DNA of 64,000 nucleotides from Reyranella sp. (GTDB lineage Bacteria; Pseudomonadota; Alphaproteobacteria; Reyranellales; Reyranellaceae), in NCBI RefSeq assembly GCF_017305915.1, contig NZ_JAFKJN010000015.1, positions 124,001-188,000 of the forward strand. Reading direction: 5' to 3'. Every line of letters begins with the position of its first letter. Position 1 is the first letter of the stretch. Positions 1 through 64,000 of the stretch are shown here, piece after piece. The position numbers were made by a program, and so were the translations under genes. The notes beneath the pieces are model-generated. The model saw only the letters and a list, made by a program, of their open reading frames with translations. It ran no database searches and was not told where the DNA came from.

Positions 1-1
1 G

Positions 2-883
2 ACGGCGATGCTGTCCTTCATCTCGGGCAAGTTCGACATGACCTTTCCGTTCGAGGTCACGGTGCCGCTGGTCAAGGACATCAAGGACGGCCTGCCGTCG
101 GCGCAGTGCGAGATCGCGCCGATGAACGTCGCCGCCAACCTGCTGATGAACCCGGTGCCGCCGTTCGACGACATCGATGTCCGCCGCGCGGTGGCGATGA
201 CGATCGACCGCAAGGCCTTCATCGAGATCATGACCCAGGGCCAGGGCGATGCCGGCGGCGCGATGCTGCCGACGCCGGCCGGCCGCTGGGGCCTGCCCGA
301 CGAGATCGTCCGCGAGCTGCCGGGCTTCGATCCCGACGTCGCCAAGAGCCGCGCGGCAGCGCGCAAGATCATGGAGGCGAAGGGCTACGGCCCGGCCAAG
401 ATGATCAAGCTCAAGCTCTCCTCGCGCAACCTGCCGACCTACCGCGACGCGGCGGTGATCCTGATCAGCCAGCTCAAGGAGATCTACATCGACGCCGAGC
501 TGCAGCTCGTCGAGACGGCGCAATGGGTGCCCAAGCTGATGCGGCGCGACTACCAGTTCGGCCTCAGCCAGGTCGGCAACGGCGTCGACGATCCGGACCA
601 GAACTATCCGGAGAACTACGCCTGCAGCGGGCGCACCTACATGGACTACTGCAACAAGGAAGTGGACTCACTCATTGCGCAGCAGTCGGCCGAGCGCGAC
701 CAGGAGAAGCGCAAGAAGATCGCCTGGGAGATCGACCGCAAGCTGACCAACGAGGCGGTGCGACCGATGCTCTACTACATGCGCGGCGGCACCTGCTGGC
801 GGCCGGAGGTCAAGAACCTGTCGATTCAGGTGAATAGCATCTACAATAGCTGGCGCATGGACGAGGTGTGGTTGGAACGATGA
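2..883 (+). CDS. ABC transporter solute-binding protein, family 5 (3' part)
   Basis: The 5' end lies outside the window, so about the C-terminal 290 residues are present. The text resembles the peptide/nickel-type (family 5, DppA/OppA-like) periplasmic binding proteins: a conserved VRRAVAMTIDRKAF block near residue 65 of the visible part and a WRMDEVWLER end. It is a clear paralogue of the protein at 28412-30019, sharing the MTIDRKAF, GNGxDDPDQ and SIYNxxRMxEVWL stretches in the same order. Its stop overlaps the start of the next gene by four bases (ATGA), so the two are probably co-translated. No permease gene is visible, and the substrate cannot be inferred. Confidence 0.88.
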   Translation, partial: TAMLSFISGKFDMTFPFEVTVPLVKDIKDGLPSAQCEIAPMNVAANLLMNPVPPFDDIDVRRAVAMTIDRKAFIEIMTQGQGDAGGAMLPTPAGRWGLPDEIVRELPGFDPDVAKSRAAARKIMEAKGYGPAKMIKLKLSSRNLPTYRDAAVILISQLKEIYIDAELQLVETAQWVPKLMRRDYQFGLSQVGNGVDDPDQNYPENYACSGRTYMDYCNKEVDSLIAQQSAERDQEKRKKIAWEIDRKLTNEAVRPMLYYMRGGTCWRPEVKNLSIQVNSIYNSWRMDEVWLER

Positions 884-1797
884 AAGCTGCCTACATCGAA
901 AAGTTCGGCGGACCGGAGGTCCTCAAGGTCGGCGACCTGCCCGATCCGTCGCCCGCCGCGGGCCAGGTCGTCGTCGACGTCGCCGCCGCCAGCATCAACG
1001 CCGCGGACTGGAAGGTGCGCGCCGGCGAGTACAAGCAGGCCAACTTTCCGCTGGTTCTCGGCCGCGATTTCTCCGGCACCGTCAGCGCGCTGGGCTCCGG
1101 CGTCGACCTCAAGGTCGGCGACGAAGTGTTCGGCGTGCTCGAGACCGGCCGCGACGGAACCTATTGCGAGAAGATCGCGATCGGCGGGGCGATCGTCGGC
1201 AGGAAGCCGGCGGCGCTCTCCCATGTCGATGCGGCGGCGCTGGCGCTGACCGGCCTGACCGCGATCTGCGCGGTCGAGGAGGCGCTGAAGATCGAGGCCG
1301 GCGAGACCATCCTGATCCAGGGCGGCGCGGGCGGCGTGGCGAGCTTCGCCATCCAGCTCGCCAAACACATCGGCGCCAGGGTCATCACCACCGCCAGTGC
1401 CGCCAACGCCGCCTACCTGCGCGGGCTCGGCGCCGACGAGGTGATCGACTACAACGCGACCGACTTCACCAAGGCCGTGAAGAACGTGGACGCGGCCTTC
1501 GACACCGTGGGCGGCGACGTCGCGACGCGCACCTTCGCGGTGCTGAAGCCCGGCGGGCGCGCGGCGTTCATCGCCTCCGGCGCGCAGGCACCCAGGCCCG
1601 AGCGCAGCGACGTGACGGCGATCCGTCCGGCGGTGCCGCGCACCCGAAAGCACATGGAGCGCGTCGCCGAGCTGCACAGGGCCGGCGTCATCCGCGTGCC
1701 CGAGGTGACGGTGTTCCCGCTGGCCGAGGCCGCCAAGGCGCTCGGCGTCAGCGAGGGCCGCCACTTCAAGGGCAAGCTGATCCTCGAGATGCGTTGA
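880..1797 (+). CDS. NADP-dependent zinc-free alcohol dehydrogenase / quinone oxidoreductase-like protein
   Basis: This 305-residue protein has the medium-chain dehydrogenase/reductase layout: an N-terminal GroES-like half (GRDFSGTV near residue 60) followed by a Rossmann half with the nucleotide-binding motif GGAGGVASFAIQLA near residue 150. The zinc-binding cysteines of alcohol dehydrogenases are absent, which points to the quinone oxidoreductase branch using NADPH. The ATG at 880 is chosen because it overlaps the upstream stop as ATGA; an upstream in-frame GTG at 868 is possible but lies inside the preceding gene. It probably reduces an enone, quinone or similar substrate in the same operon as the TPP enzyme downstream. 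The exact substrate is unknown. Confidence 0.85.
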   Translation: MKAAYIEKFGGPEVLKVGDLPDPSPAAGQVVVDVAAASINAADWKVRAGEYKQANFPLVLGRDFSGTVSALGSGVDLKVGDEVFGVLETGRDGTYCEKIAIGGAIVGRKPAALSHVDAAALALTGLTAICAVEEALKIEAGETILIQGGAGGVASFAIQLAKHIGARVITTASAANAAYLRGLGADEVIDYNATDFTKAVKNVDAAFDTVGGDVATRTFAVLKPGGRAAFIASGAQAPRPERSDVTAIRPAVPRTRKHMERVAELHRAGVIRVPEVTVFPLAEAAKALGVSEGRHFKGKLILEMR

Positions 1798-1810
1798 AAC
1801 AGGAGTTCCC

Positions 1811-3430
1811 ATGCCCCGCATGACCGGCGGCGACGCCATTGTCGATTCGCTGTTGCGGCACGGGATCGACACGATCTTCGGCCTGCCGGGCGTGCAGATG
1901 TACGGGCTGTTCGACGCTTTCGCGCGCAACGCGAACCGCCTGCAGGTGATCAACGCGCGGCACGAGCAGACCACCGCCTACATGGCGCTGGGCTACGCCC
2001 AGTCGACCGGCAAGCCGTCGGCCTACACGGTGGTGCCGGGGCCCGGCGTGATGAACACCATGGGTGCGCTGACCACCACCTGGGCGATGAATGCGCCGGT
2101 GATGTGCATCACCGGCCAGGTGCCGAGCGCCATGATCGGCCGCACCCGCGGCCAGCTCCACGAGATGCCGGACCAGCTCGCGACCCTGAAGACACTGCTG
2201 AAGTTCGCCGAGCGCATCGAGCATCCGACCGAGGCGCCGCAGGTCATGGCGCGCGCCTTCCAGGCGATGACGTCGGGCCGGCCGGGGCCGGTCGCGGTCG
2301 AGATGCCGTGGGACATGTTCCCGATGAGCGCCGACGTGACGCCGGTCGAGCCACTCGGCAAGCGCGCCGATCCGGTGCCCGATCCCGACAGGATCGCGGC
2401 GCTGGCCAAGCTGGTCGACGCGGCGAAGGCGCCGATGATCGTGGTCGGCAGCGGCGCGCTGGAGGCCGGCCCGGAGGTGCTGGCGCTGGCCGAGAAGATC
2501 GGCGCGCCGGTCGTCGCCTTCCGCACCGGCAAGGGCGTGGTCGATTCCCGCCATCCGCTGTCGCTGACCACGGTCGCGGGCTTCAAGCTGTGGGACAGCA
2601 CGGACTTGTTGATCGGCATCGGCTCGCGCCTCGAGGTGCCGCTCGCCCGCTGGGCGCCGGCGCCGGCCGGCGTGAAGGTCGGCCGCATCGACATCGATCC
2701 GGCGGAGCATCGCCGGCTCACCGTCGACGTGCCGATCGTGGCCGATTCAGCCGACGGCGCGCGCGCTCTGGCCGCCGCGGTGAAGAAGAAGGACAACTCC
2801 GTTCGGCGCGAGGCAATAGCCGCGGCCAAGGCGGCGGCGCTGGCGCAGGTCGGCAAGGCGCAGCCGCAATACGGCTACCTCGAAGCCATCCGCGCGGCGC
2901 TGCCGGACGACGGCATCGTGATCGACGAGCTGACGCAGGTCGCCTACATCGGCTGGTACGGCTATCCCGTCCACAAGCCGCGCACCTTCATCTCGTCCGG
3001 CTTCTCCGGCACGCTCGGCTACGGCTTCCCGACGGCGCTGGGCGTGAAGGTCGGCAATCCCGACCGTCCGGTGGTGTCGATCACCGGCGACGGCGGCTTC
3101 CTGTTCGGCGGCTCCGATCTCGCGACGGCGGTGCAGTTCGGCATCAACCTGGTCACCGTGGTGGTGAACAATTCCTCCTATGGCAACGTGCTGCGCGACC
3201 AGCAGCGGTTCTACGAGGGCCGCCATGCCGGCTCGGTGCTGACCAATCCGGACTTCGTGGCCTATGCGCGGTCGTTCGGTGTCGCGGCGTGGCGGGTCGA
3301 GAACGCCGACGGCTTGCGCGGCGCGCTGCGCGAGGCGCTGGCCGGCAACGGGCCGGCGCTGATCGAGGTGATGTCCGACATCGACAAGGACTATCCACCG
3401 TTCGAGTTCCATCAACCCAAGCGGAGCTAA
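1811..3430 (+). CDS. Thiamine pyrophosphate-requiring enzyme (acetolactate synthase-like)
   Basis: This 539-residue protein has the three-domain fold of acetolactate synthase, benzoylformate decarboxylase and oxalyl-CoA decarboxylase. The catalytic glutamate sits in RHEQTTAYMALGYA (E52), a central NAD/FAD-like domain follows, and the TPP/Mg motif runs from GDGG to NNSSYGN beginning near residue 425. A ribosome site (AGGAG) precedes the ATG. It lacks features that fix one substrate, so decarboxylation or carboligation of a 2-oxo acid is the safe statement. It starts 13 bases after the oxidoreductase and ends 2 bases before the NMT1-like gene, consistent with a four-gene catabolic operon. It is not obviously the biosynthetic IlvB, because no small subunit follows. 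Confidence 0.88.
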   Translation: MPRMTGGDAIVDSLLRHGIDTIFGLPGVQMYGLFDAFARNANRLQVINARHEQTTAYMALGYAQSTGKPSAYTVVPGPGVMNTMGALTTTWAMNAPVMCITGQVPSAMIGRTRGQLHEMPDQLATLKTLLKFAERIEHPTEAPQVMARAFQAMTSGRPGPVAVEMPWDMFPMSADVTPVEPLGKRADPVPDPDRIAALAKLVDAAKAPMIVVGSGALEAGPEVLALAEKIGAPVVAFRTGKGVVDSRHPLSLTTVAGFKLWDSTDLLIGIGSRLEVPLARWAPAPAGVKVGRIDIDPAEHRRLTVDVPIVADSADGARALAAAVKKKDNSVRREAIAAAKAAALAQVGKAQPQYGYLEAIRAALPDDGIVIDELTQVAYIGWYGYPVHKPRTFISSGFSGTLGYGFPTALGVKVGNPDRPVVSITGDGGFLFGGSDLATAVQFGINLVTVVVNNSSYGNVLRDQQRFYEGRHAGSVLTNPDFVAYARSFGVAAWRVENADGLRGALREALAGNGPALIEVMSDIDKDYPPFEFHQPKRS

Positions 3431-3432
3431 CC

Positions 3433-4320
3433 ATGACCAACCAGAAGTTCGTCATCGAGCCGCACTTCCGTCTGCAGGAGTGGGTCGCCGAGGAGAAGGG
3501 CTACTTTGCCGACGAGGGTCTCGACTACATCTTCCAGGAGAAGATCCGCGCGACCGACGGCAAGCAGCACGACCAGCAGGGCCAGAAGTCCGGCGCCTAC
3601 CAGAGCTTCGAGGCGGGCCGCACCGCCGACGTGAGCTGCGCCTGCCACTGGACGGTCAACGTCGCGGCCTCGAACGGCCACGGCAAGCTGTGGGGCGACG
3701 TCTACTCGGTGGCGCCGGCCGGCATCTTCGTGCCTGAGGGCTCGCCGATCCGCAAGCCGGAGGACCTCGCCGGCGTGCCGATCTCCGTCGGCTACCAGTC
3801 GGGCAGCCACTACGCGACCATCCAGGCGCTCGAGCAGTACCTGCCGCGGAACAGGATCAACCTGTCGTACGGCGAGGGCATGCTGTTCAAGCGGCTCGAC
3901 AACCTGCTCGAGGGCAAGAGCCAAGCCTCCACGCTGTTCAGCGGGCCGTACTACCTCGCCGAGCAGATGGGCTATCGCAAGGTGATCGACACGACCTTCA
4001 TGATCGCCTCGATGGTCACTGGCACGCCCGAGGCCGAGGACCTCAAGCGCTTCTACAATGCGCTGAAGCGGGCGCAGCGCGACATCGACCTCAGGCCGGA
4101 GAAGTACACGCACTACTACAGGAACGAGTTCCCCGACCGCTATCACGCCCTGATGGACACCCGCCGCTGGGGCCCGGGCGAGCGCATCGTGTTCGAGCCC
4201 TACACCCAGGAAGTCTTCGCCCAGTCGCGCGAATGGATCGCGCAGCGCGAGATCTTCGATACCGGCAAGGCGCCGCTGGCGACCGACAGCTACGACGCGG
4301 CGGTGCTCAGGGTGACCTGA
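3433..4320 (+). CDS. NMT1/THI5-like or SsuA-type substrate-binding protein without signal peptide
   Basis: This 295-residue protein resembles the NMT1/THI5-like periplasmic binding proteins used for aromatic, sulfonate or pyrimidine compounds. The order is WVAEEKGYFADEGLDY near residue 15, an IRKPEDLAGVPISVGYQSGS lid region near residue 105, and a C-terminal helical tail. The ATG at 3433 lies two bases after the upstream stop, and no signal peptide precedes the mature-like start. It may therefore act in the cytoplasm or be exported by another route. It is the last gene of the operon and its 3' end overlaps the convergent gene at 4290 by 31 bases. The ligand is unknown. Confidence 0.78.
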   Translation: MTNQKFVIEPHFRLQEWVAEEKGYFADEGLDYIFQEKIRATDGKQHDQQGQKSGAYQSFEAGRTADVSCACHWTVNVAASNGHGKLWGDVYSVAPAGIFVPEGSPIRKPEDLAGVPISVGYQSGSHYATIQALEQYLPRNRINLSYGEGMLFKRLDNLLEGKSQASTLFSGPYYLAEQMGYRKVIDTTFMIASMVTGTPEAEDLKRFYNALKRAQRDIDLRPEKYTHYYRNEFPDRYHALMDTRRWGPGERIVFEPYTQEVFAQSREWIAQREIFDTGKAPLATDSYDAAVLRVT

Positions 4321-5288
4321 GCCATCCGCGCCAGGCGGCGGCCGATGATCTCCTCGGCCTCGCGCATGGTGCGGTCGATCAGCTCCTTGACGGTCGGGAT
4401 GTCGTGGATCAGGCCGGCGACCATGCCGCACGACCAGGCGCCGGCATCCATCTCGCCCTGCTTCATGATGCGCGGATAGACGCCGCCGACCTCGGCGACG
4501 ATGTCCTTGAACTCGATCGCCGCGCCGAGCTCCTTCTCCTTCTCGAGCAGCCGGTCGACGGCGGCGTTCTTCAGCACCCGCTCGGTGTTGCGCAGCGGCC
4601 GCATCACCAGCCGGGTGTCGAGCTCGCTGGCGGCGACCAGCGCCTGCTTCACGTTGTCGTGGATCGGCGCCTCCTTGGTCGCCATGAAGCGCGTGCCCAT
4701 GTTCATGCCCTCGGCGCCGAGCGACAGGGCGGCGACCAGCGAGCGGCCGTCGGCCATGCCGCCAGAGGCGACGAACGGGATCTTCAGCTCCTCGGCCGCG
4801 CGCGGCAGCAGGATGAAGTTGGGCACGTCGTCCTCGCCGGGATGGCCGCCGCATTCGAAGCCGTCGACGCTGACGGCGTCGCAGCCGATCGATTCGGCCT
4901 TCAGCGAATGGCGCACCGAGGTGCATTTGTGGATCACCCTGACGCCCGCTTCCTTGAGCGCCGGCAGCCACTTCTGCGGGTTGTTGCCCGCGGTCTCGAC
5001 GATCTTCACGCCGCTCTCGATGATGGCGCGGATGTAGCCGGGGTAGTCCGGCGGCGTCAGCGCCGGCAGGAAGGTGAGGTTGACGCCGAACGGCTTGCCG
5101 GTCATCTGCCGGCAGCGCGCGATCTCCTTGGCGAGGTTCTCGGGGCTGCCCTGCGTCAGGCCGGTGATGATGCCGAGCCCTCCGGCCTGCGAAACGGCCG
5201 CGGCCATCTCGGCGAAACCGACATAATGCATGCCGCCCTGGATGATCGGGTGCTCGATGCCGAACAGCTCGGTGATGCGCGTCTTCAT
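4290..5288 (-). CDS. Nitronate monooxygenase / 2-nitropropane dioxygenase family protein
   Basis: This 332-residue FMN-dependent TIM barrel of the NPD family shows the N-terminal FGIEHPIIQGGMHYVG segment, the SVDGFECGGHPGE phosphate/flavin region near residue 150 and the GGMADGRSL loop near residue 185. The ATG at 5288 matches the usual family start; an upstream in-frame ATG at 5324 would run into the divergent gene. Such enzymes oxidise alkyl nitronates or serve as enoyl-type reductases with FMN. It is divergent from the CoA transferase at 5318 with only 29 bases between them, so the two promoters overlap. A second family member lies at 31990-32958. Confidence 0.85.
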   Translation of the reverse strand: MKTRITELFGIEHPIIQGGMHYVGFAEMAAAVSQAGGLGIITGLTQGSPENLAKEIARCRQMTGKPFGVNLTFLPALTPPDYPGYIRAIIESGVKIVETAGNNPQKWLPALKEAGVRVIHKCTSVRHSLKAESIGCDAVSVDGFECGGHPGEDDVPNFILLPRAAEELKIPFVASGGMADGRSLVAALSLGAEGMNMGTRFMATKEAPIHDNVKQALVAASELDTRLVMRPLRNTERVLKNAAVDRLLEKEKELGAAIEFKDIVAEVGGVYPRIMKQGEMDAGAWSCGMVAGLIHDIPTVKELIDRTMREAEEIIGRRLARMAQVTLSTAAS

Positions 5289-5317
5289 GGCCGCCCCTCT
5301 GATGCTATAAGGGCCGA

Positions 5318-6526
5318 ATGGCACACGGTCCCCTTCAAGGCGTCAAGGTCGTCTCCTGCTCCACCGCGCAGGCCGGCACGGTTCCCTACATGCTGATGGC
5401 CGATCTCGGCGCGGACGTGATCAAGATCGAGACGCCCAAAGGCGGCGACGGCTCGCGCGGCATGACCGTCCTGCCGGGCATGGGCAGCACCTTCTTCGAG
5501 ACCAACAATCGCGGCGTGAAGAGCGTGACCCTCAACCTCAAGGAGCCCGAGGGCCGGGCCATCCTGCACAAGCTGGTCGCCGAGGCCGACATCTTCGGCC
5601 AGAACTTCCGCCCCGGCGCGGCCGAGAAGAACGGCTTCGGCTGGGAGGAGCTGCGCAAGATCAACCCGAAGCTGGTCTACGTCTCGATCTCGGGCTACGG
5701 CACCAAGGGCCCGAACGGCCATCTGCCCGGCACCGATTCGATGGCGCAGGCGCTGGGCGGCATCGCCGAGGCCTATTCGATGCCCGGCCAGAAGATGCGC
5801 ACCGGCATCGCCTCGGTGGCCGACGAATCGACCGCCATGCTGGCGTTCGGCGGCGCGCTGGCGGCGCTGCATCACGCCCGCACCACCGGCGTCGGCCAGA
5901 AGATCGAGCTGTCGCTGCTCGGCTCGCTGGTGCGTCTGCTCGGCTGGACCTTCACCACGACGATGTGGCGCAACAAGAACCCGGTGACGGGCCAGGCGCG
6001 CGTCACCGGCACGGCGGAGCGGCCGGGCATCAGCGCCTCGTTCAACGACCGCGACGGCAAGCCGCTGGTCTTCCAGCTCACCGGGCCGGAGGACTGGCAG
6101 GACGCCATGACCTCGCTCGGCTTCCTCGACGCGCTGAAGGCCAAGGGCTTCGGCCATCTCGGCGTGATCATCGACAACGACGCCAAGCGCGAGGAGCTGC
6201 TGGCGCTGCTCGACGAGCTGTTCGCGACCGGCACGCGCGAGGACTGGGTGGGCAAGCTGCGCGGCGCCGACATCGTCTCGGCGCCGATCAACACCATGCT
6301 CGAGGCCTCCAACGATCCCGACGTGATCGCCAACGGCCATGTCACCCATGTCGAGCATCCCAAGCACGGCAAGCTCAAGGTCCACGGCACGCCCTGGCGC
6401 TTCTCCGAGACGCCGGCCAAGCCCGGCATCGCGCCCGAGCTCGGCGAGCACAACGACGCCGTGCTTGAAGCGCTCGGCTACGACAAGGCCGCCGTCGGCG
6501 ACCTGAAGAAGCGCGGCGTGATCTGA
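5318..6526 (+). CDS. CaiB/BaiF family (class III) CoA transferase
   Basis: This 402-residue protein has the class III CoA-transferase architecture: an N-terminal GVKVVSCSTAQAGTVPYMLM segment, ADLGADVIKIE around residue 35, and a PGTDSMAQALGG segment near residue 145 carrying the probable catalytic aspartate. The family moves CoA between carboxylic acids in carnitine, formate/oxalate and aromatic-acid metabolism. The gene is monocistronic and divergent from a nitronate-monooxygenase-like gene. The length is normal. The natural CoA donor and acceptor cannot be read from the sequence. Confidence 0.9.
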   Translation: MAHGPLQGVKVVSCSTAQAGTVPYMLMADLGADVIKIETPKGGDGSRGMTVLPGMGSTFFETNNRGVKSVTLNLKEPEGRAILHKLVAEADIFGQNFRPGAAEKNGFGWEELRKINPKLVYVSISGYGTKGPNGHLPGTDSMAQALGGIAEAYSMPGQKMRTGIASVADESTAMLAFGGALAALHHARTTGVGQKIELSLLGSLVRLLGWTFTTTMWRNKNPVTGQARVTGTAERPGISASFNDRDGKPLVFQLTGPEDWQDAMTSLGFLDALKAKGFGHLGVIIDNDAKREELLALLDELFATGTREDWVGKLRGADIVSAPINTMLEASNDPDVIANGHVTHVEHPKHGKLKVHGTPWRFSETPAKPGIAPELGEHNDAVLEALGYDKAAVGDLKKRGVI

Positions 6527-6543
6527 CTCATCGGACCGCCGAG

Positions 6544-8067
6544 TCATTTGAGCCTGAGCCCGATCACCCGCACCAGGCCGTCGGGCATCTGCTTGTAGCC
6601 GTCGATCCGCTCGCTGAGCGCGATCAGCACCTGCGGGTGCCAGAGATAGAGGAAGCCGCCGTCGATCCCGGGCAGGACCTTGGCGGCGATCTTCTCGTAC
6701 ACTGCCTTGCGGCCGGCCTGGTCGCTGATGCGGCGCGCCTCCTGGTGCAGCGCATCGACCTCGGGGTCGCAATAGTGGCTGTAGTTCAGCGGCGCCTTGC
6801 AGGCCTGAATGATGTAGGCATTGGCATCGGGATCGGTGCGGCCGCTCCAGCCGAACAGGTAGAGCTGGAAGTCGCCGTCCTCGGCCAGCTTGATCGAGGT
6901 CGCGAACTCGGTGACGCGGATCTTGAGGTCGAAGCCGGCTTCGGCCGCCATCGCCTGCACCGTCTCGGCGACCGCGCGGTTCTCCGGCCCGTTCACCACC
7001 ATGAAGTCGAGCGCAAGCGGCGTCGTCACGCCAACCTCCTTGAGCAGCGCCTTGGCCTTCTCGACGTCGCGCTTGGGGACCGGGAACTTCGATTGATAGT
7101 ACGGATTCTGCGGGCTGACCCACTGATTGCCCGGCACGAACTCGCCGTTGAACACCACCTGGTTCAGCGCCTCGCGGTCGATCGAGAGCTCGAACGCCTC
7201 GCGCACCTTGCGGTTCTTGGCCAGCGGGTTGCTGGCCTTGGGTCCGTTGTCGAGGTTGAGCTGCAGGCCGGCATAGCCCAGCGACACCGCCTTCGCGAGC
7301 TTGAGCTTGGCATTGTCGCGTACCGTCTTGATGTCGGTCGCCTGCACCCGCTCGATCAGCTCGAGGCTGCCGGCGCGCAGGTTGGCGAGCCGTACCGTGC
7401 CGTCGACCACCGGCAGGTAGGTGATCCTGTCGATGAAGACGTTGTCCTTGTTCCAGTAGTCCTTGAACTTCTCGACGACGATGCGGTCCTGCTGGACGCG
7501 CTCGACGAACTTGTAGGGACCGGCACAGACCGGGTGCAGGCCGAACTTGTCGCCGGCGGCTTCGGCCGCCTTGGGTGACACCATCATGCCGGCGCGGTCG
7601 GTGAGCTGCGCCAGCAGCGGCGAGAAGGGCTGCTTGAGATTGAGCTTGATGGTCATCGGGTCGACCACGTCGACCGAGTCGACGACGCCGATGTCGGGCT
7701 TGCGGTACGAGCCCTTCATGGTGAGGTGGCGGTCGAGGCTGTACTTCGCGGCCTCGGCGTCGAACGCCTCGCCGTCGTGGAACGTCACGCCGGGCCTGAG
7801 CTTGATGGTGACGGTCTTGCCGTCGGCCGAGGTCTCGTGGCTGAGCGCGAGTTGCGGCACGATGGCGAGCTTGTCGTCGATGTCGAACAGCTTGTCGCAG
7901 ATCGAGGCGAAGACGATGCGCCCGACATAGGTGCGGGCGAGCGTCGGGTCCATCACGTCCGGGTCCTCGGCCAGGCCGATGCGCAGGTTGCTCTGTGCCA
8001 GCGCCACCGTCGCCATCGCCATCGACGACAGCAGCAGTGCAAGCGCAAAGCGGAAGATCGCGGTCAT
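6544..8067 (-). CDS. ABC transporter solute-binding protein, family 5, exported
   Basis: This is a 507-residue periplasmic binding protein with a classical signal peptide (hydrophobic FALALLLSSMAMATVALA then AQS). The family 5 signature follows: NLRIGLAEDPDVMDPTLART, a KLRPGVTFHDG block near residue 90, and VREAFELSIDREAL near residue 290. Dipeptides, oligopeptides, nickel or opines are typical ligands of the family. It is convergent with the CoA transferase (17 bases apart) and divergent from the amidohydrolase at 8130. No membrane or ATPase subunit is nearby, so any transporter it serves is encoded elsewhere. Confidence 0.9.
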   Translation of the reverse strand: MTAIFRFALALLLSSMAMATVALAQSNLRIGLAEDPDVMDPTLARTYVGRIVFASICDKLFDIDDKLAIVPQLALSHETSADGKTVTIKLRPGVTFHDGEAFDAEAAKYSLDRHLTMKGSYRKPDIGVVDSVDVVDPMTIKLNLKQPFSPLLAQLTDRAGMMVSPKAAEAAGDKFGLHPVCAGPYKFVERVQQDRIVVEKFKDYWNKDNVFIDRITYLPVVDGTVRLANLRAGSLELIERVQATDIKTVRDNAKLKLAKAVSLGYAGLQLNLDNGPKASNPLAKNRKVREAFELSIDREALNQVVFNGEFVPGNQWVSPQNPYYQSKFPVPKRDVEKAKALLKEVGVTTPLALDFMVVNGPENRAVAETVQAMAAEAGFDLKIRVTEFATSIKLAEDGDFQLYLFGWSGRTDPDANAYIIQACKAPLNYSHYCDPEVDALHQEARRISDQAGRKAVYEKIAAKVLPGIDGGFLYLWHPQVLIALSERIDGYKQMPDGLVRVIGLRLK

Positions 8068-8129
8068 GAGGCCTCCAGAAGCGGGACGCCAAGCGGTACC
8101 ATGGAACGGCGCAAGGCAGGAGACACGAG

Positions 8130-9209
8130 ATGGCGAACGACACGTCGCTGGGGGGACTCTTCGCGGGCAATCGCAAGCCGACCCAGTTCGGCCGCATCTT
8201 CAAGCCCGACCCGGCGTGGCTCGCCAAGGCCGAGCCCGAGCCGATCCTCGACCCCGAGCTCGCGGTGGTCGACACCCACCATCACCTGTGGGACATGCCG
8301 GGCTATCGCTATCTGCTCGACGACTTCCTGGCCGACGCGAACACCGGCCACAGGATCGTCGGCACCGTCTTCAACGAATGCCGTGCGATGTACCGCGCCA
8401 GGGGGCCGGAGGAGATGAAGCCGGTCGGCGAGGTCGAGTTCTGCGCCGGCATCGGTGCGATGAGCGACAGCGGGATCTATGGCCCAGCGCGTGTCTGCGC
8501 CGGCATCGTCGGCCACGCCGATCTCACCCTGGGCGACCGCGTCGAGGCCGTGCTCGAGGCCGAGATCGCCGCAAGCGGCCGTTTCCGCGGCATTCGCTAT
8601 GGTGCTGCGTGGGACGACGATCCGGTGATCGGCAACAGCCACGTCGCCAAGGGACCGGGCGTCCATCGCAGCGCCGGCTTCCGCGAGGGGCTGAAGCGTC
8701 TCACCAGGCTCGGCCTGTCGTTCGATGCCTGGATCTTCCATCACCAGGTCGGCGAGGTGACCGAGCTGGCGCGCGCCTTCCCCGACGCCAACATCGTGCT
8801 CTGCCACATGGGCGGCGTGCTGGGCTACGGCCGCTGGGCCGGCAGGAAGGACGAGGTCTACGCCGCGTGGAAGCCGGCGATGGCCGAGCTCGCCAGGTGC
8901 CCCAACGTCTCGGTCAAGGTCGGCGGGCTGATGATGCGGCTGGCCGCCATCGACTATCTCAACCTGCCGCGGCCGCCGACGTCGCAGGAGCTGGCCGACG
9001 CCTGGCGTCCTTACGCCGGCACCTGCATCGAGCTGTTTGGCGCCGACCGCTGCATGGTCGAGAGCAACTTCCCGGTCGAGAAGATGGGCATCGGCTATGC
9101 CGGCCTGTTCAACGCGCTGAAGCGCATCGCCGCCGGCGCCTCGGCCGACGAGAAGAAGGCGCTGTTCAGCGGCACCGCCAGGCGCGTCTATCGGCTGGCG
9201 ATCGACTAG
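8130..9209 (+). CDS. Amidohydrolase family 2 metal-dependent hydrolase
   Basis: This 359-residue TIM-barrel amidohydrolase has the metal-binding DTHHHLWDMPGYRY motif near residue 47, a central FHHQVGE strand near residue 208, CHMGG near residue 229 and the late VESNFPVEK segment near residue 310. The pattern resembles lactonases and decarboxylases of PF04909 such as L-fuconolactonase or LigI-type enzymes. The length is normal. Its TAG stop (9207-9209) is formed by the left end of the palindromic element described at 9206. The real substrate is unknown, but a lactone or aromatic acid fits the neighbourhood. Confidence 0.85.
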   Translation: MANDTSLGGLFAGNRKPTQFGRIFKPDPAWLAKAEPEPILDPELAVVDTHHHLWDMPGYRYLLDDFLADANTGHRIVGTVFNECRAMYRARGPEEMKPVGEVEFCAGIGAMSDSGIYGPARVCAGIVGHADLTLGDRVEAVLEAEIAASGRFRGIRYGAAWDDDPVIGNSHVAKGPGVHRSAGFREGLKRLTRLGLSFDAWIFHHQVGEVTELARAFPDANIVLCHMGGVLGYGRWAGRKDEVYAAWKPAMAELARCPNVSVKVGGLMMRLAAIDYLNLPRPPTSQELADAWRPYAGTCIELFGADRCMVESNFPVEKMGIGYAGLFNALKRIAAGASADEKKALFSGTARRVYRLAID

Positions 9210-9332
9210 AGCGATTTCCGAGCAGATGGAACCGCTCGCGGTTCCATCTGCTCGGAAATGCGCGCACGGGGGTTGTTGTTGCAGCAGGCATATTCCGTTC
9301 GGCTGATTCCAGCCGAACGGAATATGCTCTAG
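9206..9332. repeat. Palindromic extragenic element, copy 1 (two hairpins, CTAGAGC/GCTCTAG ends)
   Basis: A 127-base element is bounded by CTAGAGC (9206-9212) and its complement GCTCTAG (9326-9332). It contains two near-perfect hairpins: a 21-base-pair stem with loop CTCG (about 9214-9259) and an 18-base-pair stem with loop ATTC (about 9288-9327). The same arrangement recurs at 50089-50213, and a shortened version at 55746-55819. Base changes between copies are matched on both sides of the stems. It lies between two convergent genes. Confidence 0.9.
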
Positions 9333-9448
9333 CCGTTTCGACCGTTTTCGCCGTTTTTTGCCGAAGTTCGAAACGGCAGCGCGCAGACGCGATGGGATGC
9401 AGATGGCGCTCATTGGCAAGAGCGTCGCACGAACGCGCTGCGGCACCT

Positions 9449-9517
9449 ATTATGGGCATTGGCCGGCCCGCGAGGTCGCCAAAAATGCGGCTCGATTCGC
9501 GGTCCATTGCCCATAAT
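9449..9517. repeat. Long-range inverted repeat in a gene-free stretch
   Basis: A 14-base arm at 9449-9462 (ATTATGGGCATTGG) is complementary at 13 of 14 positions to 9504-9517. Flanking GCGGCAC and GTGCCGC extend the pairing imperfectly. The stretch 9333-9565 contains no convincing gene, so this could be a structured RNA, a decayed element or a terminator-like fold. No U-run follows either arm. Confidence 0.5.
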
Positions 9518-9565
9518 GCGGTTGTGCCGCGAGCGCTTATCCACAGGCCTTGGAGCGGCCGGCAC

Positions 9566-10678
9566 CTAGAGCACCCGCGGCGGCGGCAGGCCGAGCAACA
9601 CGGCGCCGCAGACCTCGTAGTTCGCGGGATGCAGCGCCGTGTGCGCGGCGGCGACATGCACGTCGCGGAAGCAGCGGTCGATCAGGCCGGTGCTGTAGAC
9701 CGAGGCGCTGCCCGCCGCGGTGTAGATCAGGTCGGTCGCCTGCACGCCGGCCGTCAGCGCGTTGGCGCGGGCGAGCCGCATCAGCGCGAGCTGCCTGGGC
9801 GGCAGCGTGCGGCCGGCCTGCACGTCGTCCCAGGCCTGCGCCACCGAGTCGTAGAGCCAGGCGCGGGCCGCCTGCAGCACCGCCTCGGCGCGGCCGACCT
9901 CGGCCTGCACCACCGGCTTGTTGGCGACCGCCGTGGTCGAATGGTGCGAGACCTTGGCGCCGGCGATCGCGACGAAAGCGTCGATCGCCGCCCGGCCGAT
10001 GCCGAGCGGCACGGCGGCCATCAGGCTGTCCATCAGCGCCATCAGCGGGAAGCGGTAGAGCGGGTCGTCGAGCCGCGCCGGCGTATCCATGGCGACGATG
10101 CGGTCGGCCGGGATGAACAGCTCCTTGATCGCGTAGTCGTGGCTGCCGGTGCCGCGCATGCCGCCGGTGGTCCAGGTATCGATCAGCTCGCCGTCGCTCG
10201 CCGGAAAGAACACCAGCCGTGTCTTGCCGTCCTCCAGTGTGCAGCCGCCGGCCCACCAGGCGCTGTGACCGATGCCGCTGGCGAACGACCAGCGGCCGTT
10301 GCAGACCAGGCCGCCATCGGCTGCGCGCGCCTTGCCGCTCGGCCGGAGCGCTCCGGCCACCACGGCGTCGGGCGCGCTGTAGATCGCCCGCGCCGTCGCC
10401 TCGCCGAGCCGCGCGGCCCAGACGCCGTAGGCCGAGCCGATCATCAGGTTCCAGCCGGCTGCGCCGTCGGCGGTCGAGATCGTCTCGATCACCTCCATCG
10501 CCGTCATCGGATCGGTCTGCAGCCCGCCGAGGCCGGCCGGGATCAGCAGGCGGAAGAGCCTGGCGTCGTGCATGGCCGCCAGCACGCCGGGCTCGAGGTG
10601 CCGGTGGCGCTCGCCGAAGTCGCGCGTCTCGCGGACCATCGTGGCCAGGCGGCGCGCGGCCGCGAGAAGGTCGTCCAT
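9566..10678 (-). CDS. Acyl-CoA dehydrogenase-like flavoprotein
   Basis: This 370-residue protein has the acyl-CoA dehydrogenase fold: an N-terminal helical domain (LIPAGLGGLQ near residue 48), a middle beta domain with NGRWSFASGIGHSAWW near residue 125 and GMRGTGSHDYAIKELFIP near residue 170, then a C-terminal helical bundle. The GRWSFASG and GTGSHD blocks are closer to flavin-dependent monooxygenases and sulfur-compound oxygenases of the superfamily than to beta-oxidation enzymes. Its start shares one base with the stop of the upstream deacetylase gene, so the two are cotranscribed. Its stop is a TAG inside a CTAGAGC heptamer. A related protein lies at 20008-21204. Confidence 0.8.
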   Translation of the reverse strand: MDDLLAAARRLATMVRETRDFGERHRHLEPGVLAAMHDARLFRLLIPAGLGGLQTDPMTAMEVIETISTADGAAGWNLMIGSAYGVWAARLGEATARAIYSAPDAVVAGALRPSGKARAADGGLVCNGRWSFASGIGHSAWWAGGCTLEDGKTRLVFFPASDGELIDTWTTGGMRGTGSHDYAIKELFIPADRIVAMDTPARLDDPLYRFPLMALMDSLMAAVPLGIGRAAIDAFVAIAGAKVSHHSTTAVANKPVVQAEVGRAEAVLQAARAWLYDSVAQAWDDVQAGRTLPPRQLALMRLARANALTAGVQATDLIYTAAGSASVYSTGLIDRCFRDVHVAAAHTALHPANYEVCGAVLLGLPPPRVL

Positions 10679-11616
10679 CAGCTCAGGCTACCGGGATAAT
10701 CCTGCCAGATCGAGGGTTCGAGCTTGAGATGCGTCGCGGCGGGGAAGGTCTTCGTCCAGTGCCGCGCGCAGTCGGCGCTGGTCGCGTACCACAGCGCCGG
10801 CAGGCCGCGGGCGTAATCGAGGAACTGCTCCAGCATGTGCAGCCGGTTGGGCCAGGCGATGGCATGCGGATGCACGACGATCGAGAAATGGCGGCCGCGC
10901 TTGTACTGCGCGTCGAGCTCGGCCTTCCAGTTGCGGAACAGCGAATCGGGATTCTCGAGGCCGGTGCCCTTGCGCGGGAACAAGAGGAAGAACTGGTCGT
11001 CGAAGTGATAGTAGTAGGGCAGGGCCAGGATCGCGCGCCGGCTGGCGAAGTCGCTGACCCAATAATGCGGCGCATCGTCGGCCAGGCCGTTGCCGAAGTA
11101 GTCGTAACCGTCCTCCAGCAACAGATCGATGGTGTGCGGGCTGACCGCGCCGCCGGCGAACTTGTCGCCCGGCCGCGCCAGCGAGAACCAGCCGGCTGGC
11201 CGCTTGCCGACGACCCTGGCGATGATCTCCGTCGTGCGGGCGAGCCGCGCGCGTTCCTCGTCCTGGCCGAGCGTGCTCACGTCCTCATGCTTGAAGCCGT
11301 GGGCGGCGATCTCGTGTCCGGCGCCACTGAGCTTCCTCAGCTTGTCGGCCTGGAGCTCGGCGATCACCGCCGGCACCGCGAAGGTCGCCTTGAGGTCGAA
11401 GCGGTCGAGCACGCCCGCGAGCGCGTCGAGGCCGCCGTTCATGCCGTAATAGGCGTCCGGCGTCGTGAGGTCGTCGGGCTTGATGCCGTCGGGGCCGCAG
11501 GCCGGGCTGAGATCGACGACGACGCGGAAGCAGCAGCGCTTGCCGCCGGGCCACCTGATGTCGCCGTCGACGATGCTCTTCTCGTCGCTGATCGTGTAGC
11601 GCTCCTTCCAGGGCAT
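10678..11616 (-). CDS. Polysaccharide deacetylase-fold protein (PuuE-like)
   Basis: This 312-residue NodB-fold hydrolase has the strand LKATFAVPAVIAELQ near residue 92 followed by the metal-binding GHEIAAHGFKHED motif near residue 120, where both histidines are retained. The usual first motif with two aspartates reads VVDLSPACG, so one aspartate is kept and the second replaced. This resembles deacetylase-fold enzymes acting on small cyclic amides such as allantoin or imides rather than on sugar polymers. It has no signal peptide, so it is cytoplasmic. It forms an operon with the related gene upstream (11618) and the acyl-CoA-dehydrogenase-like gene downstream. Confidence 0.8.
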   Translation of the reverse strand: MPWKERYTISDEKSIVDGDIRWPGGKRCCFRVVVDLSPACGPDGIKPDDLTTPDAYYGMNGGLDALAGVLDRFDLKATFAVPAVIAELQADKLRKLSGAGHEIAAHGFKHEDVSTLGQDEERARLARTTEIIARVVGKRPAGWFSLARPGDKFAGGAVSPHTIDLLLEDGYDYFGNGLADDAPHYWVSDFASRRAILALPYYYHFDDQFFLLFPRKGTGLENPDSLFRNWKAELDAQYKRGRHFSIVVHPHAIAWPNRLHMLEQFLDYARGLPALWYATSADCARHWTKTFPAATHLKLEPSIWQDYPGSLS

Positions 11617-11617
11617 C

Positions 11618-12508
11618 TCACTTCGCTCCCTTGTGGGCGCGGATGATGTGGCGCGCGACCTCCTCGCAGCTCGGGAACCACACGCCGGGCAGCGCCCTCA
11701 TGCGGTTGATCAGCCGGTCGAGCATGGCGATGCGCAGGGCGCGGCCCGACACGAACGGATGCATGCAGACGTTCATGTAGCCGCCGTCGCGGTAGCACTG
11801 CTCGAACATGCGCCACCACAGCTCCTCGACATGGTCGGGGTCCATCATGCGCTGGGCGCTGTTGTCGCTGCCGAGCCAGGCGAAGCTGAAGAACATCGCG
11901 TCGTCGATGGCATAGTGGAACGGCAGGTTGAGGATCGGCTTCGATCCGTCGGCGGCGCTCAGCCAGTTCGGCCAATGGTCCATCGAGTCTTCGGAGGTAT
12001 AGATGAAGCCGTGCTCGAGCAGCAGCTCGCGGCTGTGGGTGCTGCGCGTGCCGACCGGCTTCTTGCCGACCGTCTTCTCGATCGCCGCGAGGGTCTTGCG
12101 CAGATGGTCGCGTTCGAGCTCCGGCTCCTTCGGCACCCGGTGCTCCCACATATGGTCGGCGATCTCGTGGCCGCTCTTCGCCGCGGCGCGCAGCGACTCG
12201 GGGTAGAGCTCGCAGATCCGGCCCGGCGTGAAGATGGTCGCCTTGATCCGGTGGCTGTCGAACAGCTCGATCAGGCGCCAGATGCCGACGCGGCCGCCGA
12301 ACTCGCCCTTGGCGAGCTGCGACGGCGGTTCGTTGAGCAGGCGGCGCAGCAGCATGGTGTCGAAGTCGGCGGTGAAGTTGACGGCGACGCGCGCGCCGTT
12401 CGGCCACTTGATGCCGTCGATCACCTTGTGCTGAGCGCCGTAGTCGGCGGCCTTCGCCTTCAGCGCGGCCAACTCGCGGTCGAGTCCGTCCGTGATCGTG
12501 GTGTCCAT
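11618..12508 (-). CDS. Polysaccharide deacetylase-fold protein
   Basis: This second NodB-fold protein of 296 residues is directly upstream of the one at 10678. It has VNFTADFDTM near residue 45 (motif 1 with both aspartates), IKATIFTPGRICELYPE near residue 95, and the second motif SGHEIADHMWEHRV near residue 115. There is no signal peptide. A ribosome site (GGAGG) for it lies at the end of the SDR gene, whose stop is adjacent. Two distinct members side by side suggest two steps of one cytoplasmic hydrolytic route, or two substrates. Their sequences are divergent enough not to be a recent duplication. Confidence 0.8.
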   Translation of the reverse strand: MDTTITDGLDRELAALKAKAADYGAQHKVIDGIKWPNGARVAVNFTADFDTMLLRRLLNEPPSQLAKGEFGGRVGIWRLIELFDSHRIKATIFTPGRICELYPESLRAAAKSGHEIADHMWEHRVPKEPELERDHLRKTLAAIEKTVGKKPVGTRSTHSRELLLEHGFIYTSEDSMDHWPNWLSAADGSKPILNLPFHYAIDDAMFFSFAWLGSDNSAQRMMDPDHVEELWWRMFEQCYRDGGYMNVCMHPFVSGRALRIAMLDRLINRMRALPGVWFPSCEEVARHIIRAHKGAK

Positions 12509-13285
12509 CTAGCGTCCTCCTGCGACGGGGAGCGTGGTGCCGGTGATGTACTGGGCCTCGTCCGAGGCAAGGTAGAGCACGGCGTTGGCGATGTCCTCTG
12601 GCACGCCGATGCGGCGCATCGGCGTCGCGCGGATCGGCCCGTACTCGAGCTGCTCGATCTTGCGGAAGCCGGGGCCGGTGCGCTCGGTCTCGATCGGGCC
12701 GGGCGCCACGGCGTTCACCCGCACGTTGTACTCGGCGAGCTCCAAGGCGACGCCGCGGGTAAAGCCGTGGATGCCGGCCTTGGCGGTGGAGTAGGCGGAG
12801 TTGCCGATATAGTAGGCGGTCCACGGCGTGCCTTCGCGGGCGCCGGACGACAGGTTGACGATGCAGCCCGTGCGCCGCTCCTTCATGTGCGCGGCAGCCT
12901 CGCGCGTGCACAGGAAGGCCGAGCGCAGGTTGAGCTTGATGATGTGGTCCCAGTCCTCGAGCCTGGCTTCCCAGATGCGGCCCGAGGTGCCGCCGCCCAC
13001 GTCGTTGACCAGGATGTCGAGCCGGCCGTGCGCGTCGAAGGCCTGCTTGAACAGCGCCTTGACCGGCGCTTCCTCGGTGACGTCGGCGTTCACCACCAGC
13101 GGCGGCTGGTTGGAGCCGGCGTCGGCGGCCTTGAGCTGCCGCTCGGTCTCGGCGAGGCCGGCCGCATCGATGTCGACCAGCACCAGGATGGCGCCTTCCT
13201 CGGCCAGCCGCAGCGCGATGGCGCGGCCGAGGCCATTCGCTGCGCCCGTCACCAGAGCGATCTTGCCGGCCACCCGATTGCCCAC
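12509..13285 (-). CDS. Short-chain dehydrogenase/reductase
   Basis: This 258-residue classical SDR has the nucleotide-binding TGAANGLGRAIALRLAEEG near residue 14, an NDVGGG segment near residue 95, and the catalytic triad Ser in NLSSGAR with YxxxK in YSTAKAG near residue 165. The start is a GTG at 13285 with GGAGGG four bases upstream; the open frame continues far upstream but that part is non-coding in character. D38-type acidic residues after the second strand (LVDIDAAG) suggest NAD preference. It is the first gene of a four-gene minus-strand operon (SDR, two deacetylase-fold proteins, acyl-CoA dehydrogenase-like protein). Confidence 0.87.
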   Translation of the reverse strand: MGNRVAGKIALVTGAANGLGRAIALRLAEEGAILVLVDIDAAGLAETERQLKAADAGSNQPPLVVNADVTEEAPVKALFKQAFDAHGRLDILVNDVGGGTSGRIWEARLEDWDHIIKLNLRSAFLCTREAAAHMKERRTGCIVNLSSGAREGTPWTAYYIGNSAYSTAKAGIHGFTRGVALELAEYNVRVNAVAPGPIETERTGPGFRKIEQLEYGPIRATPMRRIGVPEDIANAVLYLASDEAQYITGTTLPVAGGR

Positions 13286-13339
13286 TTTGCCCTCCGTCGT
13301 TCGCCCGAGTGTAGAGTAAGCTCCCGCGCGGAGGAAAAC

Positions 13340-14323
13340 ATGAAGCTCGGTCTCTACATGGCGACGCAATGGCGCCAGGGCGCCGATCTCGCACCGGAGC
13401 TCGCCAACCTGATCGAGCAGGTCCGCGTGGCGAGGGCGAGCGGGCTGAGCTCGCTGATGGTCGGCCAGCATTTCCTGTCGGCGCCGCTGCAGATGTTCCA
13501 GGCGATGCCGCTCTTGGCGCGGCTCGCGGCCGAAGCCGAGGGCATGCAGATCGGGCCGGGCCTGCTGCTGCTGCCGCTGCTCAATCCGGTGATCGTGGCC
13601 GAGGAGACGGCGACGCTCGACTGGCTCTGCGGCGGCAAGGCGATCATCGGACTGGGGCTCGGCTATCGCAAAGAGGAATTCGATTCCATCGGCGTGCCGT
13701 TCAAGGAGCGCGTGCCGCGCTTCGTCGAGGGCGTCGAGGTGATCCGCAAGCTGTGGCGCGACGATGTCGTCGAGCATCGCGGCCGCTTCCACACCGTGAC
13801 CGGCGTGACCGCGAGCCTGAAGCCGCAGCAGAAGAACCTGCCGATCTGGATGGCGGGCGACGTCGAGGCTGCGGTAAAGCGCGCGGCGAAGCTCTCCGAT
13901 GCCTGGTTCCCCTCGCCGATGGTGAGCGAGGAGAGCGTCGCCAAGCTCAACGCCCTGTTCCGCGAGACGCGCGAGGCGGCGGGCGTGGCGCCGGCGAAGG
14001 AATATCCGGTGATCCGCGAATGCCATGTCGGCACGCTCGACGAGGTGCGCGAGCCGTTGTCGTTCAAGTACGAGGCCTATGCGAGCTGGAGCGGCGATTC
14101 GGGCTTCGTGCCGGCCGACGGCATCCGCGCCGACTTCGACAAGTTCGCCGCCCGCCGCTTCCTGATCGGCAGCGAGAGCGAGCTGGTCGACCAGATCGGC
14201 CGCTATGGCGCCCAGACCGGCACCAACCATATCCTGCTGCGCGTGCAATGGCCGGGCCTCGGCCAGAAGATGGCCGTGCGCTCGCTCGAGCGCCTCGGCC
14301 GCGTAGTGGAGCAATTGAAATGA
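13340..14323 (+). CDS. LLM class (luciferase-like) flavin-dependent oxidoreductase
   Basis: This 327-residue TIM barrel belongs to the bacterial luciferase/F420 superfamily. It begins MKLGLYMATQWRQG, has the ATLDWLCGGKAIIGLGLGYR block near residue 95 that binds flavin phosphate, and LPIWMAGDVEAAVKRAAK near residue 170. GGAGGAAAAC precedes the ATG at 13340, which fixes the start although the frame is open far upstream. Members are reduced-flavin monooxygenases or F420-dependent dehydrogenases. It is divergent from the SDR operon, so a shared regulatory region of about 54 bases serves both. Confidence 0.85.
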   Translation: MKLGLYMATQWRQGADLAPELANLIEQVRVARASGLSSLMVGQHFLSAPLQMFQAMPLLARLAAEAEGMQIGPGLLLLPLLNPVIVAEETATLDWLCGGKAIIGLGLGYRKEEFDSIGVPFKERVPRFVEGVEVIRKLWRDDVVEHRGRFHTVTGVTASLKPQQKNLPIWMAGDVEAAVKRAAKLSDAWFPSPMVSEESVAKLNALFRETREAAGVAPAKEYPVIRECHVGTLDEVREPLSFKYEAYASWSGDSGFVPADGIRADFDKFAARRFLIGSESELVDQIGRYGAQTGTNHILLRVQWPGLGQKMAVRSLERLGRVVEQLK

Positions 14324-14325
14324 TC

Positions 14326-14486
14326 CCTCCCTGCGCGCAGCGCGGGGAGGTGTCGCGGTAACCCGCGACGGAGGGGTCATGGGCTGCGGTGCTGGCGCTC
14401 ATGACCCCTCCGTCGGCCACGCGTTTTCGAGCGAAGCTCGAAAATCGCTCGGACGCCGACACCTCCCCGCGCTGCGCGCAGGGAGG
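14326..14486. repeat. Nested palindromic extragenic element
   Basis: A perfect 30-base inverted repeat (14326-14355 with 14457-14486) encloses a second perfect 16-base inverted repeat (14366-14381 with 14400-14415) and a small TTTTCGAGC/GCTCGAAAA hairpin at 14424-14444. The whole unit fills the gap between two plus-strand genes. It is unlike the CTAGAGC elements and carries no open frame that matters. It is probably a composite REP-like element capable of forming a long stem in the transcript. Confidence 0.85.
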
Positions 14487-14507
14487 AAGGAGAAGGAGGA
14501 AGTGACG

Positions 14508-15131
14508 ATGGACCTGTTCGAGACGATGGAGACCTGCCGCGCGATGCGGCGGCTGAAGCCCGATCCGGTGCCGGACGAGCTGATCGCCAGGATCCTGCAG
14601 GCCGGCACCTGCGCGCCGTCGGGCGGCAATGCGCAGAAGTGGCGCTTCCTGGTGCTCAAGGACCGCAAGGTCAAGGAAGCGGTCACCGCCTGGTACAAGA
14701 AGGCCTACGACGAGATCATCGGCCCGCGCTACAGCTCGGTCGCGCCGCCGCCCGGCGTCAGCCCGGAGAAGTTCAAGCGCCAGCACGACGCGGTGCACTA
14801 TCTCACCGACCACTTCGCCGACGCGCCGGTCTGGATCGTCGCCTGCCTCGATACCGGCGCGAACCACAACGCCGCGGCCGGCGCCTCGATCTATCCGGCG
14901 GTGCAGAACATGGTACTGGCCTGCCGCGCGGTCGGGCTCGGCACGACGCTGACCAACCGCCACATGTTCTTCCAGAAGGAAGTCGACCAGGCACTCGGCC
15001 TGCCCGAGGGCGTGCATTCCTACGCCATCCTTCCGATCGGCTATCCGATGGGCAAATTCGGCCCGGTGAAGCGCGCGCCGCTCGACGCGGTCGTCTACCA
15101 GGACAAGTGGGGGCAGGCCTATCGTGGATAA
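14508..15131 (+). CDS. Nitroreductase family protein
   Basis: This 207-residue FMN-dependent nitroreductase-fold protein has the ETCRAMRRLKPDPVPDE start, the APSGGNAQKWRFLVL FMN-binding segment near residue 32, and the late VQNMVLACRAVGLGT block near residue 130. The ATG at 14508 has AGGAGGA upstream. The family reduces nitro groups, quinones or flavins with NAD(P)H. It follows the luciferase-like gene after the palindromic element and precedes the GMC oxidoreductase, so flavin reduction for either partner is conceivable but unproven. Confidence 0.85.
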   Translation: MDLFETMETCRAMRRLKPDPVPDELIARILQAGTCAPSGGNAQKWRFLVLKDRKVKEAVTAWYKKAYDEIIGPRYSSVAPPPGVSPEKFKRQHDAVHYLTDHFADAPVWIVACLDTGANHNAAAGASIYPAVQNMVLACRAVGLGTTLTNRHMFFQKEVDQALGLPEGVHSYAILPIGYPMGKFGPVKRAPLDAVVYQDKWGQAYRG

Positions 15132-15172
15132 CGAGTATTCCTCCCTCGTCATCGGGGGAGGGCTGGCTTTCG

Positions 15173-16774
15173 ATGACTGAGTACGACTTCATCGTGGTCG
15201 GCGCCGGATCGGCCGGCGCCGCCCTCGCGTCCCGGCTGTCGGCCGATCCGAAGAACAAGGTGCTGCTGCTCGAGGCGGGCGCGGCGGACAACCCGTGGAC
15301 GCACCTGCCGGTCGCCTACGCCAAGCTGATCGCCAATCCGGCGGCCAACTGGCTGTACAGCGCCGAGCCCGAGCCGACGACCAACGGCCGGCGTCTCCCG
15401 GTGCCGCGCGGAAAGCTGCTCGGCGGCTCGAGCGCGATCAACGGCCTCGCCTTCGTGCGCGGCCAGGCGCAGGACTTCGACACCTGGGCGCAGCTCGGCA
15501 ATCAGGGCTGGAGCTACGACGACGTGCTGCCGTTCTTCAAGCGCATGGAGAGCTACCAGGGCGGCGGCGACGACCGCTATCGCGGCCGCGAGGGGCCGAT
15601 CAAGGTCACCGATCCAGCGCCCGCGACGCCCTTGTTCCAGGCGCTGATCGAGGCGGCGGGCGAGGTCGGCATCCGCCACAACCCCGACTACAACGGCGCG
15701 ACCCAGGACGGCATCGTCATGAGCCAGGCGTCGATCGCCCGCGGCTGGCGCATGAGCACGGCGCGCGCCTATCTCGATCCGGCCGCCAAGCGGTCCAACC
15801 TGCACATCGTCACGCGAGCGCATACCGAGGCGGTGCTGCTCGACGGCAAGCGCTGCGTCGGCGTGCGCTGGTCGGCCGGCGGCCGGACGCACGAGGCGCG
15901 GGCCGCGCGCGACGTCATCGTCAGCGCCGGTTCGATCAACAGCCCGCAGCTCCTCGAGCTGTCGGGCATCGGCCAGCCTGAGCGGCTGAAGGCGCTGGGC
16001 CTCCCGGTCAGGCACGCGCTGCCCGGCGTCGGCGAGAACCTGCGCGACCACTATGCGCCGCGCACCCGCTGGCTGGTGGGGCAGAAAGGCATCACCTACA
16101 ACGACACCGCGCGCGGGCTGGGCATGGTCAAGCAGGCGCTGCGCTGGGCCTTCTTCAACGATGGGCTGCTCTGCTCGGTCGGCGCGCCGATGCGGGCTTT
16201 CGTGTTCTCGCGCGAGGGCCTGGCGGCGCCCGACCTGCTGCTGGGCTGGGTGCCGATGTTCACCGAGGCGACGCCCAGGGGCCCGAAGATCTCCGCGACG
16301 GCCGGCTTCACCTGCTACGCCCACGTGATGCGGCCCGAGAGCAAGGGCAGCATCCACATCACCTCGGCCGATGCCCGGACGCCGCCGGCGATCCGCTTCA
16401 ACTTCCTGTCGGCGCCGGTCGACGCCGAGCTGACGATCAAGGCGGTGCGCATCGCCCAGTCGGTGATGCGGGCGCCGGCGATGGCGCCGTTCAAGCTGAC
16501 CGAGCAGGCGCCCGGCCCCGAGCGCAAGACCGACGAGCAGCTCATCGACTGGGTGAAGGCCACCGCCGAGACGACCTACCACCCGGTCGGCACCTGCAAG
16601 ATGGGCATCGACCCGATGGCCGTGGTCGATCCCAAGCTGCGCGTGCACGGCATCCAGGGCCTGCGGGTCGCAGACGCCTCGATCATGCCGACGCTGACCT
16701 CGGGCAACACCAACGCGCCGTCGATCATGATCGGCGAGCGCGCGGCCGACCTGGTTCTCGCCGGCGATCAGTAG
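15173..16774 (+). CDS. GMC family FAD-dependent oxidoreductase (choline/alcohol dehydrogenase-like)
   Basis: This 533-residue glucose-methanol-choline oxidoreductase has the FAD motif VVGAGSAGAALASRL at the N-terminus, GMC signature 1 GGSSAINGLAFVRGQ near residue 84, signature 2 SAGSINSPQLLELSGIG near residue 248, and the catalytic YHPVGTCKMG histidine near residue 470. A C-terminal NTNAPSIMIGERAADL supplies the second active-site position as asparagine. It oxidises a primary or secondary alcohol. It has no signal peptide. The ATG at 15173 is the family-typical start. It overlaps the convergent PAP2 gene by seven bases. Confidence 0.92.
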   Translation: MTEYDFIVVGAGSAGAALASRLSADPKNKVLLLEAGAADNPWTHLPVAYAKLIANPAANWLYSAEPEPTTNGRRLPVPRGKLLGGSSAINGLAFVRGQAQDFDTWAQLGNQGWSYDDVLPFFKRMESYQGGGDDRYRGREGPIKVTDPAPATPLFQALIEAAGEVGIRHNPDYNGATQDGIVMSQASIARGWRMSTARAYLDPAAKRSNLHIVTRAHTEAVLLDGKRCVGVRWSAGGRTHEARAARDVIVSAGSINSPQLLELSGIGQPERLKALGLPVRHALPGVGENLRDHYAPRTRWLVGQKGITYNDTARGLGMVKQALRWAFFNDGLLCSVGAPMRAFVFSREGLAAPDLLLGWVPMFTEATPRGPKISATAGFTCYAHVMRPESKGSIHITSADARTPPAIRFNFLSAPVDAELTIKAVRIAQSVMRAPAMAPFKLTEQAPGPERKTDEQLIDWVKATAETTYHPVGTCKMGIDPMAVVDPKLRVHGIQGLRVADASIMPTLTSGNTNAPSIMIGERAADLVLAGDQ

Positions 16775-17481
16775 GACGTGAACATCTGCTTGCCGAGCTG
16801 GGCTGCGTCCACCGCGAAGTGACGCGCGTCGGCGAACAGCACGGCGAGCTCGAAGCTGATGGCAAAGGCGGACGCATAGAATAGCGCCGGCCGGCCCTCG
16901 GCGAGCTTCGCGATACGGTCCGGAAGACCCGAGCGCAGGAGCGGCGGCTCCAGCAGCAGCATCAGTCCCACACCCGCGACGGCGCCGCCGACGATGTCGC
17001 TGGGATAATGGTAGGCGAGATAGATGCGCGGCAGGCAGATGACCAGCGTCGTCCACAGCATGGCCGCCAGCCCGAGCGGACGCGAGTAGCGCCAGATCGG
17101 CACGCACAGCGCGAAGAACAGCATGGCGTGATCGCTCGGGAAGGAGCTGAAGGTGTTGAGCGTCTCGGGCGTGACGCCGAGCGGCAGGTGGACGCCGAAC
17201 CCCGGCGTGTGCAGCGGCCTTTGGTGGAACGGCAAGCCGACCTGCACCGCCCGTGACAGGAGCGCCACGACGACGGCCGCCGTCAGGGCAGCCGCGATCT
17301 CGCGCCGCCGCCCGGGCGCACGGTCGAACCACAGCCACCAGTAGAACGACAGGAACAGCCCGCCCTTGAGCAGGGGCGAATCGGCGATGTCGTACACGAA
17401 TCTGTCGAGCGCGGCGGAACGGCCAGCCGGAGCATTGATCCAGAGGACAAGCGCCTCATCGAGGCTATGCAGCCACCACAT
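16768..17481 (-). CDS. PAP2 family phosphatase, membrane-embedded
   Basis: This 237-residue protein has several hydrophobic segments and the three PAP2 motifs: QVGLPFHQRP near residue 95, FPSDHAM near residue 118 with the catalytic histidine region, and PRIYLAYHYPSDIVGG near residue 160. Such enzymes dephosphorylate undecaprenyl pyrophosphate, phosphatidic acid or similar lipids at the outer face of the inner membrane. The ATG at 17481 is chosen over an upstream in-frame ATG because MWWLHSLDEALVL begins the first amphipathic/hydrophobic segment. It is monocistronic. Confidence 0.87.
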   Translation of the reverse strand: MWWLHSLDEALVLWINAPAGRSAALDRFVYDIADSPLLKGGLFLSFYWWLWFDRAPGRRREIAAALTAAVVVALLSRAVQVGLPFHQRPLHTPGFGVHLPLGVTPETLNTFSSFPSDHAMLFFALCVPIWRYSRPLGLAAMLWTTLVICLPRIYLAYHYPSDIVGGAVAGVGLMLLLEPPLLRSGLPDRIAKLAEGRPALFYASAFAISFELAVLFADARHFAVDAAQLGKQMFTSY

Positions 17482-17620
17482 CTCGAGTCCCCCGGTGTCG
17501 CGCCGAAACCGGCGGCTCGGCCCGGCCAACGTTCACGAAACTGCAACATGACAACCAGTGTCCGTTGCGTGGCAGTTCCGTGACAGGACGAGCCTCCCGG
17601 GCGGCTGCGGGCGGCGGACG

Positions 17621-18619
17621 CTAATAGGTCGCGAAGATCCGCGCGATCTCGGCGGGGTCGGAGGTCCTGGTCAGCGCGAGGGCCAGCAGGATGCGGGCCT
17701 TCTGCGGGTTGAGATTGTCGGCGGCGAGGATGCCGGCATCCGTCAGCCGCTGGCTGCGGAAGATGCGGCCCGAGCCGGCGCGTGAGGATTGTACTACCGT
17801 CACGCCCTGCTTCACCGCCTCGGCACACGCCTCGAGGTCGGCGGGCGGCGGCGTGCCCGGCGCGAAGCCCGCCGAGACGATGCCCCTGGCGCCGGCCGCG
17901 ACGAAGGCCTTCACCGCCGTGCCGTCCGAGCCCGGATAGGCATAGATGATGTCGACGCGCGGCAGGGCCGCGAGGCCCGCGATATCGAACTCGGTGTCGG
18001 GCATGTGCTGGCGCTCGGGCTTGCGATAGTAGGCGATGCGGTCGGCGTCGGCGTGGCCCAGCGCACCGAAGTCGGGCGTGCGGAAGGTCTGCATCCGCCA
18101 GTTCGAGGTCTTGGTGACCTCGCGCGCCGCCTGGATCTCGTCGTTCAGCATCGTCAGCACGCCGCGGCCGCGGCTCGCCGGATCGGCCGCCACCCGCACG
18201 CCGTTCACCAGGTTGATCGCGGCATCGGTCGACAGGCCCGAGGCCGGCCGCTGCGCGCCGATCAGCACGACCGGGAAGGGCACCTTGAGCACCAGGTTCA
18301 AGAACCAGGCGGTCTCCTCCAGGGTCGCCGTGCCGTGGCCGATCACGATGCCGGCGAGGTCGGGATGTTCCTTGGCGAGCCTGCCGCAGAGGCCGGCGAG
18401 CTCCTGCCATTCCGCGAAATGGATCTCGGTGCTGGGCACGTTGCGGAAGTCGACCGCGATCACCTCGGCGATCTCGGTCACCGTCGGGAAGCGCTCGACG
18501 ATGCCGCTCGCCTGCAGGCGGTTGTTGTGCACGCCATAGTCCTGCAGCTCGAGCGGATGGATGCCGAGCGACGACATCGTGCCGCCGGTGCCGATGAAGG
18601 CGACCTTGGGTTTGCTCAA
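17621..18619 (-). CDS. Asparaginase/glutaminase family protein with altered TDT motif
   Basis: This 332-residue type II-like asparaginase-fold protein has the first catalytic motif FIGTGGTMSS near residue 10. The second motif reads GHGTATLEETAW near residue 91, where the family normally has HGTDT: the substrate-binding aspartate is alanine here. The catalytic lysine in VTKTS is kept. The TTG at 18619 with GGAG upstream is the only sensible start, since the frame continues upstream without protein character. There is no signal peptide. It is divergent from the nucleoside hydrolase with 52 bases between them. Because the aspartate contacts the amino acid substrate, it may not be an asparaginase. 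Confidence 0.82.
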   Translation of the reverse strand: MSKPKVAFIGTGGTMSSLGIHPLELQDYGVHNNRLQASGIVERFPTVTEIAEVIAVDFRNVPSTEIHFAEWQELAGLCGRLAKEHPDLAGIVIGHGTATLEETAWFLNLVLKVPFPVVLIGAQRPASGLSTDAAINLVNGVRVAADPASRGRGVLTMLNDEIQAAREVTKTSNWRMQTFRTPDFGALGHADADRIAYYRKPERQHMPDTEFDIAGLAALPRVDIIYAYPGSDGTAVKAFVAAGARGIVSAGFAPGTPPPADLEACAEAVKQGVTVVQSSRAGSGRIFRSQRLTDAGILAADNLNPQKARILLALALTRTSDPAEIARIFATY

Positions 18620-18671
18620 CGGATGACACTCCTTGCTGGTCCGCCACAGTACACAGCAAGATGCGGGCCGC

Positions 18672-19640
18672 ATGAACCGCCTCATCCTCGATACCGACGG
18701 CGGCGTCGACGACGCCCAGGCCCTGCTGCTGCTGATCGCCAACGGCCGGCCGCCCGACGCCATCACCACCGTGTTCGGCAATGTCGATCTCGACACCGCG
18801 ACCGACAACGTGCTGGCGGTGCTGTCGGTCGCCGGTGCCGCGATCGACGTCCACAAGGGCGCGCCCAAGCCAATTGAATGGGGGCCGCTGGAGCAGGAGA
18901 TCATCCACGCCCGCGAGGTGCACGGCGAGGACGGGCTGGGCGGGGCGCCCAGGCCCGAGACGATCGCCGAGATCGCCGGCTCCGACGCCGCGGGCTTCCT
19001 GGTGGGCGAGCTCAGTATCGCGGCGACTACCGGGCGCAAGATCGACCTGTTGTTCATCGGCCCGCTGACCAATCTCGCGATGGCGCTGACCGCGGCGCCG
19101 GGCATCGTGCAGGGCATCGGCCGGCTCACCATCATGGGCGGCACGGTGTACGGCCGCGGCAACACCACGCCCGCCGCCGAGTTCAACGTCTTCGCCGATC
19201 CCGAGGCGGCGGCGATCGTGTTCGGCGCCGACATAGACACCATGGTGGTGCCGTGGGAGCCCTGCGTCTCGCACGCGATCGCCGGCGCCGAGGTCGATGC
19301 GCTGTTCGCCCGCGTGCCGGACAGCGCGTACAAGACCTTCTCGCAGGCGCTGGCGAGCCACGCCCGCCGGCAGATCGCCGGGCGCGGCAAGGGCGATCTG
19401 CTGCGCTTCGTCGATCCCTTCGCCGCCGCCGTCGTGGTCGAGCCGTCGATCGTCACCCGCTCGTTCAGCGCCTCGGTCGAGGTGGCACTTGCGCCCGGCC
19501 TGACGCGCGGCATGACGGTGGTCGATCCCTCGGGCCGGCTCGGCGCGCCGCCGGTGACCCTGGTCGAGGAGGCACGGCTCGACCGGTTGACGGCGCTCTA
19601 TTTCCGCTCCATCGGCGGCGCAGGAACACGCATTGGTTGA
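18672..19640 (+). CDS. Nucleoside hydrolase (IUNH family)
   Basis: This 322-residue protein carries the calcium-binding nucleoside hydrolase signature LDTDGGVDDAQALLLL at the N-terminus, a TTVFGNVDLDTATDN segment near residue 35 and EFNVFADPEAAAIV near residue 170. The family cleaves the N-glycosidic bond of ribonucleosides or related N-ribosides. The ATG at 18672 is chosen because the DTDGG block must be near the N-terminus. It is divergent from the asparaginase-like gene, suggesting joint control of a nitrogen- or purine-salvage function. Confidence 0.88.
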   Translation: MNRLILDTDGGVDDAQALLLLIANGRPPDAITTVFGNVDLDTATDNVLAVLSVAGAAIDVHKGAPKPIEWGPLEQEIIHAREVHGEDGLGGAPRPETIAEIAGSDAAGFLVGELSIAATTGRKIDLLFIGPLTNLAMALTAAPGIVQGIGRLTIMGGTVYGRGNTTPAAEFNVFADPEAAAIVFGADIDTMVVPWEPCVSHAIAGAEVDALFARVPDSAYKTFSQALASHARRQIAGRGKGDLLRFVDPFAAAVVVEPSIVTRSFSASVEVALAPGLTRGMTVVDPSGRLGAPPVTLVEEARLDRLTALYFRSIGGAGTRIG

Positions 19641-19661
19641 GGTTTCGGTGAGCGGGCCGGT

Positions 19662-19904
19662 TCAGGACAGATGGATATAGAGGCCGATCGCCCAGCCGAT
19701 CGCCGCGCCGATCGCGGCGTAGAGCACGGTGTTGGCGAAGCGGCGGAACGCGTGGCGGCGGTGCTGGTGCCTTTGGTATTTCCGATCGGACATGCCGACC
19801 GGCTTTTCGTCATAGAGGGACCGCCACCGCCGGCGCGTGCCGCGCCAACCCAGGCCGCCGCCAACCAGGGCCAGCGCAATGACTAACACCAGTTGAAATT
19901 TCAT
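19662..19904 (-). CDS. Small protein with two predicted membrane segments
   Basis: This is an 80-residue hypothetical protein. It begins with the hydrophobic LVLVIALALVGGGLGW, continues with a very basic middle (DRKYQRHQHRRHAFRRF) and ends with a second hydrophobic segment, VLYAAIGAAIGWAIGLYI. The likely topology is two inner-membrane helices joined by a positively charged loop. It is convergent with the nucleoside hydrolase. The ATG at 19904 follows GGTGG closely; a GTG at 19910 is an alternative. No function can be assigned. Confidence 0.6.
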   Translation of the reverse strand: MKFQLVLVIALALVGGGLGWRGTRRRWRSLYDEKPVGMSDRKYQRHQHRRHAFRRFANTVLYAAIGAAIGWAIGLYIHLS

Positions 19905-20007
19905 CACCACCTGAGCCCCAACCCACCGGACGGGACTCTACTCCCGGCAGGGTGACGATCAATAACCGAATCGTGAAACTGGCGTGATTAATGCGTCGGG
20001 CGGCGCG

Positions 20008-21204
20008 TCAGATGTGCTGAATGGGATTGTCCACACCGAGGAGGTGGCGACCTACCATCTCGACGTGGGGCATCATCGCCTGCAGGTGCTGGCTGGCGCT
20101 CATGGCGTCGCGGAAGCGGCGCTCGAACGGGGCGGCGTTCATGATCGCGGTCGTGCCGGCGGCGCGATAGGCGGTGACGGATGCGTCAGTCGCCTCGTTC
20201 ATGCCGTAGGTGGTGGCGAGCCGCAGCCGGATGCGATGGTCGAGCGTCAGCGTGCCGTTGCTTGCAGCGTCATAGGCCTGGCCCGCGGCCTCGTGCAGGA
20301 AAGCGCGGGCGGCCGAGAGCTGCGCCTCGAGCAGGCCGATCTCGCGCTGGTTGGCCTGGTTGACCGCCATCGCACTGGGCGACGCGCGGCTGTGCTTGCC
20401 GCGGGCGAGCTCGATGTAGCTCTCGAGCAGGCGGCGGCCGACGCCCAGGGTGACGCTGCAGAAGCCGGTGGCGTAGAGCAGGGTCGAGCCCAGCACGTAG
20501 AGCGGGCCGGGCTCGCGCCGCTCCGAGAGCTGGTCGCGCGCCGGCGCGCGCTCGTCGGGCACGAACAGGTCCTCGACCGTGTAGGAGTCGCTGCCGGTGC
20601 CGCGCAGGCCGAGCACCTGCCAGTCGTCGATGATCTTCGCTTCCGAGCGCAGGAACACGAAGCTGCGGTCGTCCTGCCGGCCCTTATGTACGCCATTGTG
20701 TGCGACCAGCGGCGTGCCGTCGGGATTCTGGACCGCGCTGTGGGCGCCGAGCCAGGTGGTGTGGCGGCCGCCCGAGGCGAAGCTCCAGGTGCCGGTGAGG
20801 CGGTAGCCGCCGGGCACCCTGATCGCCTTGCTGCGGCTGTGGCGCGCGCCCCAGGCGAGGCCGACGTTCGGCTTGCCGAAGACTTCGAGCGCGGTGTCGT
20901 GCGGCATCGCGGCGGCCGAGGTCGAGGACGACACGTTCGACTGGTTGATGAACCAGGCGACGCTGGCATCGGCATAGCCCAGCGCCTCGATCGTCCTGGC
21001 ATAGTCGACGAGCTGCATCTCCTGGCCGCCGAGGCTGCGGGGCAGCAGCAGCCGCAGCATGTCGGCCTTGACCAGCGCGTCGACCACCTCGGGCGTGACC
21101 TCGCGGCGGCGGTCCATCTCGGGACCGTGCTCGTCGAGCAGGGGCTGCAAGGCGCGCGCCCGGTCGAGGGCGCTGGTCGTGATCGCGGAAACGCGCGTGT
21201 CCAT
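20008..21204 (-). CDS. Acyl-CoA dehydrogenase-like flavoprotein
   Basis: This protein of about 398 residues has the acyl-CoA dehydrogenase layout: LRLLLPRSLGGQEMQLVDY near residue 50, LTGTWSFASGGRHTTWLG near residue 130, and GLRGTGSDSYTVEDLFVPDE near residue 195, then a C-terminal helical bundle. Like the protein at 9566 it has the GTWSFASG and GTGSDSY blocks of the oxygenase-like branch (DszC, HsaA and related). The ATG at 21204 is chosen because the following residues begin the first helix; in-frame starts at 21213 and 21276 are possible. It stands alone between small genes. Substrate unknown. Confidence 0.8.
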   Translation of the reverse strand: MDTRVSAITTSALDRARALQPLLDEHGPEMDRRREVTPEVVDALVKADMLRLLLPRSLGGQEMQLVDYARTIEALGYADASVAWFINQSNVSSSTSAAAMPHDTALEVFGKPNVGLAWGARHSRSKAIRVPGGYRLTGTWSFASGGRHTTWLGAHSAVQNPDGTPLVAHNGVHKGRQDDRSFVFLRSEAKIIDDWQVLGLRGTGSDSYTVEDLFVPDERAPARDQLSERREPGPLYVLGSTLLYATGFCSVTLGVGRRLLESYIELARGKHSRASPSAMAVNQANQREIGLLEAQLSAARAFLHEAAGQAYDAASNGTLTLDHRIRLRLATTYGMNEATDASVTAYRAAGTTAIMNAAPFERRFRDAMSASQHLQAMMPHVEMVGRHLLGVDNPIQHI

Positions 21205-21303
21205 GGGCCGCATACTGGCGTCGTTTCGCGGGGCGTCAATGACAGCGGCGCCTTCGCCTGCGCCTAGCGTCACCACGCGAAAGACCCCTTGGCCGCCGCC
21301 CCG

Positions 21304-22152
21304 TCAGAACGTGTATTCGAACCTCAGCCGCACTTGGTGCCGTTCGAAATCGCGAAGGTTGAGGCCACCGGGTACGCCGACAGCGCCGCCGGCGACTTGA
21401 AGGCTCCAGGCGCCGGAGACGGCGAAACGCTCCGTTACCTGCCAGTAGGCGGTCGGGCCGATGAACAAGGCCTCGCCGGCAAAGCTGGCGAGGCCTATCC
21501 CGTCATAGGCGCGCAGATAGTGGCTCTCACCCCCGACGAATACCCCATCGACAATTTGCCAGACGGCAGCGCCGGAGACCCCCAGCGTCGATTGCTGCTG
21601 CCAGGTGTCGGTGATGTGCACATGCGTCCATTCCGGGTCGTAGATAATGTTCAGCGCGGCAAACAGACGGTCTTCGACCAGTTCCTTGTCGATCGCGAGC
21701 GTGAGGTTGCCGCCATAGTTGGTCACGAGCTCGCCGCTGGTCTCGTCCACGCGCTGCCAGTGCGGCTCGACGCCGATCGTCAGACCGATAGGTGCCGTTC
21801 GGCGATCGAGCAGCTGATACCGGCCCTCCATGACGAAGCCACCAAACTGAACCTGGTCGCGACTGTCGAAGCCGGTCACCCCGGAGACCGAGTGGTAGTC
21901 GACAAGCGTGCCGACTTCGAAACGGAAATGCGGGAGGGGCGTGAACTCGGCCCGCAATTGACTGACGAGGCCGGTGTACGCGCCATCCGCCTTGCCAAAC
22001 CGGCCGAGCGTCTGGGACTCGATTTCCTTTTCGCCGAACGTGCCGACATCGGCACCTTGCGTGAAGCCAAAGATGAACTGGGTGTCGACATCACTGGCAC
22101 AGGCGACACGAGGTGCCAACAAGGCAGCAAGCAAGACGGCAGAACGGCGCAT
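21304..22152 (-). CDS. Putative outer-membrane beta-barrel protein
   Basis: This 282-residue protein starts with a signal peptide (MRRSAVLLAALLAPRVACA then SDVD) and consists of alternating short hydrophobic strands rich in aromatic residues. It ends RLRFEYTF, the C-terminal phenylalanine signature of outer-membrane barrels. I do not recognise a named family; it resembles transporter-like or 'MetA-pathway'-type barrels only in character. The ATG at 22152 is preferred to 22188 because it directly precedes the signal peptide. It is divergent from the DUF1232 gene. Confidence 0.65.
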   Translation of the reverse strand: MRRSAVLLAALLAPRVACASDVDTQFIFGFTQGADVGTFGEKEIESQTLGRFGKADGAYTGLVSQLRAEFTPLPHFRFEVGTLVDYHSVSGVTGFDSRDQVQFGGFVMEGRYQLLDRRTAPIGLTIGVEPHWQRVDETSGELVTNYGGNLTLAIDKELVEDRLFAALNIIYDPEWTHVHITDTWQQQSTLGVSGAAVWQIVDGVFVGGESHYLRAYDGIGLASFAGEALFIGPTAYWQVTERFAVSGAWSLQVAGGAVGVPGGLNLRDFERHQVRLRFEYTF

Positions 22153-22281
22153 CCGGCCAGCGATGTTATGGCATGTGGCTGACGCCAATCTTTCAGGACC
22201 GCGCGGCCAGGCTCGGCATTGTCACGAAGTCCCGGGCGCAGTAGGGGAGCAATGCGCCGCCACTGCCGATGCCGGGTCCGA

Positions 22282-22692
22282 ATGCTTCAGGGTGTCACAC
22301 TCCTCGATACTGCGAAGGCCTGGGCTCGTTCGATCAAGCGGGACGTCCTGGTGTTGTGGCTCGCAGCTCGAGATCCCCGGGTGCCTTGGCATGCGAAGGC
22401 CGTGGCCGCTGCGGTCGCCGCCTACGCGCTCAGCCCAATCGACCTGATCCCGGATTTCATTCCGGTGATCGGCTACCTCGACGATCTGATCGTCGTGCCG
22501 CTCGGCATCCTGCTGGCCCTGCGGCTGATTCCGCCCTCGGTGCTGGCCGACCTTCGCGCCCGAGCCGCCGCACGAATCGCCGCACGGGCGGAACGACCGG
22601 TCAGCTATGTTGGAGCCGCCCTGATCGGCATTGTCTGGGTGGTCGCAATCGGCCTGCTGGGCGTCTGGCTGGTGCCACATCTTCTCGAATAG
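22282..22692 (+). CDS. YkvA family (DUF1232) small membrane protein
   Basis: This protein of about 136 residues has the DUF1232 core: [20 protein letters not shown] near residue 34, then [17 protein letters not shown]-terminal hydrophobic segment ([19 protein letters not shown]) follows. The conserved [18 protein letters not shown] motif is the hallmark of the YkvA family, whose biochemical role is not established. The start is uncertain; the ATG at 22282 keeps a short N-terminus, while the frame remains open to 22219. Confidence 0.72.
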
Positions 22693-22749
22693 CGAGGCGA
22701 TCGCGCGGCCTCACGTTGCGTCCCCTTCTTCGTGATGGGAGAAAGGCGC

Positions 22750-23230
22750 ATGACGATGTCCGCGCTGCGATCGGTTCTGCCGGCCCTGATCCTGCTGGCC
22801 TGTACGCCCGACCGCCCGTCGCCCCAGACGCAACGGCAGTCTCAACAAGCTCAGGCGCTCAGCGCGGAGGAGAGCACCGCCGCGATGCTTCGGCGTCTCC
22901 TGGGCGCGCTACAACATTACCCAGGCGGGCGCCCAATCGACCAGGGCCGATCTGAGCGGACTGTCGGCCACGGCAATGCCGCTCGCCAAGGCGGAGCTCG
23001 AGCGGAACACCGATTGGCTCGTGCGACGCGGCCTGATCACCGCACAGGTCCGGCCGGGGCCACGCGGTGATGCAGCCTTCCAGTCGGTCAGCCGCGAGAT
23101 CGAAAGGGGCCGCGCGGCGATGCTCGCCTGCTCGGGCGCGTCGGAAGCGGGCGGCCGGCCGCCGTCGGCGAGCGAAACCACGGCAGGCTGTGCAACGGCC
23201 GAGCCGTGCCGGAACTGGCAGCCTCGATAG
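22750..23230 (+). pseudogene. Lipoprotein gene with probable single-base frameshift
   Basis: The frame starting at 22750 encodes a lipoprotein-type signal (LPALILLAC, the cysteine being the lipidation site) and a glutamine-rich stretch. From about 22904 the protein-like reading switches to the next frame (YNITQAGAQSTRADLSGLSA, then KAELERNTDWLVRRGLI) and continues to 23230. One extra G near 22904 would explain the switch and would give an uninterrupted protein of about 160 residues. No family is recognised. It may be a true pseudogene or a sequence error. Confidence 0.5.
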
Positions 23231-23368
23231 CGATGCGCGGCGGCGGTGTAGGCCGTGTACGCCGAGGGGTTGTGGGGGGCGAGGCCGTGGACAGGCGCTC
23301 CCGGCGCTGATGTTATACATGCCAGCGATCCCAACAGCCGCGGGTGGGTCCCGATGAGGAGGGCATAG

Positions 23369-24865
23369 ATGAGCGACGCGACCACCCGGGACGAGAGCAA
23401 TCAAGCGCCCCATCGACGCGACGTCCTGCTCGGCGGCACGGCCCTGGCGACCGCATCGGTGGTCTCCGTCAACGCCTCGGTCGAGCTCGCCCAGGCGCAG
23501 CCGCGTCCCGCGCCCGGTGGGCCGCCAAACATCGTGTACTTCCTCGTCGACAACCTCGGCTACGGCGAGCTCGGTTGCTACGGTGGCGGCATCCTGCGCG
23601 GCGCTGACACCAGGCGCATCGACACCTTCGCAACCGAAGGCATCAAGCTTCTTAACTTCGCGCCCGAGGCGCAGTGCACGCCGTCGCGCGCCGCGCTGAT
23701 GACCGGGCGGTACGCCATCCGCTCGGGCAACCACACCGTCGCGGTGGCGGGTGACGAGGGCGGCCTGGTGGCCTGGGAGAAGACCATGGGCGATATCCTG
23801 TCCGCCCGCGGATACGCTACCGCCTGCGTCGGCAAATGGCACATCGGCGATTCGGCGGGCCGCTGGCCGACCGACCATGGCTTCGATGAATGGTACGGTC
23901 CGCCGCGCACCTGGGACGAGGCCCTGTGGCCGACCGATCCGTGGTACGACCCGACCCGTGACGGCGTCTCAAGCATGATGGAATCGCGACGTGGCCAGAC
24001 GCCGCGTGCCGTCAAGCAGCTCACGCTCGACGTCAGGCGCGACGTCGACCGCGAGTTCCTCGATCGCGGCAAGGCTTTCATGCGGCGGAGCGTCGAGGCG
24101 GGGAAGCCGTTCTTCCTGTACTTCAATCACTCGCTGATGCATCTGCCGACGATCCCGCGCGCCGAGTTCAAGGCACGCTCCGGTCAGGGCGAGTGGGCCG
24201 ATTGCCTGTTGCAGCTTGATTCCGATTTCGGCGAGCTTCTCGACACCCTGCGTGAGCTCAAGATCGACGACAACACCATCGTCGTCTTTTCGGGCGACAA
24301 CGGCCCCGAGGAGATGGAGCCATGGCGCGGGCATCCCGGCTTTTTCGATGGCTCCTATTTCACCGGCATGGAAGGTTCGCTCCGGACACCGTGCCTCGTG
24401 CGCTATCCCGGTCGCGTTCCCGCGGGCAGACAGAGCAACGACGTCGTCCACATCACCGACATGTTCCCGACGCTGTTGCAGTGGGCAGGCGCGACCGTCC
24501 CGGCCGACCGCGTGATCGACGGCGTCGATCAGCGGACCTTCCTCGAAGGCAGGCAGGAGCACTCGGCGCGCGACGGATTCCCCTACTGGATGGGCGAGAC
24601 GATGTACGGCGTGAAGTGGCGCAATTTCAAGATGGTGATGTACTTGCAAAAGACGCTGACCGATCCCTCCGTCAAGCTGATGACGCCGCACGTCGTCAAT
24701 CTCACCGTCGATCCCAAGGAGCGAAAGCCGATCGACTATCCCTACATCCATTCATGGACGGCGGTTCATTTCGGCAGGATCCTGCGCGGCTTTCAGGCGA
24801 GCGTAGGACGTGAACCTCTGATACCGGCGGGCGCTCCGCTCGATCACGTTCCGGCCCGGTCTTAG
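23369..24865 (+). CDS. Arylsulfatase, Tat-exported
   Basis: This 498-residue type I sulfatase begins with a twin-arginine signal (HRRDVLLGGTALATASVV, arginines 16-17), which fits export of a folded metalloenzyme. The metal site segment is FLVDNLGYGELGC near residue 58. The nucleophile motif is CTPSRAALMTGR with Cys103, which must be converted to formylglycine by a modifying enzyme encoded elsewhere. Further blocks are VGKWHIGD near residue 153 and FSGDNGPEE near residue 310. It hydrolyses a sulfate ester in the periplasm. It is monocistronic. Confidence 0.9.
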   Translation: MSDATTRDESNQAPHRRDVLLGGTALATASVVSVNASVELAQAQPRPAPGGPPNIVYFLVDNLGYGELGCYGGGILRGADTRRIDTFATEGIKLLNFAPEAQCTPSRAALMTGRYAIRSGNHTVAVAGDEGGLVAWEKTMGDILSARGYATACVGKWHIGDSAGRWPTDHGFDEWYGPPRTWDEALWPTDPWYDPTRDGVSSMMESRRGQTPRAVKQLTLDVRRDVDREFLDRGKAFMRRSVEAGKPFFLYFNHSLMHLPTIPRAEFKARSGQGEWADCLLQLDSDFGELLDTLRELKIDDNTIVVFSGDNGPEEMEPWRGHPGFFDGSYFTGMEGSLRTPCLVRYPGRVPAGRQSNDVVHITDMFPTLLQWAGATVPADRVIDGVDQRTFLEGRQEHSARDGFPYWMGETMYGVKWRNFKMVMYLQKTLTDPSVKLMTPHVVNLTVDPKERKPIDYPYIHSWTAVHFGRILRGFQASVGREPLIPAGAPLDHVPARS

Positions 24866-25027
24866 CGTTCTCCCAGACTACTCCTGTTACCTGCGCCGGA
24901 TCGCGCGCGGTGCCGTTGGGCCCGTGTCGCCTGCGGTCAATTGTTTGTCCCCGTCGATCAATGACGGATAGGCACGGCCTGCCTATCTAGTCGCCGCCAG
25001 GTCATTCCACAGCAACGAGAACGACCC

Positions 25028-25207
25028 ATGCGGAACCAGGAAGAAGCCGACCATCCCGAGGAGCTGCGCGAACTGGCGCGGCGGGTCAGGGTCATCGCCG
25101 CCTGCATGAACAGGGTCGAGGCTGCGCGTCTTCGTGGGTGTGCGGATATTTTCGAGGCGCTGGCGACCAGGCTCGAGCGCAGCACACCCTGCGGGCCGAC
25201 TTCTTGA
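25028..25207 (+). CDS. Small hypothetical protein, 59 residues
   Basis: A short open frame begins MRNQEEADHPEELRELARRV and ends ERSTPCGPTS. It is highly charged, predicted mostly helical, and has two internal cysteines plus one near the C-terminus. The codon pattern is like that of neighbouring genes and it fills an otherwise empty gap. It is convergent with the AraC-type gene, with 18 bases between the stops. I do not recognise a family. Confidence 0.5.
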   Translation: MRNQEEADHPEELRELARRVRVIAACMNRVEAARLRGCADIFEALATRLERSTPCGPTS

Positions 25208-25225
25208 TCGGCACGGGCGCGACCG

Positions 25226-25594
25226 TCACCGAAGCTCGCGGAACCGCTTTGGCGTGGTGCCGGTCCAGCGCTTGAAGGCGCGGAGCCACGCAGCGGTTGC
25301 CGCGTAGCCGGCGAGAAAGGCAACCTGGTCGAGGGTCATGTCCGTGTCGCGCAGCCACTGGCTGCTGAGGTCCCGTCGTATGTCGTCGACGATGCGGCTG
25401 AAGCTCGTGCGGCGGAACCGCAGACGTCGTTCCAGGGACTTGGGGCTGAGCTTGAGCGCCTTCGCGACCGCTCCAAGCCGCGGCGGCTCCTTGCCGATGT
25501 CGTCGAGGACCAGTTCCCGTACATCGCGCAGCAAGTCAGCCTGCTTGCGCGCCGGCCCGAGCAGGCGACGGCAGGACTCTTCGAGCCCATCCAT
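25226..25594 (-). CDS. AraC-type DNA-binding protein, C-terminal domain only
   Basis: This 122-residue protein consists of an AraC/XylS-type double helix-turn-helix: LGAVAKALKLSPKSLERRLR near residue 41, then LDQVAFLAGYAATAAWLRAF near residue 89 ending WTGTTPKRFRE. Full-length members have about 200 residues of effector domain upstream, which is missing here. Just upstream another frame reads VTLHHAAP, a phrase seen in N-terminal domains of this family, so the gene is probably a truncated or frameshifted remnant. It may still bind DNA. Confidence 0.65.
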   Translation of the reverse strand: MDGLEESCRRLLGPARKQADLLRDVRELVLDDIGKEPPRLGAVAKALKLSPKSLERRLRFRRTSFSRIVDDIRRDLSSQWLRDTDMTLDQVAFLAGYAATAAWLRAFKRWTGTTPKRFRELR

Positions 25595-25780
25595 GAGCAG
25601 GCAATGCCGGAATAGGTGTTCGGCGCGGCGTGGTGCAGGGTGACATCGATGATGATGTTCGCCCGAAATTGCATGCGAGGGGGAGGGGGTGTCCGGGAGT
25701 CCGGGACCGAGACGCCTGCGATGCCGATGCCATCGGCATCGAAGCCGTCCCGCGCCGTGGGACGGTTTGGGACGGGGTCC

Positions 25781-26065
25781 TTAGACGCCGGAGCCGCGAA
25801 GATCGATCGGCCGGCCCGGCCAGCGCCGACTGCCCAGCTCCGCCACCATGCCGCCGCGGAAGACCAGCTCCTTCCACGCGCCGTCGTGATCGATGAAGCG
25901 AGTGGTGTTGGTCAGCTCGCGATAGCCGATCGAGCGGCAGACCGCCGGCACGAAGGTCGCGGCATGGCCCACGACCCGATCGTCGTCGTCACCGAGCAGC
26001 AGCGTATCGACCTGCGCAGCGAGGCCGGGGGAGAGCGCCGCGGGCGCGGTTTGCCTGAGCCTCAT
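25781..26065 (-). CDS. Hypothetical protein, 94 residues
   Basis: This short protein begins MRLRQTAPAALSPGL and contains an acidic LLLGDDDDRVVGHAATFVP stretch and a terminal GRPIDLRGSGV. It is divergent from the thiolase-fold gene at 26107 with 41 bases between them. The ATG at 26065 is preferred to one at 26086, which would nearly reach the divergent gene. No motif is recognised. Possible small ligand-binding protein, but this is only an impression. Confidence 0.5.
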   Translation of the reverse strand: MRLRQTAPAALSPGLAAQVDTLLLGDDDDRVVGHAATFVPAVCRSIGYRELTNTTRFIDHDGAWKELVFRGGMVAELGSRRWPGRPIDLRGSGV

Positions 26066-26106
26066 TTGCGCTATCGTACCGTCCAACCATACGAGAGGGG
26101 AAACGC

Positions 26107-27360
26107 ATGCCGATGCCTGACACCGATACGTCGAGCCCCAAGCACCTGCGCGACAAGTACGCGATCGTGGGCGTGGGCGAGACGACCTATACCCGCGGCT
26201 CGGGCGTCACGACGCGCGCGCTCGGCACCTGGGCGGTGCGCAACGCGATCGAGGATGCGGGACTGAAGGCCTCCGACGTCGACGGCATGCTGTCCTACCA
26301 GTCGGGCGATTCGACCTTCTCGACCTTCATCGCGGGCGACCTCGGCCTGCGGCTCAACTTCTACATGGACGTGTTCGGCGGCGGCTCCTCGACCGAGGCG
26401 CTGATCGGCATGGCGATGGGCCTGATCGAGGCCGGCATGTGCAAGACCGTCGCGATCTTCCGCGCCATGAACGGTTTCAGCCAGGTCCGCATCGGCGGCA
26501 CCGGCGCGCGCGCCGCGGCCCCGGTGATGGGCGACGCGCTGCACGGCCGCGCCTATGGCTGGCAGAGCGCCGGCCAGATGTTCGCGCCGACCTTCATGCG
26601 CCACATGCACGACTACGGCACGCGGCCGGAGCAGGTGGCGCACGTGAAGCACTTCCATTCCTGCCACGCCTCGAACAACCCCAAGGCTTTCTACAAGAAG
26701 CGCTACTCGGTCGACGAGGTGGTCTCGAGCCGCTTCATCTGCAAGCCATTGCACCTGCTCGACTGCTGCGTCGAGACCGACAACGGCACGGCGCTCATCG
26801 TCACCTCGGCCGAGCGGGCGCGCAACCTACGCCACCATCCGGTGCTGATCCGCGGCGTGGTCGGCCGCTGCAGCAAGCCGCGCACCGACATGCATTACCA
26901 GACCGGCCCGATCTCGACCGTCGCCGGCCACTACGCGCGCGAGATCCTGTGGCCCAACTCCGGCGTCGGGCCGGAGGACATCGACCTCACCGGCAGCTAC
27001 GACGCCTTCACCTTCACCACCATGCTGCAGCTCGAGGATTACGGCTTCTGCAAGAAGGGCGAGGGCGGCGACTACGTCAGCAACGGCACGATCCGGCTCG
27101 GCGGCAAGCGGCCGAACAACACCAGCGGCGGCCATCTCTGCGAGGGCTACACCCACGGCATCAACATGGTGATCGAGAACGTGCGGCAGCTCCGCCACGA
27201 CGCCGACGATTCGTGTCCGATCGGGCCCGACGGCAAGCGGCAGCACACCTACGACTATCGCGAGGGCGGCTGCCGGCAGGTCAAGGACGCGGAGCTGTCG
27301 GCCAACCTGGGCTGGGCCAATCCCGGCACCGGCTCGGCCATGGTCATGCGGCGCGGTTAG
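26107..27360 (+). CDS. Thiolase-fold protein of the lipid-transfer type (Ltp/SCPx-like), nucleophile Cys missing
   Basis: This 417-residue protein has the thiolase fold: YAIVGVGETTYTRGSG at the N-terminus, DVFGGGSSTEALIGMAMGLIE near residue 89, and a C-terminal GGHLCEGYTHGINMVIENV block near residue 340. At the position of the thiolase nucleophile cysteine the sequence reads GGGSS, so thiolytic cleavage by the normal mechanism is unlikely. Such proteins pair with DUF35 OB-fold proteins, as in the Ltp2/ChsH2 retro-aldolase of steroid side-chain degradation. A DUF35 gene follows 14 bases downstream, which supports the pairing. Confidence 0.87.
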   Translation: MPMPDTDTSSPKHLRDKYAIVGVGETTYTRGSGVTTRALGTWAVRNAIEDAGLKASDVDGMLSYQSGDSTFSTFIAGDLGLRLNFYMDVFGGGSSTEALIGMAMGLIEAGMCKTVAIFRAMNGFSQVRIGGTGARAAAPVMGDALHGRAYGWQSAGQMFAPTFMRHMHDYGTRPEQVAHVKHFHSCHASNNPKAFYKKRYSVDEVVSSRFICKPLHLLDCCVETDNGTALIVTSAERARNLRHHPVLIRGVVGRCSKPRTDMHYQTGPISTVAGHYAREILWPNSGVGPEDIDLTGSYDAFTFTTMLQLEDYGFCKKGEGGDYVSNGTIRLGGKRPNNTSGGHLCEGYTHGINMVIENVRQLRHDADDSCPIGPDGKRQHTYDYREGGCRQVKDAELSANLGWANPGTGSAMVMRRG

Positions 27361-27374
27361 GGGAGGGAACGATC

Positions 27375-27896
27375 ATGACTGTCCAGGCCACCTATCTCGG
27401 CATGCCGCTGGCGATCGACGAGCTCGACGTCGAGAACCTCATCTACTTCAAGCACTGCGCGGCGCACGACTTCCATCTCCAGCGCTGCACCAAATGCAAC
27501 CTGCTGCGCTATCCGCCGACCACGGCGTGCCCGTGGTGCATGAATCCGAAGTCCGACTGGGTGCCGGTCGAGGCCAAGGGCGCGGTGCATTCCTACACCG
27601 AGGTCCATCACGCCATCCAGCCGGCCTTCAAGGCGGCGACGCCCTATCTCGTGCTGCTGGTCGACCTCGACACCCAGAAGGGCAAGCCCACGAAGGACGA
27701 GGCGCTGCGCGTGATGGGCAACCTCACCACGCCCGACGGCAAGCTGGCGCCGCCCGACATGGTGAGGAAGGTCGGCATCGGCACCCGCGTCCGCATGGTT
27801 TTCGCCGATGCCGGGCCCGGCCTCGCCATCCCGCACTGGACGATCGACGAGGGCGCGCAGCAGCCGGCGAAACCGTGGCGTTACCCGCAGGAATGA
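27375..27896 (+). CDS. DUF35 OB-fold protein with zinc ribbon (partner of the thiolase-fold protein)
   Basis: This 173-residue protein has a rubredoxin-like zinc ribbon (RCTKCNLLRYPPTTACPWC, two CxxC pairs, near residue 38) followed by an OB-fold domain (GAVHSYTEVHHAIQPAF and later GTRVRMVFAD). The family binds acyl-CoA and forms complexes with thiolase-fold partners. GGAGG precedes the ATG at 27375. The gene is directly downstream of the thiolase-fold gene and the two are almost certainly one functional unit acting on a CoA thioester. Confidence 0.87.
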   Translation: MTVQATYLGMPLAIDELDVENLIYFKHCAAHDFHLQRCTKCNLLRYPPTTACPWCMNPKSDWVPVEAKGAVHSYTEVHHAIQPAFKAATPYLVLLVDLDTQKGKPTKDEALRVMGNLTTPDGKLAPPDMVRKVGIGTRVRMVFADAGPGLAIPHWTIDEGAQQPAKPWRYPQE

Positions 27897-27900
27897 CTCC

Positions 27901-28006
27901 TGTCATTCCGAGCGCAAGCGAGGGATCCTTGAGGCGACAGGAAAGATCCCTCGCTACGCTCGGGATGACAACGCTACGCTCGGGATAACAACGCTACGCT
28001 CGGGAC
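27901..28006. repeat. REP-like palindrome with a short tandem tail
   Basis: TGTCATTCCGAGCG at 27901-27914 pairs with the stretch ending CGCTCGGGATGACA at 27970, with GAGGGATC/GATCCCTC inside, forming a long hairpin. After it the 20-base unit ACGCTACGCTCGGGATAACA is repeated about two and a half times to 28006. A second member of the family is at 31938-32006. The repeat is immediately upstream of the small gene at 28015. Confidence 0.85.
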
Positions 28007-28014
28007 GCCGCCAA

Positions 28015-28335
28015 ATGGACGCCGACTGGGGCTTCATGCGGGCCTGCGATCTCGCCCGCACCGCCGACGAGAGCTTCAAGCTCGCCTGGATCGCCGAGAT
28101 CGAGGCGGCCTGGCAGGTCACCGACCTCGACCACGGCGACTTCGGCTTCATCCTGGCGATGGCCGACGGCCGTCGCCTGTACTGGCGCTATACGTCCGAG
28201 GACACCGGCGCCGGCCGGCCCGAGGACCTCGCGGTCACCGAGCTCGCGCCGGGCGAGATGCCGAACGGCGACGCGCCCTGGAGCCGGCCGGAAGCGCTCA
28301 ACAAGCGCCTCGCCGTGCTGCGGCGTCTCGCGTAG
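28015..28335 (+). CDS. Hypothetical protein, 106 residues
   Basis: This small soluble protein begins MDADWGFMRACDLARTADES and contains DFGFILAMADGRRLYWRYTS near residue 42. It ends in a basic helix (LNKRLAVLRRLA). No signal peptide or membrane segment is seen. The ATG at 28015 lies just after the REP-like repeat, which may hold its promoter. I do not recognise a family. The codon usage is like the flanking genes. Confidence 0.6.
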   Translation: MDADWGFMRACDLARTADESFKLAWIAEIEAAWQVTDLDHGDFGFILAMADGRRLYWRYTSEDTGAGRPEDLAVTELAPGEMPNGDAPWSRPEALNKRLAVLRRLA

Positions 28336-28411
28336 AATAGCCATCACTTCCGACAGTCTGTACGCGCACCCGTAGAGTCTCCGTCGAGTTCACTCGAACT
28401 TGGAGGGGCGA

Positions 28412-30019
28412 ATGACGCGCAGGCATGCGGTCCTTCTTGCGAGCGCGCTCGTGCTGCTCGGGCTCGTGGCGACGCCCAAGGTCGCGGCGGCCCAGAAGCC
28501 GGGCGGCGTCATGAAGGTCTATTTCTTCGACAGCCCGGCCACCATGTCGATCCACGAGGAGAGCACCATCGCGGGCCAGGGCCCGATGATGGGCGTGTTC
28601 AACAACCTCGTGATGTACGACCCCAACGTGCCGCAAAGCGGGCTCGCCTCGATCGTGCCCGACCTCGCGACGAGCTGGGCGTGGGACGACACGCGCACGC
28701 AGCTCTCCTTCAAGCTGCGTTCGGGCGTGCGCTGGCACGACGGCAAGCCGTTCACCGCGCGCGACGTCAAATGCACCTTCGACCTGCTGCAGGGCGGCGG
28801 GCTGAATGGCGAGACGCTGCGGGTCAATCCGCGCAGGGCCTGGTACGGCAATCTCGCCGAGGTCATGGTCAAGGCCGACGACGCGGTGGTGTTCCGCCTG
28901 AAGCGGCCGCAGCCCGCCTTCGTCGCCCTGGTCGCCTCGGGCTTCACGCCGATCTATCCCTGCCACGTCTCGCCCGGGGAGATGCGGCGGCGGCCGATCG
29001 GCACCGGCCCGTTCCGCTTCGTCGAGTTCAAGCCCAACGAGACGATCCGGGTGGCGCGCAACAAGGACTACTGGAAGAAGGACCGGCCGTGGCTCGACGG
29101 CATCGAATGGAAGATCATGAAGAACAGCTCGACCGGCATGCTGTCCTTCGTCGCCGGCACGGTCGACATGAGCTCGCCCTACTTCTTCCAGGTGCCGGTG
29201 CTGAACGACATCCGGGCGCAGGCACCCACCGCGGTGTGCAAGCTGATGGCGTCGAACGTCCAGCGCAACGTGCTGATCAACCGCGAGGCGCTGCCGTTCA
29301 ACCGGCCGGAGCTGCGCCGCGCCGTGGCGCTCACCATCGACCGCAAGGCCTTCATCGACACGCTGACCCAGGGCGCCGGCACGATCGGCGGCGCGCTGCT
29401 CGCCCCGCCCGAGGGCATCTGGGGCATGCCGCCCGAGGTGGTGCAGAAGCTGCCGGGCTACGGTCCCGACGTCGCCGCCAACCGCGCCGAGGGCCGCAAG
29501 ATCATGGAGGCGGCGGGCTACGGGTCGAACAACAAGCTCAAGCTCAAGGTCACCACCCGCAACCTCTCGGTCTATCGCGACCCGGCGGTGATCCTGATCG
29601 ACCAGCTCAAGCAGATCCACATCGACGCCGAGCTCGAGCCGATCGACACCACGGCGTGGTTCCCCAAGGTGCGGCGGCACGACTATACGCTGGGCGCCAA
29701 CCTCACCGGCAACGGGATCGACGACCCCGACCAGGCCTTCTACGAAGGCTATACCTGCGGCTCGGAGAACAACTACGACGGCTACTGCAATCCCGAGATC
29801 GAGAAGGCGATCGACGCCCAGTCGATGGAGCCCGACCAGGAGAGGCGCAAGCCCATGGTGTGGGACATCGAGCGGCGGCTGGCCGAGGACGTGGCACGGC
29901 CTGTCCTCTATCACAACCGCTCCGGCACCTGCTGGCAGTCCTACGTCAAGGGCTACACGCCGATGATCAACAGCATCTATAACGGCATGCGCATGGAGGA
30001 GGTCTGGCTCGACCGGTGA
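28412..30019 (+). CDS. ABC transporter solute-binding protein, family 5, exported
   Basis: This 535-residue protein starts with a signal peptide (AVLLASALVLLGLVATPKVAAA then QKPGG) and shows the family 5 blocks: KLRSGVRWHDGKPF near residue 105, RPIGTGPFRFVEFKPNETI near residue 195 and RRAVALTIDRKAF near residue 305. GGAGGGG precedes the ATG at 28412. It is a paralogue of the truncated protein at the left window edge and less similar to those at 6544 and 30372. A peptide-like or opine-like ligand is the family expectation. No permease is nearby. Confidence 0.9.
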   Translation: MTRRHAVLLASALVLLGLVATPKVAAAQKPGGVMKVYFFDSPATMSIHEESTIAGQGPMMGVFNNLVMYDPNVPQSGLASIVPDLATSWAWDDTRTQLSFKLRSGVRWHDGKPFTARDVKCTFDLLQGGGLNGETLRVNPRRAWYGNLAEVMVKADDAVVFRLKRPQPAFVALVASGFTPIYPCHVSPGEMRRRPIGTGPFRFVEFKPNETIRVARNKDYWKKDRPWLDGIEWKIMKNSSTGMLSFVAGTVDMSSPYFFQVPVLNDIRAQAPTAVCKLMASNVQRNVLINREALPFNRPELRRAVALTIDRKAFIDTLTQGAGTIGGALLAPPEGIWGMPPEVVQKLPGYGPDVAANRAEGRKIMEAAGYGSNNKLKLKVTTRNLSVYRDPAVILIDQLKQIHIDAELEPIDTTAWFPKVRRHDYTLGANLTGNGIDDPDQAFYEGYTCGSENNYDGYCNPEIEKAIDAQSMEPDQERRKPMVWDIERRLAEDVARPVLYHNRSGTCWQSYVKGYTPMINSIYNGMRMEEVWLDR

Positions 30020-30301
30020 TCAGCCGCGCGGCGGCAGGGTGAAGCCGTTGCCGCGCAGCACCCGCTCGAGCACGGGGATGGCCTGCTCCGGCCGGCCGCT
30101 GCGGCACTGCGTCGAGGCGACGTCGCCGTCGAGACTGCCGCGGCCGAAGCTGCGGTTGGACGAGAACTCGTTGCGGCCGATGTAGCGCTCGTAGAGGTCG
30201 GCCAGCCGGTTGCAATAGGCGAGGTCGGGTGCCGGCGCTTGCGCGAAGGCGGTCGCGGGCAGCAGCAGGAGGGTCAGGAACAGGGGCAGGATCGTGCGCA
30301 T
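30020..30301 (-). CDS. Small exported protein, 93 residues
   Basis: A signal peptide (MRTILPLFLTLLLLPATAFA then QAPAP) precedes a short mature domain. That domain has two cysteines (LAYCNRLADLYERYIGR and STQCRSGRPEQAIPVLERVL) that could form a disulfide, and ends GFTLPPRG. Similar short periplasmic proteins are common in alphaproteobacteria without known roles. It is convergent with the binding-protein gene, the stops being adjacent, and divergent from the next binding-protein gene. A decayed copy appears to lie at 32969-33100. Confidence 0.68.
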   Translation of the reverse strand: MRTILPLFLTLLLLPATAFAQAPAPDLAYCNRLADLYERYIGRNEFSSNRSFGRGSLDGDVASTQCRSGRPEQAIPVLERVLRGNGFTLPPRG

Positions 30302-30371
30302 CGTCGGGCACTATATCTCACACGGCATGAACCTTGCGTGAGAATCGGCACCTGTTGGGAAAGGACCACGC

Positions 30372-31928
30372 ATGCGTAGGCTGCTGCTGTCGATGGTGCT
30401 TTGGGCGATCGCCCTGCCGGCTTCCGCGCAAGGCACGCTCCGGATGGTGAGCCACGCCGACCTCAAGATCCTCGATCCGATCTGGACGACGGCCAACATC
30501 ACCCGCAATCACGGCTACCTGATCTACGACACGCTGCTCGCGACCGATGCCGATTTCAAGGTCCAGCCGCAGATGGCCGAGAAGGTCGAGATCTCCGCCG
30601 ACAAGCTCACCTACACCATCACCCTGCGCGACGGCTTGGAGTGGCACGACGGCACGCCGGTCACCCCGGAGGACTGCATCGCCTCGATCAGGCGCTGGGG
30701 CGCCCGCGACGGCTTCGGCCAGCTCCTGCTGCGCTCGACCGCCGAGCTGAAGCCGATCGACGGCAAGACCTTCGCCCTGGTGCTCAAGGAGCCGTTCGGC
30801 CTGGTGCTCGAGGCGCTGGGCAAGGTGGGCTCTAGCGTGCCCTTCATGATGCCCAGGCGGGTCGCCGAGACCGACCCCAACAAGCAGATCGACGACTACA
30901 CCGGCTCCGGCCCCTTCATCTTCAAGAAGGACGAATGGAAGGCCGGCGAGAAGGTCGTCTATGTCCGCAATCCCAAGTACAAGCCACGCCCCGAGCCGCC
31001 CTCCATGCTGGCGGGCGGCAAGCAGGCCAAGGTCGACCGGGTCGAATGGCTCGCCATGCCCGATCCCAACACCGCCGCCAACGCGCTGATCGCGGGCGAG
31101 ATCGACCTGATCGAATCGCCGCCGACCGACCTCCTGCCGCTGCTCAAGGGTTCCAAGGGCGTGGCGCTGTACGGCTGGAACGTGCAGGGCGGCCAGGCGC
31201 TGATGCGCTTCAACCACCTGCAGCCGCCGTTCGACAATCCCAAGGTGCGGCAGGCGGCGATGCTGGCGATCGCGCAGGAGGACTTCTTGCGCGCGCAGTA
31301 CGGCGACCCGGCGCTCTACCGCACCTGCAACGCGCCGTTCATCTGCGGCTCGACTTACGGCAAGGAATACGGCGACTTCCTGATCAAGCCCGACATCGAG
31401 AAGGCCAAGGCGCTCTTGAAGGAGGCGGGCTACGACGGCAAGCCGGTCGTCATGCTGCACCAGACCGACCTGCAGTCGTCCAATCAGTTCCAGCCGGTCG
31501 CCAAGCAGCAGCTCGAGCGCGCGGGCTTCAAGGTCGAGCTGCTGCCGATGGACTGGAACACCGTGGTGGCGCGGCGCTCGCGCAAGGAGGCGCCGGCGCA
31601 GGGCGGCTGGAACATCTTCTTCACCACCAACATCACCATCGACGTCGACAATCCCGGCACCAGCAACTTCGCCGCCGCGAGCTGCGAGAAGGCGTGGTTC
31701 GGCTGGCCGTGCGATCCGGAGATCGAGAAGCTGCGCGCCGCCTTCATCGCCGAGACCGACACGGCCAAGCGCAAGGCGCTGGGCGATGCGATCTCCGACA
31801 AGGTGATGGCGCAGGGCGTCTACGTGCCGATCGGCCAGTATCGCGGCTTCGGCGCCTACCGCAGCGACCGCCTCGACGGCTGGCTGCCCGGCCCGGTCGC
31901 GATGGTGTGGAACATCAGGAAGAGGTGA
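30372..31928 (+). CDS. ABC transporter solute-binding protein, family 5, exported
   Basis: This 518-residue protein has a signal peptide (LLLSMVLWAIALPASA then QGTLR), the N-terminal HADLKILDPIWTTA block, TLRDGLEWHDGTPV near residue 85 and VRQAAMLAIAQEDF near residue 292. The DDYTGSGPFIFKKDEW segment near residue 175 is typical of family 5 binding proteins. It is a separate branch from the 28412 paralogue. It lacks transporter partners in the window. Ligand unknown. Confidence 0.9.
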   Translation: MRRLLLSMVLWAIALPASAQGTLRMVSHADLKILDPIWTTANITRNHGYLIYDTLLATDADFKVQPQMAEKVEISADKLTYTITLRDGLEWHDGTPVTPEDCIASIRRWGARDGFGQLLLRSTAELKPIDGKTFALVLKEPFGLVLEALGKVGSSVPFMMPRRVAETDPNKQIDDYTGSGPFIFKKDEWKAGEKVVYVRNPKYKPRPEPPSMLAGGKQAKVDRVEWLAMPDPNTAANALIAGEIDLIESPPTDLLPLLKGSKGVALYGWNVQGGQALMRFNHLQPPFDNPKVRQAAMLAIAQEDFLRAQYGDPALYRTCNAPFICGSTYGKEYGDFLIKPDIEKAKALLKEAGYDGKPVVMLHQTDLQSSNQFQPVAKQQLERAGFKVELLPMDWNTVVARRSRKEAPAQGGWNIFFTTNITIDVDNPGTSNFAAASCEKAWFGWPCDPEIEKLRAAFIAETDTAKRKALGDAISDKVMAQGVYVPIGQYRGFGAYRSDRLDGWLPGPVAMVWNIRKR

Positions 31929-31937
31929 CGGGGACCC

Positions 31938-32006
31938 TGTCATCCCGAGCGTAGCGAGGGACCTTTACTGGTCCGGTAAAGGTCTCTTGCTACGCTCGAG
32001 ATGACA
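31938..32006. repeat. REP-like palindrome, second copy
   Basis: TGTCATCCCGAGCGTAGCGA at 31938 pairs with the stretch ending CTACGCTCGAGATGACA at 32006 around a TTTAC/GTAAA inner stem. It belongs to the same family as 27901-28006. The C-terminal codons and stop of the minus-strand gene at 31990 are read from its right arm. Confidence 0.85.
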
Positions 32007-32958
32007 CCGATTGCGGCCTCAGCCCCGCCAGCCGGTCGATCTCGCGCCAGAAGCCGGCGATCGTCTCGTCGACGATCTGCTGCACCGACTTCAGCTCGTG
32101 GATCAGGCCGGCCGATTCGCCGGCGGCGCCGGAGGTGTTCTCGACGTCGCCGTTGACGTAGAGCCTGTCGATCAGGCCGCCGCGCGGCAGCCGCTCGCGC
32201 TTGCCCTCGGCGACCTCGACCGAATAGGGCGTGCGCAGGCCGCGCGAGCGGGCGCGCGGCGGGTTGTCGGTCATGATGGTGCCGTGCATCGGCGCCGCGA
32301 CGATGGCGTTCTTGTAGTTGAGGTGCACGGGGCTCTCGAACGAGGCGACGAAGCGCGTGCCCATGGTGACGCCCTCGGCGCCCAGCGCGAAGGCCGCCGC
32401 CATGCCGCGGCCGTCGACGATGCCGCCCGCCGCCACGATCGGCACGTCGACTTTCTCGCGAACCGCCTGCAGCAGGGCGAAGGTGTGGACCTCCTCGGGA
32501 TTGCGGATGCCGGCACTCTCCGCGCCCTCGACGATCAGCCCGTCGACGCCGGCGTCGACCGCCTTCTGGGCGCCGCGCAGGGTGGCGGTGGCGTGATAGA
32601 CGGTGACGCCCGCGCCCTTGAGCAATTTGGTATAGCGCGTCGGATCGCCGGCCGACGTCGTCACGAAGTGGATCCCCTGGCCGAGCAGCCAGTCGATGAT
32701 CGCCGTCTCCTCCTTGGGGTCCATCTGCAGGTAGCGGATCGGCAAGTTGACGCCGAACGGCGCGTTGGTCGCCGCGCGAATGGCGCCGAACTCGCGCCGG
32801 GTGACGGCGAGGTCGCGGATCGAGTTCTCCAGCAGCCCCATCGCGCCTGCCTTCGACACGGCGGTGACCAGCGGGCTGCGGGCGATCCAGGTCATCGGCG
32901 ACTGGAAGATGGGATAGCGCGAGCGCGTGTGCGCCGTGACACGGTTGCCTTCGAACAT
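31990..32958 (-). CDS. Nitronate monooxygenase / 2-nitropropane dioxygenase family protein
   Basis: This 322-residue FMN TIM barrel has SRYPIFQSPMTWIARSPLVT near the N-terminus, VDGLIVEGAESAG near residue 150 and AAGGIVDGRGMAAAFALGAE near residue 190 with EGVTMGTRF following. The ATG at 32958 fits the family length; an upstream in-frame start would lie in an apparent pseudogene. The last residues (PQSVSSRA) are encoded by the REP-like repeat, so the natural C-terminus may have been replaced by the element. It is a distant paralogue of 4290-5288. Confidence 0.83.
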   Translation of the reverse strand: MFEGNRVTAHTRSRYPIFQSPMTWIARSPLVTAVSKAGAMGLLENSIRDLAVTRREFGAIRAATNAPFGVNLPIRYLQMDPKEETAIIDWLLGQGIHFVTTSAGDPTRYTKLLKGAGVTVYHATATLRGAQKAVDAGVDGLIVEGAESAGIRNPEEVHTFALLQAVREKVDVPIVAAGGIVDGRGMAAAFALGAEGVTMGTRFVASFESPVHLNYKNAIVAAPMHGTIMTDNPPRARSRGLRTPYSVEVAEGKRERLPRGGLIDRLYVNGDVENTSGAAGESAGLIHELKSVQQIVDETIAGFWREIDRLAGLRPQSVSSRA

Positions 32959-32968
32959 CGCGGTCGTC

Positions 32969-33100
32969 CTACCCTGACGGCGCGGCAGGGTGAAGCCGGT
33001 GGCGACCGGCACGCGCCCGGGCCCGCGGATCGGCGGGGCCGCGGTGCCCGGCCGGAACCGCCGTCAGCGCGACGGCGAACGGGACGAAAAGCGTGCGCAT
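32969..33100 (-). pseudogene. Decayed copy of the small exported protein at 30020
   Basis: Reading minus, the segment opens MRTLFVPFAVALTAVPA, matching the MRTILPLFLTLLLLPAT start of the 30020-30301 protein. Near its end, in another frame, it reads GFTLPRR, matching that protein's GFTLPPRG terminus. The cysteine-containing middle is missing. The DNA around GCGGCAGGGTGAAGCCG is shared by both loci. An internal deletion plus frameshift explains this. Confidence 0.5.
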
Positions 33101-33121
33101 CTTCTCCAGTCTAGGGCGGTG

Positions 33122-33706
33122 TCAGGATCGCGCAAAGGCGATGAGCGGCCCGAGATCATGCCGGTCAGCGGCCCGCAGCGCGGCGATGTAGGCGCGCCTC
33201 GCTTCGGTCGCCGGCTGCAGGTTGGCCGATCCCCAGCTGAAGCGCGGGCCGCTGAGGCGCACGACCAGCAGGTCGGCGGCCAGCCGCGACCATCGTCCGT
33301 TGCCGTTGGGGAAGGGATGCACGAGCACCAGACGGTGATGGAAACGCACCGCCAGCTCGTCGGCCGGGTAGCTGCCGTTCTCGATCCAGTAGCGTGCATC
33401 CTCGATCGCCTCATGCAGGGCCGCCTCGATGCGCCAGCTTTCGATGCCGATGTTGCGTTCGGTGGCGCGATAGACGCCCGCCCACTTCCAGACGCGCTCG
33501 AACATGCGCCGGTGCAGGTTGCGTAGGAAGCGCTCGTCGAGCACCTGGCGCCGCCGCGAGAAGGCCCAACGATCGCCGTCGGCGATGTTGCTCTGCTCGA
33601 GCTCGTTCAGCTCTCGGCGCAGCGCCACGTGGGTCGGGATGAGACCGTCGCGTTCCGGCGGCGAGAGGGGCGTGGCATCGTCGTCGGCGTCGAACGGGCC
33701 GATCAT
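33122..33706 (-). CDS. Fic-domain protein (mobile mystery protein B-like)
   Basis: This 194-residue protein has the Fic core HPFPNGNGRWSR near residue 133, which matches the HxFx(D/E/N)GNGRxxR active site with the catalytic histidine intact. Upstream it has RRMFERVWKWAGVYRATERN near residue 69. Fic enzymes transfer AMP or other nucleotides from a nucleotide donor to target proteins. It overlaps the HTH gene by four bases (ATGA), and the order HTH then Fic is that of the 'mobile mystery protein A/B' pair. Toxin-like action with the HTH partner as regulator or antitoxin is inference. Confidence 0.85.
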   Translation of the reverse strand: MIGPFDADDDATPLSPPERDGLIPTHVALRRELNELEQSNIADGDRWAFSRRRQVLDERFLRNLHRRMFERVWKWAGVYRATERNIGIESWRIEAALHEAIEDARYWIENGSYPADELAVRFHHRLVLVHPFPNGNGRWSRLAADLLVVRLSGPRFSWGSANLQPATEARRAYIAALRAADRHDLGPLIAFARS

Positions 33707-34155
33707 GCCTCGTCCCACAGACGCGCCGGCCGCTGCAGGAGCTGCTCGACAGCGCGGCGGCGCAGCGCACCGGCGGCGCGCTTGTCGTCGACGCCCTGGC
33801 CTTCGAGGCGCATGGTGTGGCGCACCGCCGCCACCTGCCTGTCGGCGACCGCTTCGGCCCGCTGACGCACGACGTCGGCCAGCGGGCGCTCCGGCACCAG
33901 CGCATAGACCACCCGGCAGCCGAGGGCCTCGGCGGCGCGCTGCAGGGTCTGCAAGGTGATGCTTCCCGATACCTCGGATTGCTCGAGCATCACGATGCGG
34001 GGCTGCGACACGCCGAGCCGGCGCGCGAGCTGCGTCGTCGTCATGCCGAGGGCATCGCGCACCGCGCGCAGCCAGCCGCGCGGCGGACGCGCGCCGTGCG
34101 CGAGAGGACGGAAGGCCGCGAGACGGCGATCGAGATGACGGATGGCGTCCTTCAT
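33703..34155 (-). CDS. HTH regulator (mobile mystery protein A-like)
   Basis: This 150-residue protein has an XRE-type helix-turn-helix (LGMTTTQLARRLGVSQPRIVMLEQSE split near residues 36-61) followed by a LQTLQRAAEALGCRVVYALVP segment and a basic tail. It matches in architecture the MobMystA family found beside Fic proteins. It is first in a two-gene operon. The ATG at 34155 has no ribosome site, and the predicted transcription start falls on or beside it, suggesting a leaderless message. Two palindromic AT-rich repeats overlapping its promoter are probable autoregulatory operators. Confidence 0.83.
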   Translation of the reverse strand: MKDAIRHLDRRLAAFRPLAHGARPPRGWLRAVRDALGMTTTQLARRLGVSQPRIVMLEQSEVSGSITLQTLQRAAEALGCRVVYALVPERPLADVVRQRAEAVADRQVAAVRHTMRLEGQGVDDKRAAGALRRRAVEQLLQRPARLWDEA

Positions 34156-34157
34156 CG

Positions 34158-34206
34158 ATAATATATAAGTTATGGATTATGCCATCGTCAATAATGTATA
34201 TGTTAT
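34158..34206 (-). promoter_or_regulatory. Promoter and twin operator of the HTH-Fic operon
   Basis: Two 16-base repeats of form ATAA-N2-TATA-N2-TTAT lie at 34158-34173 and 34191-34206, 33 bases (three helical turns) apart. Between and across them a -35 TTGACG (34191-34186, minus) and a -10 TTATAT (34168-34163) are separated by 17 bases. The composition contrasts sharply with the GC-rich surroundings. Repressor binding at both repeats would cover the promoter. Confidence 0.75.
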
Positions 34207-34653
34207 AGGAATGACACCTTCGGCGTCCGCCCTCCGGTCGCGATAGTCCCGGGCGGCGGCGAGGAAGGCGCGCCACAGGGTGCGGCGCGCGCGGCGCTGG
34301 CGCTGCAGGTCGGCGAGGGTCGACGGCGAGGGCCAGCCGGCGCGGCGGCGGGCGCGCAGCCGCGCCACGCCCTGGCGCAGCCGGTCCTCCAGCGGATGGA
34401 GATGGCCCCACAGCTCGACCAGCCTCGCCGCCGCCTGCTCGTGCGGCAGGCAGGCTTCGGGCCAGCCCTCCGCGGCGCCGGCGGCTTCCAGCCAGTCGGC
34501 GCGCGCCCAGGCGAGCTCGGCGCGGCAGGTCTCGATCAGCCGGCGGCGGCGGTCGAGGGCGGGGTGCGGCTGCGCGGCCAGCCAGGCGGCCGGGGCGGCG
34601 GTGCGGGGGCGAAGGCGAGCGGTGTCCATCGGGACAGCGTATGCTTCGTCCAT
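34177..34653 (-). CDS. Hypothetical protein, 158 residues
   Basis: This arginine- and alanine-rich, mostly helical soluble protein begins MDEAYAVPMDTARLRPR and contains RRRLIETCRAELAWARADWL near residue 36. Its final codons (VIPITYTLLTMA) are AT-rich and lie inside the promoter and operator of the HTH-Fic operon, so the module either was inserted at the 3' end or uses this gene's end as its control region. A direct repeat GTAGATCAAC/GTAGATTGAC lies just upstream of the ATG. No family is recognised. Confidence 0.55.
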   Translation of the reverse strand: MDEAYAVPMDTARLRPRTAAPAAWLAAQPHPALDRRRRLIETCRAELAWARADWLEAAGAAEGWPEACLPHEQAAARLVELWGHLHPLEDRLRQGVARLRARRRAGWPSPSTLADLQRQRRARRTLWRAFLAAARDYRDRRADAEGVIPITYTLLTMA

Positions 34654-34781
34654 TGTAGATCAACGGTAGATTGACAAATGGCGCTGGCTGGCCAGGCCAG
34701 GCGCGCGCGCTGCGATGCCGATGGCACAAGGATTTTGCGCGGGCTGCCGTGGCGGCCGGCGAAATTTACGATCTCCTGAAA

Positions 34782-34810
34782 AGTAAAAAAGCCGCCGGAT
34801 CAGCGGCGGC
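34782..34810 (-). terminator. Rho-independent terminator after the small membrane protein
   Basis: On the minus strand a GCCGCCG/CGGCGGC stem (34810-34804 with 34797-34791) is followed by TTTTTTACTTTT. The stem overlaps the stop codon of the 34800-34943 gene, a compact arrangement. Confidence 0.85.
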
Positions 34811-34943
34811 TGCCGGCCTGTGCCTGGGCCTGGTCGACGCGGGGAGCGTCGAAGCCGTCGCGGATCGCGAACTGGGTCAGGAAGAAGAAGGCCAGGATGG
34901 CGGCGATGCCGATCAGTTGGGCGCGTCCGACGCTGCGGATCAT
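34800..34943 (-). CDS. Small single-pass membrane protein, 47 residues
   Basis: The short frame MIRSVGRAQLIGIAAILAFF then FLTQFAIRDGFDAPRVDQAQ encodes one membrane helix with a basic N-terminus (inside) and a soluble tail. AGGAGG sits six bases before the ATG, and a terminator follows, so it is a real gene despite its size. It is clearly related to the protein at 46643-46780 (shared pattern RxQ-hydrophobic-LAxFFLxQ). Function unknown. Confidence 0.78.
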   Translation of the reverse strand: MIRSVGRAQLIGIAAILAFFFLTQFAIRDGFDAPRVDQAQAQAGSRR

Positions 34944-35030
34944 GAACGTCCTCCTCGCGACTGAACGCAGATCGTGCCGGGCGGTTGCCATTGGTGCGCA
35001 ACTGGCCGCGGCTTTCCCCGTTGGAACCGC

Positions 35031-35366
35031 ATGGCGAGCCTGGCCGCGTACGGGGCCGCACTGGGGGACGTTCAGGCGCGGGCCGAGGCACTCGGCCTGG
35101 GCTACGACGGCGCGCACCCCAAGGCCCTGTTCGACTGCCTGCGGACCTGCCTGCCGACCCTCGCCCAGCCGGTCGACGCCTTCCATCGCCCCGGCCAGAT
35201 ACGCTCCCATGCCCGGGTGCTGGCAGAGTGCGAGGAGCTGCTGGTCGCCGTCGCCATTGCGATGCATTCCGGCGAGCCCGCCGAGGAGGAACGCGCCGTC
35301 GAGGAGGCGCATCGGCTGTGCCGGTTGCTGCAGGAGGCGAGGCCGATCCTGGGCCTGGCGTCGTGA
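35031..35366 (+). CDS. Hypothetical protein, 111 residues
   Basis: This soluble, helical, acidic protein begins MASLAAYGAALGDVQARAEA and contains three cysteines (FDCLRTC and HRLCRLL). No signal or membrane segment is present. It is divergent from the small membrane protein. GGAA eight bases before the ATG may serve as a weak ribosome site. I do not recognise a family. The 214 bases after it, up to the efflux gene end, hold no convincing gene. Confidence 0.5.
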   Translation: MASLAAYGAALGDVQARAEALGLGYDGAHPKALFDCLRTCLPTLAQPVDAFHRPGQIRSHARVLAECEELLVAVAIAMHSGEPAEEERAVEEAHRLCRLLQEARPILGLAS

Positions 35367-35580
35367 TCGGCGCGGATCGACTGCTGCAGCTTGCGGATGT
35401 CCTCGATCACGTCGCGCGTCCGCTGCGTCGTCGCGCCGTGGGGGCCTGCGGGAGAGCAACCTCCGTGCCGCCCGTTCATAGTCGCGGGCCTGCACGACTC
35501 GCGGCGCAGGGCCTGTCGCCGGCCTTCGAGCGCAGATTTCATGCGCGCGCAGGCCGGGTATTGGTTGCAGGGAAAATGCA

Positions 35581-38500
35581 TCACGGGCGCGGGCCCGTCG
35601 CCGCGCGACCCTTCACCAGACCGTAGATCGCCGGGATGACCAGCAGCGTCAGCACGGTCGAGCTCGCCATGCCGCCGATCATCGGCACCGCGATGCGCTG
35701 CATGACCTCCGAGCCGGTGCCGTCGTTCCACAGGATCGGCAGCAGGCCGGCGGCGATCGCCGTCACGGTCATCATCTTGGGCCGCACCCTCTCGACGGCG
35801 CCCTCCATGATCGCCGCGCGCAGGTCGTCGCGATCGAAGGGACGTCCCTCGGCCTCGCACAGCGCGCGCCGCGCGGCCAGCGCGTGGTCGAGGTAGATCA
35901 GCATCACCACGCCCGTCTCGGCCGCGACGCCGGCCAGCGCGATGAATCCGACCGCGACCGCCACGCTCAGGTTGAAGCCCATGAGCCAGACCAGCCACAG
36001 GCCGCCGACCAGCGCGAACGGCAGCGACAGCATCACGATCAGCGTCTCGGCGATGCGCCTGAAGTTGAGGTAGAGCAGCACGAAGATCAGCAGCAGCGTC
36101 GCCGGCACGACGATTTTCAGTTTCGCCTCGGCCCGCTCGAGATACTCGAACTGCCCGCTCCACACGAGATAGGTGCCGGCCGGCAGGGCGACCTTGTCCC
36201 GCACCGCGCGCTGGGCGTCGGCGACGTAGTGCGCGAGGTCGCGGCCTCGGAAGTCGACATAGACGTAGACGGCGAGCTGGGCGTTCTCGGTGCGGATGCT
36301 GGTCGGACCCTGCGTCAGCTTCACCGCGGCGAGCTGGCCGAGCGGCAGCATACCGCCGGTCATCGTCGGCACCAGGACGTCCGAGGCGATCGCGCGGGGA
36401 TCGGACCGGAAGTCGCGCGGGTAGCGGACGTTCACCGTATAGCGTTCGCGGCCTTCGACGGTGGTGGTCACGCTCTCGCCGCCCAATCCGCTGGCGACCA
36501 CGCGCTGCAGGTCCTCGATCGTGACGCCGTACTGGGCGAGCCGCGCCCGGTCGGGGGAGGATGTCGAGGAAATAGCCGCCGGTGACCCGTTCGGCATGGG
36601 CGGACGTCGTGCCGGGCACGCTGCGGATCGCCGCCTCGACCTGGCGCGCCAGCGGCTCGAGCTCGCCGTAGTCGCGGCCCAGCAGCTTGACGCCGACCGG
36701 GGTGCGGATGCCGGTCGCCAGCATGTCGGTGCGCGCCTTGATCGGCATCGTCCAGGCGTTGGCGATGCCCGGGAATTGCAGCGCGCGGTCCATCTCGGCA
36801 ATCAGCGTGTCGACGGTCATGCCGGCGCGCCATTGCGGCTTCGGCTTGAGGTTGATGATCGTCTCGAACATCTCGAGCGGCGCGGGGTCGGTCGCCGTGG
36901 CCGCCCGGCCGGCCTTGCCGAACACCGAGGCGACCTCGGGAAACGACTTGATGATCCTGTCCTGGGTCTGCAGCAGCTCGGCCGACTTGGTGATCGACAG
37001 GCAGGGCAGGGTCACCGGCATGTAGAACAGCGTGCCCTCGTCGAGGCTCGGCATGAACTCCGCGCCCAGCCGCATCGCCGGCCAGGCCGACGCCGCGAGC
37101 ACCAGCATCGCCAGCCCGACCACCGGCAACCGCGCCCGCAGCACCAGCCGCAGGACCGGCCGGTACAGCGCGATCAGCGCCCGGTTCAAGGGGTTGCGGT
37201 GCTCCGGCAGGATGCGGCCGCGCACGAACAGCATCATCAGCGCCGGCACCAGGGTGATCGACAGCAGCGCCGCCGACGCCATGGCGAGGCTCTTGGTCCA
37301 GGCCAGCGGCTTGAACAGCCGGCCTTCCTGCTCCTCCAGCGCGAAGATCGGCAGGAACGACACGGTGATGACCAGCAGCGAGAAGAACAGCGCCGGCCCG
37401 ACCTCTACCGCGGCGGCGACGATCGCCTCGTTGCGCGAGCGGCCGGGCGGCAGCCGCTCGATATGCTTGTGCGCGTTCTCGATCATGACGATGGCGGCAT
37501 CGATCATGGCGCCGATCGCGATGGCGATGCCGCCCAGGCTCATGATGTTGGAGCCGATGCCCAGCGCTTGCATGGCGAGGAAGGCCATCAGCACGCCGAC
37601 CGGCAAGGTGACGATGGCGACCAGCGCCGAGCGGACGTGCAGCAGGAACACGATGCACACGGCGGCGACCACCAGGCTTTCCTCGATCAGCGTCGATTTC
37701 AGCGTGGCGATGGCGCGATGGATCAGGTCGGACCGGTCGTAGACCGTCTCCAGCCGCACGCCCGGCGGCAGGCCGGCGCCGATCTCGGCGATCTTCGCCT
37801 TGACGTGATCGATCACTTCCAGCGCATTCTGGCCGAAGCGCTGCAGGGCGATGCCGCCGACCGCCTCGCCCTCGCCGTCGAGTTCGCTCGCGCCGCGCCG
37901 CTCGTCGGGGCCGAGCTCGATGCGGGCGACGTCGCGCAGCAGCACCGGCACGGGCCCGTCGGCCTTGAGCACGATCAGGGCGAGATCGTCGATCCCCTTC
38001 AGGTAGCCGCGGCCGCGCACCATGAACTCGGCCTCGGCCATCTCGACCACGCGGCCGCCGGTCTCGCGGTTGGAGGCGCGGATGGCGTCGACGACGCGGC
38101 CCAGCGGCACGCCGTAGCTCCGGAGCTTCACCGGATCGACGACGACGTTGTACTGGCGGACGAAGCCGCCGACGCTCGCCACCTCGGCCACGCCCTGCGC
38201 CTTGGCCAGCCCGAAGCGGACGTACCAGTCCTGCAGCGAGCGCAGCTCGGCCAGCGTGCGCTCGGCGCCGACGACGGCGTACTGATAGACCCAGCCGACG
38301 CCGGTCGCGTCCGGCCCAAGCGCCGGCTGCACGCCGGCCGGCAGCTTGGCGGTGCCCGACGCAAGGTATTGCAGCACGCGGCTGCGCGCCCAGTAGATGT
38401 CGGTGCCGTCCTCGAAGATCACGTAGACGAACGACACGCCGAAGAACGAGAAGCCGCGCACCGCCCGGCTGCGCGGCACGGCGAGCAGGGCCGTGGTCAG

Positions 38501-38704
38501 CGGATAGGTCACCTGGTCCTCGACCACCTGCGGCGCCTGGCCCGGCATCTCGGTGTAGACGATCACCTGGGTGTCGGAGAGGTCGGGAATGGCGTCGAGC
38601 GACAGCCGGCCGAGCGCGACGAGCCCGCCGCCGGCCAGCGCGGCGCAGGCGATCAGCACCAGCAGCACGTTGCGCGCCGACCAGCGGATGACGGCGTCGA
38701 TCAT
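35581..38704 (-). pseudogene. CusA/CzcA-type RND heavy-metal efflux pump, frameshifted
   Basis: The combined reading gives a protein of about 1040 residues, the usual length for CusA/CzcA inner-membrane pumps. The N-terminal frame has the RLSLDAIPDLSDTQV porter segment, GGIAIAIGAMIDAAIVMIEN (the proton-relay TM4 region) and GAEFMPSLDEGTLFYMPV; the C-terminal frame has GFIALAGVAAETGVVMLIYL. The switch between frames occurs at a run of five G (36553-36557, plus strand): one base too many. It overlaps the adaptor gene as ATGA. Copper/silver or zinc/cobalt/cadmium export is the family role. It is inactive if the frameshift is real. Confidence 0.85.
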
Positions 38705-39893
38705 TTGCCGTCTCCGGCGGCGAAGGCGTCGAGCGCTGCCCGGATGTTGCTTTCGGCAGGAAGGTCGCCTGCGTCACCACCCGCTCGCCGGGCCTGAGGC
38801 CATCCTCGATCTGCACCCAGCCCGGCACGCGGGCGCCGACCTTGACCGGGCGCGGCTCGTAGCGGCCCTCGCCGCGCTCGACCAGCACGACCAGCCGCCG
38901 GCCGGTATCGATCAGCGCCGACTCCGCAATCGCGATCCGGCTGCCCGGGACCGCCGCCTGGATCTCGACGGTCGCCGCCATGTCGGCGCGCAGGCGGCCG
39001 TCGGGGTTGGCGACCTCGATGCGCAGCCGCGCCGTGCGGTTGCCGCGGTCGACCGCGGGATAGATGAAGATGACCTGGCCCTCGATCGGCTTGTCCGGCC
39101 AGGCATTGACGGTGATGCGGGCGCGGTCGCCCGTCTTCACGAAGGCGAGGTCCTGCTCGTAGACCTCGGCCATCACCCACATGGTGGAGGTATCGACGAT
39201 GCGGAACAGCGCATCGCCGCGGCTGAACCGCATGCCTTCGACGGCGGTCTTCTGCACGACGATGCCGCTCGACGGCGAGCGGATGGTGACGGTGCGCAGC
39301 GCCTCGCCGCGCTTGAGCTTGTCCAGCTCGGCCTCGGGATAGTCGAGGTTGCGCAGCTTGTCGGCGGCGTAGCCGCCGCGACCGGCGATGCGCAGCTCCT
39401 GCTGCAGCACGGCAAGCTCGGGGCTGTAGGCCTCGAACAGCGGCTGCCCCTTCTCGACGGTGTCGCCGGTGGCGTTGATGAACAGCTTGTCGATCCAGCC
39501 GCTGTACCTCGGCGCGACGACGTACTGCTTGCGCTCGTCGAACTGCAGGCTGGCGAAGGCGCGAAGGCTCCGCGACAGGTCGCGCTCGCCGACCTCGGCG
39601 GTCCGCACGCCGAGCTTCTGGACCTTGTCGGGGCTGATCTGCACCGTGCCCGGACTGTCCGCGGGCGCGCCCTCGCAGACCGCGATGTAGTCCATGTTCA
39701 TGGAATCCTTCTTGGGCACCGGCGAGGTGGCCGGGCCGCCCATCGGATCGCGGTAGAACTTGACCTTGCCGCCGGGGCAGGCCGGATCGGCCGCCGACGC
39801 GGGCGCAGCAAGTAGGGTCGCCGCAGCGGCGGCAGCGATGACAACGACGACGGCGCCGGCAAGGCCGGGCCGCCCGAAGAGCGACAGACTCAT
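38701..39893 (-). pseudogene. CusB-type membrane-fusion protein, frameshifted near the C-terminus
   Basis: The N-terminal frame encodes a signal peptide (AGAVVVVIAAAAAATLLAAP), a degenerate heavy-metal-binding domain (CPGGKVKFYRDPMGGPATSP), a barrel-sandwich hybrid region and a RVVTQATFLP end. Near 38755 the protein-like reading moves to the frame ending AESNIRAALDAFAAGDGK, whose TGA overlaps the pump's ATG as expected for this operon. A one-base indel explains it. With it repaired the protein has about 397 residues, normal for periplasmic adaptors linking the RND pump to an outer-membrane channel. Confidence 0.8.
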
Positions 39894-39950
39894 GAAAACC
39901 TCCGCGTCGCCGCGCGCGGGATGCGCGGGCTTAAGCCGACCGACGGACGG

Positions 39951-40274
39951 TCAGCCGCGCGGCGGGAACGGGTCGGGCGGAGGCGACAGGCCGCTCAGTG
40001 CGCGATGCGCCGGCGACCATTGGAGCGTGACGTAGGGACTGGCCGTGATCTCCAGCGCGGCGGCCAGCAGGGCGGGCCCGGCGCTGACGTGCATCTGGAT
40101 GCAGTCGTCCATCGCCATGGGACACGGCGCGTGGTCGCAGTCATCGCAGGCGGCGCAGGGCGCGGTCACGGCGGCGCCGGGGATGCCGGCCAGCGCCGCC
40201 TGCGCCGCGGCCGCGAAATTCAGCGTGCCCGCGAAGATCGCGAGGCAGCCGAGCAGGGCGGCGAGGGCGCGTCA
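39951..40274 (-). pseudogene. Cysteine-rich exported protein, start frame broken
   Basis: The frame ending at 39951 contains CAACDDCDHAPCPMAMDDC, a dense cysteine/histidine/methionine cluster suggesting metal binding, and a signal-like LAALLGCLAIFAGTLNFAAA upstream. No start codon exists in that frame after the preceding TGA, but an ATG one base out of frame lies at 40274. One inserted C (or two lost bases) near 40268 would join them. It is immediately upstream of the CusBA-like genes, so a periplasmic copper-handling role is plausible. Confidence 0.5.
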
Positions 40275-40422
40275 TGCAAGTCATATTGCAGCGGCCGTCA
40301 ACCGATGCCAATGGGGCCAATGGACACTGTATGGTGATCGCCTGTTCGGGGCTTCGCGAAGAAAATGTAACGCGCTCGGCGGCAGGGCCGTAGTATCCCG
40401 CCGGGAATAGCGGGAGACGACG

Positions 40423-41238
40423 ATGGCCGCAGCGAGTTTCGACGCCTTTCAGCGCAACCAGAGCAGCGCGTTCGCAAGCGGAGCCGGTATCGGCACGTTG
40501 GCCGGCCTGATAGGCCTCGGCGGCGCCGAGTTTCGCCTTCCCGTCCTGATCAGCATGTTCCGCTTCGGCGCGCTCGAAGCGGTGATCATCAACAAGGCGA
40601 TGAGCCTGGTCGTCGTCATGTCGGCGCTGCCCTTCCGCACCGGCACCGTCTCGCTGGCGACGCTGGCGTCTTTCTGGCCGGTGATCGTCAACCTTCTCGG
40701 CGGGAGCCTGCTGGGCGCATGGTTCGGCGCGTCATGGGCGACCAGGCTGCGGTCCGACATGTTCTATCGCGTGATCGCCGTGCTGCTCGTCGGCATGGCT
40801 GTCATCCTCATGCTCGGGCACAGCGCCGAAGGGAACGGGCAACCGCTGTTCCACGGGCCGGCCCAGATCGTCGCCGGCCTCGCGGCTGGCTTCGCCATAG
40901 GCGTGATGGCGTCATTGCTCGGCGTCGCCGGCGGCGAATTGCTGATACCGACCCTGATCATCCTGTTCGGCGTGGACGTGAAACTGGCGGGCAGCCTGTC
41001 ACTCGCGGTCAGCCTGCCGACCATGATCGTGGGCTTCGGCCGCTACAGCCGGGATGCCACGTTCTCCGTGCTGCGGCAGAACGGCGGGTTCGTGCTGGCG
41101 ATGGCCGTGGGCTCCGTGGTCGGAAGCTTCATTGGGGCGCAATTGCTCGGCGTCATTCCGAGCGCAGTCCTGTTGCCGGTCCTGGCCGTGATCCTGCTGA
41201 TTTCGTCGGTGAAGCTCTGGCTGCACCGCAGGACGTGA
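40423..41238 (+). CDS. TauE/SafE (TSUP) family membrane permease
   Basis: This 271-residue integral membrane protein has about eight hydrophobic segments and the two-repeat TSUP layout: GTLAGLIGLGGAEFRLPVLI near residue 22 and GVMASLLGVAGGELLIPTLI near residue 158, the two glycine-rich repeats typical of the family. TSUP proteins export sulfite or sulfoacetate, or carry other anions. It is divergent from the cysteine-rich/CusBA genes, so a role tied to metal or sulfur stress is possible but unproven. Confidence 0.86.
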   Translation: MAAASFDAFQRNQSSAFASGAGIGTLAGLIGLGGAEFRLPVLISMFRFGALEAVIINKAMSLVVVMSALPFRTGTVSLATLASFWPVIVNLLGGSLLGAWFGASWATRLRSDMFYRVIAVLLVGMAVILMLGHSAEGNGQPLFHGPAQIVAGLAAGFAIGVMASLLGVAGGELLIPTLIILFGVDVKLAGSLSLAVSLPTMIVGFGRYSRDATFSVLRQNGGFVLAMAVGSVVGSFIGAQLLGVIPSAVLLPVLAVILLISSVKLWLHRRT

Positions 41239-41407
41239 CCGGCCGATAGCGGCTGGGTGCGGATCGAAGGGTTGGACGAAGCCTGGTCCTCCTCGGCCAG
41301 CGGGTCGTACGCGTGGATGCGCATCCGCCGCCTCCGGCAGGTAGGCTCGGTGTTTTCGTTGCTGGCCCGGTCCCTCACCTTCGGGGGCGTCTCGGAACGA
41401 TATCGGG

Positions 41408-42049
41408 CTACCAGCGCAGCAGCCGCGGGCCGAGAACGGCACCGGCGAGCGTGCACAGCATGATCGTGCCGCTGTACCAGATGGCGACGAACGGCAGCGA
41501 ATCGGCCGTGCAGTGCAGGGCGTAGCCGGCGGCGCTCAAGCCGCCCGCAACGAGGCCGGCGAGCGCACCTGCTCGCCGGAGATTCGTCGGTGCGGCCTGG
41601 CGCACTGCCCAAACCACCAACGCGAAAGGAACGACAGCGATAATCGGTATGGACAGCAGGCATTCGAGCCATTCATCGCCCATGAGCATTATCTGCCAAC
41701 GCGCTGCCGGCGCGTTTGCCAAGCTGATCGAGGCCAGACCCACGATGCCGGCGAACGGCAGCAGCACGAACGCCAGCGAGCCACGCGAGCTGCCGGCTGG
41801 CCGCGCCGATCTACTCAGGTAGAGGATGGCTAGTGCGGTAATCGTCATTGCGAAAATGAGCTTGATGGCGATGAAGCCGAGCGCCGTGTTGCTGCCAACG
41901 TCGGTCCGGCCGCCGAGCGCGACTAGCCCGGCTCCGAGAGCGACCAAGGCGCCAAGCGCGAACGCCCTGACCTGGGTGCGCCACACTTGCCGCCGATCGA
42001 TGGCTTCAACATTGGTGCTCAGCATGGCGATCAAGTCGTCTGTTCTCAT
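41408..42049 (-). CDS. nrsF: NrsF family (DUF1109) anti-sigma factor
   Basis: This 213-residue membrane protein has six hydrophobic segments and the conserved cysteines of DUF1109: one in EWLECLLSIPII near residue 128 and one in GYALHCTADSLPFVAIWY near residue 178. In Caulobacter the homologue NrsF holds SigF at the membrane and responds to heavy-metal stress. Its start overlaps the end of the sigma factor gene by four bases, so the pair is co-translated. The two cysteines probably sense the signal. Confidence 0.85.
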   Translation of the reverse strand: MRTDDLIAMLSTNVEAIDRRQVWRTQVRAFALGALVALGAGLVALGGRTDVGSNTALGFIAIKLIFAMTITALAILYLSRSARPAGSSRGSLAFVLLPFAGIVGLASISLANAPAARWQIMLMGDEWLECLLSIPIIAVVPFALVVWAVRQAAPTNLRRAGALAGLVAGGLSAAGYALHCTADSLPFVAIWYSGTIMLCTLAGAVLGPRLLRW

Positions 42050-42603
42050 GACTTGTCCTCCGCCTTGATCGCCGCCGTCATCGCCTTCAGTCCACGGTGG
42101 ATGCTGATCTTCACAGCCGACTCCGTCATGCCCGACCGGTGTGCCGCCTCGGCGACGCTCAGCCCATCCAGCTTCACATACTGGATGGCCCGCTGCATCT
42201 TGGCCGGCAGCCGGGTCATCAGCCGCCTCAGGTCGATCGAACTTTCCACACCATCATGATCTGCGCGCGCCGTGAGATCATCGACGTTCTCGATGGGCAG
42301 GTCGCCACGCGACGCATTGATTCGGCGGAGGTAGTCTATGAGCTTGTAGCGCGCGATCGCGTACATCCATGGCGTAAACAGCTCGGCCTGGTCGTATGTG
42401 TGCCGTCGGGTATGGATCGCCAGCAACGCCTCCTGCAATAGATCCTCCGCTTCGGACGCCCCTCTTCCGGCGCGCGCAAGCCGTCCTCGATAGTAGCTGC
42501 GCAGGTGCGGGCTGAGCCGCTCGAGCAGCCTGCGATACGCGGCGCCATCGCCGTCGAGGCCGGCCGTCATGAGTGATTTCAGCTCTTGCTCGTTCGTCGT
42601 CAT
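42046..42603 (-). CDS. sigF: ECF RNA polymerase sigma factor, SigF-like
   Basis: This 185-residue ECF sigma factor has region 2 in EDLLQEALLAIHTRRHTYDQ near residue 52 with FTPWMYAIARYKLIDYLRR after it, and a region 4 helix-turn-helix in GLSVAEAAHRSGMTESAVKI near residue 150. It sits directly upstream of the NrsF-type anti-sigma gene with an ATGA overlap, the arrangement known in Caulobacter. A GTAACC-N16-CGAA promoter precedes it, so autoregulation is likely. Target genes probably include the two small exported genes downstream on the other strand. Confidence 0.85.
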   Translation of the reverse strand: MTTNEQELKSLMTAGLDGDGAAYRRLLERLSPHLRSYYRGRLARAGRGASEAEDLLQEALLAIHTRRHTYDQAELFTPWMYAIARYKLIDYLRRINASRGDLPIENVDDLTARADHDGVESSIDLRRLMTRLPAKMQRAIQYVKLDGLSVAEAAHRSGMTESAVKISIHRGLKAMTAAIKAEDKS

Positions 42604-42620
42604 GCGGCCGCCATCTTCTA

Positions 42621-42646
42621 TTCGGGCCGAACGCCGCCCCGGTTAC
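42621..42646 (-). promoter_or_regulatory. SigF-type promoter (GTAACC-N16-CGAA)
   Basis: On the minus strand GTAACC (42646-42641) is followed after exactly 16 bases by CGAA (42624-42621), the motif reported for SigF of Caulobacter. The ATG of the sigma gene (42603) lies 18 bases past the -10, leaving a short leader. This supports autoregulation. Confidence 0.75.
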
Positions 42647-42773
42647 ACGGACTCCCAAAAATATCGCGTGGCACGCGGTGTGCCGGGACACCGATCACGT
42701 CAACGTGAGCCTGTATCCGATGCGCGCTTCGCACCGAACTCCTGGGAAGACGACACGCAACAAGGAGCTCGAC

Positions 42774-43232
42774 ATGCCGTGCTCAGCTCGCAAAGAAGCG
42801 CTCCACGCCACCGGCGTCGTTCTGACCGCCAGCGTCGCCACTTTCGCCGCCGCGGTGGCAATCACGATGTCCGGCCCAGCTTTTGCCGCTGCTCCGGACT
42901 ATCGCTTCGAAGTGGAGCAGGTCGCGCCCGCCGGTCCGGGCAAGTCCGACGTCACCGTTCGCCTGGTGCGAGCGGAAGACGGCACATTGGTCACCGGCGC
43001 GGCCCTTTCGGCGAATGCGGCAGGTGACACCGAAGCCGAGCGGACGGGTTACCGCCTGTTCCGGGTCAACACGGCGGCGGCAGGTCCCCAGACATTGCAG
43101 GTCTTCGCCAAGGTGCCGGGCCCCACGCGCATCGAACGGACGTTCAACTCGTCCATAAAGGCGACACTGGAACGAACGGTCCGCGGCGAGGACAAGGCGG
43201 TCTCCGGCACCGTCGTCTTCAACGCCCAATGA
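42774..43232 (+). CDS. Exported protein, 152 residues, next to sigF
   Basis: A long signal peptide (TGVVLTASVATFAAAVAITMSGPAFA then AAPDY, split around residues 13-40) is followed by a beta-rich domain (YRFEVEQVAPAGPGKSDVTV, later GPQTLQVFAKVPGP) resembling small immunoglobulin-like periplasmic domains. AAGGAG precedes the ATG at 42774. It is divergent from sigF and is followed by the CusF-like gene. A role in periplasmic copper or oxidative stress is suggested by context only. Possible FixH/YtkA-like fold, uncertain. Confidence 0.65.
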   Translation: MPCSARKEALHATGVVLTASVATFAAAVAITMSGPAFAAAPDYRFEVEQVAPAGPGKSDVTVRLVRAEDGTLVTGAALSANAAGDTEAERTGYRLFRVNTAAAGPQTLQVFAKVPGPTRIERTFNSSIKATLERTVRGEDKAVSGTVVFNAQ

Positions 43233-43254
43233 CGCTCGCAATCGGGGACAAGTC

Positions 43255-43578
43255 ATGATCCGCAGAAACATCCTCGCGACGCTCGTCATCATGGCAGCGA
43301 CGAGCGCGGTCGCGGCGCCCGCGTTGGCGTGGGACGTCGCAGGTTCCACCGAACAGGGATTGTCCAGTGGCCGAGTCGTGAAGGTCGACGCCGATGCCGG
43401 CATGATCACGATCGAGCACAAGCCGATCCGGCGTCTCTATATGGATGCCATGACCATGATCTTCAAAGTCCGCGATCCGACTCTGCTCACCGGATTGACG
43501 CCCGGGGACAAGATCCGCTTCAGGGTCGACCGGGCTGGCGACGGGTTCGTCATTACCAGGATAGAGAACGCGAACTGA
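43255..43578 (+). CDS. CusF-like periplasmic copper-binding protein
   Basis: This 107-residue protein has a signal peptide (ILATLVIMAATSAVAAPALA) and a short OB-like domain with the metal motif HKPIRRLYMDAMTMIFKV near residue 60. By alignment with CusF, the histidine and the two methionines (MTM) are kept, while the tryptophan that caps Cu(I) is a methionine here, as in many environmental homologues. It binds copper or silver in the periplasm and hands it to an RND exporter. It follows the exported gene by 22 bases. The nearby CusBA-like pump is the logical partner. Confidence 0.83.
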   Translation: MIRRNILATLVIMAATSAVAAPALAWDVAGSTEQGLSSGRVVKVDADAGMITIEHKPIRRLYMDAMTMIFKVRDPTLLTGLTPGDKIRFRVDRAGDGFVITRIENAN

Positions 43579-43924
43579 GCACTGCTCGGAGTTGGCAATG
43601 CCGATGCAGGTCTTGCACGCGAGGCGGGAAAGGGGGACGGAGCCCGCCGCAGGATGACCGGGGGGCTGTGCGCGACTCTGAGATTCGCGGGCGGCGGAGC
43701 GCCAGCCGAGGCCGTCTCAGCGGCTGAAACTCGTGAAATCGCAGTCCAGCCACAATTTTGATTCGACCGTCGAACGCGGACGCCGAGTCCGAACTATTGT
43801 GCCGGTCGCGCAAAAGGCGCGCAAGTCGCTGAGAACTTCGGTCCTCGTGCAACAACGTTCAGAGACACCGAATCCAATAGCGAACGCGTCGCCGCACAAA
43901 CCGCGCTATGATCCCGTTCGGATC

Positions 43925-46204
43925 GTGGATTCTCTATTTCATCTACCGAACGGCCGGCGCAGCGGGTCATGGTCGCTGCGGGCGCGTCTGCGCCTTCTCG
44001 TGCTCGTCACGATCGCCCCCTTGCTGGCGCTGGGACTCGCCGTCCAATACGTCGAATACGAGAACGACCGCGCGGTCGCCAACGAGCGCACCGTCGAGTT
44101 GGCACGCGGCGTGGCGCTGCAGGTGAGCCGCGAGATCGAGGGCGACATCCGCGCCCTGCAGGTGCTGGCCAAGACGGGCCGGCTGCGCCGCGGCGCCATC
44201 GAGGCGTTCCGCGAGCTCGCCGAATCGGCGCTCACCGACCGGCTGGAAGGCGCCAACATCATGGTGATCGACGAGCGCGGCCAGCAGCTCCTCAACACCG
44301 CGCTGCCGCCCGGCACGGTGCTGCCGCAGACCCAATCGCCCGAGAACACGCGCCAGGTCTTCGCGACCGGCCAGCTCCGCGTGTCGGACGTCTACTTCGG
44401 CAGCATCGTCAAGCGGCCGGCGGTGGCGATCGAGGTGCCGGTCAAGGACGCGACCGGCCGCGTGATGTACACGCTGACGCTCGATCCCCGGCCCGACACC
44501 TTCGCCGACATCATCCGCCGCCAGGGCGCGCGCAAGGGCGTGGTGATCGCGCTGATCGACCGCGTGGGCACGGTAATCGCGCGCTGGCCCGATTCCAACA
44601 AGTATGCCGGCCAGAAGGTCGTGCCCGAGCTGCTGGCGCGCCTCAAGGACGCGCCGGAGACGACCTTCGAGACGCGCACCTTCGAGGGCACGTCGGTGAT
44701 GACCGCGGTGAGCCGCGTCGACGCCGCCGGCTGGACGGTGGCGATCGGCACGCCGCACGCGGAGTATCTCGGGCCGTTGTGGAGCTCGGTCGCGGTGATC
44801 GTCGGCGCCACCCTGCTGCTGCTGCTGATCGGCTTCGCGCTCGCACGGCTGGTGGCGCACCAGATCACCAAGCCGATCGAGGCGCTCGTCACCTACGCCG
44901 ACAACGCGGCGACCAGCCCGCCGCCCGAGGCCACCGGCCTGCGCGAGACCGACGGGCTCGCCGCCGCGATCCGCCGCTACGCCGAGGGACGCACCGCGGC
45001 CGAGCACGAGCTCACCCAGCTCAACGCCACGCTCGAGCAGCGCGTCGGCGCGGCGGTCGCCGAGCGCAACGACGCGCAGGCGCGCCTGGTCGAGGCGCAG
45101 AAGATGGAGGCGGTCGGCCAGCTCACCGCGGGCATCGCGCACGACTTCAACAACCTGCTGACCGCGATCATCGGCAGCCTCGACCTGATGCGCAAGGACT
45201 TCGCCGGCAACGCGCGCCTCGCAACCCTGTCGGAGATCGCCGACCAGGCGGCGCAGCGCGGCGCCATGCTGGTGTCGCAGCTGCTCGCCTTCGGCCGCCG
45301 CCAGACGCTGCAGCCGCAGAGCGTGCGGGTCGAGCACGCGCTCGCCGACGTGCGCCTGCTGATCGGCCCGGCGGCCGGCGGCGAGGTGGTGCTGACGACC
45401 GAGATCGCGCCCGGCCTGTGGGCTTGCTTCGTCGATCGCGCGCAGCTCGATTCGGCGATCCTCAACCTGGTTTTCAACGCCCACGACGCGATGCCGCGCG
45501 GCGGCGCGCTCACCATCGTCGCCGAGAACCGGGCGATCGACGCCGGCCGCGCCAGGACGCTCGACGTCGCCGCCGGCGACTACGTGCGGATCGCCGTCTC
45601 CGACACCGGCGCGGGCATGTCGCCGGAGACCGTGCAGCGCGCCTTCGAGCCGTTCTTCACCACCAAGGGCGTCGGCCGCGGCAGCGGCCTCGGCTTGAGC
45701 CAGGTGTGGGGCTTCGCCAAGCAGTCGGGCGGCACCGCCACGATCGACAGCCGGCCGGGCGAGGGCACCACGGTGGCGCTGCTGCTGCCGCGCGCCTCGG
45801 CCGAGCCCGCGCCGCCGGCGGTCGACGAGACCGCCCCGCATCCGGTGTCGCCCAAGCGCATCCTCGTGGTCGAGGACAGCAAGGAGGTGAGGGCGCTCGC
45901 CCAGTCGCTGCTCGAGGATCTCGGCCACGAGGCGATCGTGGCGCCGCATGCCGAGGGCGCGCTCGCCATCCTGAGCGGCGAGCAGTCGATCGACCTGCTG
46001 TTCTGCGACGTCGCGCTCAGCGGCCCGATCGACGGCCGCAAGCTCGCCGAGCTCGCGCGCCAGATGCGGCCGGGCCTGAAGGTGCTGATGACGACCGGCT
46101 ATCCCGACCTGTTGCGCGGGCCCTCCGGCAGCCCGCCGATCATCGCCAAGCCTTATCACCAGACCGATCTCGCCGCGAAGCTGATGGCGCTGTTCGACGC
46201 CTGA
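43925..46204 (+). CDS. Hybrid sensor histidine kinase with C-terminal receiver
   Basis: This protein of about 759 residues has a first membrane helix (LRLLVLVTIAPLLALGLAV), a periplasmic dCache-like sensor (DPRPDTFADIIRR region) and a second helix (VAVIVGATLLLLLIGFALA). A HAMP/coiled-coil, a phosphoacceptor domain with GIAHDFNNLL (His406), an ATPase domain with GLGLSQVWGFA and a receiver with phospho-acceptor Asp695 (LLFCDVALSG) follow. The GTG at 43925 is chosen because the 64 residues upstream in the same frame look non-coding and less GC-rich; ATG at 43733 is the alternative. The stimulus is unknown. Confidence 0.85.
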   Translation: MDSLFHLPNGRRSGSWSLRARLRLLVLVTIAPLLALGLAVQYVEYENDRAVANERTVELARGVALQVSREIEGDIRALQVLAKTGRLRRGAIEAFRELAESALTDRLEGANIMVIDERGQQLLNTALPPGTVLPQTQSPENTRQVFATGQLRVSDVYFGSIVKRPAVAIEVPVKDATGRVMYTLTLDPRPDTFADIIRRQGARKGVVIALIDRVGTVIARWPDSNKYAGQKVVPELLARLKDAPETTFETRTFEGTSVMTAVSRVDAAGWTVAIGTPHAEYLGPLWSSVAVIVGATLLLLLIGFALARLVAHQITKPIEALVTYADNAATSPPPEATGLRETDGLAAAIRRYAEGRTAAEHELTQLNATLEQRVGAAVAERNDAQARLVEAQKMEAVGQLTAGIAHDFNNLLTAIIGSLDLMRKDFAGNARLATLSEIADQAAQRGAMLVSQLLAFGRRQTLQPQSVRVEHALADVRLLIGPAAGGEVVLTTEIAPGLWACFVDRAQLDSAILNLVFNAHDAMPRGGALTIVAENRAIDAGRARTLDVAAGDYVRIAVSDTGAGMSPETVQRAFEPFFTTKGVGRGSGLGLSQVWGFAKQSGGTATIDSRPGEGTTVALLLPRASAEPAPPAVDETAPHPVSPKRILVVEDSKEVRALAQSLLEDLGHEAIVAPHAEGALAILSGEQSIDLLFCDVALSGPIDGRKLAELARQMRPGLKVLMTTGYPDLLRGPSGSPPIIAKPYHQTDLAAKLMALFDA

Positions 46205-46279
46205 CCCGCCGGCACGCGGTGCCCTCACGGCCGTGTGAGTGGATAACTTTGCATTGGGGATTGCGCGTGCGTCAGACGA

Positions 46280-46306
46280 TGCATGTTGCGGGAAAGTTGT
46301 ATCGTC
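46280..46306 (+). promoter_or_regulatory. Conserved upstream motif (GGGAAAGTTGTATCGTC), copy 1
   Basis: The stretch from ATGC at 46280 through GGGAAAGTTGTATCGTC (ending 46306) is nearly identical to 51816-51843. Both end 61-63 bases before the start codon of paralogous genes. Such conservation in otherwise unrelated upstream DNA suggests a shared promoter or operator. Confidence 0.6.
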
Positions 46307-46367
46307 AATATCGTCGACCCGACTTTGCACTTTGCAGGCGCGCGGCTTCTCGACGATAGAATAGGCC

Positions 46368-46646
46368 ATGCGGTCATTTCCGTTCCGGCATCAGGCCCGC
46401 CTCCTCAAGGTCGACGTCGTCGCGATCGACGAGGGCTGGGAGCTGTGGGTCGCCGAGGACGAGCAGCGGCTGGCCTATGGCGGCCGCGTCTCCGTCGACC
46501 AGGCGATTGCCGGCTGGCGGGTGGGCGAGGACCGCGTGCTCGAGCTGGCCGAGGAAGTGAAGAGCAACGTGCTGACCGGCAAGCTGGCGGTGAGCCGGCC
46601 GACGGTCGCCGCGTCCGGCCCGGCGGAGGCATCCCCGACGCCATGA
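46368..46646 (+). CDS. Small protein of a duplicated family (copy 1), 92 residues
   Basis: This protein begins MRSFPFRHQARLLKVDVVAI and has a beta-rich N-terminal half with YGGRVSVDQAIAGWRVG, then an EVKSNVLTGKL helix. It is paralogous to 51907-52221, with the YGGRVSVD and LELAEEVKSNVLTGKL blocks identical. No signal or membrane segment is present. It overlaps the small membrane protein gene downstream by four bases (ATGA), so the two are co-translated. The family is not recognised. Function unknown. Confidence 0.72.
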   Translation: MRSFPFRHQARLLKVDVVAIDEGWELWVAEDEQRLAYGGRVSVDQAIAGWRVGEDRVLELAEEVKSNVLTGKLAVSRPTVAASGPAEASPTP

Positions 46647-46780
46647 CCGGCCGGCTGCAGCGCGGTCAGGTCGTCGGCGTGATGGTGGTGCTGGCCGCGT
46701 TCTTCCTGGGCCAGTACCTGCTCGGCGACCGCCCGATGGCGCTGCTGTCCAACCAGGCCGACCAGGCCCCGGGGCGCTGA
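46643..46780 (+). CDS. Small single-pass membrane protein, 45 residues
   Basis: The frame MTGRLQRGQVVGVMVVLAAF then FLGQYLLGDRPMALLSNQ encodes one membrane helix with a short basic N-terminus. It is a homologue of the protein at 34800-34943, the shared pattern being basic-Q-hydrophobic-LAxFFLxQ. Its start overlaps the stop of the 46368 gene as ATGA, which argues that it is translated. Function unknown; interaction with the upstream gene product is likely. Confidence 0.72.
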   Translation: MTGRLQRGQVVGVMVVLAAFFLGQYLLGDRPMALLSNQADQAPGR

Positions 46781-46885
46781 TCGTTTCCCCTGCCGCGGCC
46801 GAAGCGCGGCGGCGATGTCGGTCAGCAACCGAACAAAGTTCCGGCGCGTTCCTTGATTGGTTCCCGTGTCTGTCGCGTCGGTATC

Positions 46886-47140
46886 ATGTTGAACGATCAG
46901 GAGATTTCAGGGTTCGGTCGCGGCGCGCCTCCGGCGCGGCTGGAGCACCTCCAGCAGCAGGAACGGGTGTGGTTCGCCTGGGTCTGCCGCCTGCACGACG
47001 TCCATTCCGGCTCCGACAGCCCGCATTCCGCCGCCGTCCTGGCGATCGCCCGGCGGCGCTGGGCGGAGGCCCGCCGGGCGCTGCAGCGCGAGGCCCAGCA
47101 GCGGTTCGCCGAGCGGCCCGGCCGATCCCCTGCCCCCTGA
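46886..47140 (+). CDS. Hypothetical protein, 84 residues
   Basis: This charged helical protein starts MLNDQEISGFGRGAPPARLE, continues LQQQERVWFAWVCRLHDVHS and ends with an arginine-rich helix (ARRRWAEARRALQREAQQRF). There is no signal peptide. It is convergent with the Flp pilin gene. The ATG at 46886 gives a compact protein; a start at 46853 is also possible. No family recognised. Confidence 0.5.
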   Translation: MLNDQEISGFGRGAPPARLEHLQQQERVWFAWVCRLHDVHSGSDSPHSAAVLAIARRRWAEARRALQREAQQRFAERPGRSPAP

Positions 47141-47164
47141 TCCCGGGCCCCCTGATCGCGGCCG

Positions 47165-47329
47165 CTACTTCATGAAGCTCGCGACGTTGCTCAGGACGCC
47201 GTTCACCTTGGTGCCGATGGTGCCCATGGCGACGATGGCGGCGATCGAGATCAGGCCGGCGATCAGCGTGTATTCGATGGCGGTCGCGCCGGCCTCATTG
47301 CGGGTCAACCGGCGGAAAGCGGACAGCAT
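47165..47329 (-). CDS. Flp/Fap-type pilin
   Basis: This 54-residue pilin has a short basic leader (MLSAFRRLTRNEAGATAIEY) and the hydrophobic core LIAGLISIAAIVAMGTIGTK. The glycine followed by ATAIEYTL matches the processing site of Flp prepilins cut by TadV/CpaA-type peptidases, and the glutamate and tyrosine after it are conserved. Flp pili are assembled by the Tad machinery, which is not in the window. The gene is alone and divergent from the receiver gene. Confidence 0.9.
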   Translation of the reverse strand: MLSAFRRLTRNEAGATAIEYTLIAGLISIAAIVAMGTIGTKVNGVLSNVASFMK

Positions 47330-47516
47330 GTCCAGCCCCCTCTGAAAGTGGCGTGTTTGCAAGCGGGACGAAGACGGCGAATTTCCTTAGCGCTGAAACT
47401 CGGCGGCCGTCTCCCGCCGAGTTGTTTCAGTTGTGTGCCTATGACAATTCAGGTCGGCTGAAGGCGCGGGGCGCGCCCCGCCCGTCATCGCTTGATCACG
47501 GCGTGATTGCATACAG

Positions 47517-47942
47517 ATGACGACTTTCCCCTTACACTCGCCGGGGATGGAAGGAGAAGCGGAACCCCCGCCGGCCCACGTCTTCATCGTCGAGGACGAC
47601 CAGCTGCTCGCCATGGCGCTGTCGGCCCAGGTCGAGACGATGGGCTACCGCGTTGCCGGCACCGCCGGCTCGGCGGAGGAGGCGGTGCGCGGCGTGCTGC
47701 TGGCGCGGCCTCAGGTGGTGATCATGGACATGCAGTTGACCGGCTGGGACACCGGCCTCGATGCCGCGCGCTCGATCCGCCGGAACTTCGAGGTGCCGAT
47801 CATCTTCTACACCGCGCACGGCAACGACCGCGCGCTGAAGCGCGAGGTCGCCACCATGGGCAGGGCCCAGCTGCTGCAGAAGCCGGCGCAGGAGCAGGCA
47901 CTGATGGCGGCGCTCGCGGGCGTGCTGAGCTGGACGCGGTAG
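47517..47942 (+). CDS. Stand-alone response-regulator receiver domain
   Basis: This protein of about 141 residues is only a CheY-like receiver: acidic pair in FIVEDDQLLA near residue 24, phospho-acceptor Asp71 in VIMDMQLTGWDTG, threonine in FYTAHG and lysine in LLQKPAQEQ. No output domain follows. It may be phosphorylated by the hybrid kinase at 43925 or another kinase. Start at 47517 or 47547; the first 10 residues are not conserved in character. Confidence 0.85.
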   Translation: MTTFPLHSPGMEGEAEPPPAHVFIVEDDQLLAMALSAQVETMGYRVAGTAGSAEEAVRGVLLARPQVVIMDMQLTGWDTGLDAARSIRRNFEVPIIFYTAHGNDRALKREVATMGRAQLLQKPAQEQALMAALAGVLSWTR

Positions 47943-47964
47943 CCTGCGCCGCGCGCGCCGCACG

Positions 47965-48183
47965 CTAAAGCGTCCATGGCCCGCGATAGAACGACGGTCG
48001 CCGCAGGAGCCGATCGCCCGTGCGGTGCGGGCCCGGCGACGCCGTCGCTGCCTGCGCGACGGCGGAAGCCTGTGCGCGGACAGGAGTGCCTTCGGGCACG
48101 AAGGCGATGGCGATCAGGGTGACCGCCGCGACGATGGATGCGAGAGTGATGGCGGTAATGGCCGCCTCGATGTTGGTGAACAT
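47965..48183 (-). CDS. Small membrane-anchored protein, 72 residues
   Basis: The protein MFTNIEAAITAITLASIVAA then VTLIAIAFVPEG has one hydrophobic N-terminal helix and a proline/arginine-rich tail (ATASPGPHRTGDRLLRRP). GGGGGA lies just before the ATG at 48183, which supports this start over the longer frame. It belongs to the crowd of tiny membrane proteins in this region but shows no clear sequence relation to the others. Function unknown. Confidence 0.65.
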   Translation of the reverse strand: MFTNIEAAITAITLASIVAAVTLIAIAFVPEGTPVRAQASAVAQAATASPGPHRTGDRLLRRPSFYRGPWTL

Positions 48184-48291
48184 CCCATCCCCCAATCCGC
48201 GGCGCTCACGATAGTCACCGGTGCCGCTCGGCTCAATCCGGATGCGCCGATGCGTATGGAAACGGCGCCACACGAGTTGTTGAGTACGCAG

Positions 48292-48666
48292 TCACCCGTC
48301 ATGTCGACCGTTGCGCAAGCCCGCTTCCTGCTGCGCGGCTTCCCGTTCGAGCCGTTGCGCCTTCTCGATCATGATCAGCCGGTAGATCGGCGAAAGCGTC
48401 TCGGCGAAGCGGCGGGCCCGGGCCGCCAGTTCGCGCAGCGCCGGCACATCGAAGTAGGGGACGTCCGCTGCGGGCACCGCCGGCGACGCGGCCGACGGGG
48501 GACTCTCCGCGATCGCTGCGGCCGTACACCGGTCGAGATCGCCGGCGAGCTCGGCGTCCCGCTCCTCCTCGAACTGCAAGCGCAGTATCGGCTCGAGCCT
48601 CGGCAGAACGATGTCGGCCGCGCTGCGGGCGAAACGTGTTCGCTCCGTGGTCTCCTGCGGATTCAT
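48292..48666 (-). CDS. Hypothetical protein, 124 residues
   Basis: This soluble, helical protein starts MNPQETTERTRFARSAADIV and contains LRLQFEEERDAELAGDLDRC and a C-terminal coiled segment (IMIEKAQRLEREAAQQEAGL). GGGGAAG seven bases before the ATG at 48666 fixes the start. No family is recognised. The TetR-like cadence is superficial. Confidence 0.6.
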   Translation of the reverse strand: MNPQETTERTRFARSAADIVLPRLEPILRLQFEEERDAELAGDLDRCTAAAIAESPPSAASPAVPAADVPYFDVPALRELAARARRFAETLSPIYRLIMIEKAQRLEREAAQQEAGLRNGRHDG

Positions 48667-48959
48667 GGTCTTCCCCTGCTCTGAACAGCCCATCGAGTTA
48701 TACACGCCGTGCTTGCACGGGACGGTTTCGTGGGTTGCGGATGCGCGTGGCCAAGCTGTGACCGGCCATCGGGACGGGCTCTGCAATTACCCGGAAAGAG
48801 GCAAGTCCCATCGCGCTCGACGGCCCTCGCCGTCGATGATCACGCTTCGCCGCGCGACAGCTGCGAGTCGCTTTCACTTTTCTCCGGCCGTTTCCCGATC
48901 AAGAATGGCCCTCTGCCCTGTATGGGCGAACGAACGACGGCATCTGCCGGGTGTGGAGC

Positions 48960-49373
48960 ATGGGTTCGGGAACTTTCACTGTCGGCCAGTTGGCTCGAGC
49001 CGCTGGCCTGGACATCGACGACGTTCAGTCGCTCAGAGCGCGGGGCGTGTTGCAGCCGCCTCGCCGGCAACGTGGCCGCACCGACGACGTCGCCTATCAC
49101 CATGAGCATCTCGATCGGCTGAAGTTCATCAAGCACGCGCTCGCCTGCGGGTTCACCCTCGAGGACATTGCCGAGCTGGTCAATCCGGGTGCTCTCGTGA
49201 CCTGCGGCGATGTCCGCGCGCTCACGCAGCGCCGCCTGGAGCAGGTGCGCGAGGCCGGCGGCACCGATGCGGTCGTCGTGGCCAGGCTGGAGAAGCTGCG
49301 CGAAGCGTGTGCCGGCGCCGGATCGCGGAGGGAGTGCTCGATCCTCGAGGCGTTGTCCGCCGAAGAGCGTTGA
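48960..49373 (+). CDS. MerR family regulator with mercury-type cysteine layout
   Basis: This protein of about 137 residues has an N-terminal winged helix (FTVGQLARAAGLDIDDVQSL), then FIKHALACGFTLEDIAELV and a dimerisation helix. Cysteines occur in VTCGDVRALTQRRL, LREACAGAGSRRECSILEAL, i.e. one before the helix and two after it, the same order and similar spacing as the three metal-binding cysteines of MerR. It is likely a thiol/metal-responsive activator. No mer operon is nearby. Start at 48960 (ATG) or 48951 (GTG). Confidence 0.82.
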   Translation: MGSGTFTVGQLARAAGLDIDDVQSLRARGVLQPPRRQRGRTDDVAYHHEHLDRLKFIKHALACGFTLEDIAELVNPGALVTCGDVRALTQRRLEQVREAGGTDAVVVARLEKLREACAGAGSRRECSILEALSAEER

Positions 49374-49406
49374 GACGCCGACCGAGATGCGCCGTGGACC
49401 TTGTCG

Positions 49407-49694
49407 TCAGGAACGAGCCCGCGGAGGTTCGGTCCCGCCGAGGCCTTCGATCAGGTCGTCGAAGTTCGGCCCGCCGGCCCGATAGCAGGCGCCGCCGTCG
49501 ACCGGCGTCACGAGCTCGGCCAGCACAAGCGTCTCCACAGCAAGCTTGACAGTTGCCAAGTCGAGAGCCAGCCGACCGGCGATTTCGTCGATCGCCAACC
49601 GGCCGGCGCCCTTCAGGATCGCCAGGATCAGCAGTCGATCGTCCGCAAGCTCACTCCCGAACCAGGCCAGCAGTGCGGCCTCGTCCATCCCCAT
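49407..49694 (-). CDS. Small winged-helix-like protein, 95 residues
   Basis: This protein begins MGMDEAALLAWFGSELADDR, followed by LLILAILKGAGRLAIDEIAG and LALDLATVKLAVETLVLAEL, a helix-turn-helix-like pattern, and ends with a DGGACYRAGGPNFDDLIEGL tail. It resembles a small DNA-binding protein. The ATG at 49694 starts the protein-like part; the frame further upstream runs through non-coding sequence including the palindromic element. Convergent with the MerR gene. Confidence 0.55.
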   Translation of the reverse strand: MGMDEAALLAWFGSELADDRLLILAILKGAGRLAIDEIAGRLALDLATVKLAVETLVLAELVTPVDGGACYRAGGPNFDDLIEGLGGTEPPRARS

Positions 49695-49847
49695 GCCGAG
49701 AGGATTCCAAGCGACGGTCGGGCGCGCAACCCGGCGGTCGGCGTCGAAACCGCGCAGTGCGTCGCCGGCGGCGGAAACCGCGGCGCCGGCTGAGGCGTTA
49801 ACAGCCGTGACAGCACCACAGCGAAGTGTGGGTCGCCAGTCTGACAG

Positions 49848-49891
49848 GAAGCCCACCGAACGTTCTCCCCCGGTCGGTGGGCTTCTTCTTG
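49848..49891 (+). terminator. Strong terminator-like hairpin in a gene-free stretch
   Basis: A perfect 12-base stem (GAAGCCCACCGA at 49848-49859 with TCGGTGGGCTTC at 49874-49885) is followed by TTCTT. The 395 bases from 49695 to 50088 contain no convincing protein gene, so this may end a small RNA transcribed on the plus strand. Confidence 0.6.
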
Positions 49892-50088
49892 GAGCGCGTC
49901 CCGCTCGCTCATGACTCTTACGCGCGCAGGATGCGCGCGATCCGGAAGAGCTTGACCCCTCCGTCAGAGGAAGGTGGCGGCGCTGTGCGCAACGGCGAGT
50001 TCCTCGGCCTTCAAGGCGCCGGAGGACGCCTTCGCGCTCATCGGCGACGCGGTGGGTTCCGCCGGCGACGGCACCCAGCCCGAAGCCA

Positions 50089-50213
50089 AGAGCGATTTCC
50101 GGGCAGATAGAACCGCTCGCGGTTCCATCTGCCCGGAAATGCGCGCACGGGGGTCGTTGTTGCAGCAGGCATATTCCGTTCGGCTGATTCCAGCCGAACG
50201 GAATATGCTCTAG
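50089..50213. repeat. Palindromic extragenic element, copy 2
   Basis: This is a 125-base copy of the element at 9206-9332 with the same two hairpins and the GCTCTAG end (50207-50213). The left end is AGAGC without CT. Relative to copy 1 the left stem carries a paired change (GAGCAG/CTGCTC to GGGCAG/CTGCCC). Its right end provides the TAG stop of the minus-strand gene at 50210. Confidence 0.9.
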
Positions 50214-50332
50214 CCAAATTGGGCGAAAAGAACGGCCGCGGCGATCGATCCGATGAAGACGGTCCAGAATGCGAAGAGGTCGAGGCGGCTCAGCCACTTC
50301 GCCCGGCGGCGTTCGCGGCTGCGGCGGGCCAT
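50210..50332 (-). CDS. Small single-pass membrane protein, 40 residues
   Basis: The frame MARRSRERRRAKWLSRLDLF then AFWTVFIGSIAAAVLFAQFG gives a strongly basic N-terminus and one membrane helix running to the C-terminus, a typical inside-positive arrangement. Its TAG stop is the end of the palindromic element copy 2. It lies between that element and a CTAGAGC heptamer at 50336. Short but convincing in composition. Function unknown. Confidence 0.6.
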   Translation of the reverse strand: MARRSRERRRAKWLSRLDLFAFWTVFIGSIAAAVLFAQFG

Positions 50333-50400
50333 CGCCTAGAGCGCCGGCCGGGATGCGACGAGCATCGCCATGATCGCCCAGTCTAGCCAGCGTACATTAC

Positions 50401-50509
50401 GCCGACCTGTCGCTGACGGCGATCTGTCGCCGCTGACGCCGACCTGTCGCCGCTGACGCCGACCTGTCGCCGCTGACGCCGACCTGTCGCCGCTGACGGC
50501 GACCTGCGG
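50401..50509. repeat. Tandem repeat, 20-base unit
   Basis: Five to six units of GCCGACCTGTCGCCGCTGAC are arrayed head to tail between two minus-strand genes. The first unit lacks three bases and the second and last carry substitutions, while the three central units are identical. The unit length is not a multiple of three, and no gene uses it. Confidence 0.9.
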
Positions 50510-50537
50510 GCGGCAGTCCCGGCTCGATTTCCGGCGG

Positions 50538-50819
50538 TCAGCGCAGCGGGATGTTGATGTTCAGCGAGGGCGGTCCCGGCGGGTAGTAGGGGTACATCGG
50601 CACCTCGCGGTACTCGCGGTAGATCACCGGCCGCTCGACGAAGACGGGGCGCGAGCGCTCGACGTAGATGTAACGGTCGTGATGGTGATGGCGCCAGTGG
50701 CCGCGCTTCCAGCCGCGGCCCTCGTCGTCGTCGTCGTGCGCCAGGGCGGCCGACGCGGTCATCAGCACCGCGCCGGCAACCAGGCCGGCCAGGATCGCGG
50801 CACGTTTCACCAGACGCAT
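50538..50819 (-). CDS. Small exported histidine/tyrosine-rich protein
   Basis: This 93-residue protein has a signal peptide (RAAILAGLVAGAVLMTASAALA) then HDDDDEGRGWKRGHWRHHHH and a proline/tyrosine-rich region (YREVPMYPYYPPGPPSLN). The histidine and aspartate clusters could bind metal, and the YxxV/P-rich part resembles small envelope proteins of alphaproteobacteria. GGAGG precedes the ATG at 50819. Function unknown. Confidence 0.7.
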   Translation of the reverse strand: MRLVKRAAILAGLVAGAVLMTASAALAHDDDDEGRGWKRGHWRHHHHDRYIYVERSRPVFVERPVIYREYREVPMYPYYPPGPPSLNINIPLR

Positions 50820-50915
50820 TGTCTTCTTGCCTCCGTACAGTTCGGTACGACAGCAAACGGCAGGAGGGCCCCGAGGTGCCAGTGACCAAACGGGGGCGCC
50901 GGGCGTTGGACAGCC

Positions 50916-51047
50916 ATGCGTCACTCGTCGTTCGGGGCCCTGGTTCTCTTCATCCTGTTGGTCGTCGTGGCAGTGCTGCTGCTGACGCCGCACCAGCGGC
51001 GCAGCCCGTCGACCGTCGAAGTGCCGCTGTGGGGCACGCGCCCTTGA
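50916..51047 (+). CDS. Small single-pass membrane protein, 43 residues
   Basis: The frame MRHSSFGALVLFILLVVVAV then LLLTPHQRRSPSTVEVPLWG encodes one long membrane helix followed by a basic, proline-containing tail. It is divergent from the exported protein gene at 50538. GGA lies eight bases upstream of the ATG. Short but with a clean signal-anchor character. Function unknown. Confidence 0.55.
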   Translation: MRHSSFGALVLFILLVVVAVLLLTPHQRRSPSTVEVPLWGTRP

Positions 51048-51072
51048 AGAGGTTGGCGGCTACTTCGGCGAA

Positions 51073-51246
51073 CTACTTCGGCGAGGAGGCGAGGGTCGAG
51101 CGGCGGTAGGCGGCATCGTTGCCGTTCGACGCGACCGGATCGTGCAGTCCCTCGCCGCGCGCGACCAGCGAGAAGAACTGCCAGACCGCCACGGTGATCA
51201 GCACCAGCAGCGTCAGCACCACAGCGTAAAAGGACTGGTTCTTCAC
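51073..51246 (-). CDS. Small single-pass membrane protein, 57 residues
   Basis: Starting at a GTG (51246), the protein has NQSFYAVVLTLLVLITVAVW then QFFSLVARGEGLHDPVASNG: one membrane helix plus a polar tail. It is convergent with the 43-residue membrane protein gene. The GTG start is preferred because the 29 residues upstream in frame look non-coding. Function unknown. Confidence 0.58.
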   Translation of the reverse strand: MKNQSFYAVVLTLLVLITVAVWQFFSLVARGEGLHDPVASNGNDAAYRRSTLASSPK

Positions 51247-51331
51247 GGGCGACCTGCTCGACAGTGGGTTGGTTTCCGTACCGCCGAACGGGGTTGCGCG
51301 TCGCTGCCGAGATTGTTTCAGTTGTCGGGTC

Positions 51332-51388
51332 ACAATCGTACGACCCAGTTACAATCGTATTGGCACAATCGTATCGGCATCATCGTAT
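51332..51388 (+). promoter_or_regulatory. Four direct repeats of ACAATCGTAT upstream of the STAS-like gene
   Basis: Copies start at 51332, 51351, 51365 and 51379 (the last with one change), spaced 19, 14 and 14 bases, ending 11 bases before the ATG at 51399. AT-rich for this genome. Probably operator sites or part of the promoter and leader. Confidence 0.6.
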
Positions 51389-51398
51389 TCTCCCCCGG

Positions 51399-51794
51399 AT
51401 GGCACTCGACTGGAGCATCGATCACGGCCGGAAGCTGGTCGTCGCTACCCTGCAACGGAGCACGACCGAGGAGGAGATGTACCGCTTCCTCGGCGAGGTC
51501 ATCGCCGAGGGCGCCATGCCGTACGGCAAGATCTTCGACGCGCGCACCGCGACGCGCTGGATCACGCCGAGCCGCATCGGCCCGGTCGCCGCTACGGCGC
51601 GGCTGTACGACCGCATGGGGCTGGGCACGGTCGGGCCGCTCGCCATCGTCGTCGCCGACGATGCCGCCCGTGCGCGCGCCGAGGAGTTCGCGCGGCTGTC
51701 GGATGCCACGAGGGCGGTGCGGATCTTCGGCGCCCTCGAGCCGGCCGAGGCCTGGCTGGCGGGCGGCGAAAACGAAGGCCTGCCGAGCACCTGA
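51399..51794 (+). CDS. SpoIIAA/STAS-like protein, copy 1
   Basis: This 131-residue protein begins MALDWSIDHGRKLVVATLQR, and its GKIFDARTATRWITPSRIGP, then GPLAIVVADDAARARAEEFA and VRIFGALEPAEAWL, follow the alternating strand/helix pattern of SpoIIAA-like (STAS-related) domains. It is paralogous to 52363-52740 in the same order of blocks. There is no signal peptide. Such domains often bind lipids or regulate partners by phosphorylation; the role here is unknown. Four direct repeats sit just upstream. Confidence 0.65.
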   Translation: MALDWSIDHGRKLVVATLQRSTTEEEMYRFLGEVIAEGAMPYGKIFDARTATRWITPSRIGPVAATARLYDRMGLGTVGPLAIVVADDAARARAEEFARLSDATRAVRIFGALEPAEAWLAGGENEGLPST

Positions 51795-51815
51795 GACGAA
51801 TCGCCGAGGGACTGC

Positions 51816-51843
51816 AATGCTTTTCGGGGAAAGTTGTATCGTC
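51816..51843 (+). promoter_or_regulatory. Conserved upstream motif (GGGGAAAGTTGTATCGTC), copy 2
   Basis: Nearly identical to 46280-46306 and at the same distance before a paralogous gene (63 bases to the ATG at 51907). The TTGTATCGT core also occurs in the gap at 55523-55690, where a palindromic version is found. Confidence 0.6.
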
Positions 51844-51906
51844 GGTCTCGCCGTCACGAGTTTCGACTCGCCCAAGCCGCACCGCGGGGGCAATAGAGCG
51901 ACCCCA

Positions 51907-52221
51907 ATGCGGGCATTTCCCTTTCGATATCAAGGCCGCTTATTGCGCGTCGTCGTCGTTTCCGTGCAAGAAGCCTGGCAGCTCTGGGTCTGCGAGGAGG
52001 AGCGGCGCGTCGCCTATGGCGGCCGTGTCTCGGTCGACGACGCCTTCGCCGGCTGGCGTGTCGGCGACGACCGCGTGCTCGAGCTCGCCGAGGAAGTGAA
52101 GAGCAACGTGCTGACCGGCAAGCTCGTGCTCGACGCGATCGCGGTCGGCGGCGGCGACAGCGCCGCGCGCCCCGACGAGCCGCCGGCGCCAGCCAAGGAC
52201 CGCGCCTTCGACGAAAGCTGA
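51907..52221 (+). CDS. Small protein of a duplicated family (copy 2), 104 residues
   Basis: This is a paralogue of 46368-46646: MRAFPFRYQGRLLRVVVVSV, YGGRVSVDDAFAGWRVGDDR and LELAEEVKSNVLTGKL align without gaps. The C-terminal tail (PDEPPAPAKDRAFDES) differs and no membrane-protein gene follows. No signal or membrane segment is seen. The strict conservation of the central blocks and of the upstream motif suggests both copies answer the same regulator. Confidence 0.72.
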   Translation: MRAFPFRYQGRLLRVVVVSVQEAWQLWVCEEERRVAYGGRVSVDDAFAGWRVGDDRVLELAEEVKSNVLTGKLVLDAIAVGGGDSAARPDEPPAPAKDRAFDES

Positions 52222-52362
52222 ACGCGCCGGCGACATGCTGGCGACGCGCGCGGCCGTCTATCTCTCGTGGATGGATCCGCCGGGGCCTCGATCCCGCCGA
52301 TGCTGGTGATCGACGGCCTGCCCCGCTGAGACGTATGCAGGGGGCCGATGTAGATTGCGGCG

Positions 52363-52740
52363 ATGCCCGTCTACCTCGACATCGACCAGCTCGCGCGCGT
52401 CGTGATGATCGTCGCCCACGGCGAAGTCACCAACGACGACATCCGCAAGACGGTACAGGAGCTGCTCGCGGCCGACGTCCCCGCCTTCGCCAAGATCATC
52501 GACACCTCGGCCGCGGCCACGCGCGAGACCCTCGACCAGGTCGCCGAGATCGCCCGCCTCCTGCGCGAGGGCGCGGGCAACCAGCCGCGCGGGCCGGTCG
52601 CCTGCGTCGTCGATGCCCGGCGGCCCGGCTTCGCCGAGGCCTTAGCCGAGCAGTCGGCCGCCGACCGGCCGATCAGGCTCTTCACCTCGCTGCGCGAAGC
52701 CCGCCGCTGGATCGACGAGACGAAGCAAGACCGGCGCTGA
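52363..52740 (+). CDS. SpoIIAA/STAS-like protein, copy 2
   Basis: This 125-residue paralogue of 51399-51794 opens MPVYLDIDQLARVVMIVAHG and continues AKIIDTSAAATRETLDQVAE, GPVACVVDARRPGFAEALAE and IRLFTSLREARRWI in the same order. It is soluble, with no signal peptide. It is convergent with the phospholipase D-type gene. Function unknown; a STAS-like regulatory or lipid-binding role is a reasonable guess. Confidence 0.65.
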   Translation: MPVYLDIDQLARVVMIVAHGEVTNDDIRKTVQELLAADVPAFAKIIDTSAAATRETLDQVAEIARLLREGAGNQPRGPVACVVDARRPGFAEALAEQSAADRPIRLFTSLREARRWIDETKQDRR

Positions 52741-52761
52741 CTCATTCGGCAGAGGACAAGA

Positions 52762-54345
52762 CTAATCGACGGTTGCGCCGGGCGGGCGGGTGCGGCGGCG
52801 CCAGCGCCGCAGCCGGCGCGGCCGCGGAAAGCGGAAGCGCTTGCGCAAGCGGCGCAGCAGGCCGCGCTGCGACAGCGGCTTGAACATCTCCTCCGGCCCC
52901 TCGGGATCGAGCAGCTCGTTGTCGGCCAGCCACGTCTCGACGTCGCTCAGCGGTTGCATCTCGAGCGGCCGCAGCGAGCGGCCGTCGCCGCGCAGCAATT
53001 CGATGGCGCCGATCAGCGAGCCCTCCTGCTCGGCCGTCTGGCGCACCGCCTCGGGCGTGACGCCGAGATGCTCGGCCAGCAGCGCATCGCGCAAGCCGGC
53101 GATCGTCGCCGCGGCCGGGGCGTTGCCCGGCTGCTGCGCGTCGATCGTGAGGTCGCATTCCGTGTCGAGCCGGAGCGAGCGGTTGTTCATGTTGGACGAG
53201 CCGGCATGCAGGATGCGGTCGTCGGCGATCAGCACCTTGGCGTGGACGTAGATCGGCTGGCCGCCCGCGGTCACCGGGTAGTAGAGGCGCAGCCGGTCGT
53301 TGCGGTCGGCGCGATGCACGAACTCGACGAGGCGGGCGCGCGCCGTGTCCATCGCGATCGGCTCGAGCCAGCCGTGCGCGGCCAGCGGATTGACCAGCAC
53401 GATCTCCGGTCCGTCGGGCTCGTTCAGCCGCTCGGCCATCGCCTCGGCGATGCGGCGCGAGGCGAAGTACTGCGACTCGGCGTAGATCGTGCGCTGCGCC
53501 CGGTCGATCGCCGACAGGAACGCCTGCTCGACCTCGTAGACCGGCGGCTGGCCGTTGGCCGTCGAGTTGCCCGTGGCGCTGACGGGCCGGGTGCGGCTGA
53601 TCGCGACCGAGACGTCGCGGAATTGCGCCGGCAGGCTCTCGGGCCAGCAGTCGGTCGTGCCGAACACCGGCTCGAGCGCGGGGCCGCCGGCCTCGTGCCA
53701 GCGGTCGCGCGCCAGCTCGGCCAGCGCCGCGGCGGCGGGGCCTTCGACCGCCATGATGGTGTCGTGCCAGGCGCCGTAGGGGCTGCCGGTCGGGCTGAGG
53801 CGGCGCGGATCGTCGTCGCGATGCGCCGGCGTGTCCCAGCGGTTGGAGGTCATGTCGATGCCGCCGCAGAAGGCGACGCTGTCGTCGATCGCCACGATCT
53901 TGTGGTGGTGCGAGGCGCCGGTCGGCGAGGCGGCGTCGAGCCGCCAGTGGACGCGCCGGTGCGCCATCCAGCGCATCACCGTCAGCATCGTCGGCCCGCG
54001 GAACAGGGTGCGCAGCGCGCCGATGTTCCAGCGCAGCAGGAAGACCTCGAGCGCGGGCTTCTGCTCGACCAGCCAGAGGATGAAGTCGCCGAGCGTCCGC
54101 GGCTCGCCGGGCAGGCGCCCGCCGAGCTCGATGCGGGCGTCGAAATCCCAGCCGACCAGCATGATGCGGCGCCTGGCCTTGAGCATCGCCTGGCGCGCCG
54201 CCGCGAAATAGTCGGCGGCGTCGACCACCAGGCTGGCGCGGGTGGCCCGCTCGCGCCGCCAGGCCCCGTCGATGATCATGGGGTCGATGATCATGGGGTC
54301 GGCGGTCACGGAATCGACCCGCTCGTGCAGATGTCCGGGCGGCAT
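52762..54345 (-). CDS. Phospholipase D superfamily protein (cardiolipin synthase-like)
   Basis: This protein of about 527 residues has two HxKxxxxD motifs: SHHHKIVAIDDSVAFCGG near residue 150 and VHAKVLIADDRILHAGSSN near residue 375, each supplying half of the PLD active site. IMLVGWDFDARIELGG near residue 55 and RTIYAESQYFASRRI near residue 285 are also typical. The C-terminus is very basic (RLRKRFRFPRPRRLRRWRRR), suggesting membrane association. Phospholipid transesterification or hydrolysis is the family role. Start uncertain: 54345, 54294 or 54279; a short duplicated DPMIID lies there. Confidence 0.82.
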   Translation of the reverse strand: MPPGHLHERVDSVTADPMIIDPMIIDGAWRRERATRASLVVDAADYFAAARQAMLKARRRIMLVGWDFDARIELGGRLPGEPRTLGDFILWLVEQKPALEVFLLRWNIGALRTLFRGPTMLTVMRWMAHRRVHWRLDAASPTGASHHHKIVAIDDSVAFCGGIDMTSNRWDTPAHRDDDPRRLSPTGSPYGAWHDTIMAVEGPAAAALAELARDRWHEAGGPALEPVFGTTDCWPESLPAQFRDVSVAISRTRPVSATGNSTANGQPPVYEVEQAFLSAIDRAQRTIYAESQYFASRRIAEAMAERLNEPDGPEIVLVNPLAAHGWLEPIAMDTARARLVEFVHRADRNDRLRLYYPVTAGGQPIYVHAKVLIADDRILHAGSSNMNNRSLRLDTECDLTIDAQQPGNAPAAATIAGLRDALLAEHLGVTPEAVRQTAEQEGSLIGAIELLRGDGRSLRPLEMQPLSDVETWLADNELLDPEGPEEMFKPLSQRGLLRRLRKRFRFPRPRRLRRWRRRTRPPGATVD

Positions 54346-54535
54346 CGGCGGGCGCACTCTCCGGTTGCGGTCCGCCGCGACAACGGCAGGGACGGGGTGC
54401 GGGTTCCGCCGGGCCGACCTCCGGGGGCTGAGCCGCGTTCTGAACCGTTTGTGTAGGGGGCGATCGTTGTCATGCGCTGGGCCTGCTCGATCTTGGCCCA
54501 TAGCATCGCCCATCGCTATCCGGGGGCGCACGCTG

Positions 54536-55116
54536 ATGAGGGGATCATCGATCGTGGCGATTGCCGCGCCCGTGACGCTGGCCGCGTGCGAGGAGACGTC
54601 ACAGGACACCGCCTGGGCCGACTACCAGCGGCAGCAGCAGGCGGCCGCCTCCCGGCCCGCCGCGCCGCCGCCTGCATCGTCGGCCATCGACGCGCCCTGC
54701 GGCGACGCCTCGGAGACGCCCGACGGCCGGCTGCAATGCACCTTCAGCGACGGCCGCAAATTCGACGGCGAGGTGCGCGGCGGCAAGGCCAACGGGCCGG
54801 GCGGATGTGGTTCGCCAACGGCGACCGCTTCGAGGGCGACTTCAGCGACGGCCTGTTCGGCGGCCGCGGCACCTATTGGTACAACAGCGGCGCGCGCTAC
54901 GACGGCCCGTTCGCCAACGGCCTGCGCGGCGGCCAGGGCACGACGGTGTGGCCCAACGGCTCGCGCTACAGCGGCACCTACGTCAACAACAAGCCGAACG
55001 GCTACGGCACGGTCACCACCGAGAACGGCTCGAGGAGCGGCCGGTGGCGCGACGGCCGCCTGGACGACGGCCGGATCGCCATCGACTCGACGCTGGTGGA
55101 GTGCGGCTACGACTGA
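54536..55116 (+). pseudogene. MORN-repeat lipoprotein, frameshifted
   Basis: The first frame encodes a lipoprotein signal (VAIAAPVTLAAC) and a linker, then the start of MORN repeats (DGRKFDGEVRGGKANGPG). The rest continues in another frame (MWFANGDRFEGDFSDGLFGG, then GTYWYNSGARYDGPFANGLR). One missing G near 54800, in a GGGCC/GGGCGG context, restores a continuous protein of about 193 residues with at least four MORN units. MORN repeats often bind membranes or proteins. Either a sequence error or a real break. Confidence 0.7.
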
Positions 55117-55119
55117 TCG

Positions 55120-55165
55120 CTAGGAAATGCGCGCGCGCGGGTGATGTCGGTTTCGCCTGCTCTAG
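55120..55165. repeat. Fragment of the palindromic element
   Basis: GGAAATGCGCGCGCGCGGG and a terminal GCTCTAG (55159-55165) match the middle and right end of the elements at 9206 and 50089, but the hairpins are gone. The GCTCTAG again forms the TAG stop of the minus-strand gene at 55162. Confidence 0.6.
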
Positions 55166-55353
55166 TTGCGGCGGGACAGCGGAGCGACGTAGCGCGAGCC
55201 CGCGCTGTGCTGCGCCTGCTGCATCTCGGCGACAAAGGAGGGATCGACAGCCGCCGGCCGCGCCTGCGATTCCAGGACGACGACGAGGGCCTGAACCAGG
55301 ACCAGGGCGCCGCCGATCATCAGCGCGGCCTGCCGCAAACTACGCCCGCGCAT
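55162..55353 (-). CDS. Small single-pass membrane protein, 63 residues
   Basis: The protein MRGRSLRQAALMIGGALVLV then QALVVVLESQARPAAVDPSF has a basic start, one membrane helix and a polar tail (AEMQQAQHSAGSRYVAPLSR). Its stop codon is formed by a fragment of the palindromic element. It resembles the other tiny membrane proteins of the region in layout but not clearly in sequence. Function unknown. Confidence 0.6.
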   Translation of the reverse strand: MRGRSLRQAALMIGGALVLVQALVVVLESQARPAAVDPSFVAEMQQAQHSAGSRYVAPLSRRN

Positions 55354-55403
55354 GGGCTCCTCCGACGAAGTGACGATTGGCTGGGGGTTACCGAAGACGA
55401 TAG

Positions 55404-55432
55404 GCGAGGCGGCTCCCCAAAAGCCGCCTCGC
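55404..55432. repeat. Perfect 11-base inverted repeat
   Basis: GCGAGGCGGCT at 55404-55414 pairs with AGCCGCCTCGC at 55422-55432 around a seven-base loop. No U-run follows on either strand, so a transcript-end function is possible but not shown. Confidence 0.6.
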
Positions 55433-55522
55433 CTCGTCCCAACACCCTACCCACACACCCTGAATTGCTTCAGGCAGCCGAACCATACTCAATACGCCAT
55501 GACAGTGCAATATATTTGTGTC

Positions 55523-55690
55523 GGAAATTGTATCAATTGTATCTGAAAGAGGTAATGGGATTTCCGTCTCAATCCATTGTTATTGCTGATTTTTAGCTAG
55601 AGCTGTGCGCTTCTCAGCTCGTCGAGATTTCCCGACGATTTGGGGAAATTGTATCGCGATGGGTCGAAAAGTGTATCGTTCGACGATACA
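55523..55690. promoter_or_regulatory. AT-rich gap with repeated TTGTATCGT-type sites
   Basis: GGAAATTGTATCAATTGTATC (two tandem sites) lies at 55523-55543, GGGGAAATTGTATCG at 55642-55656 and a 19-base palindrome TGTATCGTTCGACGATACA at 55672-55690. The gap 55354-55745 has no convincing gene. Probably a regulatory region or an unrecognised RNA gene. Confidence 0.55.
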
Positions 55691-55745
55691 AGTTGGCACC
55701 GCTTAGGGCTCGGTCGCGGCGACGGCGGAGCCCGCCTGACCGGCT

Positions 55746-55819
55746 CTAGAGCACCGGGATGCCTGTTGTGGCAGGCACATTCCGTCCGGCTGATTCCAGC
55801 TGGCCGGAATGTGCTCTAG
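55746..55819. repeat. Palindromic extragenic element, short copy 3
   Basis: This 74-base version is bounded by CTAGAGC (55746-55752) and GCTCTAG (55813-55819) and keeps only the right hairpin. Its stem differs from copy 1 by changes on both sides (for example TATTCC/GGAATA to CATTCC/GGAATG). The right end supplies the TAG stop of the minus-strand gene at 55816. Confidence 0.88.
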
Positions 55820-57111
55820 GTAAGCACGTAGACCGACGTGCGCGCCTGCCAGTCGGTGCCGGTCCACGGCCGCGAATCCGGGCCGACGCCGCCGTGTGAT
55901 TCGACGGTGCGGCCGTTGTGGATCAGCGCGACGTGGCCGATGTTGCTGGGCGAATCCTGCGGCCGCAGGAAGGCGATGCGCACGACGCCGTCGAGGTTCT
56001 GGCCGGCGGCTACGTCGACCTTGGCGAAGCCCTGCGCGCGCACCCAGTCGTGCTGCACCACCGAGCCGTCGGGAAACTGCAGCCGCGGCGGATGCGGTGT
56101 CGCCCGCCGCAGCGCGGCGCGGATGAAGCCGCTGCAATCGACCCTGGTGAAGCCGCCGCTGCCCGGCGGCTGGGTGTCGACCGGCACGATCTTGGCGCCG
56201 AGCCCGTAGCCGACGCGCGGCGTCGACGTGAGGCAGTCTTGCAGGAACTGCTGCACGGCGGGCATGTCGATCTGCAGCGTCGGCACCGCGGCGGGCGGTG
56301 CCGCCGGGGCCGGGCCGTTGGCGGCGGCGATCGCTTCGGCGGTCACGGCGGCGGGTGCGGCCTCGTCGTCGAGGATCGGGCGCGCCGGATCCTGGTCGGC
56401 GGCTTCGGCGAGATTGGCGTTGGCGACCATCAGCGCATGCAACGGCGGCGGCGGCGCGAAATGCGCCGGCGCCAGCGCGGCCAGGCGGCTGAACTGGCCG
56501 AAGTCGGGGCCGTTGACCGCGTCGTCGTCGACATCGACGCCGGCGAGCGGCGGCACGCCGCAGGTCTGGCTGATCTTCCATTGGCGCGATTGGAAATACG
56601 TGCCGTGCTCGGCGAAGCTGCTCGAGCAGGACAGCCAGGTGTCGGTGACCAGCCCGTCCTCGACCAGGCGGCGGCAGACCAGGCCGTCGCTGTAGACGCC
56701 GATGCGGTAGGGCATGGTGCCGTCGGCGCGGGTGAATACCGCCTTCACGGCGGTGAAGTAGGGGACGATGTTGCTGGCGTAGGCCGCGCCCCGCTCGTCG
56801 TAGTCGGCGCCGAAATAGATGGTGGTGCCCTCGGGCTGGCCGACCAGCTCCTGGGCGCATTGCAGGGCGCGGGCGGCGTCGGCCTCGCCGCGCGCCTTGC
56901 TGAACCATTGCGGGGCGTTGCCCCAGAACTGGAAGACCGCCCAGATCGAGATGCCGTGCGCGTGCAGCGCCTGCGCCTCGAGCCGCGTCAGGACCTTCGA
57001 GCCCGAGCCGTAGTTGTAGTAGCGGCCGACCGCCTTGACGCCGGCGGCGGCGAGGCCCGCCGCGGACGAGGTCAGCCGCGTGCTGGCGTCGATGTATTGC
57101 CTGCTGGCCAT
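55816..57111 (-). CDS. DUF1906 glycoside-hydrolase-like domain fused to NlpC/P60-type domain
   Basis: In this 431-residue protein the first half is a Rv2525c-like (DUF1906) TIM barrel: YIDASTRLTSSAAGLAAAGV, GRYYNYGSGSK, EGTTIYFGADYDERG and PYRIGVYSDG. After a proline/alanine-rich linker the second half has a cysteine in RVDCSGFIRAALRRA near residue 330 and a histidine in GHVALIHNGRTVESHGG near residue 395, as in NlpC/P60 amidases. No signal peptide is seen, so export by a phage-like or type VI route is possible. It probably acts on peptidoglycan. Confidence 0.78.
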   Translation of the reverse strand: MASRQYIDASTRLTSSAAGLAAAGVKAVGRYYNYGSGSKVLTRLEAQALHAHGISIWAVFQFWGNAPQWFSKARGEADAARALQCAQELVGQPEGTTIYFGADYDERGAAYASNIVPYFTAVKAVFTRADGTMPYRIGVYSDGLVCRRLVEDGLVTDTWLSCSSSFAEHGTYFQSRQWKISQTCGVPPLAGVDVDDDAVNGPDFGQFSRLAALAPAHFAPPPPLHALMVANANLAEAADQDPARPILDDEAAPAAVTAEAIAAANGPAPAAPPAAVPTLQIDMPAVQQFLQDCLTSTPRVGYGLGAKIVPVDTQPPGSGGFTRVDCSGFIRAALRRATPHPPRLQFPDGSVVQHDWVRAQGFAKVDVAAGQNLDGVVRIAFLRPQDSPSNIGHVALIHNGRTVESHGGVGPDSRPWTGTDWQARTSVYVLT

Positions 57112-57202
57112 GGTGCCCCCTGCGCGTATTGGGCCGCACTCGATGCGTGTCTGTCAACGCACATGTTCAAGCCACGATGGTCGTGGCCGGCCGGCAAGGC
57201 GG

Positions 57203-57364
57203 CTAGTAGGCGGTGCAGGGGGCGGCGCCTGCACACTGTGTCGTTTCCGTTATGGCCGCCATCCCATCGGGGCGATCGCAGGCGGCATGCCGATCCGGTC
57301 CGAGGACCGCGAGGCCGATGGCCACCAGAAGCAGTAGAACGAACCCCGGAAATTCGAGCTCCAT
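57203..57364 (-). CDS. Small single-pass membrane protein, 53 residues
   Basis: The frame MELEFPGFVLLLLVAIGLAV then LGPDRHAACDRPDGMAAITE has one N-terminal membrane helix and a tail with four cysteines in total. GGGAGGGGGAC before the ATG is an excellent ribosome site. It lies between the DUF1906 fusion gene and the Rap1a-like gene, all on the minus strand. Function unknown. Confidence 0.68.
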   Translation of the reverse strand: MELEFPGFVLLLLVAIGLAVLGPDRHAACDRPDGMAAITETTQCAGAAPCTAY

Positions 57365-57448
57365 GTCCCCCTCCCTGCTCGCCCTCTGCGCTTAGCGCTC
57401 CGCGTGTGGAAAGGGTGTGGCAAATCTGTGGCCGTTGGAGAGGCAGCC

Positions 57449-57829
57449 TCACCGGGCCACGGGTCGGCACGGCCACTTGTCGTGCAGCACCTCCAGCGCC
57501 AATCCCTTGAAGAGCTGGTTGTGCACCGACGGATAGACGGCTTCGACCTCGTCCACGACGGCCTGGACGACCCGGTAGTGCGGGATGTCGAGGGGCACGC
57601 AGGAGCTGTAGTCGTCGGGCAGTAGCTCGCCGAGATAGAGAAGGACGTCGATCGTGCCGCTGCAGAAGCGGGCCGGGGCTGAGTCCACCGTTCCCTTGCT
57701 GCGCACCAGCTCGAGGCAACCAGGCAGCATCGCCGCCGCGCTCGACTCGGATGTCGGAGGAGGAGGCTCGGCTTTGCAAGTCCCATGCAGGGCGGCGAGC
57801 GAGAGTGCCAACGCGATCGACGATCTCAT
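57449..57829 (-). CDS. Rap1a/Tai-like exported protein
   Basis: This 126-residue protein has a signal peptide (MRSSIALALSLAALHGTCKA) and the Rap1a-type pattern: FCSGTIDVLLYLGELLPDD near residue 69, SSCVPLDIPHYRVVQAVVDE, and a VHNQLFKGLALEVLHDKWPC end. Conserved cysteines fit intramolecular disulfides. Rap1a proteins are immunity proteins for type VI amidase effectors, but many members have other roles. The cell-wall-hydrolase-like gene upstream at 55816 makes an immunity role conceivable. Confidence 0.68.
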   Translation of the reverse strand: MRSSIALALSLAALHGTCKAEPPPPTSESSAAAMLPGCLELVRSKGTVDSAPARFCSGTIDVLLYLGELLPDDYSSCVPLDIPHYRVVQAVVDEVEAVYPSVHNQLFKGLALEVLHDKWPCRPVAR

Positions 57830-57971
57830 TTCCTCAGTAGGGATCGGGCCGCGCACGACGCCAGCGCCAACGGCGCGCGGCGACATGCTCAATACAACTA
57901 TGCCTGGTCCTGTTGCGCCGAGGTTACGTTGAGGCGGCGCAGCAGCGCTTCGCGCGTTCAGCGCGACGACC

Positions 57972-58448
57972 CTACAGGTTCTTCGCCAAGAAAAACCGTC
58001 TCGAAGCTATTCGTGCCAGATCCTCGAACACTTCGGAGCTTGCGTCCTTGGGTAGCCCCCAAACGACTGCATGTGACGGCTCATGCGGCAGTATGGGATC
58101 CTTATAGGAAGCAAGCGAGAGGCTGACCTTTTTGCCGGCCGCGACAATCTCGCCAGCTTGGAGAACCGCGAAAGCGCTCGTGTGCTTGATGCCGAACCCT
58201 GATGCCTTCTTCGCAAGCATCACTGCCTTGAGCTGTTCAGTAGCCCCGCCGGGATAATGCTCCAGATGGTTCACAGACAATTCACCTTCGTCTGACGACC
58301 TGAGGTGGAAGGCAGCATTGAAAACACCTCGCACCTCATTCGTGTCCGGGTCGATGTCGAGTAGGGTGGGGCGGACGTAACGACAGACGTGATCGTTGTC
58401 GTCAATTCGCGTAGTCCCCCTAGCCAAGCGAAAATCCCACCTGCTCAA
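57972..58448 (-). CDS. Unknown protein, third gene of the TIGR04255-like operon
   Basis: This protein of about 158 residues starts at a TTG (58448) inside the end of the preceding gene and contains EVRGVFNAAFHLRSSDEGEL near residue 38, then LSVNHLEHYPG and KHTSAFAVLQAGEIVAAGKK, ending EDLARIASRRFFLA. It is soluble and lower in GC than the surrounding genes. It overlaps the second operon gene by 29 bases. No family is recognised; a nucleotide- or protein-binding domain is possible. Confidence 0.6.
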   Translation of the reverse strand: MSRWDFRLARGTTRIDDNDHVCRYVRPTLLDIDPDTNEVRGVFNAAFHLRSSDEGELSVNHLEHYPGGATEQLKAVMLAKKASGFGIKHTSAFAVLQAGEIVAAGKKVSLSLASYKDPILPHEPSHAVVWGLPKDASSEVFEDLARIASRRFFLAKNL

Positions 58449-59106
58449 GGAAGGAGTAGGCCTTTACGGTGGACCCGCTGAAACTGATGATGGATGTGTC
58501 GTCACCAACGAAATGAGAAATGGCGAGACGGCAAAGATCGTTCGCTTGAAATTGAATGGTGAGTCGACGCGTATCAGCGCGCCAGCCGGCAATGACTTGG
58601 CCTGTGGCGGCCATACCCAGGGACGGCACCGTCGAGACGTTCGCGTAAATGACAAAACGTAGAAACGTCTTCATGGACGAGGCATCGAGCAGGCCGTCGC
58701 CTTCCTCCCACTGCTCGGCATCAAGTAGCCGATCGACTTGGCGATAGATCTTGGTGCGCCAGTCTGGCGTCAAGTGCATCGACACCTGGGCGGCTATCAT
58801 CTTCGCATTCGCCCGGGCATCGAACAGCTTCGCGGCGACCGGGTTCGCCTCAGGAGCGGCTATCGTCTTGGGAATCTGGATAGGTTTCGGAGCGCGCTTG
58901 CCAAACTGCCAAAGTGAAGCAACGCCGAAAGCCTGTTGATCGACGGAGTGGAAGACAAGAGGTTCCAGGAAGCCCACCGCTGAACTTGCGTAACCGGCGG
59001 CGGATGACGAAAGCCAATCTTGAAGTCGCCGGTCCGCCACGCGAAGGCCAAATCCAAATCCATCCGCTTGAGGTCGTGCAGCCTCAAAGGAGAGTTCGTG
59101 CTTCAT
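58420..59106 (-). CDS. Unknown protein, second gene of the TIGR04255-like operon
   Basis: This 228-residue protein begins MKHELSFEAARPQADGFGFG and contains RTKIYRQVDRLLDAEQWEEG near residue 121, SSMKTFLRFVIY and LGMAATGQVIAGWRADTRRL. It has no signal or membrane segment. It overlaps the first operon gene by four bases (ATGA) and the third by 29. Codon use is less GC-rich than the flanks, suggesting recent acquisition. No family recognised. Confidence 0.65.
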   Translation of the reverse strand: MKHELSFEAARPQADGFGFGLRVADRRLQDWLSSSAAGYASSAVGFLEPLVFHSVDQQAFGVASLWQFGKRAPKPIQIPKTIAAPEANPVAAKLFDARANAKMIAAQVSMHLTPDWRTKIYRQVDRLLDAEQWEEGDGLLDASSMKTFLRFVIYANVSTVPSLGMAATGQVIAGWRADTRRLTIQFQANDLCRLAISHFVGDDTSIISFSGSTVKAYSFLEQVGFSLG

Positions 59107-59864
59107 GTCCCCGCTCCGAAAAGTTGGCGCGCCTTCTCGGTGACGCACGCTTCGAAAATTTCATTCTTGGCTTGGCGCATGCGGCTCACCAGTTCCCAGA
59201 GCTCGTTTATCTTCTGGGGTACGTGATGCTGAGCCATGATATCGATGTCCAGCAGCAGCGATGCATGATTGATCAAGGCTGGTTCCAATGTGGCTGCTTG
59301 GACACGGGCAACAAGTTGATCAACTCGAAGGTCGATATCTGCGACTAACTGATAGGTACGAACCGTTGGGAAGATAGGGATATTGGGAAGGGCAGGACCC
59401 AGGACCATGTAGTCTCCCGGTACGACCGTCTCCTGAGAGGCACCGAGGGGCACATCAATCCTATTTGTGTAGCGAAGGCCAACGCTCGCTAGCTGACGAT
59501 ATCCGAGCTTCTCGCGGACTGTGTCGAAAACCTCCCGAGCTTCAGCGAGAAACTGATCCCACCCAGGGTAGGGAGCTTGATACGCAAACAGGATGCTTCT
59601 GCTTCGCGTGATGACGGTCCGTTGGTCATCGCTGCTAATTAAGCGCGCTCCCGTGTCGATGGTGTTGGGATGAGCCTGCGTTGCGGTAGCTGGGCCGTCT
59701 TTCCCGATCTCGACCGCTAGCTCGATGTCAGCTTCCGGCTTCGACTTTGGGTAGGTTCCCTGCAGAAGCTTGGGAAGCCGGTTGAGCTCAGCGTCAGTCA
59801 GCGCGCTGCCATATCGGAGCTGTAGGATAGCTTCGACGATCGGTGGCTTGGAGTATTTTTGGGG
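59103..59864 (-). CDS. TIGR04255-like family protein, first gene of the operon
   Basis: This protein of about 253 residues starts PQKYSKPPIVEAILQLRYGS, the KPPIVEA opening typical of the TIGR04255 family. A central RSRSILFAYQAPYPGWDQFL, SVGLRYTNRIDVPLG near residue 145 and a C-terminal helix with LWELVSRMRQAKNEIFEACV follow. The family has no established biochemical role. A GTG at 59864 is chosen; a GTG at 59906 lies in an AT-rich stretch that more likely holds the promoter. It heads a three-gene overlapping operon beside the prophage repressor. Confidence 0.7.
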   Translation of the reverse strand, partial: PQKYSKPPIVEAILQLRYGSALTDAELNRLPKLLQGTYPKSKPEADIELAVEIGKDGPATATQAHPNTIDTGARLISSDDQRTVITRSRSILFAYQAPYPGWDQFLAEAREVFDTVREKLGYRQLASVGLRYTNRIDVPLGASQETVVPGDYMVLGPALPNIPIFPTVRTYQLVADIDLRVDQLVARVQAATLEPALINHASLLLDIDIMAQHHVPQKINELWELVSRMRQAKNEIFEACVTEKARQLFGAGT

Positions 59865-59965
59865 CACTGTGATGAGCTGTCGATTGCGGCAAATATATAT
59901 GCACACATTCCATGGCTACAACCATGGAGCCGTCAGGGACGCGCGTGACCGAGTCCACGGGCTAC

Positions 59966-60619
59966 CTACCCCACCCGCTTCTCGCTGATCATCAGGGCCT
60001 TGCTCCATTTGGCCTTGGGCAGGTCGAAGTCCTTGGCCGGGTTGAACTGGCGGACGCGCCATGCGGTCGAGCCGGTGCGGAGCAGCCGCTTCACCAGCGC
60101 GAGGATGGTGCCGTCCTCCTGGGTCTGCAGGAAGACGTGGTCCTTGCCGGCGGTCGGCAGCAGGCTCGGGTTCACCACCACCTGGTCGCCGTGCTCGATC
60201 GCCGGGCTCATCGAATGGCCGATCACGTAGAAGGCGAACGGCGCCTTCACGCCCTGCATGCGCTCGCTGCGCCGGATCCAGTCGACCGGCTCGTTGACCA
60301 GCACCATCGCGCCGTCGCTGCCCGCCTCGGCGCTCGCCCACACCGGGATGTCGGGCCGGCCGGGCTGGTTGGGCACCGGGCTCATCACCGCCAGCGGCGC
60401 CGCGCCGGGCACGGGGATGCCGGCCAGCCGGACCAGCAGCGCCGGGTCGAGCTCGAGCTTCTCCGCCAGCGCCGCCATCTTGCGCTGGTCGGGGACGTTC
60501 TTGCCCGATTCCCACTGGTTAACCGCGGATTTCGAGATGCCGAAGTAAGCGGCCAGCGCGACCTGGGACATGCCCTTGGCCTCGCGCGCCGCGCGGATCG
60601 TATCGCCGAGCTCTGACAT
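59966..60619 (-). CDS. Prophage CI/LexA-like repressor (S24 peptidase)
   Basis: This 217-residue protein has an N-terminal HTH (LGDTIRAAREAKGMSQVALA, then FGISKSAVNQWESGKN) and a C-terminal S24 peptidase domain. The serine is in VIGHSMSPAIEHGD near residue 137 and the lysine in ILALVKRLL near residue 175, with an Ala-Gly-type cleavage region (SAEAGSD) between. Self-cleavage after DNA damage would induce the prophage. GGAAAG precedes the ATG at 60619. It is divergent from the early lytic-type genes across a 72-base AT-rich region. Confidence 0.88.
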   Translation of the reverse strand: MSELGDTIRAAREAKGMSQVALAAYFGISKSAVNQWESGKNVPDQRKMAALAEKLELDPALLVRLAGIPVPGAAPLAVMSPVPNQPGRPDIPVWASAEAGSDGAMVLVNEPVDWIRRSERMQGVKAPFAFYVIGHSMSPAIEHGDQVVVNPSLLPTAGKDHVFLQTQEDGTILALVKRLLRTGSTAWRVRQFNPAKDFDLPKAKWSKALMISEKRVG

Positions 60620-60691
60620 GTGTATATCTTTCCTTGACAACTGCTTAACGTCTCGCCTATTGTTAATTAACTATCAATCAATTAGTAATCG
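60620..60691. promoter_or_regulatory. Prophage immunity region with divergent promoters
   Basis: This AT-rich gap between repressor and first rightward gene contains TTGACA (60634-60639) and TATTGT (60658-60663) 18 bases apart on the plus strand. A palindrome GTTAATTAAC lies at 60662-60671 and a TTAAC repeat nearby. These are likely repressor operators. Confidence 0.65.
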
Positions 60692-61036
60692 ATGGACGAA
60701 ATGTCAAGCCTTCGCCCGCTGCCTGACATCCAGGCCGACCTCGCCGCCGCCACCCTCCACCTCGCCCGCCTCGCGCGCGAGCACCGCCGCGCCCGGGTCG
60801 CCCGCCGGCTCGGCATCGTCGCCGACTTCGACGCCGGCCTCGGCCGCGCCGCGATCGCCGCCAAATGGGGTGTCGATTACGCCCAGGTCGCCGCCGTCCT
60901 GCACAAGGCCGGCCGCACCGAGCGCACCCGCCAGGCGCTCGGCCTCGACGACAGCCAGCGCGCCGACTACCAGCGGATCGTGCGCCACGGCGTGCGCCCG
61001 ACGATCGCCCGCGCCATCGCGCTGCGCGGACCGTAG
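60692..61036 (+). CDS. Small phage DNA-binding-like protein
   Basis: This 114-residue helical protein has LHLARLAREHRRARVARRLG and an HTH-like AAIAAKWGVDYAQVAAVLHK near residue 53. It is the first rightward gene after the immunity region, the place of Cro/CII-type regulators. ATG at 60692 or 60701. It is followed nine bases later by the DUF1376-like gene. A transcription regulator is the best guess. Confidence 0.6.
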   Translation: MDEMSSLRPLPDIQADLAAATLHLARLAREHRRARVARRLGIVADFDAGLGRAAIAAKWGVDYAQVAAVLHKAGRTERTRQALGLDDSQRADYQRIVRHGVRPTIARAIALRGP

Positions 61037-61044
61037 AGGCCGTC

Positions 61045-61917
61045 ATGACCGAGCCCCTCGTCGAGCCCCTCGTCGAGCCCCTCGTCATGGCGCCAATGGT
61101 GCCGCCGGAGGTCGATCTGCGCGGCATGCCCTACATGCCGCTGTTCGGCGACCGGCTGTTCAAATCGACCACCTGGATCGAAGCACGGCCCGAGGCGCGC
61201 GCCGCCGCGCTGCAGCTCTATTGGCATGCCTTCGCGCACGAGGTGCCGGCAGCATCGCTGCCCGACAACGAGCGCGTGCTCGCCGACCATGCCGGCCTCA
61301 GCCTGAAGGTCTTTCGCCGCGCCCGCGTCCAGGCGCTGCGCGGCTGGCTGAAGTGCAGCGACGGTCGTCTCTATCATCCTGTTCTCGCGGAAATCGCAAA
61401 CGAGGCGTGGAGCGCGCGCATCAGCCATCGCGCCCGGACCTTGAAATGGCGAGAGAAATCCCGCGGCGTGACGGTCACGAGTCCGCCTTGTGACACGCGA
61501 AAGGGAAAGGGAGAGAGAAAGGGAGAGGGACTCACTGCTGCCGCAGCAGAAGGCGACCGGGTCGATCGCGCCTTCGCGCTGTGGCAGGAGGCGGCGGCGC
61601 GCGAGGGCTGGCCCGAGGTGATGTTCCTGAACTCGGTGCGGCGCTGGAAGCTCGGCCAGCGGCTCGCCGAGGCGGGCGGGCTCGAGGGCTGGTGCGCGGC
61701 GCTCGCCGCCGCGTCCGACGCCGGCTTCCTCAAAGGCCTCGACGGAAGCTTCCATCGCTGGTTCGATCTCGACTGGCTGCTCGACGAGCAGAAATTCACC
61801 CGTCTCCTGGAGGGTCGCTATGCCCGACGACATCGCCCGGTTGCCGATGCTGGCAGCGGACTCGACGCAGCCCTTGCCGAGCTCGGTCGCGCGGGCGCTG
61901 CGCCAGGCCGAGGATGA
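61045..61917 (+). CDS. Phage replication-type protein (DUF1376-like)
   Basis: In this 290-residue protein, after an N-terminal EPLV repeat tail, MPYMPLFGDRLFKSTTWIEA and ALQLYWHAFAHEVPAASLPD match the DUF1376 pattern seen in phage replisome-organiser proteins. A charged middle (TRKGKGERKGEGL) and a C-terminal helical part (EGWPEVMFLNSVRRWKLGQR) follow. The first 12 residues after the start come from a perfect 12-base tandem repeat. It overlaps the next gene by 98 bases. Confidence 0.72.
   Translation: MTEPLVEPLVEPLVMAPMVPPEVDLRGMPYMPLFGDRLFKSTTWIEARPEARAAALQLYWHAFAHEVPAASLPDNERVLADHAGLSLKVFRRARVQALRGWLKCSDGRLYHPVLAEIANEAWSARISHRARTLKWREKSRGVTVTSPPCDTRKGKGERKGEGLTAAAAEGDRVDRAFALWQEAAAREGWPEVMFLNSVRRWKLGQRLAEAGGLEGWCAALAAASDAGFLKGLDGSFHRWFDLDWLLDEQKFTRLLEGRYARRHRPVADAGSGLDAALAELGRAGAAPGRG
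61051..61086. repeat. 12-base tandem repeat in the DUF1376-like gene
   Basis: Three perfect copies of GAGCCCCTCGTC encode Glu-Pro-Leu-Val three times at the N-terminus. Slippage would change the length in frame. Confidence 0.9.
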
Positions 61918-62455
61918 CGACCATCCCGACGTGCCGTGGCGGCCGCCGCAAGTCCTGCCGCCGGCGGAGGCGCTGCGCGTGGCGCTCGCCATGCTGACGC
62001 CGCGCCCGGCCGACGACCGCACGGTCGCGGCGTGCCTGGCGGCGCTGGTGATCGCCTTCGAGCCGAACACGAAGCTGTCGGCCGAGGCGACGCGGCTGCG
62101 CTTCGAGGTGTGGAAGGAGGCCAACGGCGATCTCGGCAACGCGCTGTGGCACGCCGCGACGCAGCGGGCGATCCAGGCGCTGAGGTGGATGCCCAAGCCG
62201 GTCGAGCTGCGCGAGCAGGTGCGGTCGATCCTCGAGGCGCGGGCGCGCCGCCGCCGCCGCTGCGAGCAGATGCTGGCCGAGCAGGCGCGCCGCGACGCCA
62301 GGCCGGCGCCGCCGCAGGAGACGCAGGAGCAGCGGCTCGCCAACACCGTCGCGATCTACCGCAAGCACGACCGCCCGGCCGACGCCGAGCGGGTGCAGCG
62401 CATGCTCGACGATCTGCTGAAACGAAAGGCCCAAAGCATGGGAACAAGTCGATGA
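61820..62455 (+). CDS. Phage hypothetical protein, 211 residues
   Basis: This helical, arginine-rich protein begins MPDDIARLPMLAADSTQPLP and contains TVAACLAALVIAFEPNTKLS and AEQARRDARPAPPQETQEQR. GGAGGG precedes the ATG, which lies in the end of the previous gene. It resembles phage replication or DNA-packaging accessory proteins in position and character but carries no diagnostic motif. It overlaps the next gene by four bases. Confidence 0.65.
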   Translation: MPDDIARLPMLAADSTQPLPSSVARALRQAEDDDHPDVPWRPPQVLPPAEALRVALAMLTPRPADDRTVAACLAALVIAFEPNTKLSAEATRLRFEVWKEANGDLGNALWHAATQRAIQALRWMPKPVELREQVRSILEARARRRRRCEQMLAEQARRDARPAPPQETQEQRLANTVAIYRKHDRPADAERVQRMLDDLLKRKAQSMGTSR

Positions 62456-62796
62456 GGACCCGACGACCGATCGACGAGGCCAAGGCCACGGTCGCCGTGC
62501 TGCTGCTGATCACGCAGCAGATCGGCAAGCCGTGCCCGACGCGCAACCAGATCCTGGCGCAGACCGGCCTGCCCAAGCGCGAGGTCTGGCGCTTCATGGA
62601 CGCGCTGCACAAGCGCGGCGTGATCGAGATCGAGGAGAAGGCGATCCGGCCGGGCAACTGGCGGCGCATGCGCGTCGCCGGCGCCAAGTGGACCGACTGG
62701 ACCTCGCGCCGGGTCAAGCGCCGCCGCTTCCCCCTCGAGCCGCCCCTCGAGCCGCCCCTCGAGCCGCCCCTCGAGCCGCAGGAGCCGCTGCCGTGA
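62452..62796 (+). CDS. Phage winged-helix-like protein with PLEP repeat tail
   Basis: This 114-residue protein has an N-terminal DNA-binding-like fold (TRNQILAQTGLPKREVWRFM, then DALHKRGVIEIE), a basic RRVKRRRF stretch and a C-terminal tail of four perfect Pro-Leu-Glu-Pro repeats. Both ends overlap the neighbours (ATGA and GTGA). A regulator or a replication accessory is plausible. Confidence 0.62.
   Translation: MRTRRPIDEAKATVAVLLLITQQIGKPCPTRNQILAQTGLPKREVWRFMDALHKRGVIEIEEKAIRPGNWRRMRVAGAKWTDWTSRRVKRRRFPLEPPLEPPLEPPLEPQEPLP
62731..62778. repeat. 12-base tandem repeat in the winged-helix gene
   Basis: Four perfect copies of CCCCTCGAGCCG encode the PLEP tail. Perfect identity at the DNA level implies recent expansion or slippage. 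Confidence 0.92.
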
Positions 62797-63038
62797 GCCG
62801 CAAGCCCAAATCCACCGGCAAGCCCGAGATCAAGGACGCCGCGCTCGAGTACGCCGACGAGGCGGTGAGGACGCTGGTCGAGCTGATGCGCAACAGCGGC
62901 AGCGACCCGGTGCGCATTGCCGCCGCGCGCGAGCTGATCGACCGCGCCTACGGCAAGCCCAAGGCCGAGCCGGCGGCGGGCGAGGGCCAGAGCCTGCAGG
63001 AGATGGTGCGGGCCGCATTCGAGCGGGAGGATCCATGA
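62793..63038 (+). CDS. Phage small protein, terminase small-subunit-like
   Basis: This 81-residue protein starting at a GTG (62793) contains EAVRTLVELMRNSGSDPVRI then AAARELIDRAYGKPKAEPAA, a pattern common in small phage proteins directly upstream of large terminases. Its stop overlaps the terminase start (ATGA). It probably binds DNA and assists packaging; this is by position and pattern only. Confidence 0.62.
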   Translation: MSRKPKSTGKPEIKDAALEYADEAVRTLVELMRNSGSDPVRIAAARELIDRAYGKPKAEPAAGEGQSLQEMVRAAFEREDP

Positions 63039-64000
63039 AAGAGGCCTTCGAGAAATGGAAGGACGACCCGACGCGCTTCGTGCGCAACGTGTTCGGGGTG
63101 CGGCCCGATCCGTGGCAGAACGACGTGCTGCGCGCCTTCCCCAAGGCGCCACGGCTCGCCATGAAGGCGTGCAAGGGGCCGGGCAAGACGACGGTGATGG
63201 CGTGGCTCGCCTGGAACTTCCTGCTGACGCGCGACGACCCGAAGATCGCGGCGACCTCGATCAGCGGCGACAACCTCTCGGACAATCTGTGGGCCGAGAT
63301 GGCGAAGTGGCAGGCCAGGTCGCCGCTGCTGACGGCGATGTTCGAATGGACCAAGACCCGCATCTTCAGCCGCGAGCGGCCCGAGACCTGGTGGATGAGC
63401 GCGCGGACGTGGGCGCGCACCGCCGACAAGGCGCGGCTCGGCCAGACGCTGGCCGGCCTGCATTCGGACTACATCCTGTTCATCCTCGACGAGAGCGGCG
63501 GCATTCCCGACGCGGTGATGGCGAGCGCCGAGGCGGCGCTGTCGTCGTGCGTCGAGGGCCACATCGTGCAGGCCGGCAACCCGACCCATCTCGACGGCCC
63601 GCTGTGGCGCGCCTGCACCAGCGAGCGGCGGCTGTGGCACGTCACCGAGATCTCTGCCGATCCCGACGATCCCAAGCGCGCGACGCGGGTCAAGGCTGCG
63701 TGGGCGCGCGAGCAGATCGAGAAGTACGGCCGCGACAATCCCTGGGTGCTGGTCAACGTGTTCGGCCGGTTCCCGCCGGCCTCGCTCGACACGCTGATCG
63801 GGCCCGACGAATGCCGCGCCGCGACGACCCGCGCCTGGCGGCCGGAGGACATCGCCGGCGCCGCGCGCATCCTGGGCGTCGACGTCGCGCGCTTCGGCGA
63901 CGATGCCAGCGTGATCTTCCCGCGCCAGGGGCTGGTCGCCTTCCCGCCGCTGCGCTTCCGCAACATCGACGGCACGCAGGGCGCGGGCGCGGTGGCGCGC
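63035..64000 (+). CDS. Phage terminase large subunit (5' part)
   Basis: The first 322 residues of a large terminase are present, cut by the window end. Walker A is KACKGPGKTTVMAW near residue 47, Walker B is YILFILDESGGIPD near residue 146, and the start of the nuclease domain is LGVDVARFGDDASV near residue 287 with its first aspartates. It packages phage DNA into proheads using ATP. It continues beyond 64000, so structural phage genes are expected to the right. Confidence 0.9.
   Translation, partial: MKEAFEKWKDDPTRFVRNVFGVRPDPWQNDVLRAFPKAPRLAMKACKGPGKTTVMAWLAWNFLLTRDDPKIAATSISGDNLSDNLWAEMAKWQARSPLLTAMFEWTKTRIFSRERPETWWMSARTWARTADKARLGQTLAGLHSDYILFILDESGGIPDAVMASAEAALSSCVEGHIVQAGNPTHLDGPLWRACTSERRLWHVTEISADPDDPKRATRVKAAWAREQIEKYGRDNPWVLVNVFGRFPPASLDTLIGPDECRAATTRAWRPEDIAGAARILGVDVARFGDDASVIFPRQGLVAFPPLRFRNIDGTQGAGAVAR

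Follow-up and report, generated by a model that had tools for sequence, protein, structure and literature searches.

A 127-bp palindromic element lies at the very 3' end of an amidohydrolase-like gene in the genome of Reyranella sp., raising the question of what this element is and how it could come to share the stop codon of its neighbor. The DNA considered here, termed the window, is a stretch of 64,000 nucleotides (NCBI RefSeq assembly GCF_017305915.1, contig NZ_JAFKJN010000015.1, positions 124,001 to 188,000 of the forward strand), with position 1 corresponding to its first nucleotide. A first-pass annotation, made from the sequence alone, had described three copies of an extragenic palindromic element in the window (9206-9332, 50089-50213, and 55746-55819), sharing hairpins and CTAGAGC/GCTCTAG ends. 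All three copies are indeed present, with the second beginning at 50087 rather than 50089 and the third being partial. The features concerned are as follows:

8130..9209, + strand: amidohydrolase-like gene (PF04909), ending at the left TAG of copy 1 (ORF, Pfam)
9206..9332, + strand: copy 1, full 127-bp element, from CTAG to CTAG (empty site in relative G005)
9206..9209, + strand: left CTAG of copy 1, its TAG (9207-9209) serving as the stop of ORF 8130-9209
9211..9265, + strand: left hairpin arm of copy 1, 24 pairs (RNAalifold structure)
9287..9328, + strand: right hairpin arm of copy 1, 19 pairs (RNAalifold structure)
9305..9309, + strand: GATTC (GANTC) at the right-arm loop of copy 1 (sequence)
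9329..9332, + strand: right CTAG of copy 1, the second copy of the target (sequence, empty site)
50087..50213, + strand: copy 2, full element, left end CAAG (decayed from CTAG), right end still CTAG
55746..55819, + strand: copy 3, 74-bp form, right arm only (model match 55720-55819)
55816..57111, - strand: Rv2525c-like glycoside-hydrolase-domain gene (PF08924), with its TAG stop within the right CTAG of copy 3

The ends ascribed to the family are exact in copy 1, which runs precisely from CTAG to CTAG. The left end of copy 2, CAAG, corresponds to a T to A change from CTAG, while copy 3 is without a left arm and as such is not a full copy. When folding was compared with that of shuffled sequences, z-values of -11.7, -9.4, and -5.8 were obtained for copies 1, 2, and 3, respectively, with none of 200 shuffles scoring as well in each case. 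The window contains the motif CTAGAGC 11 times, as compared to a shuffle mean of 3.9 (one of 100 shuffles was as high), five of these occurrences being the ends of the elements themselves. The change in the left stem from GAGCAG/CTGCTC to GGGCAG/CTGCCC described in the first-pass annotation is real and distinguishes copies 1 and 2, with the left arm of copy 2 also containing one uncompensated change (ATAGAACC/GGTTCCAT). Of the two-sided changes proposed for the right stem of copy 3, a C-G/T-A change is likewise real; one pair of copy 3 is mismatched.

Copy 3 and another locus, L099, are shorter forms that contain only the right arm and keep the CTAGAGC left end; such forms look like a sub-family rather than random truncations. 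Elsewhere in the window are found a tandem 20-bp repeat (50411-50510, approximately five copies of CGCTGACGCCGACCTGTCGC), a perfect 30-bp inverted repeat unrelated to the element (14326-14355 and 14457-14486, arms 101 bp apart), and an inverted 54-bp pair (27917-27970 and 31938-31991, motif GAGGGATC...CGCTCGGGATGACA) that represents another dispersed palindrome type.

Copy Number and Distribution

The first-pass annotation had set a genome-wide search for further copies as a test of the family. Upon BLASTN searching of the own assembly (6.47 Mb, 58 contigs), 40 near-full copies were scored, all ending in CTAG or a sequence close to it; they occur in either orientation, and their flanks are unrelated. 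As these copies are 93-100% identical to copy 1, they look young. A covariance model constructed from 32 copies of the genus (alignments A1 and R1) yielded at least 149 rows at E ≤ 0.01, merging to at least 88 distinct loci, a lower bound given that 150 of 3013 candidates were scored. Many of the extra rows correspond to the left arm read on the opposite strand. Among these at least 88 loci, 64 are 120 bp or longer and nine are shorter than 90 bp.

Within the genus, the element was matched in 18 of 41 Reyranella genomes at a threshold of E ≤ 1e-4, and 12 of these genomes contain at least 18 matches. In one relative, G005, three loci (L060, L062, and L063) present a subtype with an enlarged left-arm loop, seen as model matches of 149-164 bases. 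Across the class, a match at E ≤ 1e-4 was obtained in 17 of 289 sampled alphaproteobacterial genomes, the own genome included. Most of the elements among the 26 of 28 class-wide loci listed follow a single plan, namely, CTAGAGC-arm-linker-arm-GCTCTAG, in which the arm sequences are unrelated and the second loop often contains GATTC. Of these loci, L133 seems to be a spurious match, and L125, L126, L136, and L138 resemble lone arms. No match was obtained when a plasmid collection was searched with the 127-bp query.

Conservation of the Two Arms

The full element measures 127 bp and comprises a 24-pair arm, a linker, and a 19-pair arm. In alignment A1, 98.4% of 1370 cells are standard pairs, and 28 of the 43 pairs are changed on both sides, giving 180 two-sided cells. 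By contrast, shuffled alignments gave a mean of 39 two-sided cells, with none of 500 being as high, while sliding the structure by 1-3 columns gave 20-39. The earlier conclusion that the paired changes reflect conservation of the fold is therefore right. Variation in the stems without compensating changes had been named beforehand as grounds for rejecting the family; compensating changes instead dominate and, together with the copies found across the genome, fully support the family as being palindromic, dispersed, and covarying in its stems.

This does not, however, amount to proof of a fold at the RNA level. Among 41 non-redundant rows, 217 two-sided cells were counted, as compared to 65 G.T, 13 A.C, and 18 other mismatches. 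A fixed pair at the foot is G-U in 31 of the 32 A1 rows and presumably accounts for most of the G.T cells of the right arm; once this pair is set aside, G.T is only mildly more common than A.C, and intermediates are few. Because two-sided changes far outnumber intermediates, and because DNA-level correction of the palindrome could give the same pattern, the constraint on the arms fits the RNA level or the DNA level alike, with the mismatch counts not deciding between the two.

GANTC is found in the right arm in 66 of 85 aligned matches, in 26 of 41 after removal of similar rows, and, as read by eye from alignment A3, in nine of 13 elements from outside Reyranella. At the left end of 43 full copies of the own genome, CTAG is found 42 times and TTAG once, while at the right end, CTAG is found 37 times, CTAA four times, and CTAT and CCAG once each.

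Empty Sites

Insertion was considered by comparing the joined flanks of 14 own loci with the genus and those of 18 more loci (18 of 29 further loci listed) with three close relatives, 32 loci in all. Clean empty sites were found at three loci. For L015, the empty site in G005 is CTAG (...gcggcggaCTAGaacccc...), while G036 and G027 read CTAGGG at the same place. For L004, G005 contains a single CTAG. For window copy 1 (L001), G005 contains TTAG, reading ...ggctggcgatcgaTTAGCCCGTTTCGACC..., such that the TAG present at copy 1 also exists in the element-free relative. At all three loci, the joined flanks score better with one CTAG than without. With one YTAG in the empty site and two in the filled site, YTAG, or the TA within, is duplicated upon insertion; duplication of TA and duplication of CTAG leave the same empty-site pattern and are thus indistinguishable.

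In alignments of one flank only, YTAG was present without the element at L098 (CTAG in four of five relatives), L027, L017, L008, and L022, while for L003, with only one flank aligned, the element-free relative reads ATAG. Counter-cases were also encountered, in that relatives aligned on both flanks of L018, L092, L095, and L102 have no YTAG; at L018, G005 has CTGA at the corresponding bases, as do both relatives at L092.

The Element Sits in the Register of the Stop Codon

The possibility that other copies share a stop codon with the neighboring gene, as does copy 1, was considered for 43 own copies and 37 copies of relatives, the set obtained after dropping repeated flanks. With coding flanks defined by at least 50 open codons and by GC at the third position, a rule chosen after an early look at the results, the terminal CTAG provides an in-frame TAG stop for 39 of the 40 coding flanks in the own genome (p = 7e-18, relative to one third) and for 21 of the 23 in the relatives. 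The other flanks were either shorter than 155 bp (four own, two relative) or lacked a coding frame extending as far as the element (42 own, 49 relative). Overall, 32 of the 43 own copies are in register on at least one side, and seven of the 43 on both sides, lying between convergent genes that each end in one CTAG. In other alphaproteobacterial genomes and families, 11 of 12 coding flanks (20 elements) are in stop register. As background, CTAG sequences of the window that do not belong to elements are in register in three of six coding flanks (p = 0.005 against the 39 of 40 of the elements, in what is a small sample). CTAG is moreover scarce in the window, with 22 occurrences as compared to approximately 81 expected. 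The term 'extragenic', as applied to the family in the first-pass annotation, thus needs refining, since the outer CTAG usually holds the stop codon of the neighboring gene. We read the register as reflecting the targeting of CTAG together with the loss of harmful insertions, the shares of each not being separated.

Strict placement at gene ends, strong conservation of pairs, and the seven own copies with gene ends on both sides would also be in keeping with a selected RNA 3'-end module, i.e., a bidirectional terminator or mRNA stabilizer, spread by recombination rather than by transposition. Yet, empty sites with exact YTAG bounds in otherwise aligned flanks, as well as near-identical copies in unrelated flanks, are what is expected from transposition, and a terminator-like site was sought at copy 1 and not found. 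Such a module is accordingly thought quite improbable, whereas the reading of the element as a MITE that inserts at YTAG is well supported.

An IS630 Subgroup as Candidate Mobilizer

When 12 genomes that carry the element were searched for DDE_3 (PF13358), IS630-type elements were found, several with CTAG-GAGCG ends. One (L220) has CTAGAGCGGGATGA at both ends and another (L222) has CTAGAGCGTGATGG/CTAGAGCGGGATGG, with the IS630-type elements of the genus presenting the Pfam domains HTH_Tnp_IS630 and DDE_3. In both L220 and L222, the transposase lies in two frames (an HTH part and a DDE part), as if produced by frameshifting, and GATTC/GAATC sites are found at one end of each. A different IS630-type element, L231 (G330:C284), has CTAG-TGTCCTGTCG ends, pointing to the CTAG target as being common to IS630 elements with other TIRs.

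When named genomes were scanned with one such transposase, 80 loci were obtained, and at 52 of these a pair of inverted repeats adjoining TA could be detected. Of these 52 detected repeats, 49 begin with GAGC, mostly after CTA or TTA, with few exceptions. Hosts of such GAGC-ended IS630 elements include Bradyrhizobium, Mesorhizobium, Jiella, Labrys, Azospirillum, and Gluconacetobacter, among others. The IS630 family is described as duplicating TA in the available text of PMC2170065, the reference list of which contains one title on transposition to TA in 5'-CTAG-3'. What is reliably common to the elements and the insertion sequences is CTAGAGC, often with G as the next base; similarity of the ends beyond this is weak (mean p = 0.075, best p = 0.019). 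One subfamily of elements (L074, L080, and L086) and an insertion sequence end of G014 are alike at eight of nine bases beyond CTAGAGC.

The IS630 subgroup was not associated with the element, a full-length member being found in six of 12 element-rich genomes, as compared to nine of the 29 remaining genomes (Fisher p = 0.30). Although the 40 scored copies of the element in the own draft assembly look young, only decayed IS630 remnants were seen there, with no intact copy found. Nor do the IS630 copies themselves show the stop register (three of seven coding flanks in 38 copies, 40 of the 80 loci having entered the test and 38 having both ends). On the strength of its ends, the IS630 subgroup is the best candidate mobilizer of the element, one as yet unproven.

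A MITE inserting at YTAG in the same manner could, moreover, be moved by some other TA- or CTAG-duplicating transposase, such as one of the IS5/IS427 type, to which IS711 of Brucella belongs. IS711 duplicates TA at YTAR and is found inserted in a Bru-RS1 element, according to the available text of PMC3163539, and both the lack of an intact IS630 in the own genome and the lack of IS630-element association in the genus are in line with another transposase being involved. Given the CTAG-GAGC ends of the IS630 subgroup, and with the search covering transposases of the IS630 and RAYT types, such an enzyme is nonetheless considered unlikely.

The first-pass annotation had suggested a RAYT transposase as partner. 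The element does have two inverted hairpins and a tetranucleotide foot, as would a REPIN-like pair of hairpins that has CTAG as its feet and relies on a RAYT tyrosine transposase for movement, and the genome encodes one RAYT (NF047646). This sole RAYT gene (L049, G000:C7, approximately 10.8 kb, positions 1395-2024) lies, however, between its own 42-bp inverted repeats, which are 93% complementary and unrelated to the element, and together with these constitutes a separate small mobile unit. Across the 41 genomes, RAYT presence was not linked to element abundance (eight of 12 element-rich and 14 of 29 other genomes; Fisher p = 0.32). To our knowledge, a duplicated YTAG is not expected from IS200/IS605-type insertion. 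The suggestion of a RAYT partner thus finds no support, and mobilization by this route is deemed highly improbable.

Relation to Known Repeat Families

RIME elements of rhizobia contain palindromes. For comparison with RIME1, the first 50 kb of Sinorhizobium meliloti pSymB were considered and found to contain no CTAGAGC-bounded unit of 40-170 bp. That stretch gave a single model match, which, at E = 0.009 and 17 bits and with four non-standard pairs, appears to be due to chance. Searching of Rfam, with the window at gathering thresholds and with 13 loci at E ≤ 0.01, revealed no match. At the level of sequence, and as far as Rfam goes, the earlier remark that the family matches no named repeat thus holds; as a kind, however, it fits the anatomy of the CIR.

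The Caulobacter CcrM-associated intergenic repeats (CIR1-4) are described in the available text of PMC2229807 as having two inverted-repeat arms, a linker, GANTC in a loop, and TA ends. Like the element studied here, they are approximately 110-130 bp long, occur at high copy number in alphaproteobacteria, and combine a pair of long inverted-repeat arms, separated by a linker, with 5'-TA termini and with GANTC at the loop of one of the arms (PMC2229807). The same text gives CIR target duplication as unknown and their movement as needing more information, while in the available text of a 2024 review (PMC10969869), CIR are strictly intergenic and IS630 is not mentioned. By contrast, empty sites of YTAG size and a stop-codon register are seen here, and GANTC is not strict, given its absence from part of the non-redundant rows. 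Likened by published description rather than by sequence, the anatomy of the element would appear to match the CIR type of Caulobacter and Brucella. The Bru-RS1/2 elements of Brucella (103-106 bp), again compared by description only, are also palindromic and intergenic.

RUP, Correia/NEMIS, and ERIC-type MITEs are likewise small, structured, non-coding, and TA-ended, with RUP having been linked to an IS630, according to the available text of PMC2229807. In these, however, the 5' and 3' ends pair into one stem, whereas the present element has two independent arms. REP and REPIN sequences are repeated extragenic palindromes often found at gene ends. As the available text of PMC3733652 has it, REPs are marked by GTAG or CGTC feet, with GTAG repeats being associated with RAYT genes; here, the feet are CTAG and the RAYT gene is not flanked by these repeats. 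Among titles and abstracts, no paper tying CIR or RIME to IS630 or to stop codons was found; since this coverage mostly leaves out subscription papers, such absence is no proof of novelty.

Proposed Mechanism and Its Meaning

The element consists of two hairpin arms and a linker, bounded by CTAG-GAGC, and comparison with the empty sites shows that it inserts at YTAG, mostly CTAG, leaving one YTAG at each end. Most copies sit where YTAG provides the TAG stop of a gene, and the neighboring gene still ends in TAG. In the mechanism proposed, the true duplication would be of the central TA, effected in trans, at the GAGC ends, by a transposase of the IS630 family (Tc1/mariner type); IS630 elements with ends beginning with GAGC occur in the genus and in the class. 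Scarcity of the CTAG target elsewhere and loss of gene-breaking insertions may jointly produce the stop register, with each insertion remaking the stop that it hit. Selection, be it on a transcript 3' end or on a hairpin in DNA, may keep the arms symmetrical, as may DNA-level palindrome correction, these alternatives not being separable. Taken as a whole, the explanation of the element as a non-autonomous CIR-type MITE inserting at YTAG in stop register, with an IS630 transposase acting in trans, is held to be reasonably probable.

While the kind of element is already known, the empty sites, the stop register, and the IS630 subgroup with the same ends provide new mechanistic evidence. Together, these offer a concrete, testable model of how CIR-type repeats move, the source paper on CIR dating from 2003, and the register could straightforwardly explain how a high copy number is reached in a compact genome without gene breakage. 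More tentatively, CIR-like mini-transposons may exist throughout the Alphaproteobacteria for which the TAG in YTAG serves as a safe harbor, with the duplication made by the IS630 subgroup rebuilding the stop on both sides. Were this so, such elements would enter the exact ends of genes harmlessly, even where two convergent genes are hit together, each gene would gain a new hairpin 3' end, and the question of how CIR-type repeats move would have its answer.

Follow-up and report, generated by a model that had tools for sequence, protein, structure and literature searches.

A CIR-like two-hairpin repeat of Reyranella probably inserts at CTAG and rebuilds the stop codons in which it lands

We describe a short repeat in a Reyranella genome whose CTAG-bearing ends supply the TAG stop codons of flanking genes. 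Our main reading, to which we give a probability of roughly three in four, is that a non-autonomous, CIR-like repeat inserts at CTAG, duplicates at least TA and accumulates at stop codons. Comparison with related genomes indicates that the elements land in pre-existing stop codons and rebuild the stop on both sides, so that the normal protein ends are kept. The element resembles the CIR repeats already known in Alphaproteobacteria, and the supply of TAG stops by REP ends has been published before.

The window, which is the whole stretch of DNA that was analysed, comprises 64,000 nt at 68% GC from a 6.47-Mb draft genome in 58 contigs. CTAG occurs in it 22 times, GCTCTAG six times and CTAGAGC five times. 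These heptamers terminate a 127-bp two-hairpin repeat that also has short forms of 70-82 bp, and the unit is laid out as CTAG-A-hairpin 1-linker-hairpin 2-T-CTAG. The window holds two 127-bp copies and one 74-bp short form, together with a probable remnant:

9206-9332, + strand: intact 127-bp two-hairpin element, CTAGAGC...GCTCTAG (sequence reading, BLAST and core comparison)
9211-9263, + strand: hairpin 1 of this element (DNA fold)
9288-9327, + strand: hairpin 2 of this element (DNA fold)
9305-9309, + strand: GATTC, an instance of the CcrM-type methylation word GANTC, in the loop of hairpin 2
50087-50213, + strand: second 127-bp copy, with a CAAG left end and a GCTCTAG right end (core 96% identical to that of 9206-9332)
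55120-55165, + strand: 46-bp probable element remnant, part of the linker between two CTAG (read by eye)
55746-55819, + strand: 74-bp short form, equal to the right half with both ends (sequence reading and pattern)

The heptamers at 9326 and 55746 mark element ends without a facing gene end, and those at 30829, 50336 and 55597 are solitary. A tandem 20-base repeat, CGCTGACGCCGACCTGTCGC, occupies positions 50411-50510, just past the second element. Genome-wide, the pattern CTAGAGCN{90,120}GCTCTAG retrieved 38 intact long copies and the short-form pattern eight places, while the heptamer itself has 113 + 101 occurrences that largely mark paired ends. About 40 full-length matches were returned by BLAST, many of them 95-99% identical (40 of 105 candidates scored). 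Elements at loci L003, L024 and L028 lie about 135 bp from contig ends, and the outer flank common to L003 and L024 indicates that a longer repeat carries an element beside it. Plasmid records contained no match to the element, and no Rfam family scored above threshold within the window.

As single-stranded DNA, the window copy has a predicted folding energy of -52.8 kcal/mol against a shuffled mean of -19.6. Covariation was scored on the 35 copies of exactly 128 bp among 42 from three relatives. The 46 predicted pairs were paired in 97.6% of cells in these 35 copies (shuffled mean 87.0%, maximum 88.7%), and 24 pairs have Watson-Crick types that differ on both sides, which is covariation. The fold is kept despite sequence drift, with pairwise identity down to 57%. 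There was no clear signal beyond shuffling that the two element ends co-evolve. GANTC stands at the hairpin 2 loop in 33 of the 42 relative copies and in 34 of the 38 long copies of the genome itself.

Coding calls were made with a home-made codon model that converged on 221 ORFs with a GC3 of 0.888. Its seed, 13 element-adjacent gene tails plus two window genes picked by eye, brings in a mild circularity that sets codon usage and strand and hardly affects frame counts. The element set (40 intact, 59 when enlarged) consists of stretches fetched for holding elements rather than of all genome copies. At least one flanking gene's stop is supplied by 27 of the 40 intact elements, as opposed to 34 of 89 heptamer-free CTAG sites (Fisher p 0.002). 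In the enlarged set the corresponding figure is 41/59, and seven of the 59 supply two stops (the CAAG end at 50087, which lacks TAG, is not counted). That element ends coincide with stops beyond chance, as the initial annotation supposed, is borne out by the reading frames: of 51 coding frames that reach an element end, 48 do so in the frame of the terminal TAG, where 1 in 3 is expected (p about 1e-19). By side, the left ends gave 22/22 by TAG plus one run-in at the decayed CAAG end, and the right ends 26/28. Of the 22 facing frames in the three relatives, 20 agree with that of the TAG; 18 of the 42 elements there provide a stop, compared with 4 of 20 background CTAG sites (p 0.10).

CTAG is seen 22 times in the window, whereas base composition predicts 188 and a Markov model 81. 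From this rarity it had been argued that coincidence was unlikely. The depletion is real, but the argument turns round: because CTAG is depleted and 38% of element-free CTAG sites are already stops, elements that need CTAG would be found at stops without special targeting. CTAG targeting alone may nevertheless not be the whole story, as elements lie at stops more often than background CTAG does (the p of 0.002 above). TAG is a common stop for a genome of 68% GC, ending 234 of 540 confidently coding genes, 49 of them in CTAGAGC, but as the stretches had been selected for the presence of elements, these figures are no genome rate.

In the window, the TAG of the heptamer had been put forward as the in-frame stop of five genes. 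This stands for four of them, whose stops are element ends, one belonging to the remnant:

8130-9209, + strand: amidohydrolase-family gene (PF04909); its TAG stop is the left end of element 9206-9332
50210-50332, - strand: 40-aa ORF; its TAG stop is the right end of copy 50087-50213
55162-55353, - strand: 63-aa ORF; its stop is the TAG of remnant 55120-55165
55816-57111, - strand: gene with an Rv2525c-like glycoside-hydrolase-like domain (PF08924); its TAG stop is the right end of the 74-bp element

The TAG of the first gene, at 9207-9209, lies within the left end of the intact 127-bp element. Neither the 40-aa nor the 63-aa ORF matched a Pfam or NCBIfam family. The fifth case, 9566-10678 on the - strand, was rejected as an element-end stop: AGC lies on the gene side, the last codons read GTG CTC TAG, and the opposite side carries no element, the heptamer at 9566 being part of the gene's own coding sequence.

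The outer bases were tabulated in 49 copies found by their core alone. Left of TAG the base is C in 48 and T in one, and outside the right CTA it is G in 43, A in four, T in one and C in one. TA is present at both ends in 47 of the 49, the exceptions being the left end of the window copy that reads CAAG and the right end at locus L039, which reads CCAG. At locus L038, the TTAG on the gene side recurs in the orthologue at L227 and the far side reads CTAG; the far-side C would thus come from the element, and the duplication would therefore be shorter than 4 bp. We infer from these junctions that a duplication of 2 or 3 bp (TA or CTA) is favoured over the full 4-bp CTAG, since the outer bases of the two ends can differ. 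At the junction, CTAG stands once in empty sites and twice in filled ones, a count that comes from few clean alignments. The YTAR target of IS5-type elements would fit the insertion words of this element.

The enzyme that would mobilise the repeat was not found among one Y1 gene, 23 DDE_Tnp_1 loci and IS1380. None of the 23 DDE_Tnp_1 loci, drawn from four genomes, has the element's ends as terminal repeats; unlike IS-derived MITEs, the element has no parental IS with the same ends among them. IS1380 was rejected as mobiliser, being present here as a single copy and missing from the element-bearing genomes G043 and G012. The RAYT was likewise set aside: it is the sole Y1 transposase gene found in the genome, and the palindromes that flank it are others.

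Two further, unrelated mobile units of this genome were seen at stop codons. A 1,614-bp IS1380-family IS (L151:1126-2739; NF033539, 399 bits) has CTAGCCCGGATATC ends with CTAG and sits between convergent genes, its terminal TAGs being the stops of both. A 632-bp RAYT cassette (L073, about 1394-2025; NF047646) is bounded by palindromes of other sequence, GTAGTCTT...AAGACTAG, and its outer bases are the TAG stops of both flanking convergent genes.

The alternative that survives best, though we consider it unlikely, is that a Y1 (HUH) transposase cleaves single-stranded DNA beside the foot of the hairpin and places the element 3' of an nTAG word, with the association to stops arising as in GTAG REPs. 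Such a route would suit the two inverted hairpins, the TAG-containing word at each foot and the strong covariation, and in the excerpts of PMC3733652 used here the termini of GTAG REPs likewise often provide the TAG stop of flanking ORFs. The outer base is also more tolerant on one side than on the other, but this asymmetry is not significant (p 0.11). The frames fit equally at both ends, which one-sided insertion with no duplication would not by itself give, and the only Y1 transposase gene found has different palindromes around it. The likeness to GTAG REPs/BIMEs and their RAYT, so far as those excerpts describe them, consists in hairpins with a TAG-containing foot word and in crowding at the 3' ends of convergent genes. 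A GTAG REP, however, is a 20-40 bp palindrome with an unpaired GTAG at one end, whereas the element is a fixed 70-128 bp two-hairpin unit with CTAG at both ends; and a RAYT gene is flanked by the same repeat in that system, whereas the RAYT of this genome is not.

It is more doubtful still that the elements are retained for a function, such as terminating transcription in both directions between convergent genes or exposing GANTC for methylation. The very stable predicted hairpins, the seven elements between two stops and the GANTC conserved in one loop would agree with such a role. In the copies read, however, no T-run follows the hairpins, and 42 of 61 genomes of the genus have no intact long copy by pattern (counts 0 to 42), so that no copy is generally required.

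Insertion into existing stops can be told from capture of 3' ends by genes that lack the element. C-terminal tails of element-flanked genes were searched in four genomes of the same genus; once one query (L012_L) and all matches shorter than 45 aa or below 60% identity had been removed, there were 81 orthologue rows, covering 29 of 38 gene ends. In 47 of these rows the element-free orthologue ends at the same residue, and in 64 it ends within 2 residues; the end falls elsewhere in 34, and is more than 2 aa away in 17. The same TAG, which the initial annotation had taken as counting against its proposal, ends 28 of the 47, and the other 19 stop at the same residue with TGA (13) or TAA (6), which would require that the TAG arose in this lineage before, or with, the insertion. 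At locus L017, all four of four orthologues have a non-TAG stop. The TAG share of the 47 does not differ significantly from that of the other genes of the same loci (89/190; p 0.14).

When joined element flanks were aligned to relatives, 16 alignments crossed the junction, most of them not clean, being gapped or unclear at that point. Clean single-CTAG empty sites with both flanks aligned were obtained for L040 against L252 and L254, and for the 70-bp element L132:3001 against L245. At the same L132 junction, L235 has a TGA stop instead, and in L242 there is direct overlap between the two genes that border element L127. For window gene 8130-9209, the relative L045 reads gaCTAGcccgtctcg and the window gaCTAG-element-CTAGccgtttcg. 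In L044, L057 and L238, unrelated palindromes (TGATCATGCTC..., TGATCTTCCGG... and ATGATCTTCCTCCC..., respectively) lie at or beside the TGA stop of genes orthologous to element-flanked ones, which for L044 and L057 means window gene 8130-9209.

These orthologues and single-CTAG empty sites support insertion into existing stops, the first of the two routes that the initial annotation had offered. The second, in which an element inserts near a gene end and its TAG becomes the new stop and sets a new C-terminus, is very improbable and, to judge from the orthologues, largely refuted: although the TAG is indeed part of the element end and not all orthologues have the same length, frames would be random where nearly all fit, most orthologues stop within 2 aa, and the stop is already present at the empty sites.

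A covariance model run with strict filters recognised this build in 10 of 288 other genomes of the class, every hit lying outside the genus; two same-genus genomes in the draw gave no match. Of 13 such out-of-genus loci read by eye, 12 have GANTC, and five have a long GC3-rich frame that stops at the terminal TAG. Loci from other alphaproteobacterial families, including L214, L215, L217 and L226, have the two-hairpin build with other stem sequences and often CTAG ends. In genome G038, units of about 130 bp consist of two smaller CTAGAGC...GCTCTAG palindromes and a short A+T-rich linker, a different arrangement.

In the excerpts used here, CIR repeats (Caulobacter CcrM-associated intergenic repeats) are described as having two long inverted-repeat arms and a linker, GANTC at the loop of one arm, TA termini, a length of little over 110 bp and a class-wide distribution (PMC2229807), and as strictly intergenic (PMC10969869). 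Likened by description rather than by sequence comparison with CIR1-CIR4, the element shares the two arms and linker, the GANTC in one loop, the TA termini and the presence across Alphaproteobacteria; it differs in length (127-128 against about 110 bp) and in its CTAG ends and stop-codon placement, which are absent from the CIR descriptions in those parts of PMC2229807 and PMC10969869. TA-duplicating MITEs (ERIC, RUP and Correia), as outlined in the same part of PMC2229807, are likewise short and non-autonomous with TA termini, but the element is not A+T-rich and has a separate hairpin at each end rather than one terminal stem. A search of open-licence literature for CTAG elements at stop codons gave nothing closer than PMC3733652.

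In the reading that we prefer, the heptamers would be the termini of a non-autonomous mobile repeat of CIR-like build, two hairpins joined by a linker. It would insert at the short palindrome CTAG, less often at CTAA or TTAG, and duplicate at least TA, so that TAG would stand at both ends. CTAG is rare in the GC-rich genome, and many of the remaining sites are stops, some common to two convergent genes (C-TAG, or CTA-G on the opposite strand). Insertion at a CTAG stop would rebuild TAG on each side and not alter the protein; a copy landing at a CTAG within a gene would disrupt that gene and hence be lost. An element that seeks CTAG and is eliminated wherever it disrupts a gene would therefore accumulate at stops. 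More speculatively, CTAG stops, above all those shared by convergent genes, might be a general neutral landing pad in such genomes: the unrelated CIR-like repeats, IS1380-family IS and RAYT cassette could each have come to use stop-rebuilding TAG ends, with stop make-up shaping target choice, a generalisation that we hold to be possible rather than probable.

The 2013 remark on REPs (PMC3733652) now has orthologue and empty-site evidence behind it. That such repeats crowd at the 3' ends of genes would be explicable without a regulatory job, and the element suggests a rule for harmless multiplication in a gene-dense genome: aim at a word that is rare except at stops, and carry that word at both ends.

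Follow-up and report, generated by a model that had tools for sequence, protein, structure and literature searches.

A candidate toxin-antitoxin-type operon with a TIGR04255 protein at its head on a prophage remnant of Reyranella sp.

A three-gene operon located on a prophage remnant of Reyranella sp. is proposed to be a horizontally acquired tripartite module of the toxin-antitoxin type, in which the product of the third gene would act as the effector and the activity would probably be directed against phages; the probability of this reading is put at about 0.5. The operon occupies positions 59906–57972 of the window, the stretch of 64,000 nucleotides that was analysed as a whole, and consists of three minus-strand open reading frames. 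The operon and the genes that define its surroundings are arranged as follows.

55816..57111, minus strand: endolysin-like glycoside hydrolase, left marker of the remnant (PF08924, 98 bits; phrog_13480, endolysin)
57972..58448, minus strand: gene 3, 158 aa, predicted ADP-ribosyltransferase-like fold (AlphaFold2 model, VIA-align, residue conservation)
58420..59106, minus strand: gene 2, middle protein of 228 aa without a known family (homologues in 42 loci)
59103..59906, minus strand: gene 1, TIGR04255 family protein of 267 aa (NCBIfam TIGR04255.1)
59966..60640, minus strand: prophage repressor, HTH and S24 peptidase (PF01381, HTH_3; PF00717, Peptidase_S24; phrog_4)
61045..61917, plus strand: phage replication protein, DUF1376 (phrog_22470, PF07120)
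63035..64000, continuing to 64453 in the contig, plus strand: large terminase subunit, right marker of the remnant (phrog_2)

The three frames form a compact unit, as an earlier note on this DNA had described, with overlaps of 4 bases between genes 1 and 2 and of 29 bases between genes 2 and 3. Their coding status is certain because all three frames are conserved in numerous genomes, with some 30% identity. The low GC content mentioned in the same note was also found. The operon has a value of 0.562, whereas every other 1,935-base stretch of the window reaches at least 0.632 and their mean is 0.685 (sd 0.019), so that the operon deviates by z = −6.7 and has a foreign look. Similarly, GC3 is 0.60–0.64 in the operon genes and 0.94 in the adjoining repressor. 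For genes 2 and 3, searches of Pfam, NCBIfam and PHROGs returned no family and PADLOC gave only noise, with a DpdJ score of 11 bits (E 0.025) for gene 2. The profiles of all three genes returned nothing meaningful from the PDB. The view that no recognised domain exists beyond TIGR04255 is thus correct for the sequences of genes 2 and 3, but not for the predicted structure of gene 3, which is ADP-ribosyltransferase-like. Tripartite toxin-antitoxin and abortive infection systems are a known kind; an operon with a TIGR04255 head is undescribed in the sources searched. No PADLOC model was matched by gene 1 or its 45 homologues, and the open-access papers searched do not mention TIGR04255, although such operons may have been described elsewhere under a different name.

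The operon is conserved as a unit. An alignment-based scan with gene 1 recovered 46 loci from genomes of GTDB and another 8 from contigs of IMG/VR. The independent loci are slightly fewer than these counts because some records, such as L068/L097 and L079/L098, are shared by the two collections. The same three-gene order was found in 42 of the 49 loci with room downstream, where homologues of genes 2 and 3 follow on the same strand with overlapping or near-abutting spacing, and seven of the eight viral contigs carry all three genes in order. The hosts of the conserved cassette belong to the Alpha-, Beta-, Gamma- and Zetaproteobacteria. In one of the loci (L070:1131-2223) gene 3 is split into two open reading frames of 91 and 97 aa, likely through a frameshift or a sequencing error in this metagenome-assembled genome. 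Within the Reyranellaceae, the contig JALHMM010000010 of a metagenome-assembled genome encodes the three proteins at 29, 32 and 38% identity, from genes that here, too, overlap or abut. Homologues of the operon genes were found only by alignment-based searches; searches for close relatives gave nothing for gene 2 in genome contigs, for gene 1 in viral contigs or for genes 2 and 3 in plasmids.

The distribution of the operon is sporadic. Of the 75 genomes that represent the family, 6 contain TIGR04255 and 2 contain gene 2; in the phylum sample TIGR04255 is present in 30 of 398 genomes. Of the two outcomes that the earlier note had named as speaking against it, the first, that the three genes do not occur together elsewhere, fails on the conserved loci, and the second, that they are core housekeeping genes, fails on these frequencies; a housekeeping role is rejected on the sporadic distribution. 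An ordinary core or metabolic operon with no role in conflict is likewise very improbable in view of the same rarity, the foreign GC content and the random insertion sites. In the Zetaproteobacteria TIGR04255 occurs in 10 of 78 genomes and is commoner than it is across the phylum sample.

A prophage remnant of about 8.6 kb (55816–64453) surrounds the operon and extends from the endolysin-like gene to the terminase gene, whose DNA matches terminases of Xanthomonas phages. Genes for capsid or tail proteins were not seen in the remnant, and directly outside both markers lie genes of chromosomal type (a PLD protein, a MORN-like protein and a GDSL hydrolase). The repressor placed next to the operon by the earlier note is real, as judged from its HTH_3, Peptidase_S24 and PHROG 4 matches, and it does adjoin the operon. 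The location is, however, within the remnant, flanked by the endolysin-like gene and the terminase, and not merely beside a prophage. A 147-aa open reading frame between the operon and the endolysin-like gene (57449–57892, minus strand) has a sub-threshold match to the Rap1a immunity protein (20.6 bits, cut-off 27.7).

This position brings to mind the cI-rexA-rexB region of phage lambda, where accessory genes also lie codirectionally and immediately behind a prophage repressor. Gene 1 starts 59 bases downstream of the repressor on the same strand and no terminator-like site was found between the two genes. Together with the presence of the operon in 7 viral contigs, this arrangement favours superinfection-exclusion cargo of the lambda Rex kind, which would comprise no classical toxin, would be expressed from the repressor transcript and would exclude other phages. 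That explanation is nevertheless considered unlikely, as a repressor or phage neighbours are absent from most of the homologous operons and phage genome records contain little or no TIGR04255. The few phage neighbours and the scarcity in phage records make the prophage position incidental to the basic function of the operon. No sequence relation to the rex genes is claimed and, in contrast to these, the cassette is also found away from prophages. Across the relatives, 120 flanking proteins match 108 Pfam families, none of them more than twice, and include two integrases and few terminases. These neighbours show no enrichment for defence or phage functions, which speaks against the preferred anti-phage reading as well. 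Given their heterogeneity, the idea that the operon generally resides in defence islands or prophages was rejected: neither the edge of a prophage, the position that the earlier note had called typical of defence or superinfection-exclusion cargo, nor a defence island is its usual location.

Tight three-gene operons headed by TIGR04255 also occur elsewhere, in genomes and in plasmids, and annotated examples come from Thermus, Vibrio, Crinalium, Mycobacterium, Acinetobacter, Klebsiella and Gloeocapsopsis. A Pfam scan that covered 79 second and third genes of such operons revealed that the recognised third genes are toxins, namely PemK/MazF (L017, E 1e-18), Zeta (L010, E 3e-12) and HEPN (L009, E 4e-6), with one weaker Tox-HDC match (E 7e-4). 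Where the middle gene is recognised, it encodes a helix-turn-helix protein, in some cases with an Xre-like antitoxin domain. Such operons combine a constant head with a control protein and a toxin that can be exchanged, which is the pattern of a tripartite toxin-antitoxin system. By analogy, the known toxins in third place of these sister operons support a toxin-antitoxin character for the Reyranella operon. More broadly, and with slightly less than even odds, TIGR04255 would be the constant part of a large, undescribed and polymorphic class of three-gene operons, whose members differ in their exchangeable second (control) and third (effector) genes and of which the window operon represents a widespread proteobacterial subtype. 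The effectors of such a class would comprise ADP-ribosyltransferase-fold proteins of the R-S-H/Y type, HEPN and PemK/MazF RNases, Zeta kinases and a third-gene family with an 'SQxCD' motif.

The AlphaFold2 model of gene 3, obtained with 28 aligned sequences, has a pLDDT of 94.4 and a pTM of 0.88. When VIA-align was run over candidates supplied by Foldseek, the best 25 rows all belonged to the ADP-ribosyltransferase superfamily, and the next, unrelated row appeared at Z 3.0. The best structural match is KptA/Tpt1, with a Z of 7.1, a value that taken singly is not decisive, and an rmsd of 2.8 over 95 residues; the other matches include AvrPphF, pierisin-1, mosquitocidal toxin, DarT (Z 4.5), PltA and pertussis S1. 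A shared fold is likely because one superfamily alone stands well above the rest, over nearly the whole chain. Foldseek alone gave no significant match for gene 3 in the PDB and the sequence profile gave no hit there, while BFVD returned no named relative and one unnamed viral protein of 149 aa (prob 0.99, TM 0.42, E 0.009). Since hhalign against the KptA, RES and DarT families produced nothing above reversed and unrelated controls, only fold similarity is claimed. Thus, an ADP-ribosyltransferase fold is predicted for gene 3 with good confidence, and the claim concerns the fold rather than the activity.

In ADP-ribosyltransferases of the R-S-E class the Arg, Ser and Glu residues are carried on core strands 1, 2 and 5, respectively. 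R23, S58 and H126 of gene 3 fall on the corresponding strands of the model, a placement that was made from its secondary structure and general knowledge of the fold and not from a superposition. Among 45 homologues, R23 is kept in 42, S58 in 44 and R50 in 38. Position 126 is occupied by His in 35, by Tyr in 9 and by Lys in one, so that His/Tyr replaces the usual catalytic Glu at the third position. Without the canonical Glu, gene 3 may be inactive or may not be ADP-ribosylating. The replacement, and the fact that fold similarity is no proof of activity, would fit a catalytically dead fold that senses NAD+ or ADP-ribose, the operon being a regulatory switch with TIGR04255 or gene 2 as the active component. 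This alternative is quite unlikely: the retention of Arg in 42/45 and Ser in 44/45 sequences is unlike a decayed enzyme, and gene 1 has no confident catalytic fold match.

Tpt1, too, lacks the catalytic Glu of classical ADP-ribosyltransferases. This resemblance, together with the position of KptA/Tpt1 as the best fold match, would allow gene 3 to be a Tpt1/KptA-like NAD+-dependent phosphotransferase, or an enzyme ADP-ribosylating phosphate ends, that serves nucleic-acid repair or RNA-end processing and is not a toxin. Such a role is decidedly unlikely, given that gene 3 and KptA have no sequence-profile link, that the genome already encodes a KptA, that a ligase, kinase or phosphatase partner is absent and that the third slot is held by toxins in the sister operons. 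Gene 3 also differs from KptA/Tpt1 in length (158 versus about 180 residues) and in its operon. The preferred interpretation of gene 3 remains that of the effector of a toxin-antitoxin-type module.

Gene 1 is a full-length member of the NCBIfam family TIGR04255 ('sporadTIGR04255'), matching the TIGR04255.1 profile over positions 1–252 of 252 with 109.4 bits, above the cut-off of 30. The family is defined by one protein, and the available description contains neither the context of a tripartite operon nor effector partners. The true start of gene 1 is probably the GTG at 59867 (254 aa) rather than 59906, because the homologues begin there and residues 1–6 of the model have a pLDDT below 50. The AlphaFold2 model (pLDDT 90.7) comprises two alpha/beta half repeats in a predicted tandem saddle fold, which VIA-align relates to guanidino kinases and TATA-binding protein (TBP) at Z 7–8.5. 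This likeness appears to reflect a common arrangement only, and the model provides no confident match to a catalytic fold. An AdoMetDC/prozyme fold suggested by Foldseek (E 7.5e-5) was rejected as untrustworthy, with a TM of 0.28 and an rmsd of 18.

Conservation of gene 2 is found mainly in its C-terminal two thirds, with W147 and G183 in 42 of 42 sequences and D139 and K116 in 41 of 42 (residues counted from an open reading frame that starts 14 residues upstream of the ATG). The C-terminal part bears a remote similarity to the 'GWDGY' proteins encoded in the middle of other TIGR04255 operons (hhalign P = 3e-4, probability 38%). By analogy with the middle genes of the sister operons, gene 2 may occupy the antitoxin slot.

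The nearest described functional analogue of the operon is CmdTAC, in which an ADP-ribosyltransferase toxin is freed when a phage capsid protein draws a SecB-like chaperone away (PMC11618068). Both are three-gene modules that combine an effector of ADP-ribosyltransferase fold, putative in the present operon, with two control proteins, and in TAC systems, too, the toxin is variable. CmdT by itself does not fold and depends on its partner for this (PMC11618068). CmdT displays an H-Y-[E,D,Q] triad in an exotoxin-A-like fold and the gene order is T-A-C (PMC11618068), whereas gene 3 has R-S-[H/Y] and the putative effector comes last. In addition, no SecB-like component was detected in the operon: the structural matches listed for gene 1 include no SecB entry, an absence from the list that does not exclude a likeness to SecB. 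The operon is thus comparable to CmdTAC and is not a member of it.

Similarly, DarTG resembles the operon, as interpreted here, in having an effector of ADP-ribosyltransferase fold, with DarT among the structural matches of gene 3, but it consists of two genes and gene 3 has no profile similarity to DarT. A Pfam scan (E up to 1) of the three proteins detected no DarT domain and no macrodomain. RES-Xre systems associate an ADP-ribosyltransferase-like toxin with a regulatory partner. Gene 3 has no RES profile similarity and the operon has no Xre-like gene, although the sister TIGR04255 operons do have HTH/Xre-like middle genes.

From these comparisons we infer a scheme in which gene 3 would probably use NAD+ to modify nucleic acid or protein and thereby stop growth. 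Gene 1, as the constant component, would probably silence the effector as a sensor, scaffold or chaperone, and gene 2 would serve as antitoxin or adaptor. Infection or another stress would disturb the complex and release the effector. The operon would likely be co-transcribed with the repressor in the lysogen, like rexAB behind lambda cI, and the lysogen would be protected by abortive infection or superinfection exclusion. The scheme predicts that the third gene is toxic, that its toxicity requires R23 and S58 and is neutralised by the upstream genes, and that a lysogen from which the operon is deleted loses its protection. If it is true, TIGR04255, known only by a number and a 'sporadic' distribution, has a role that can be put to the test, that of a control component common to many toxin operons, and the effectors of bacterial immunity include a new family of ADP-ribosyltransferase-like proteins.

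A search of E. coli genomes for DNA matching the TIGR04255-HTH variant of Klebsiella returned nothing. On the large Klebsiella pneumoniae plasmid pVA126-339, a TIGR04255-HTH-278 aa operon (L106, locus 3992-6256) lies near a tape measure gene, suggesting that this plasmid is a phage-plasmid. Its third gene belongs to the unnamed 'SQxCD' family, which ends many TIGR04255 operons (L005, L015, L016, L018, L019, L025, L027, L031 and L104-L107), has no Pfam model and carries a '[ST][QNH]xC[DS]'-like motif, as in ISQDCDIA and LSNTCDMS; some of its members appear PemK-like by eye, with a 'GDI' start. Besides the Pfam-supported L009, third genes adjoining TIGR04255 in L088:6284-6646 and L033:544-921 are HEPN-like by eye ('AVSRAYFAAFCHARNFA'). 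The third genes in L013:243-944 (minus strand) and L014:2756-3400 (plus strand) contain His/Cys motifs ('HVGIVY ... GLTCATF') and resemble the cysteine peptidase or Tox-HDC type.
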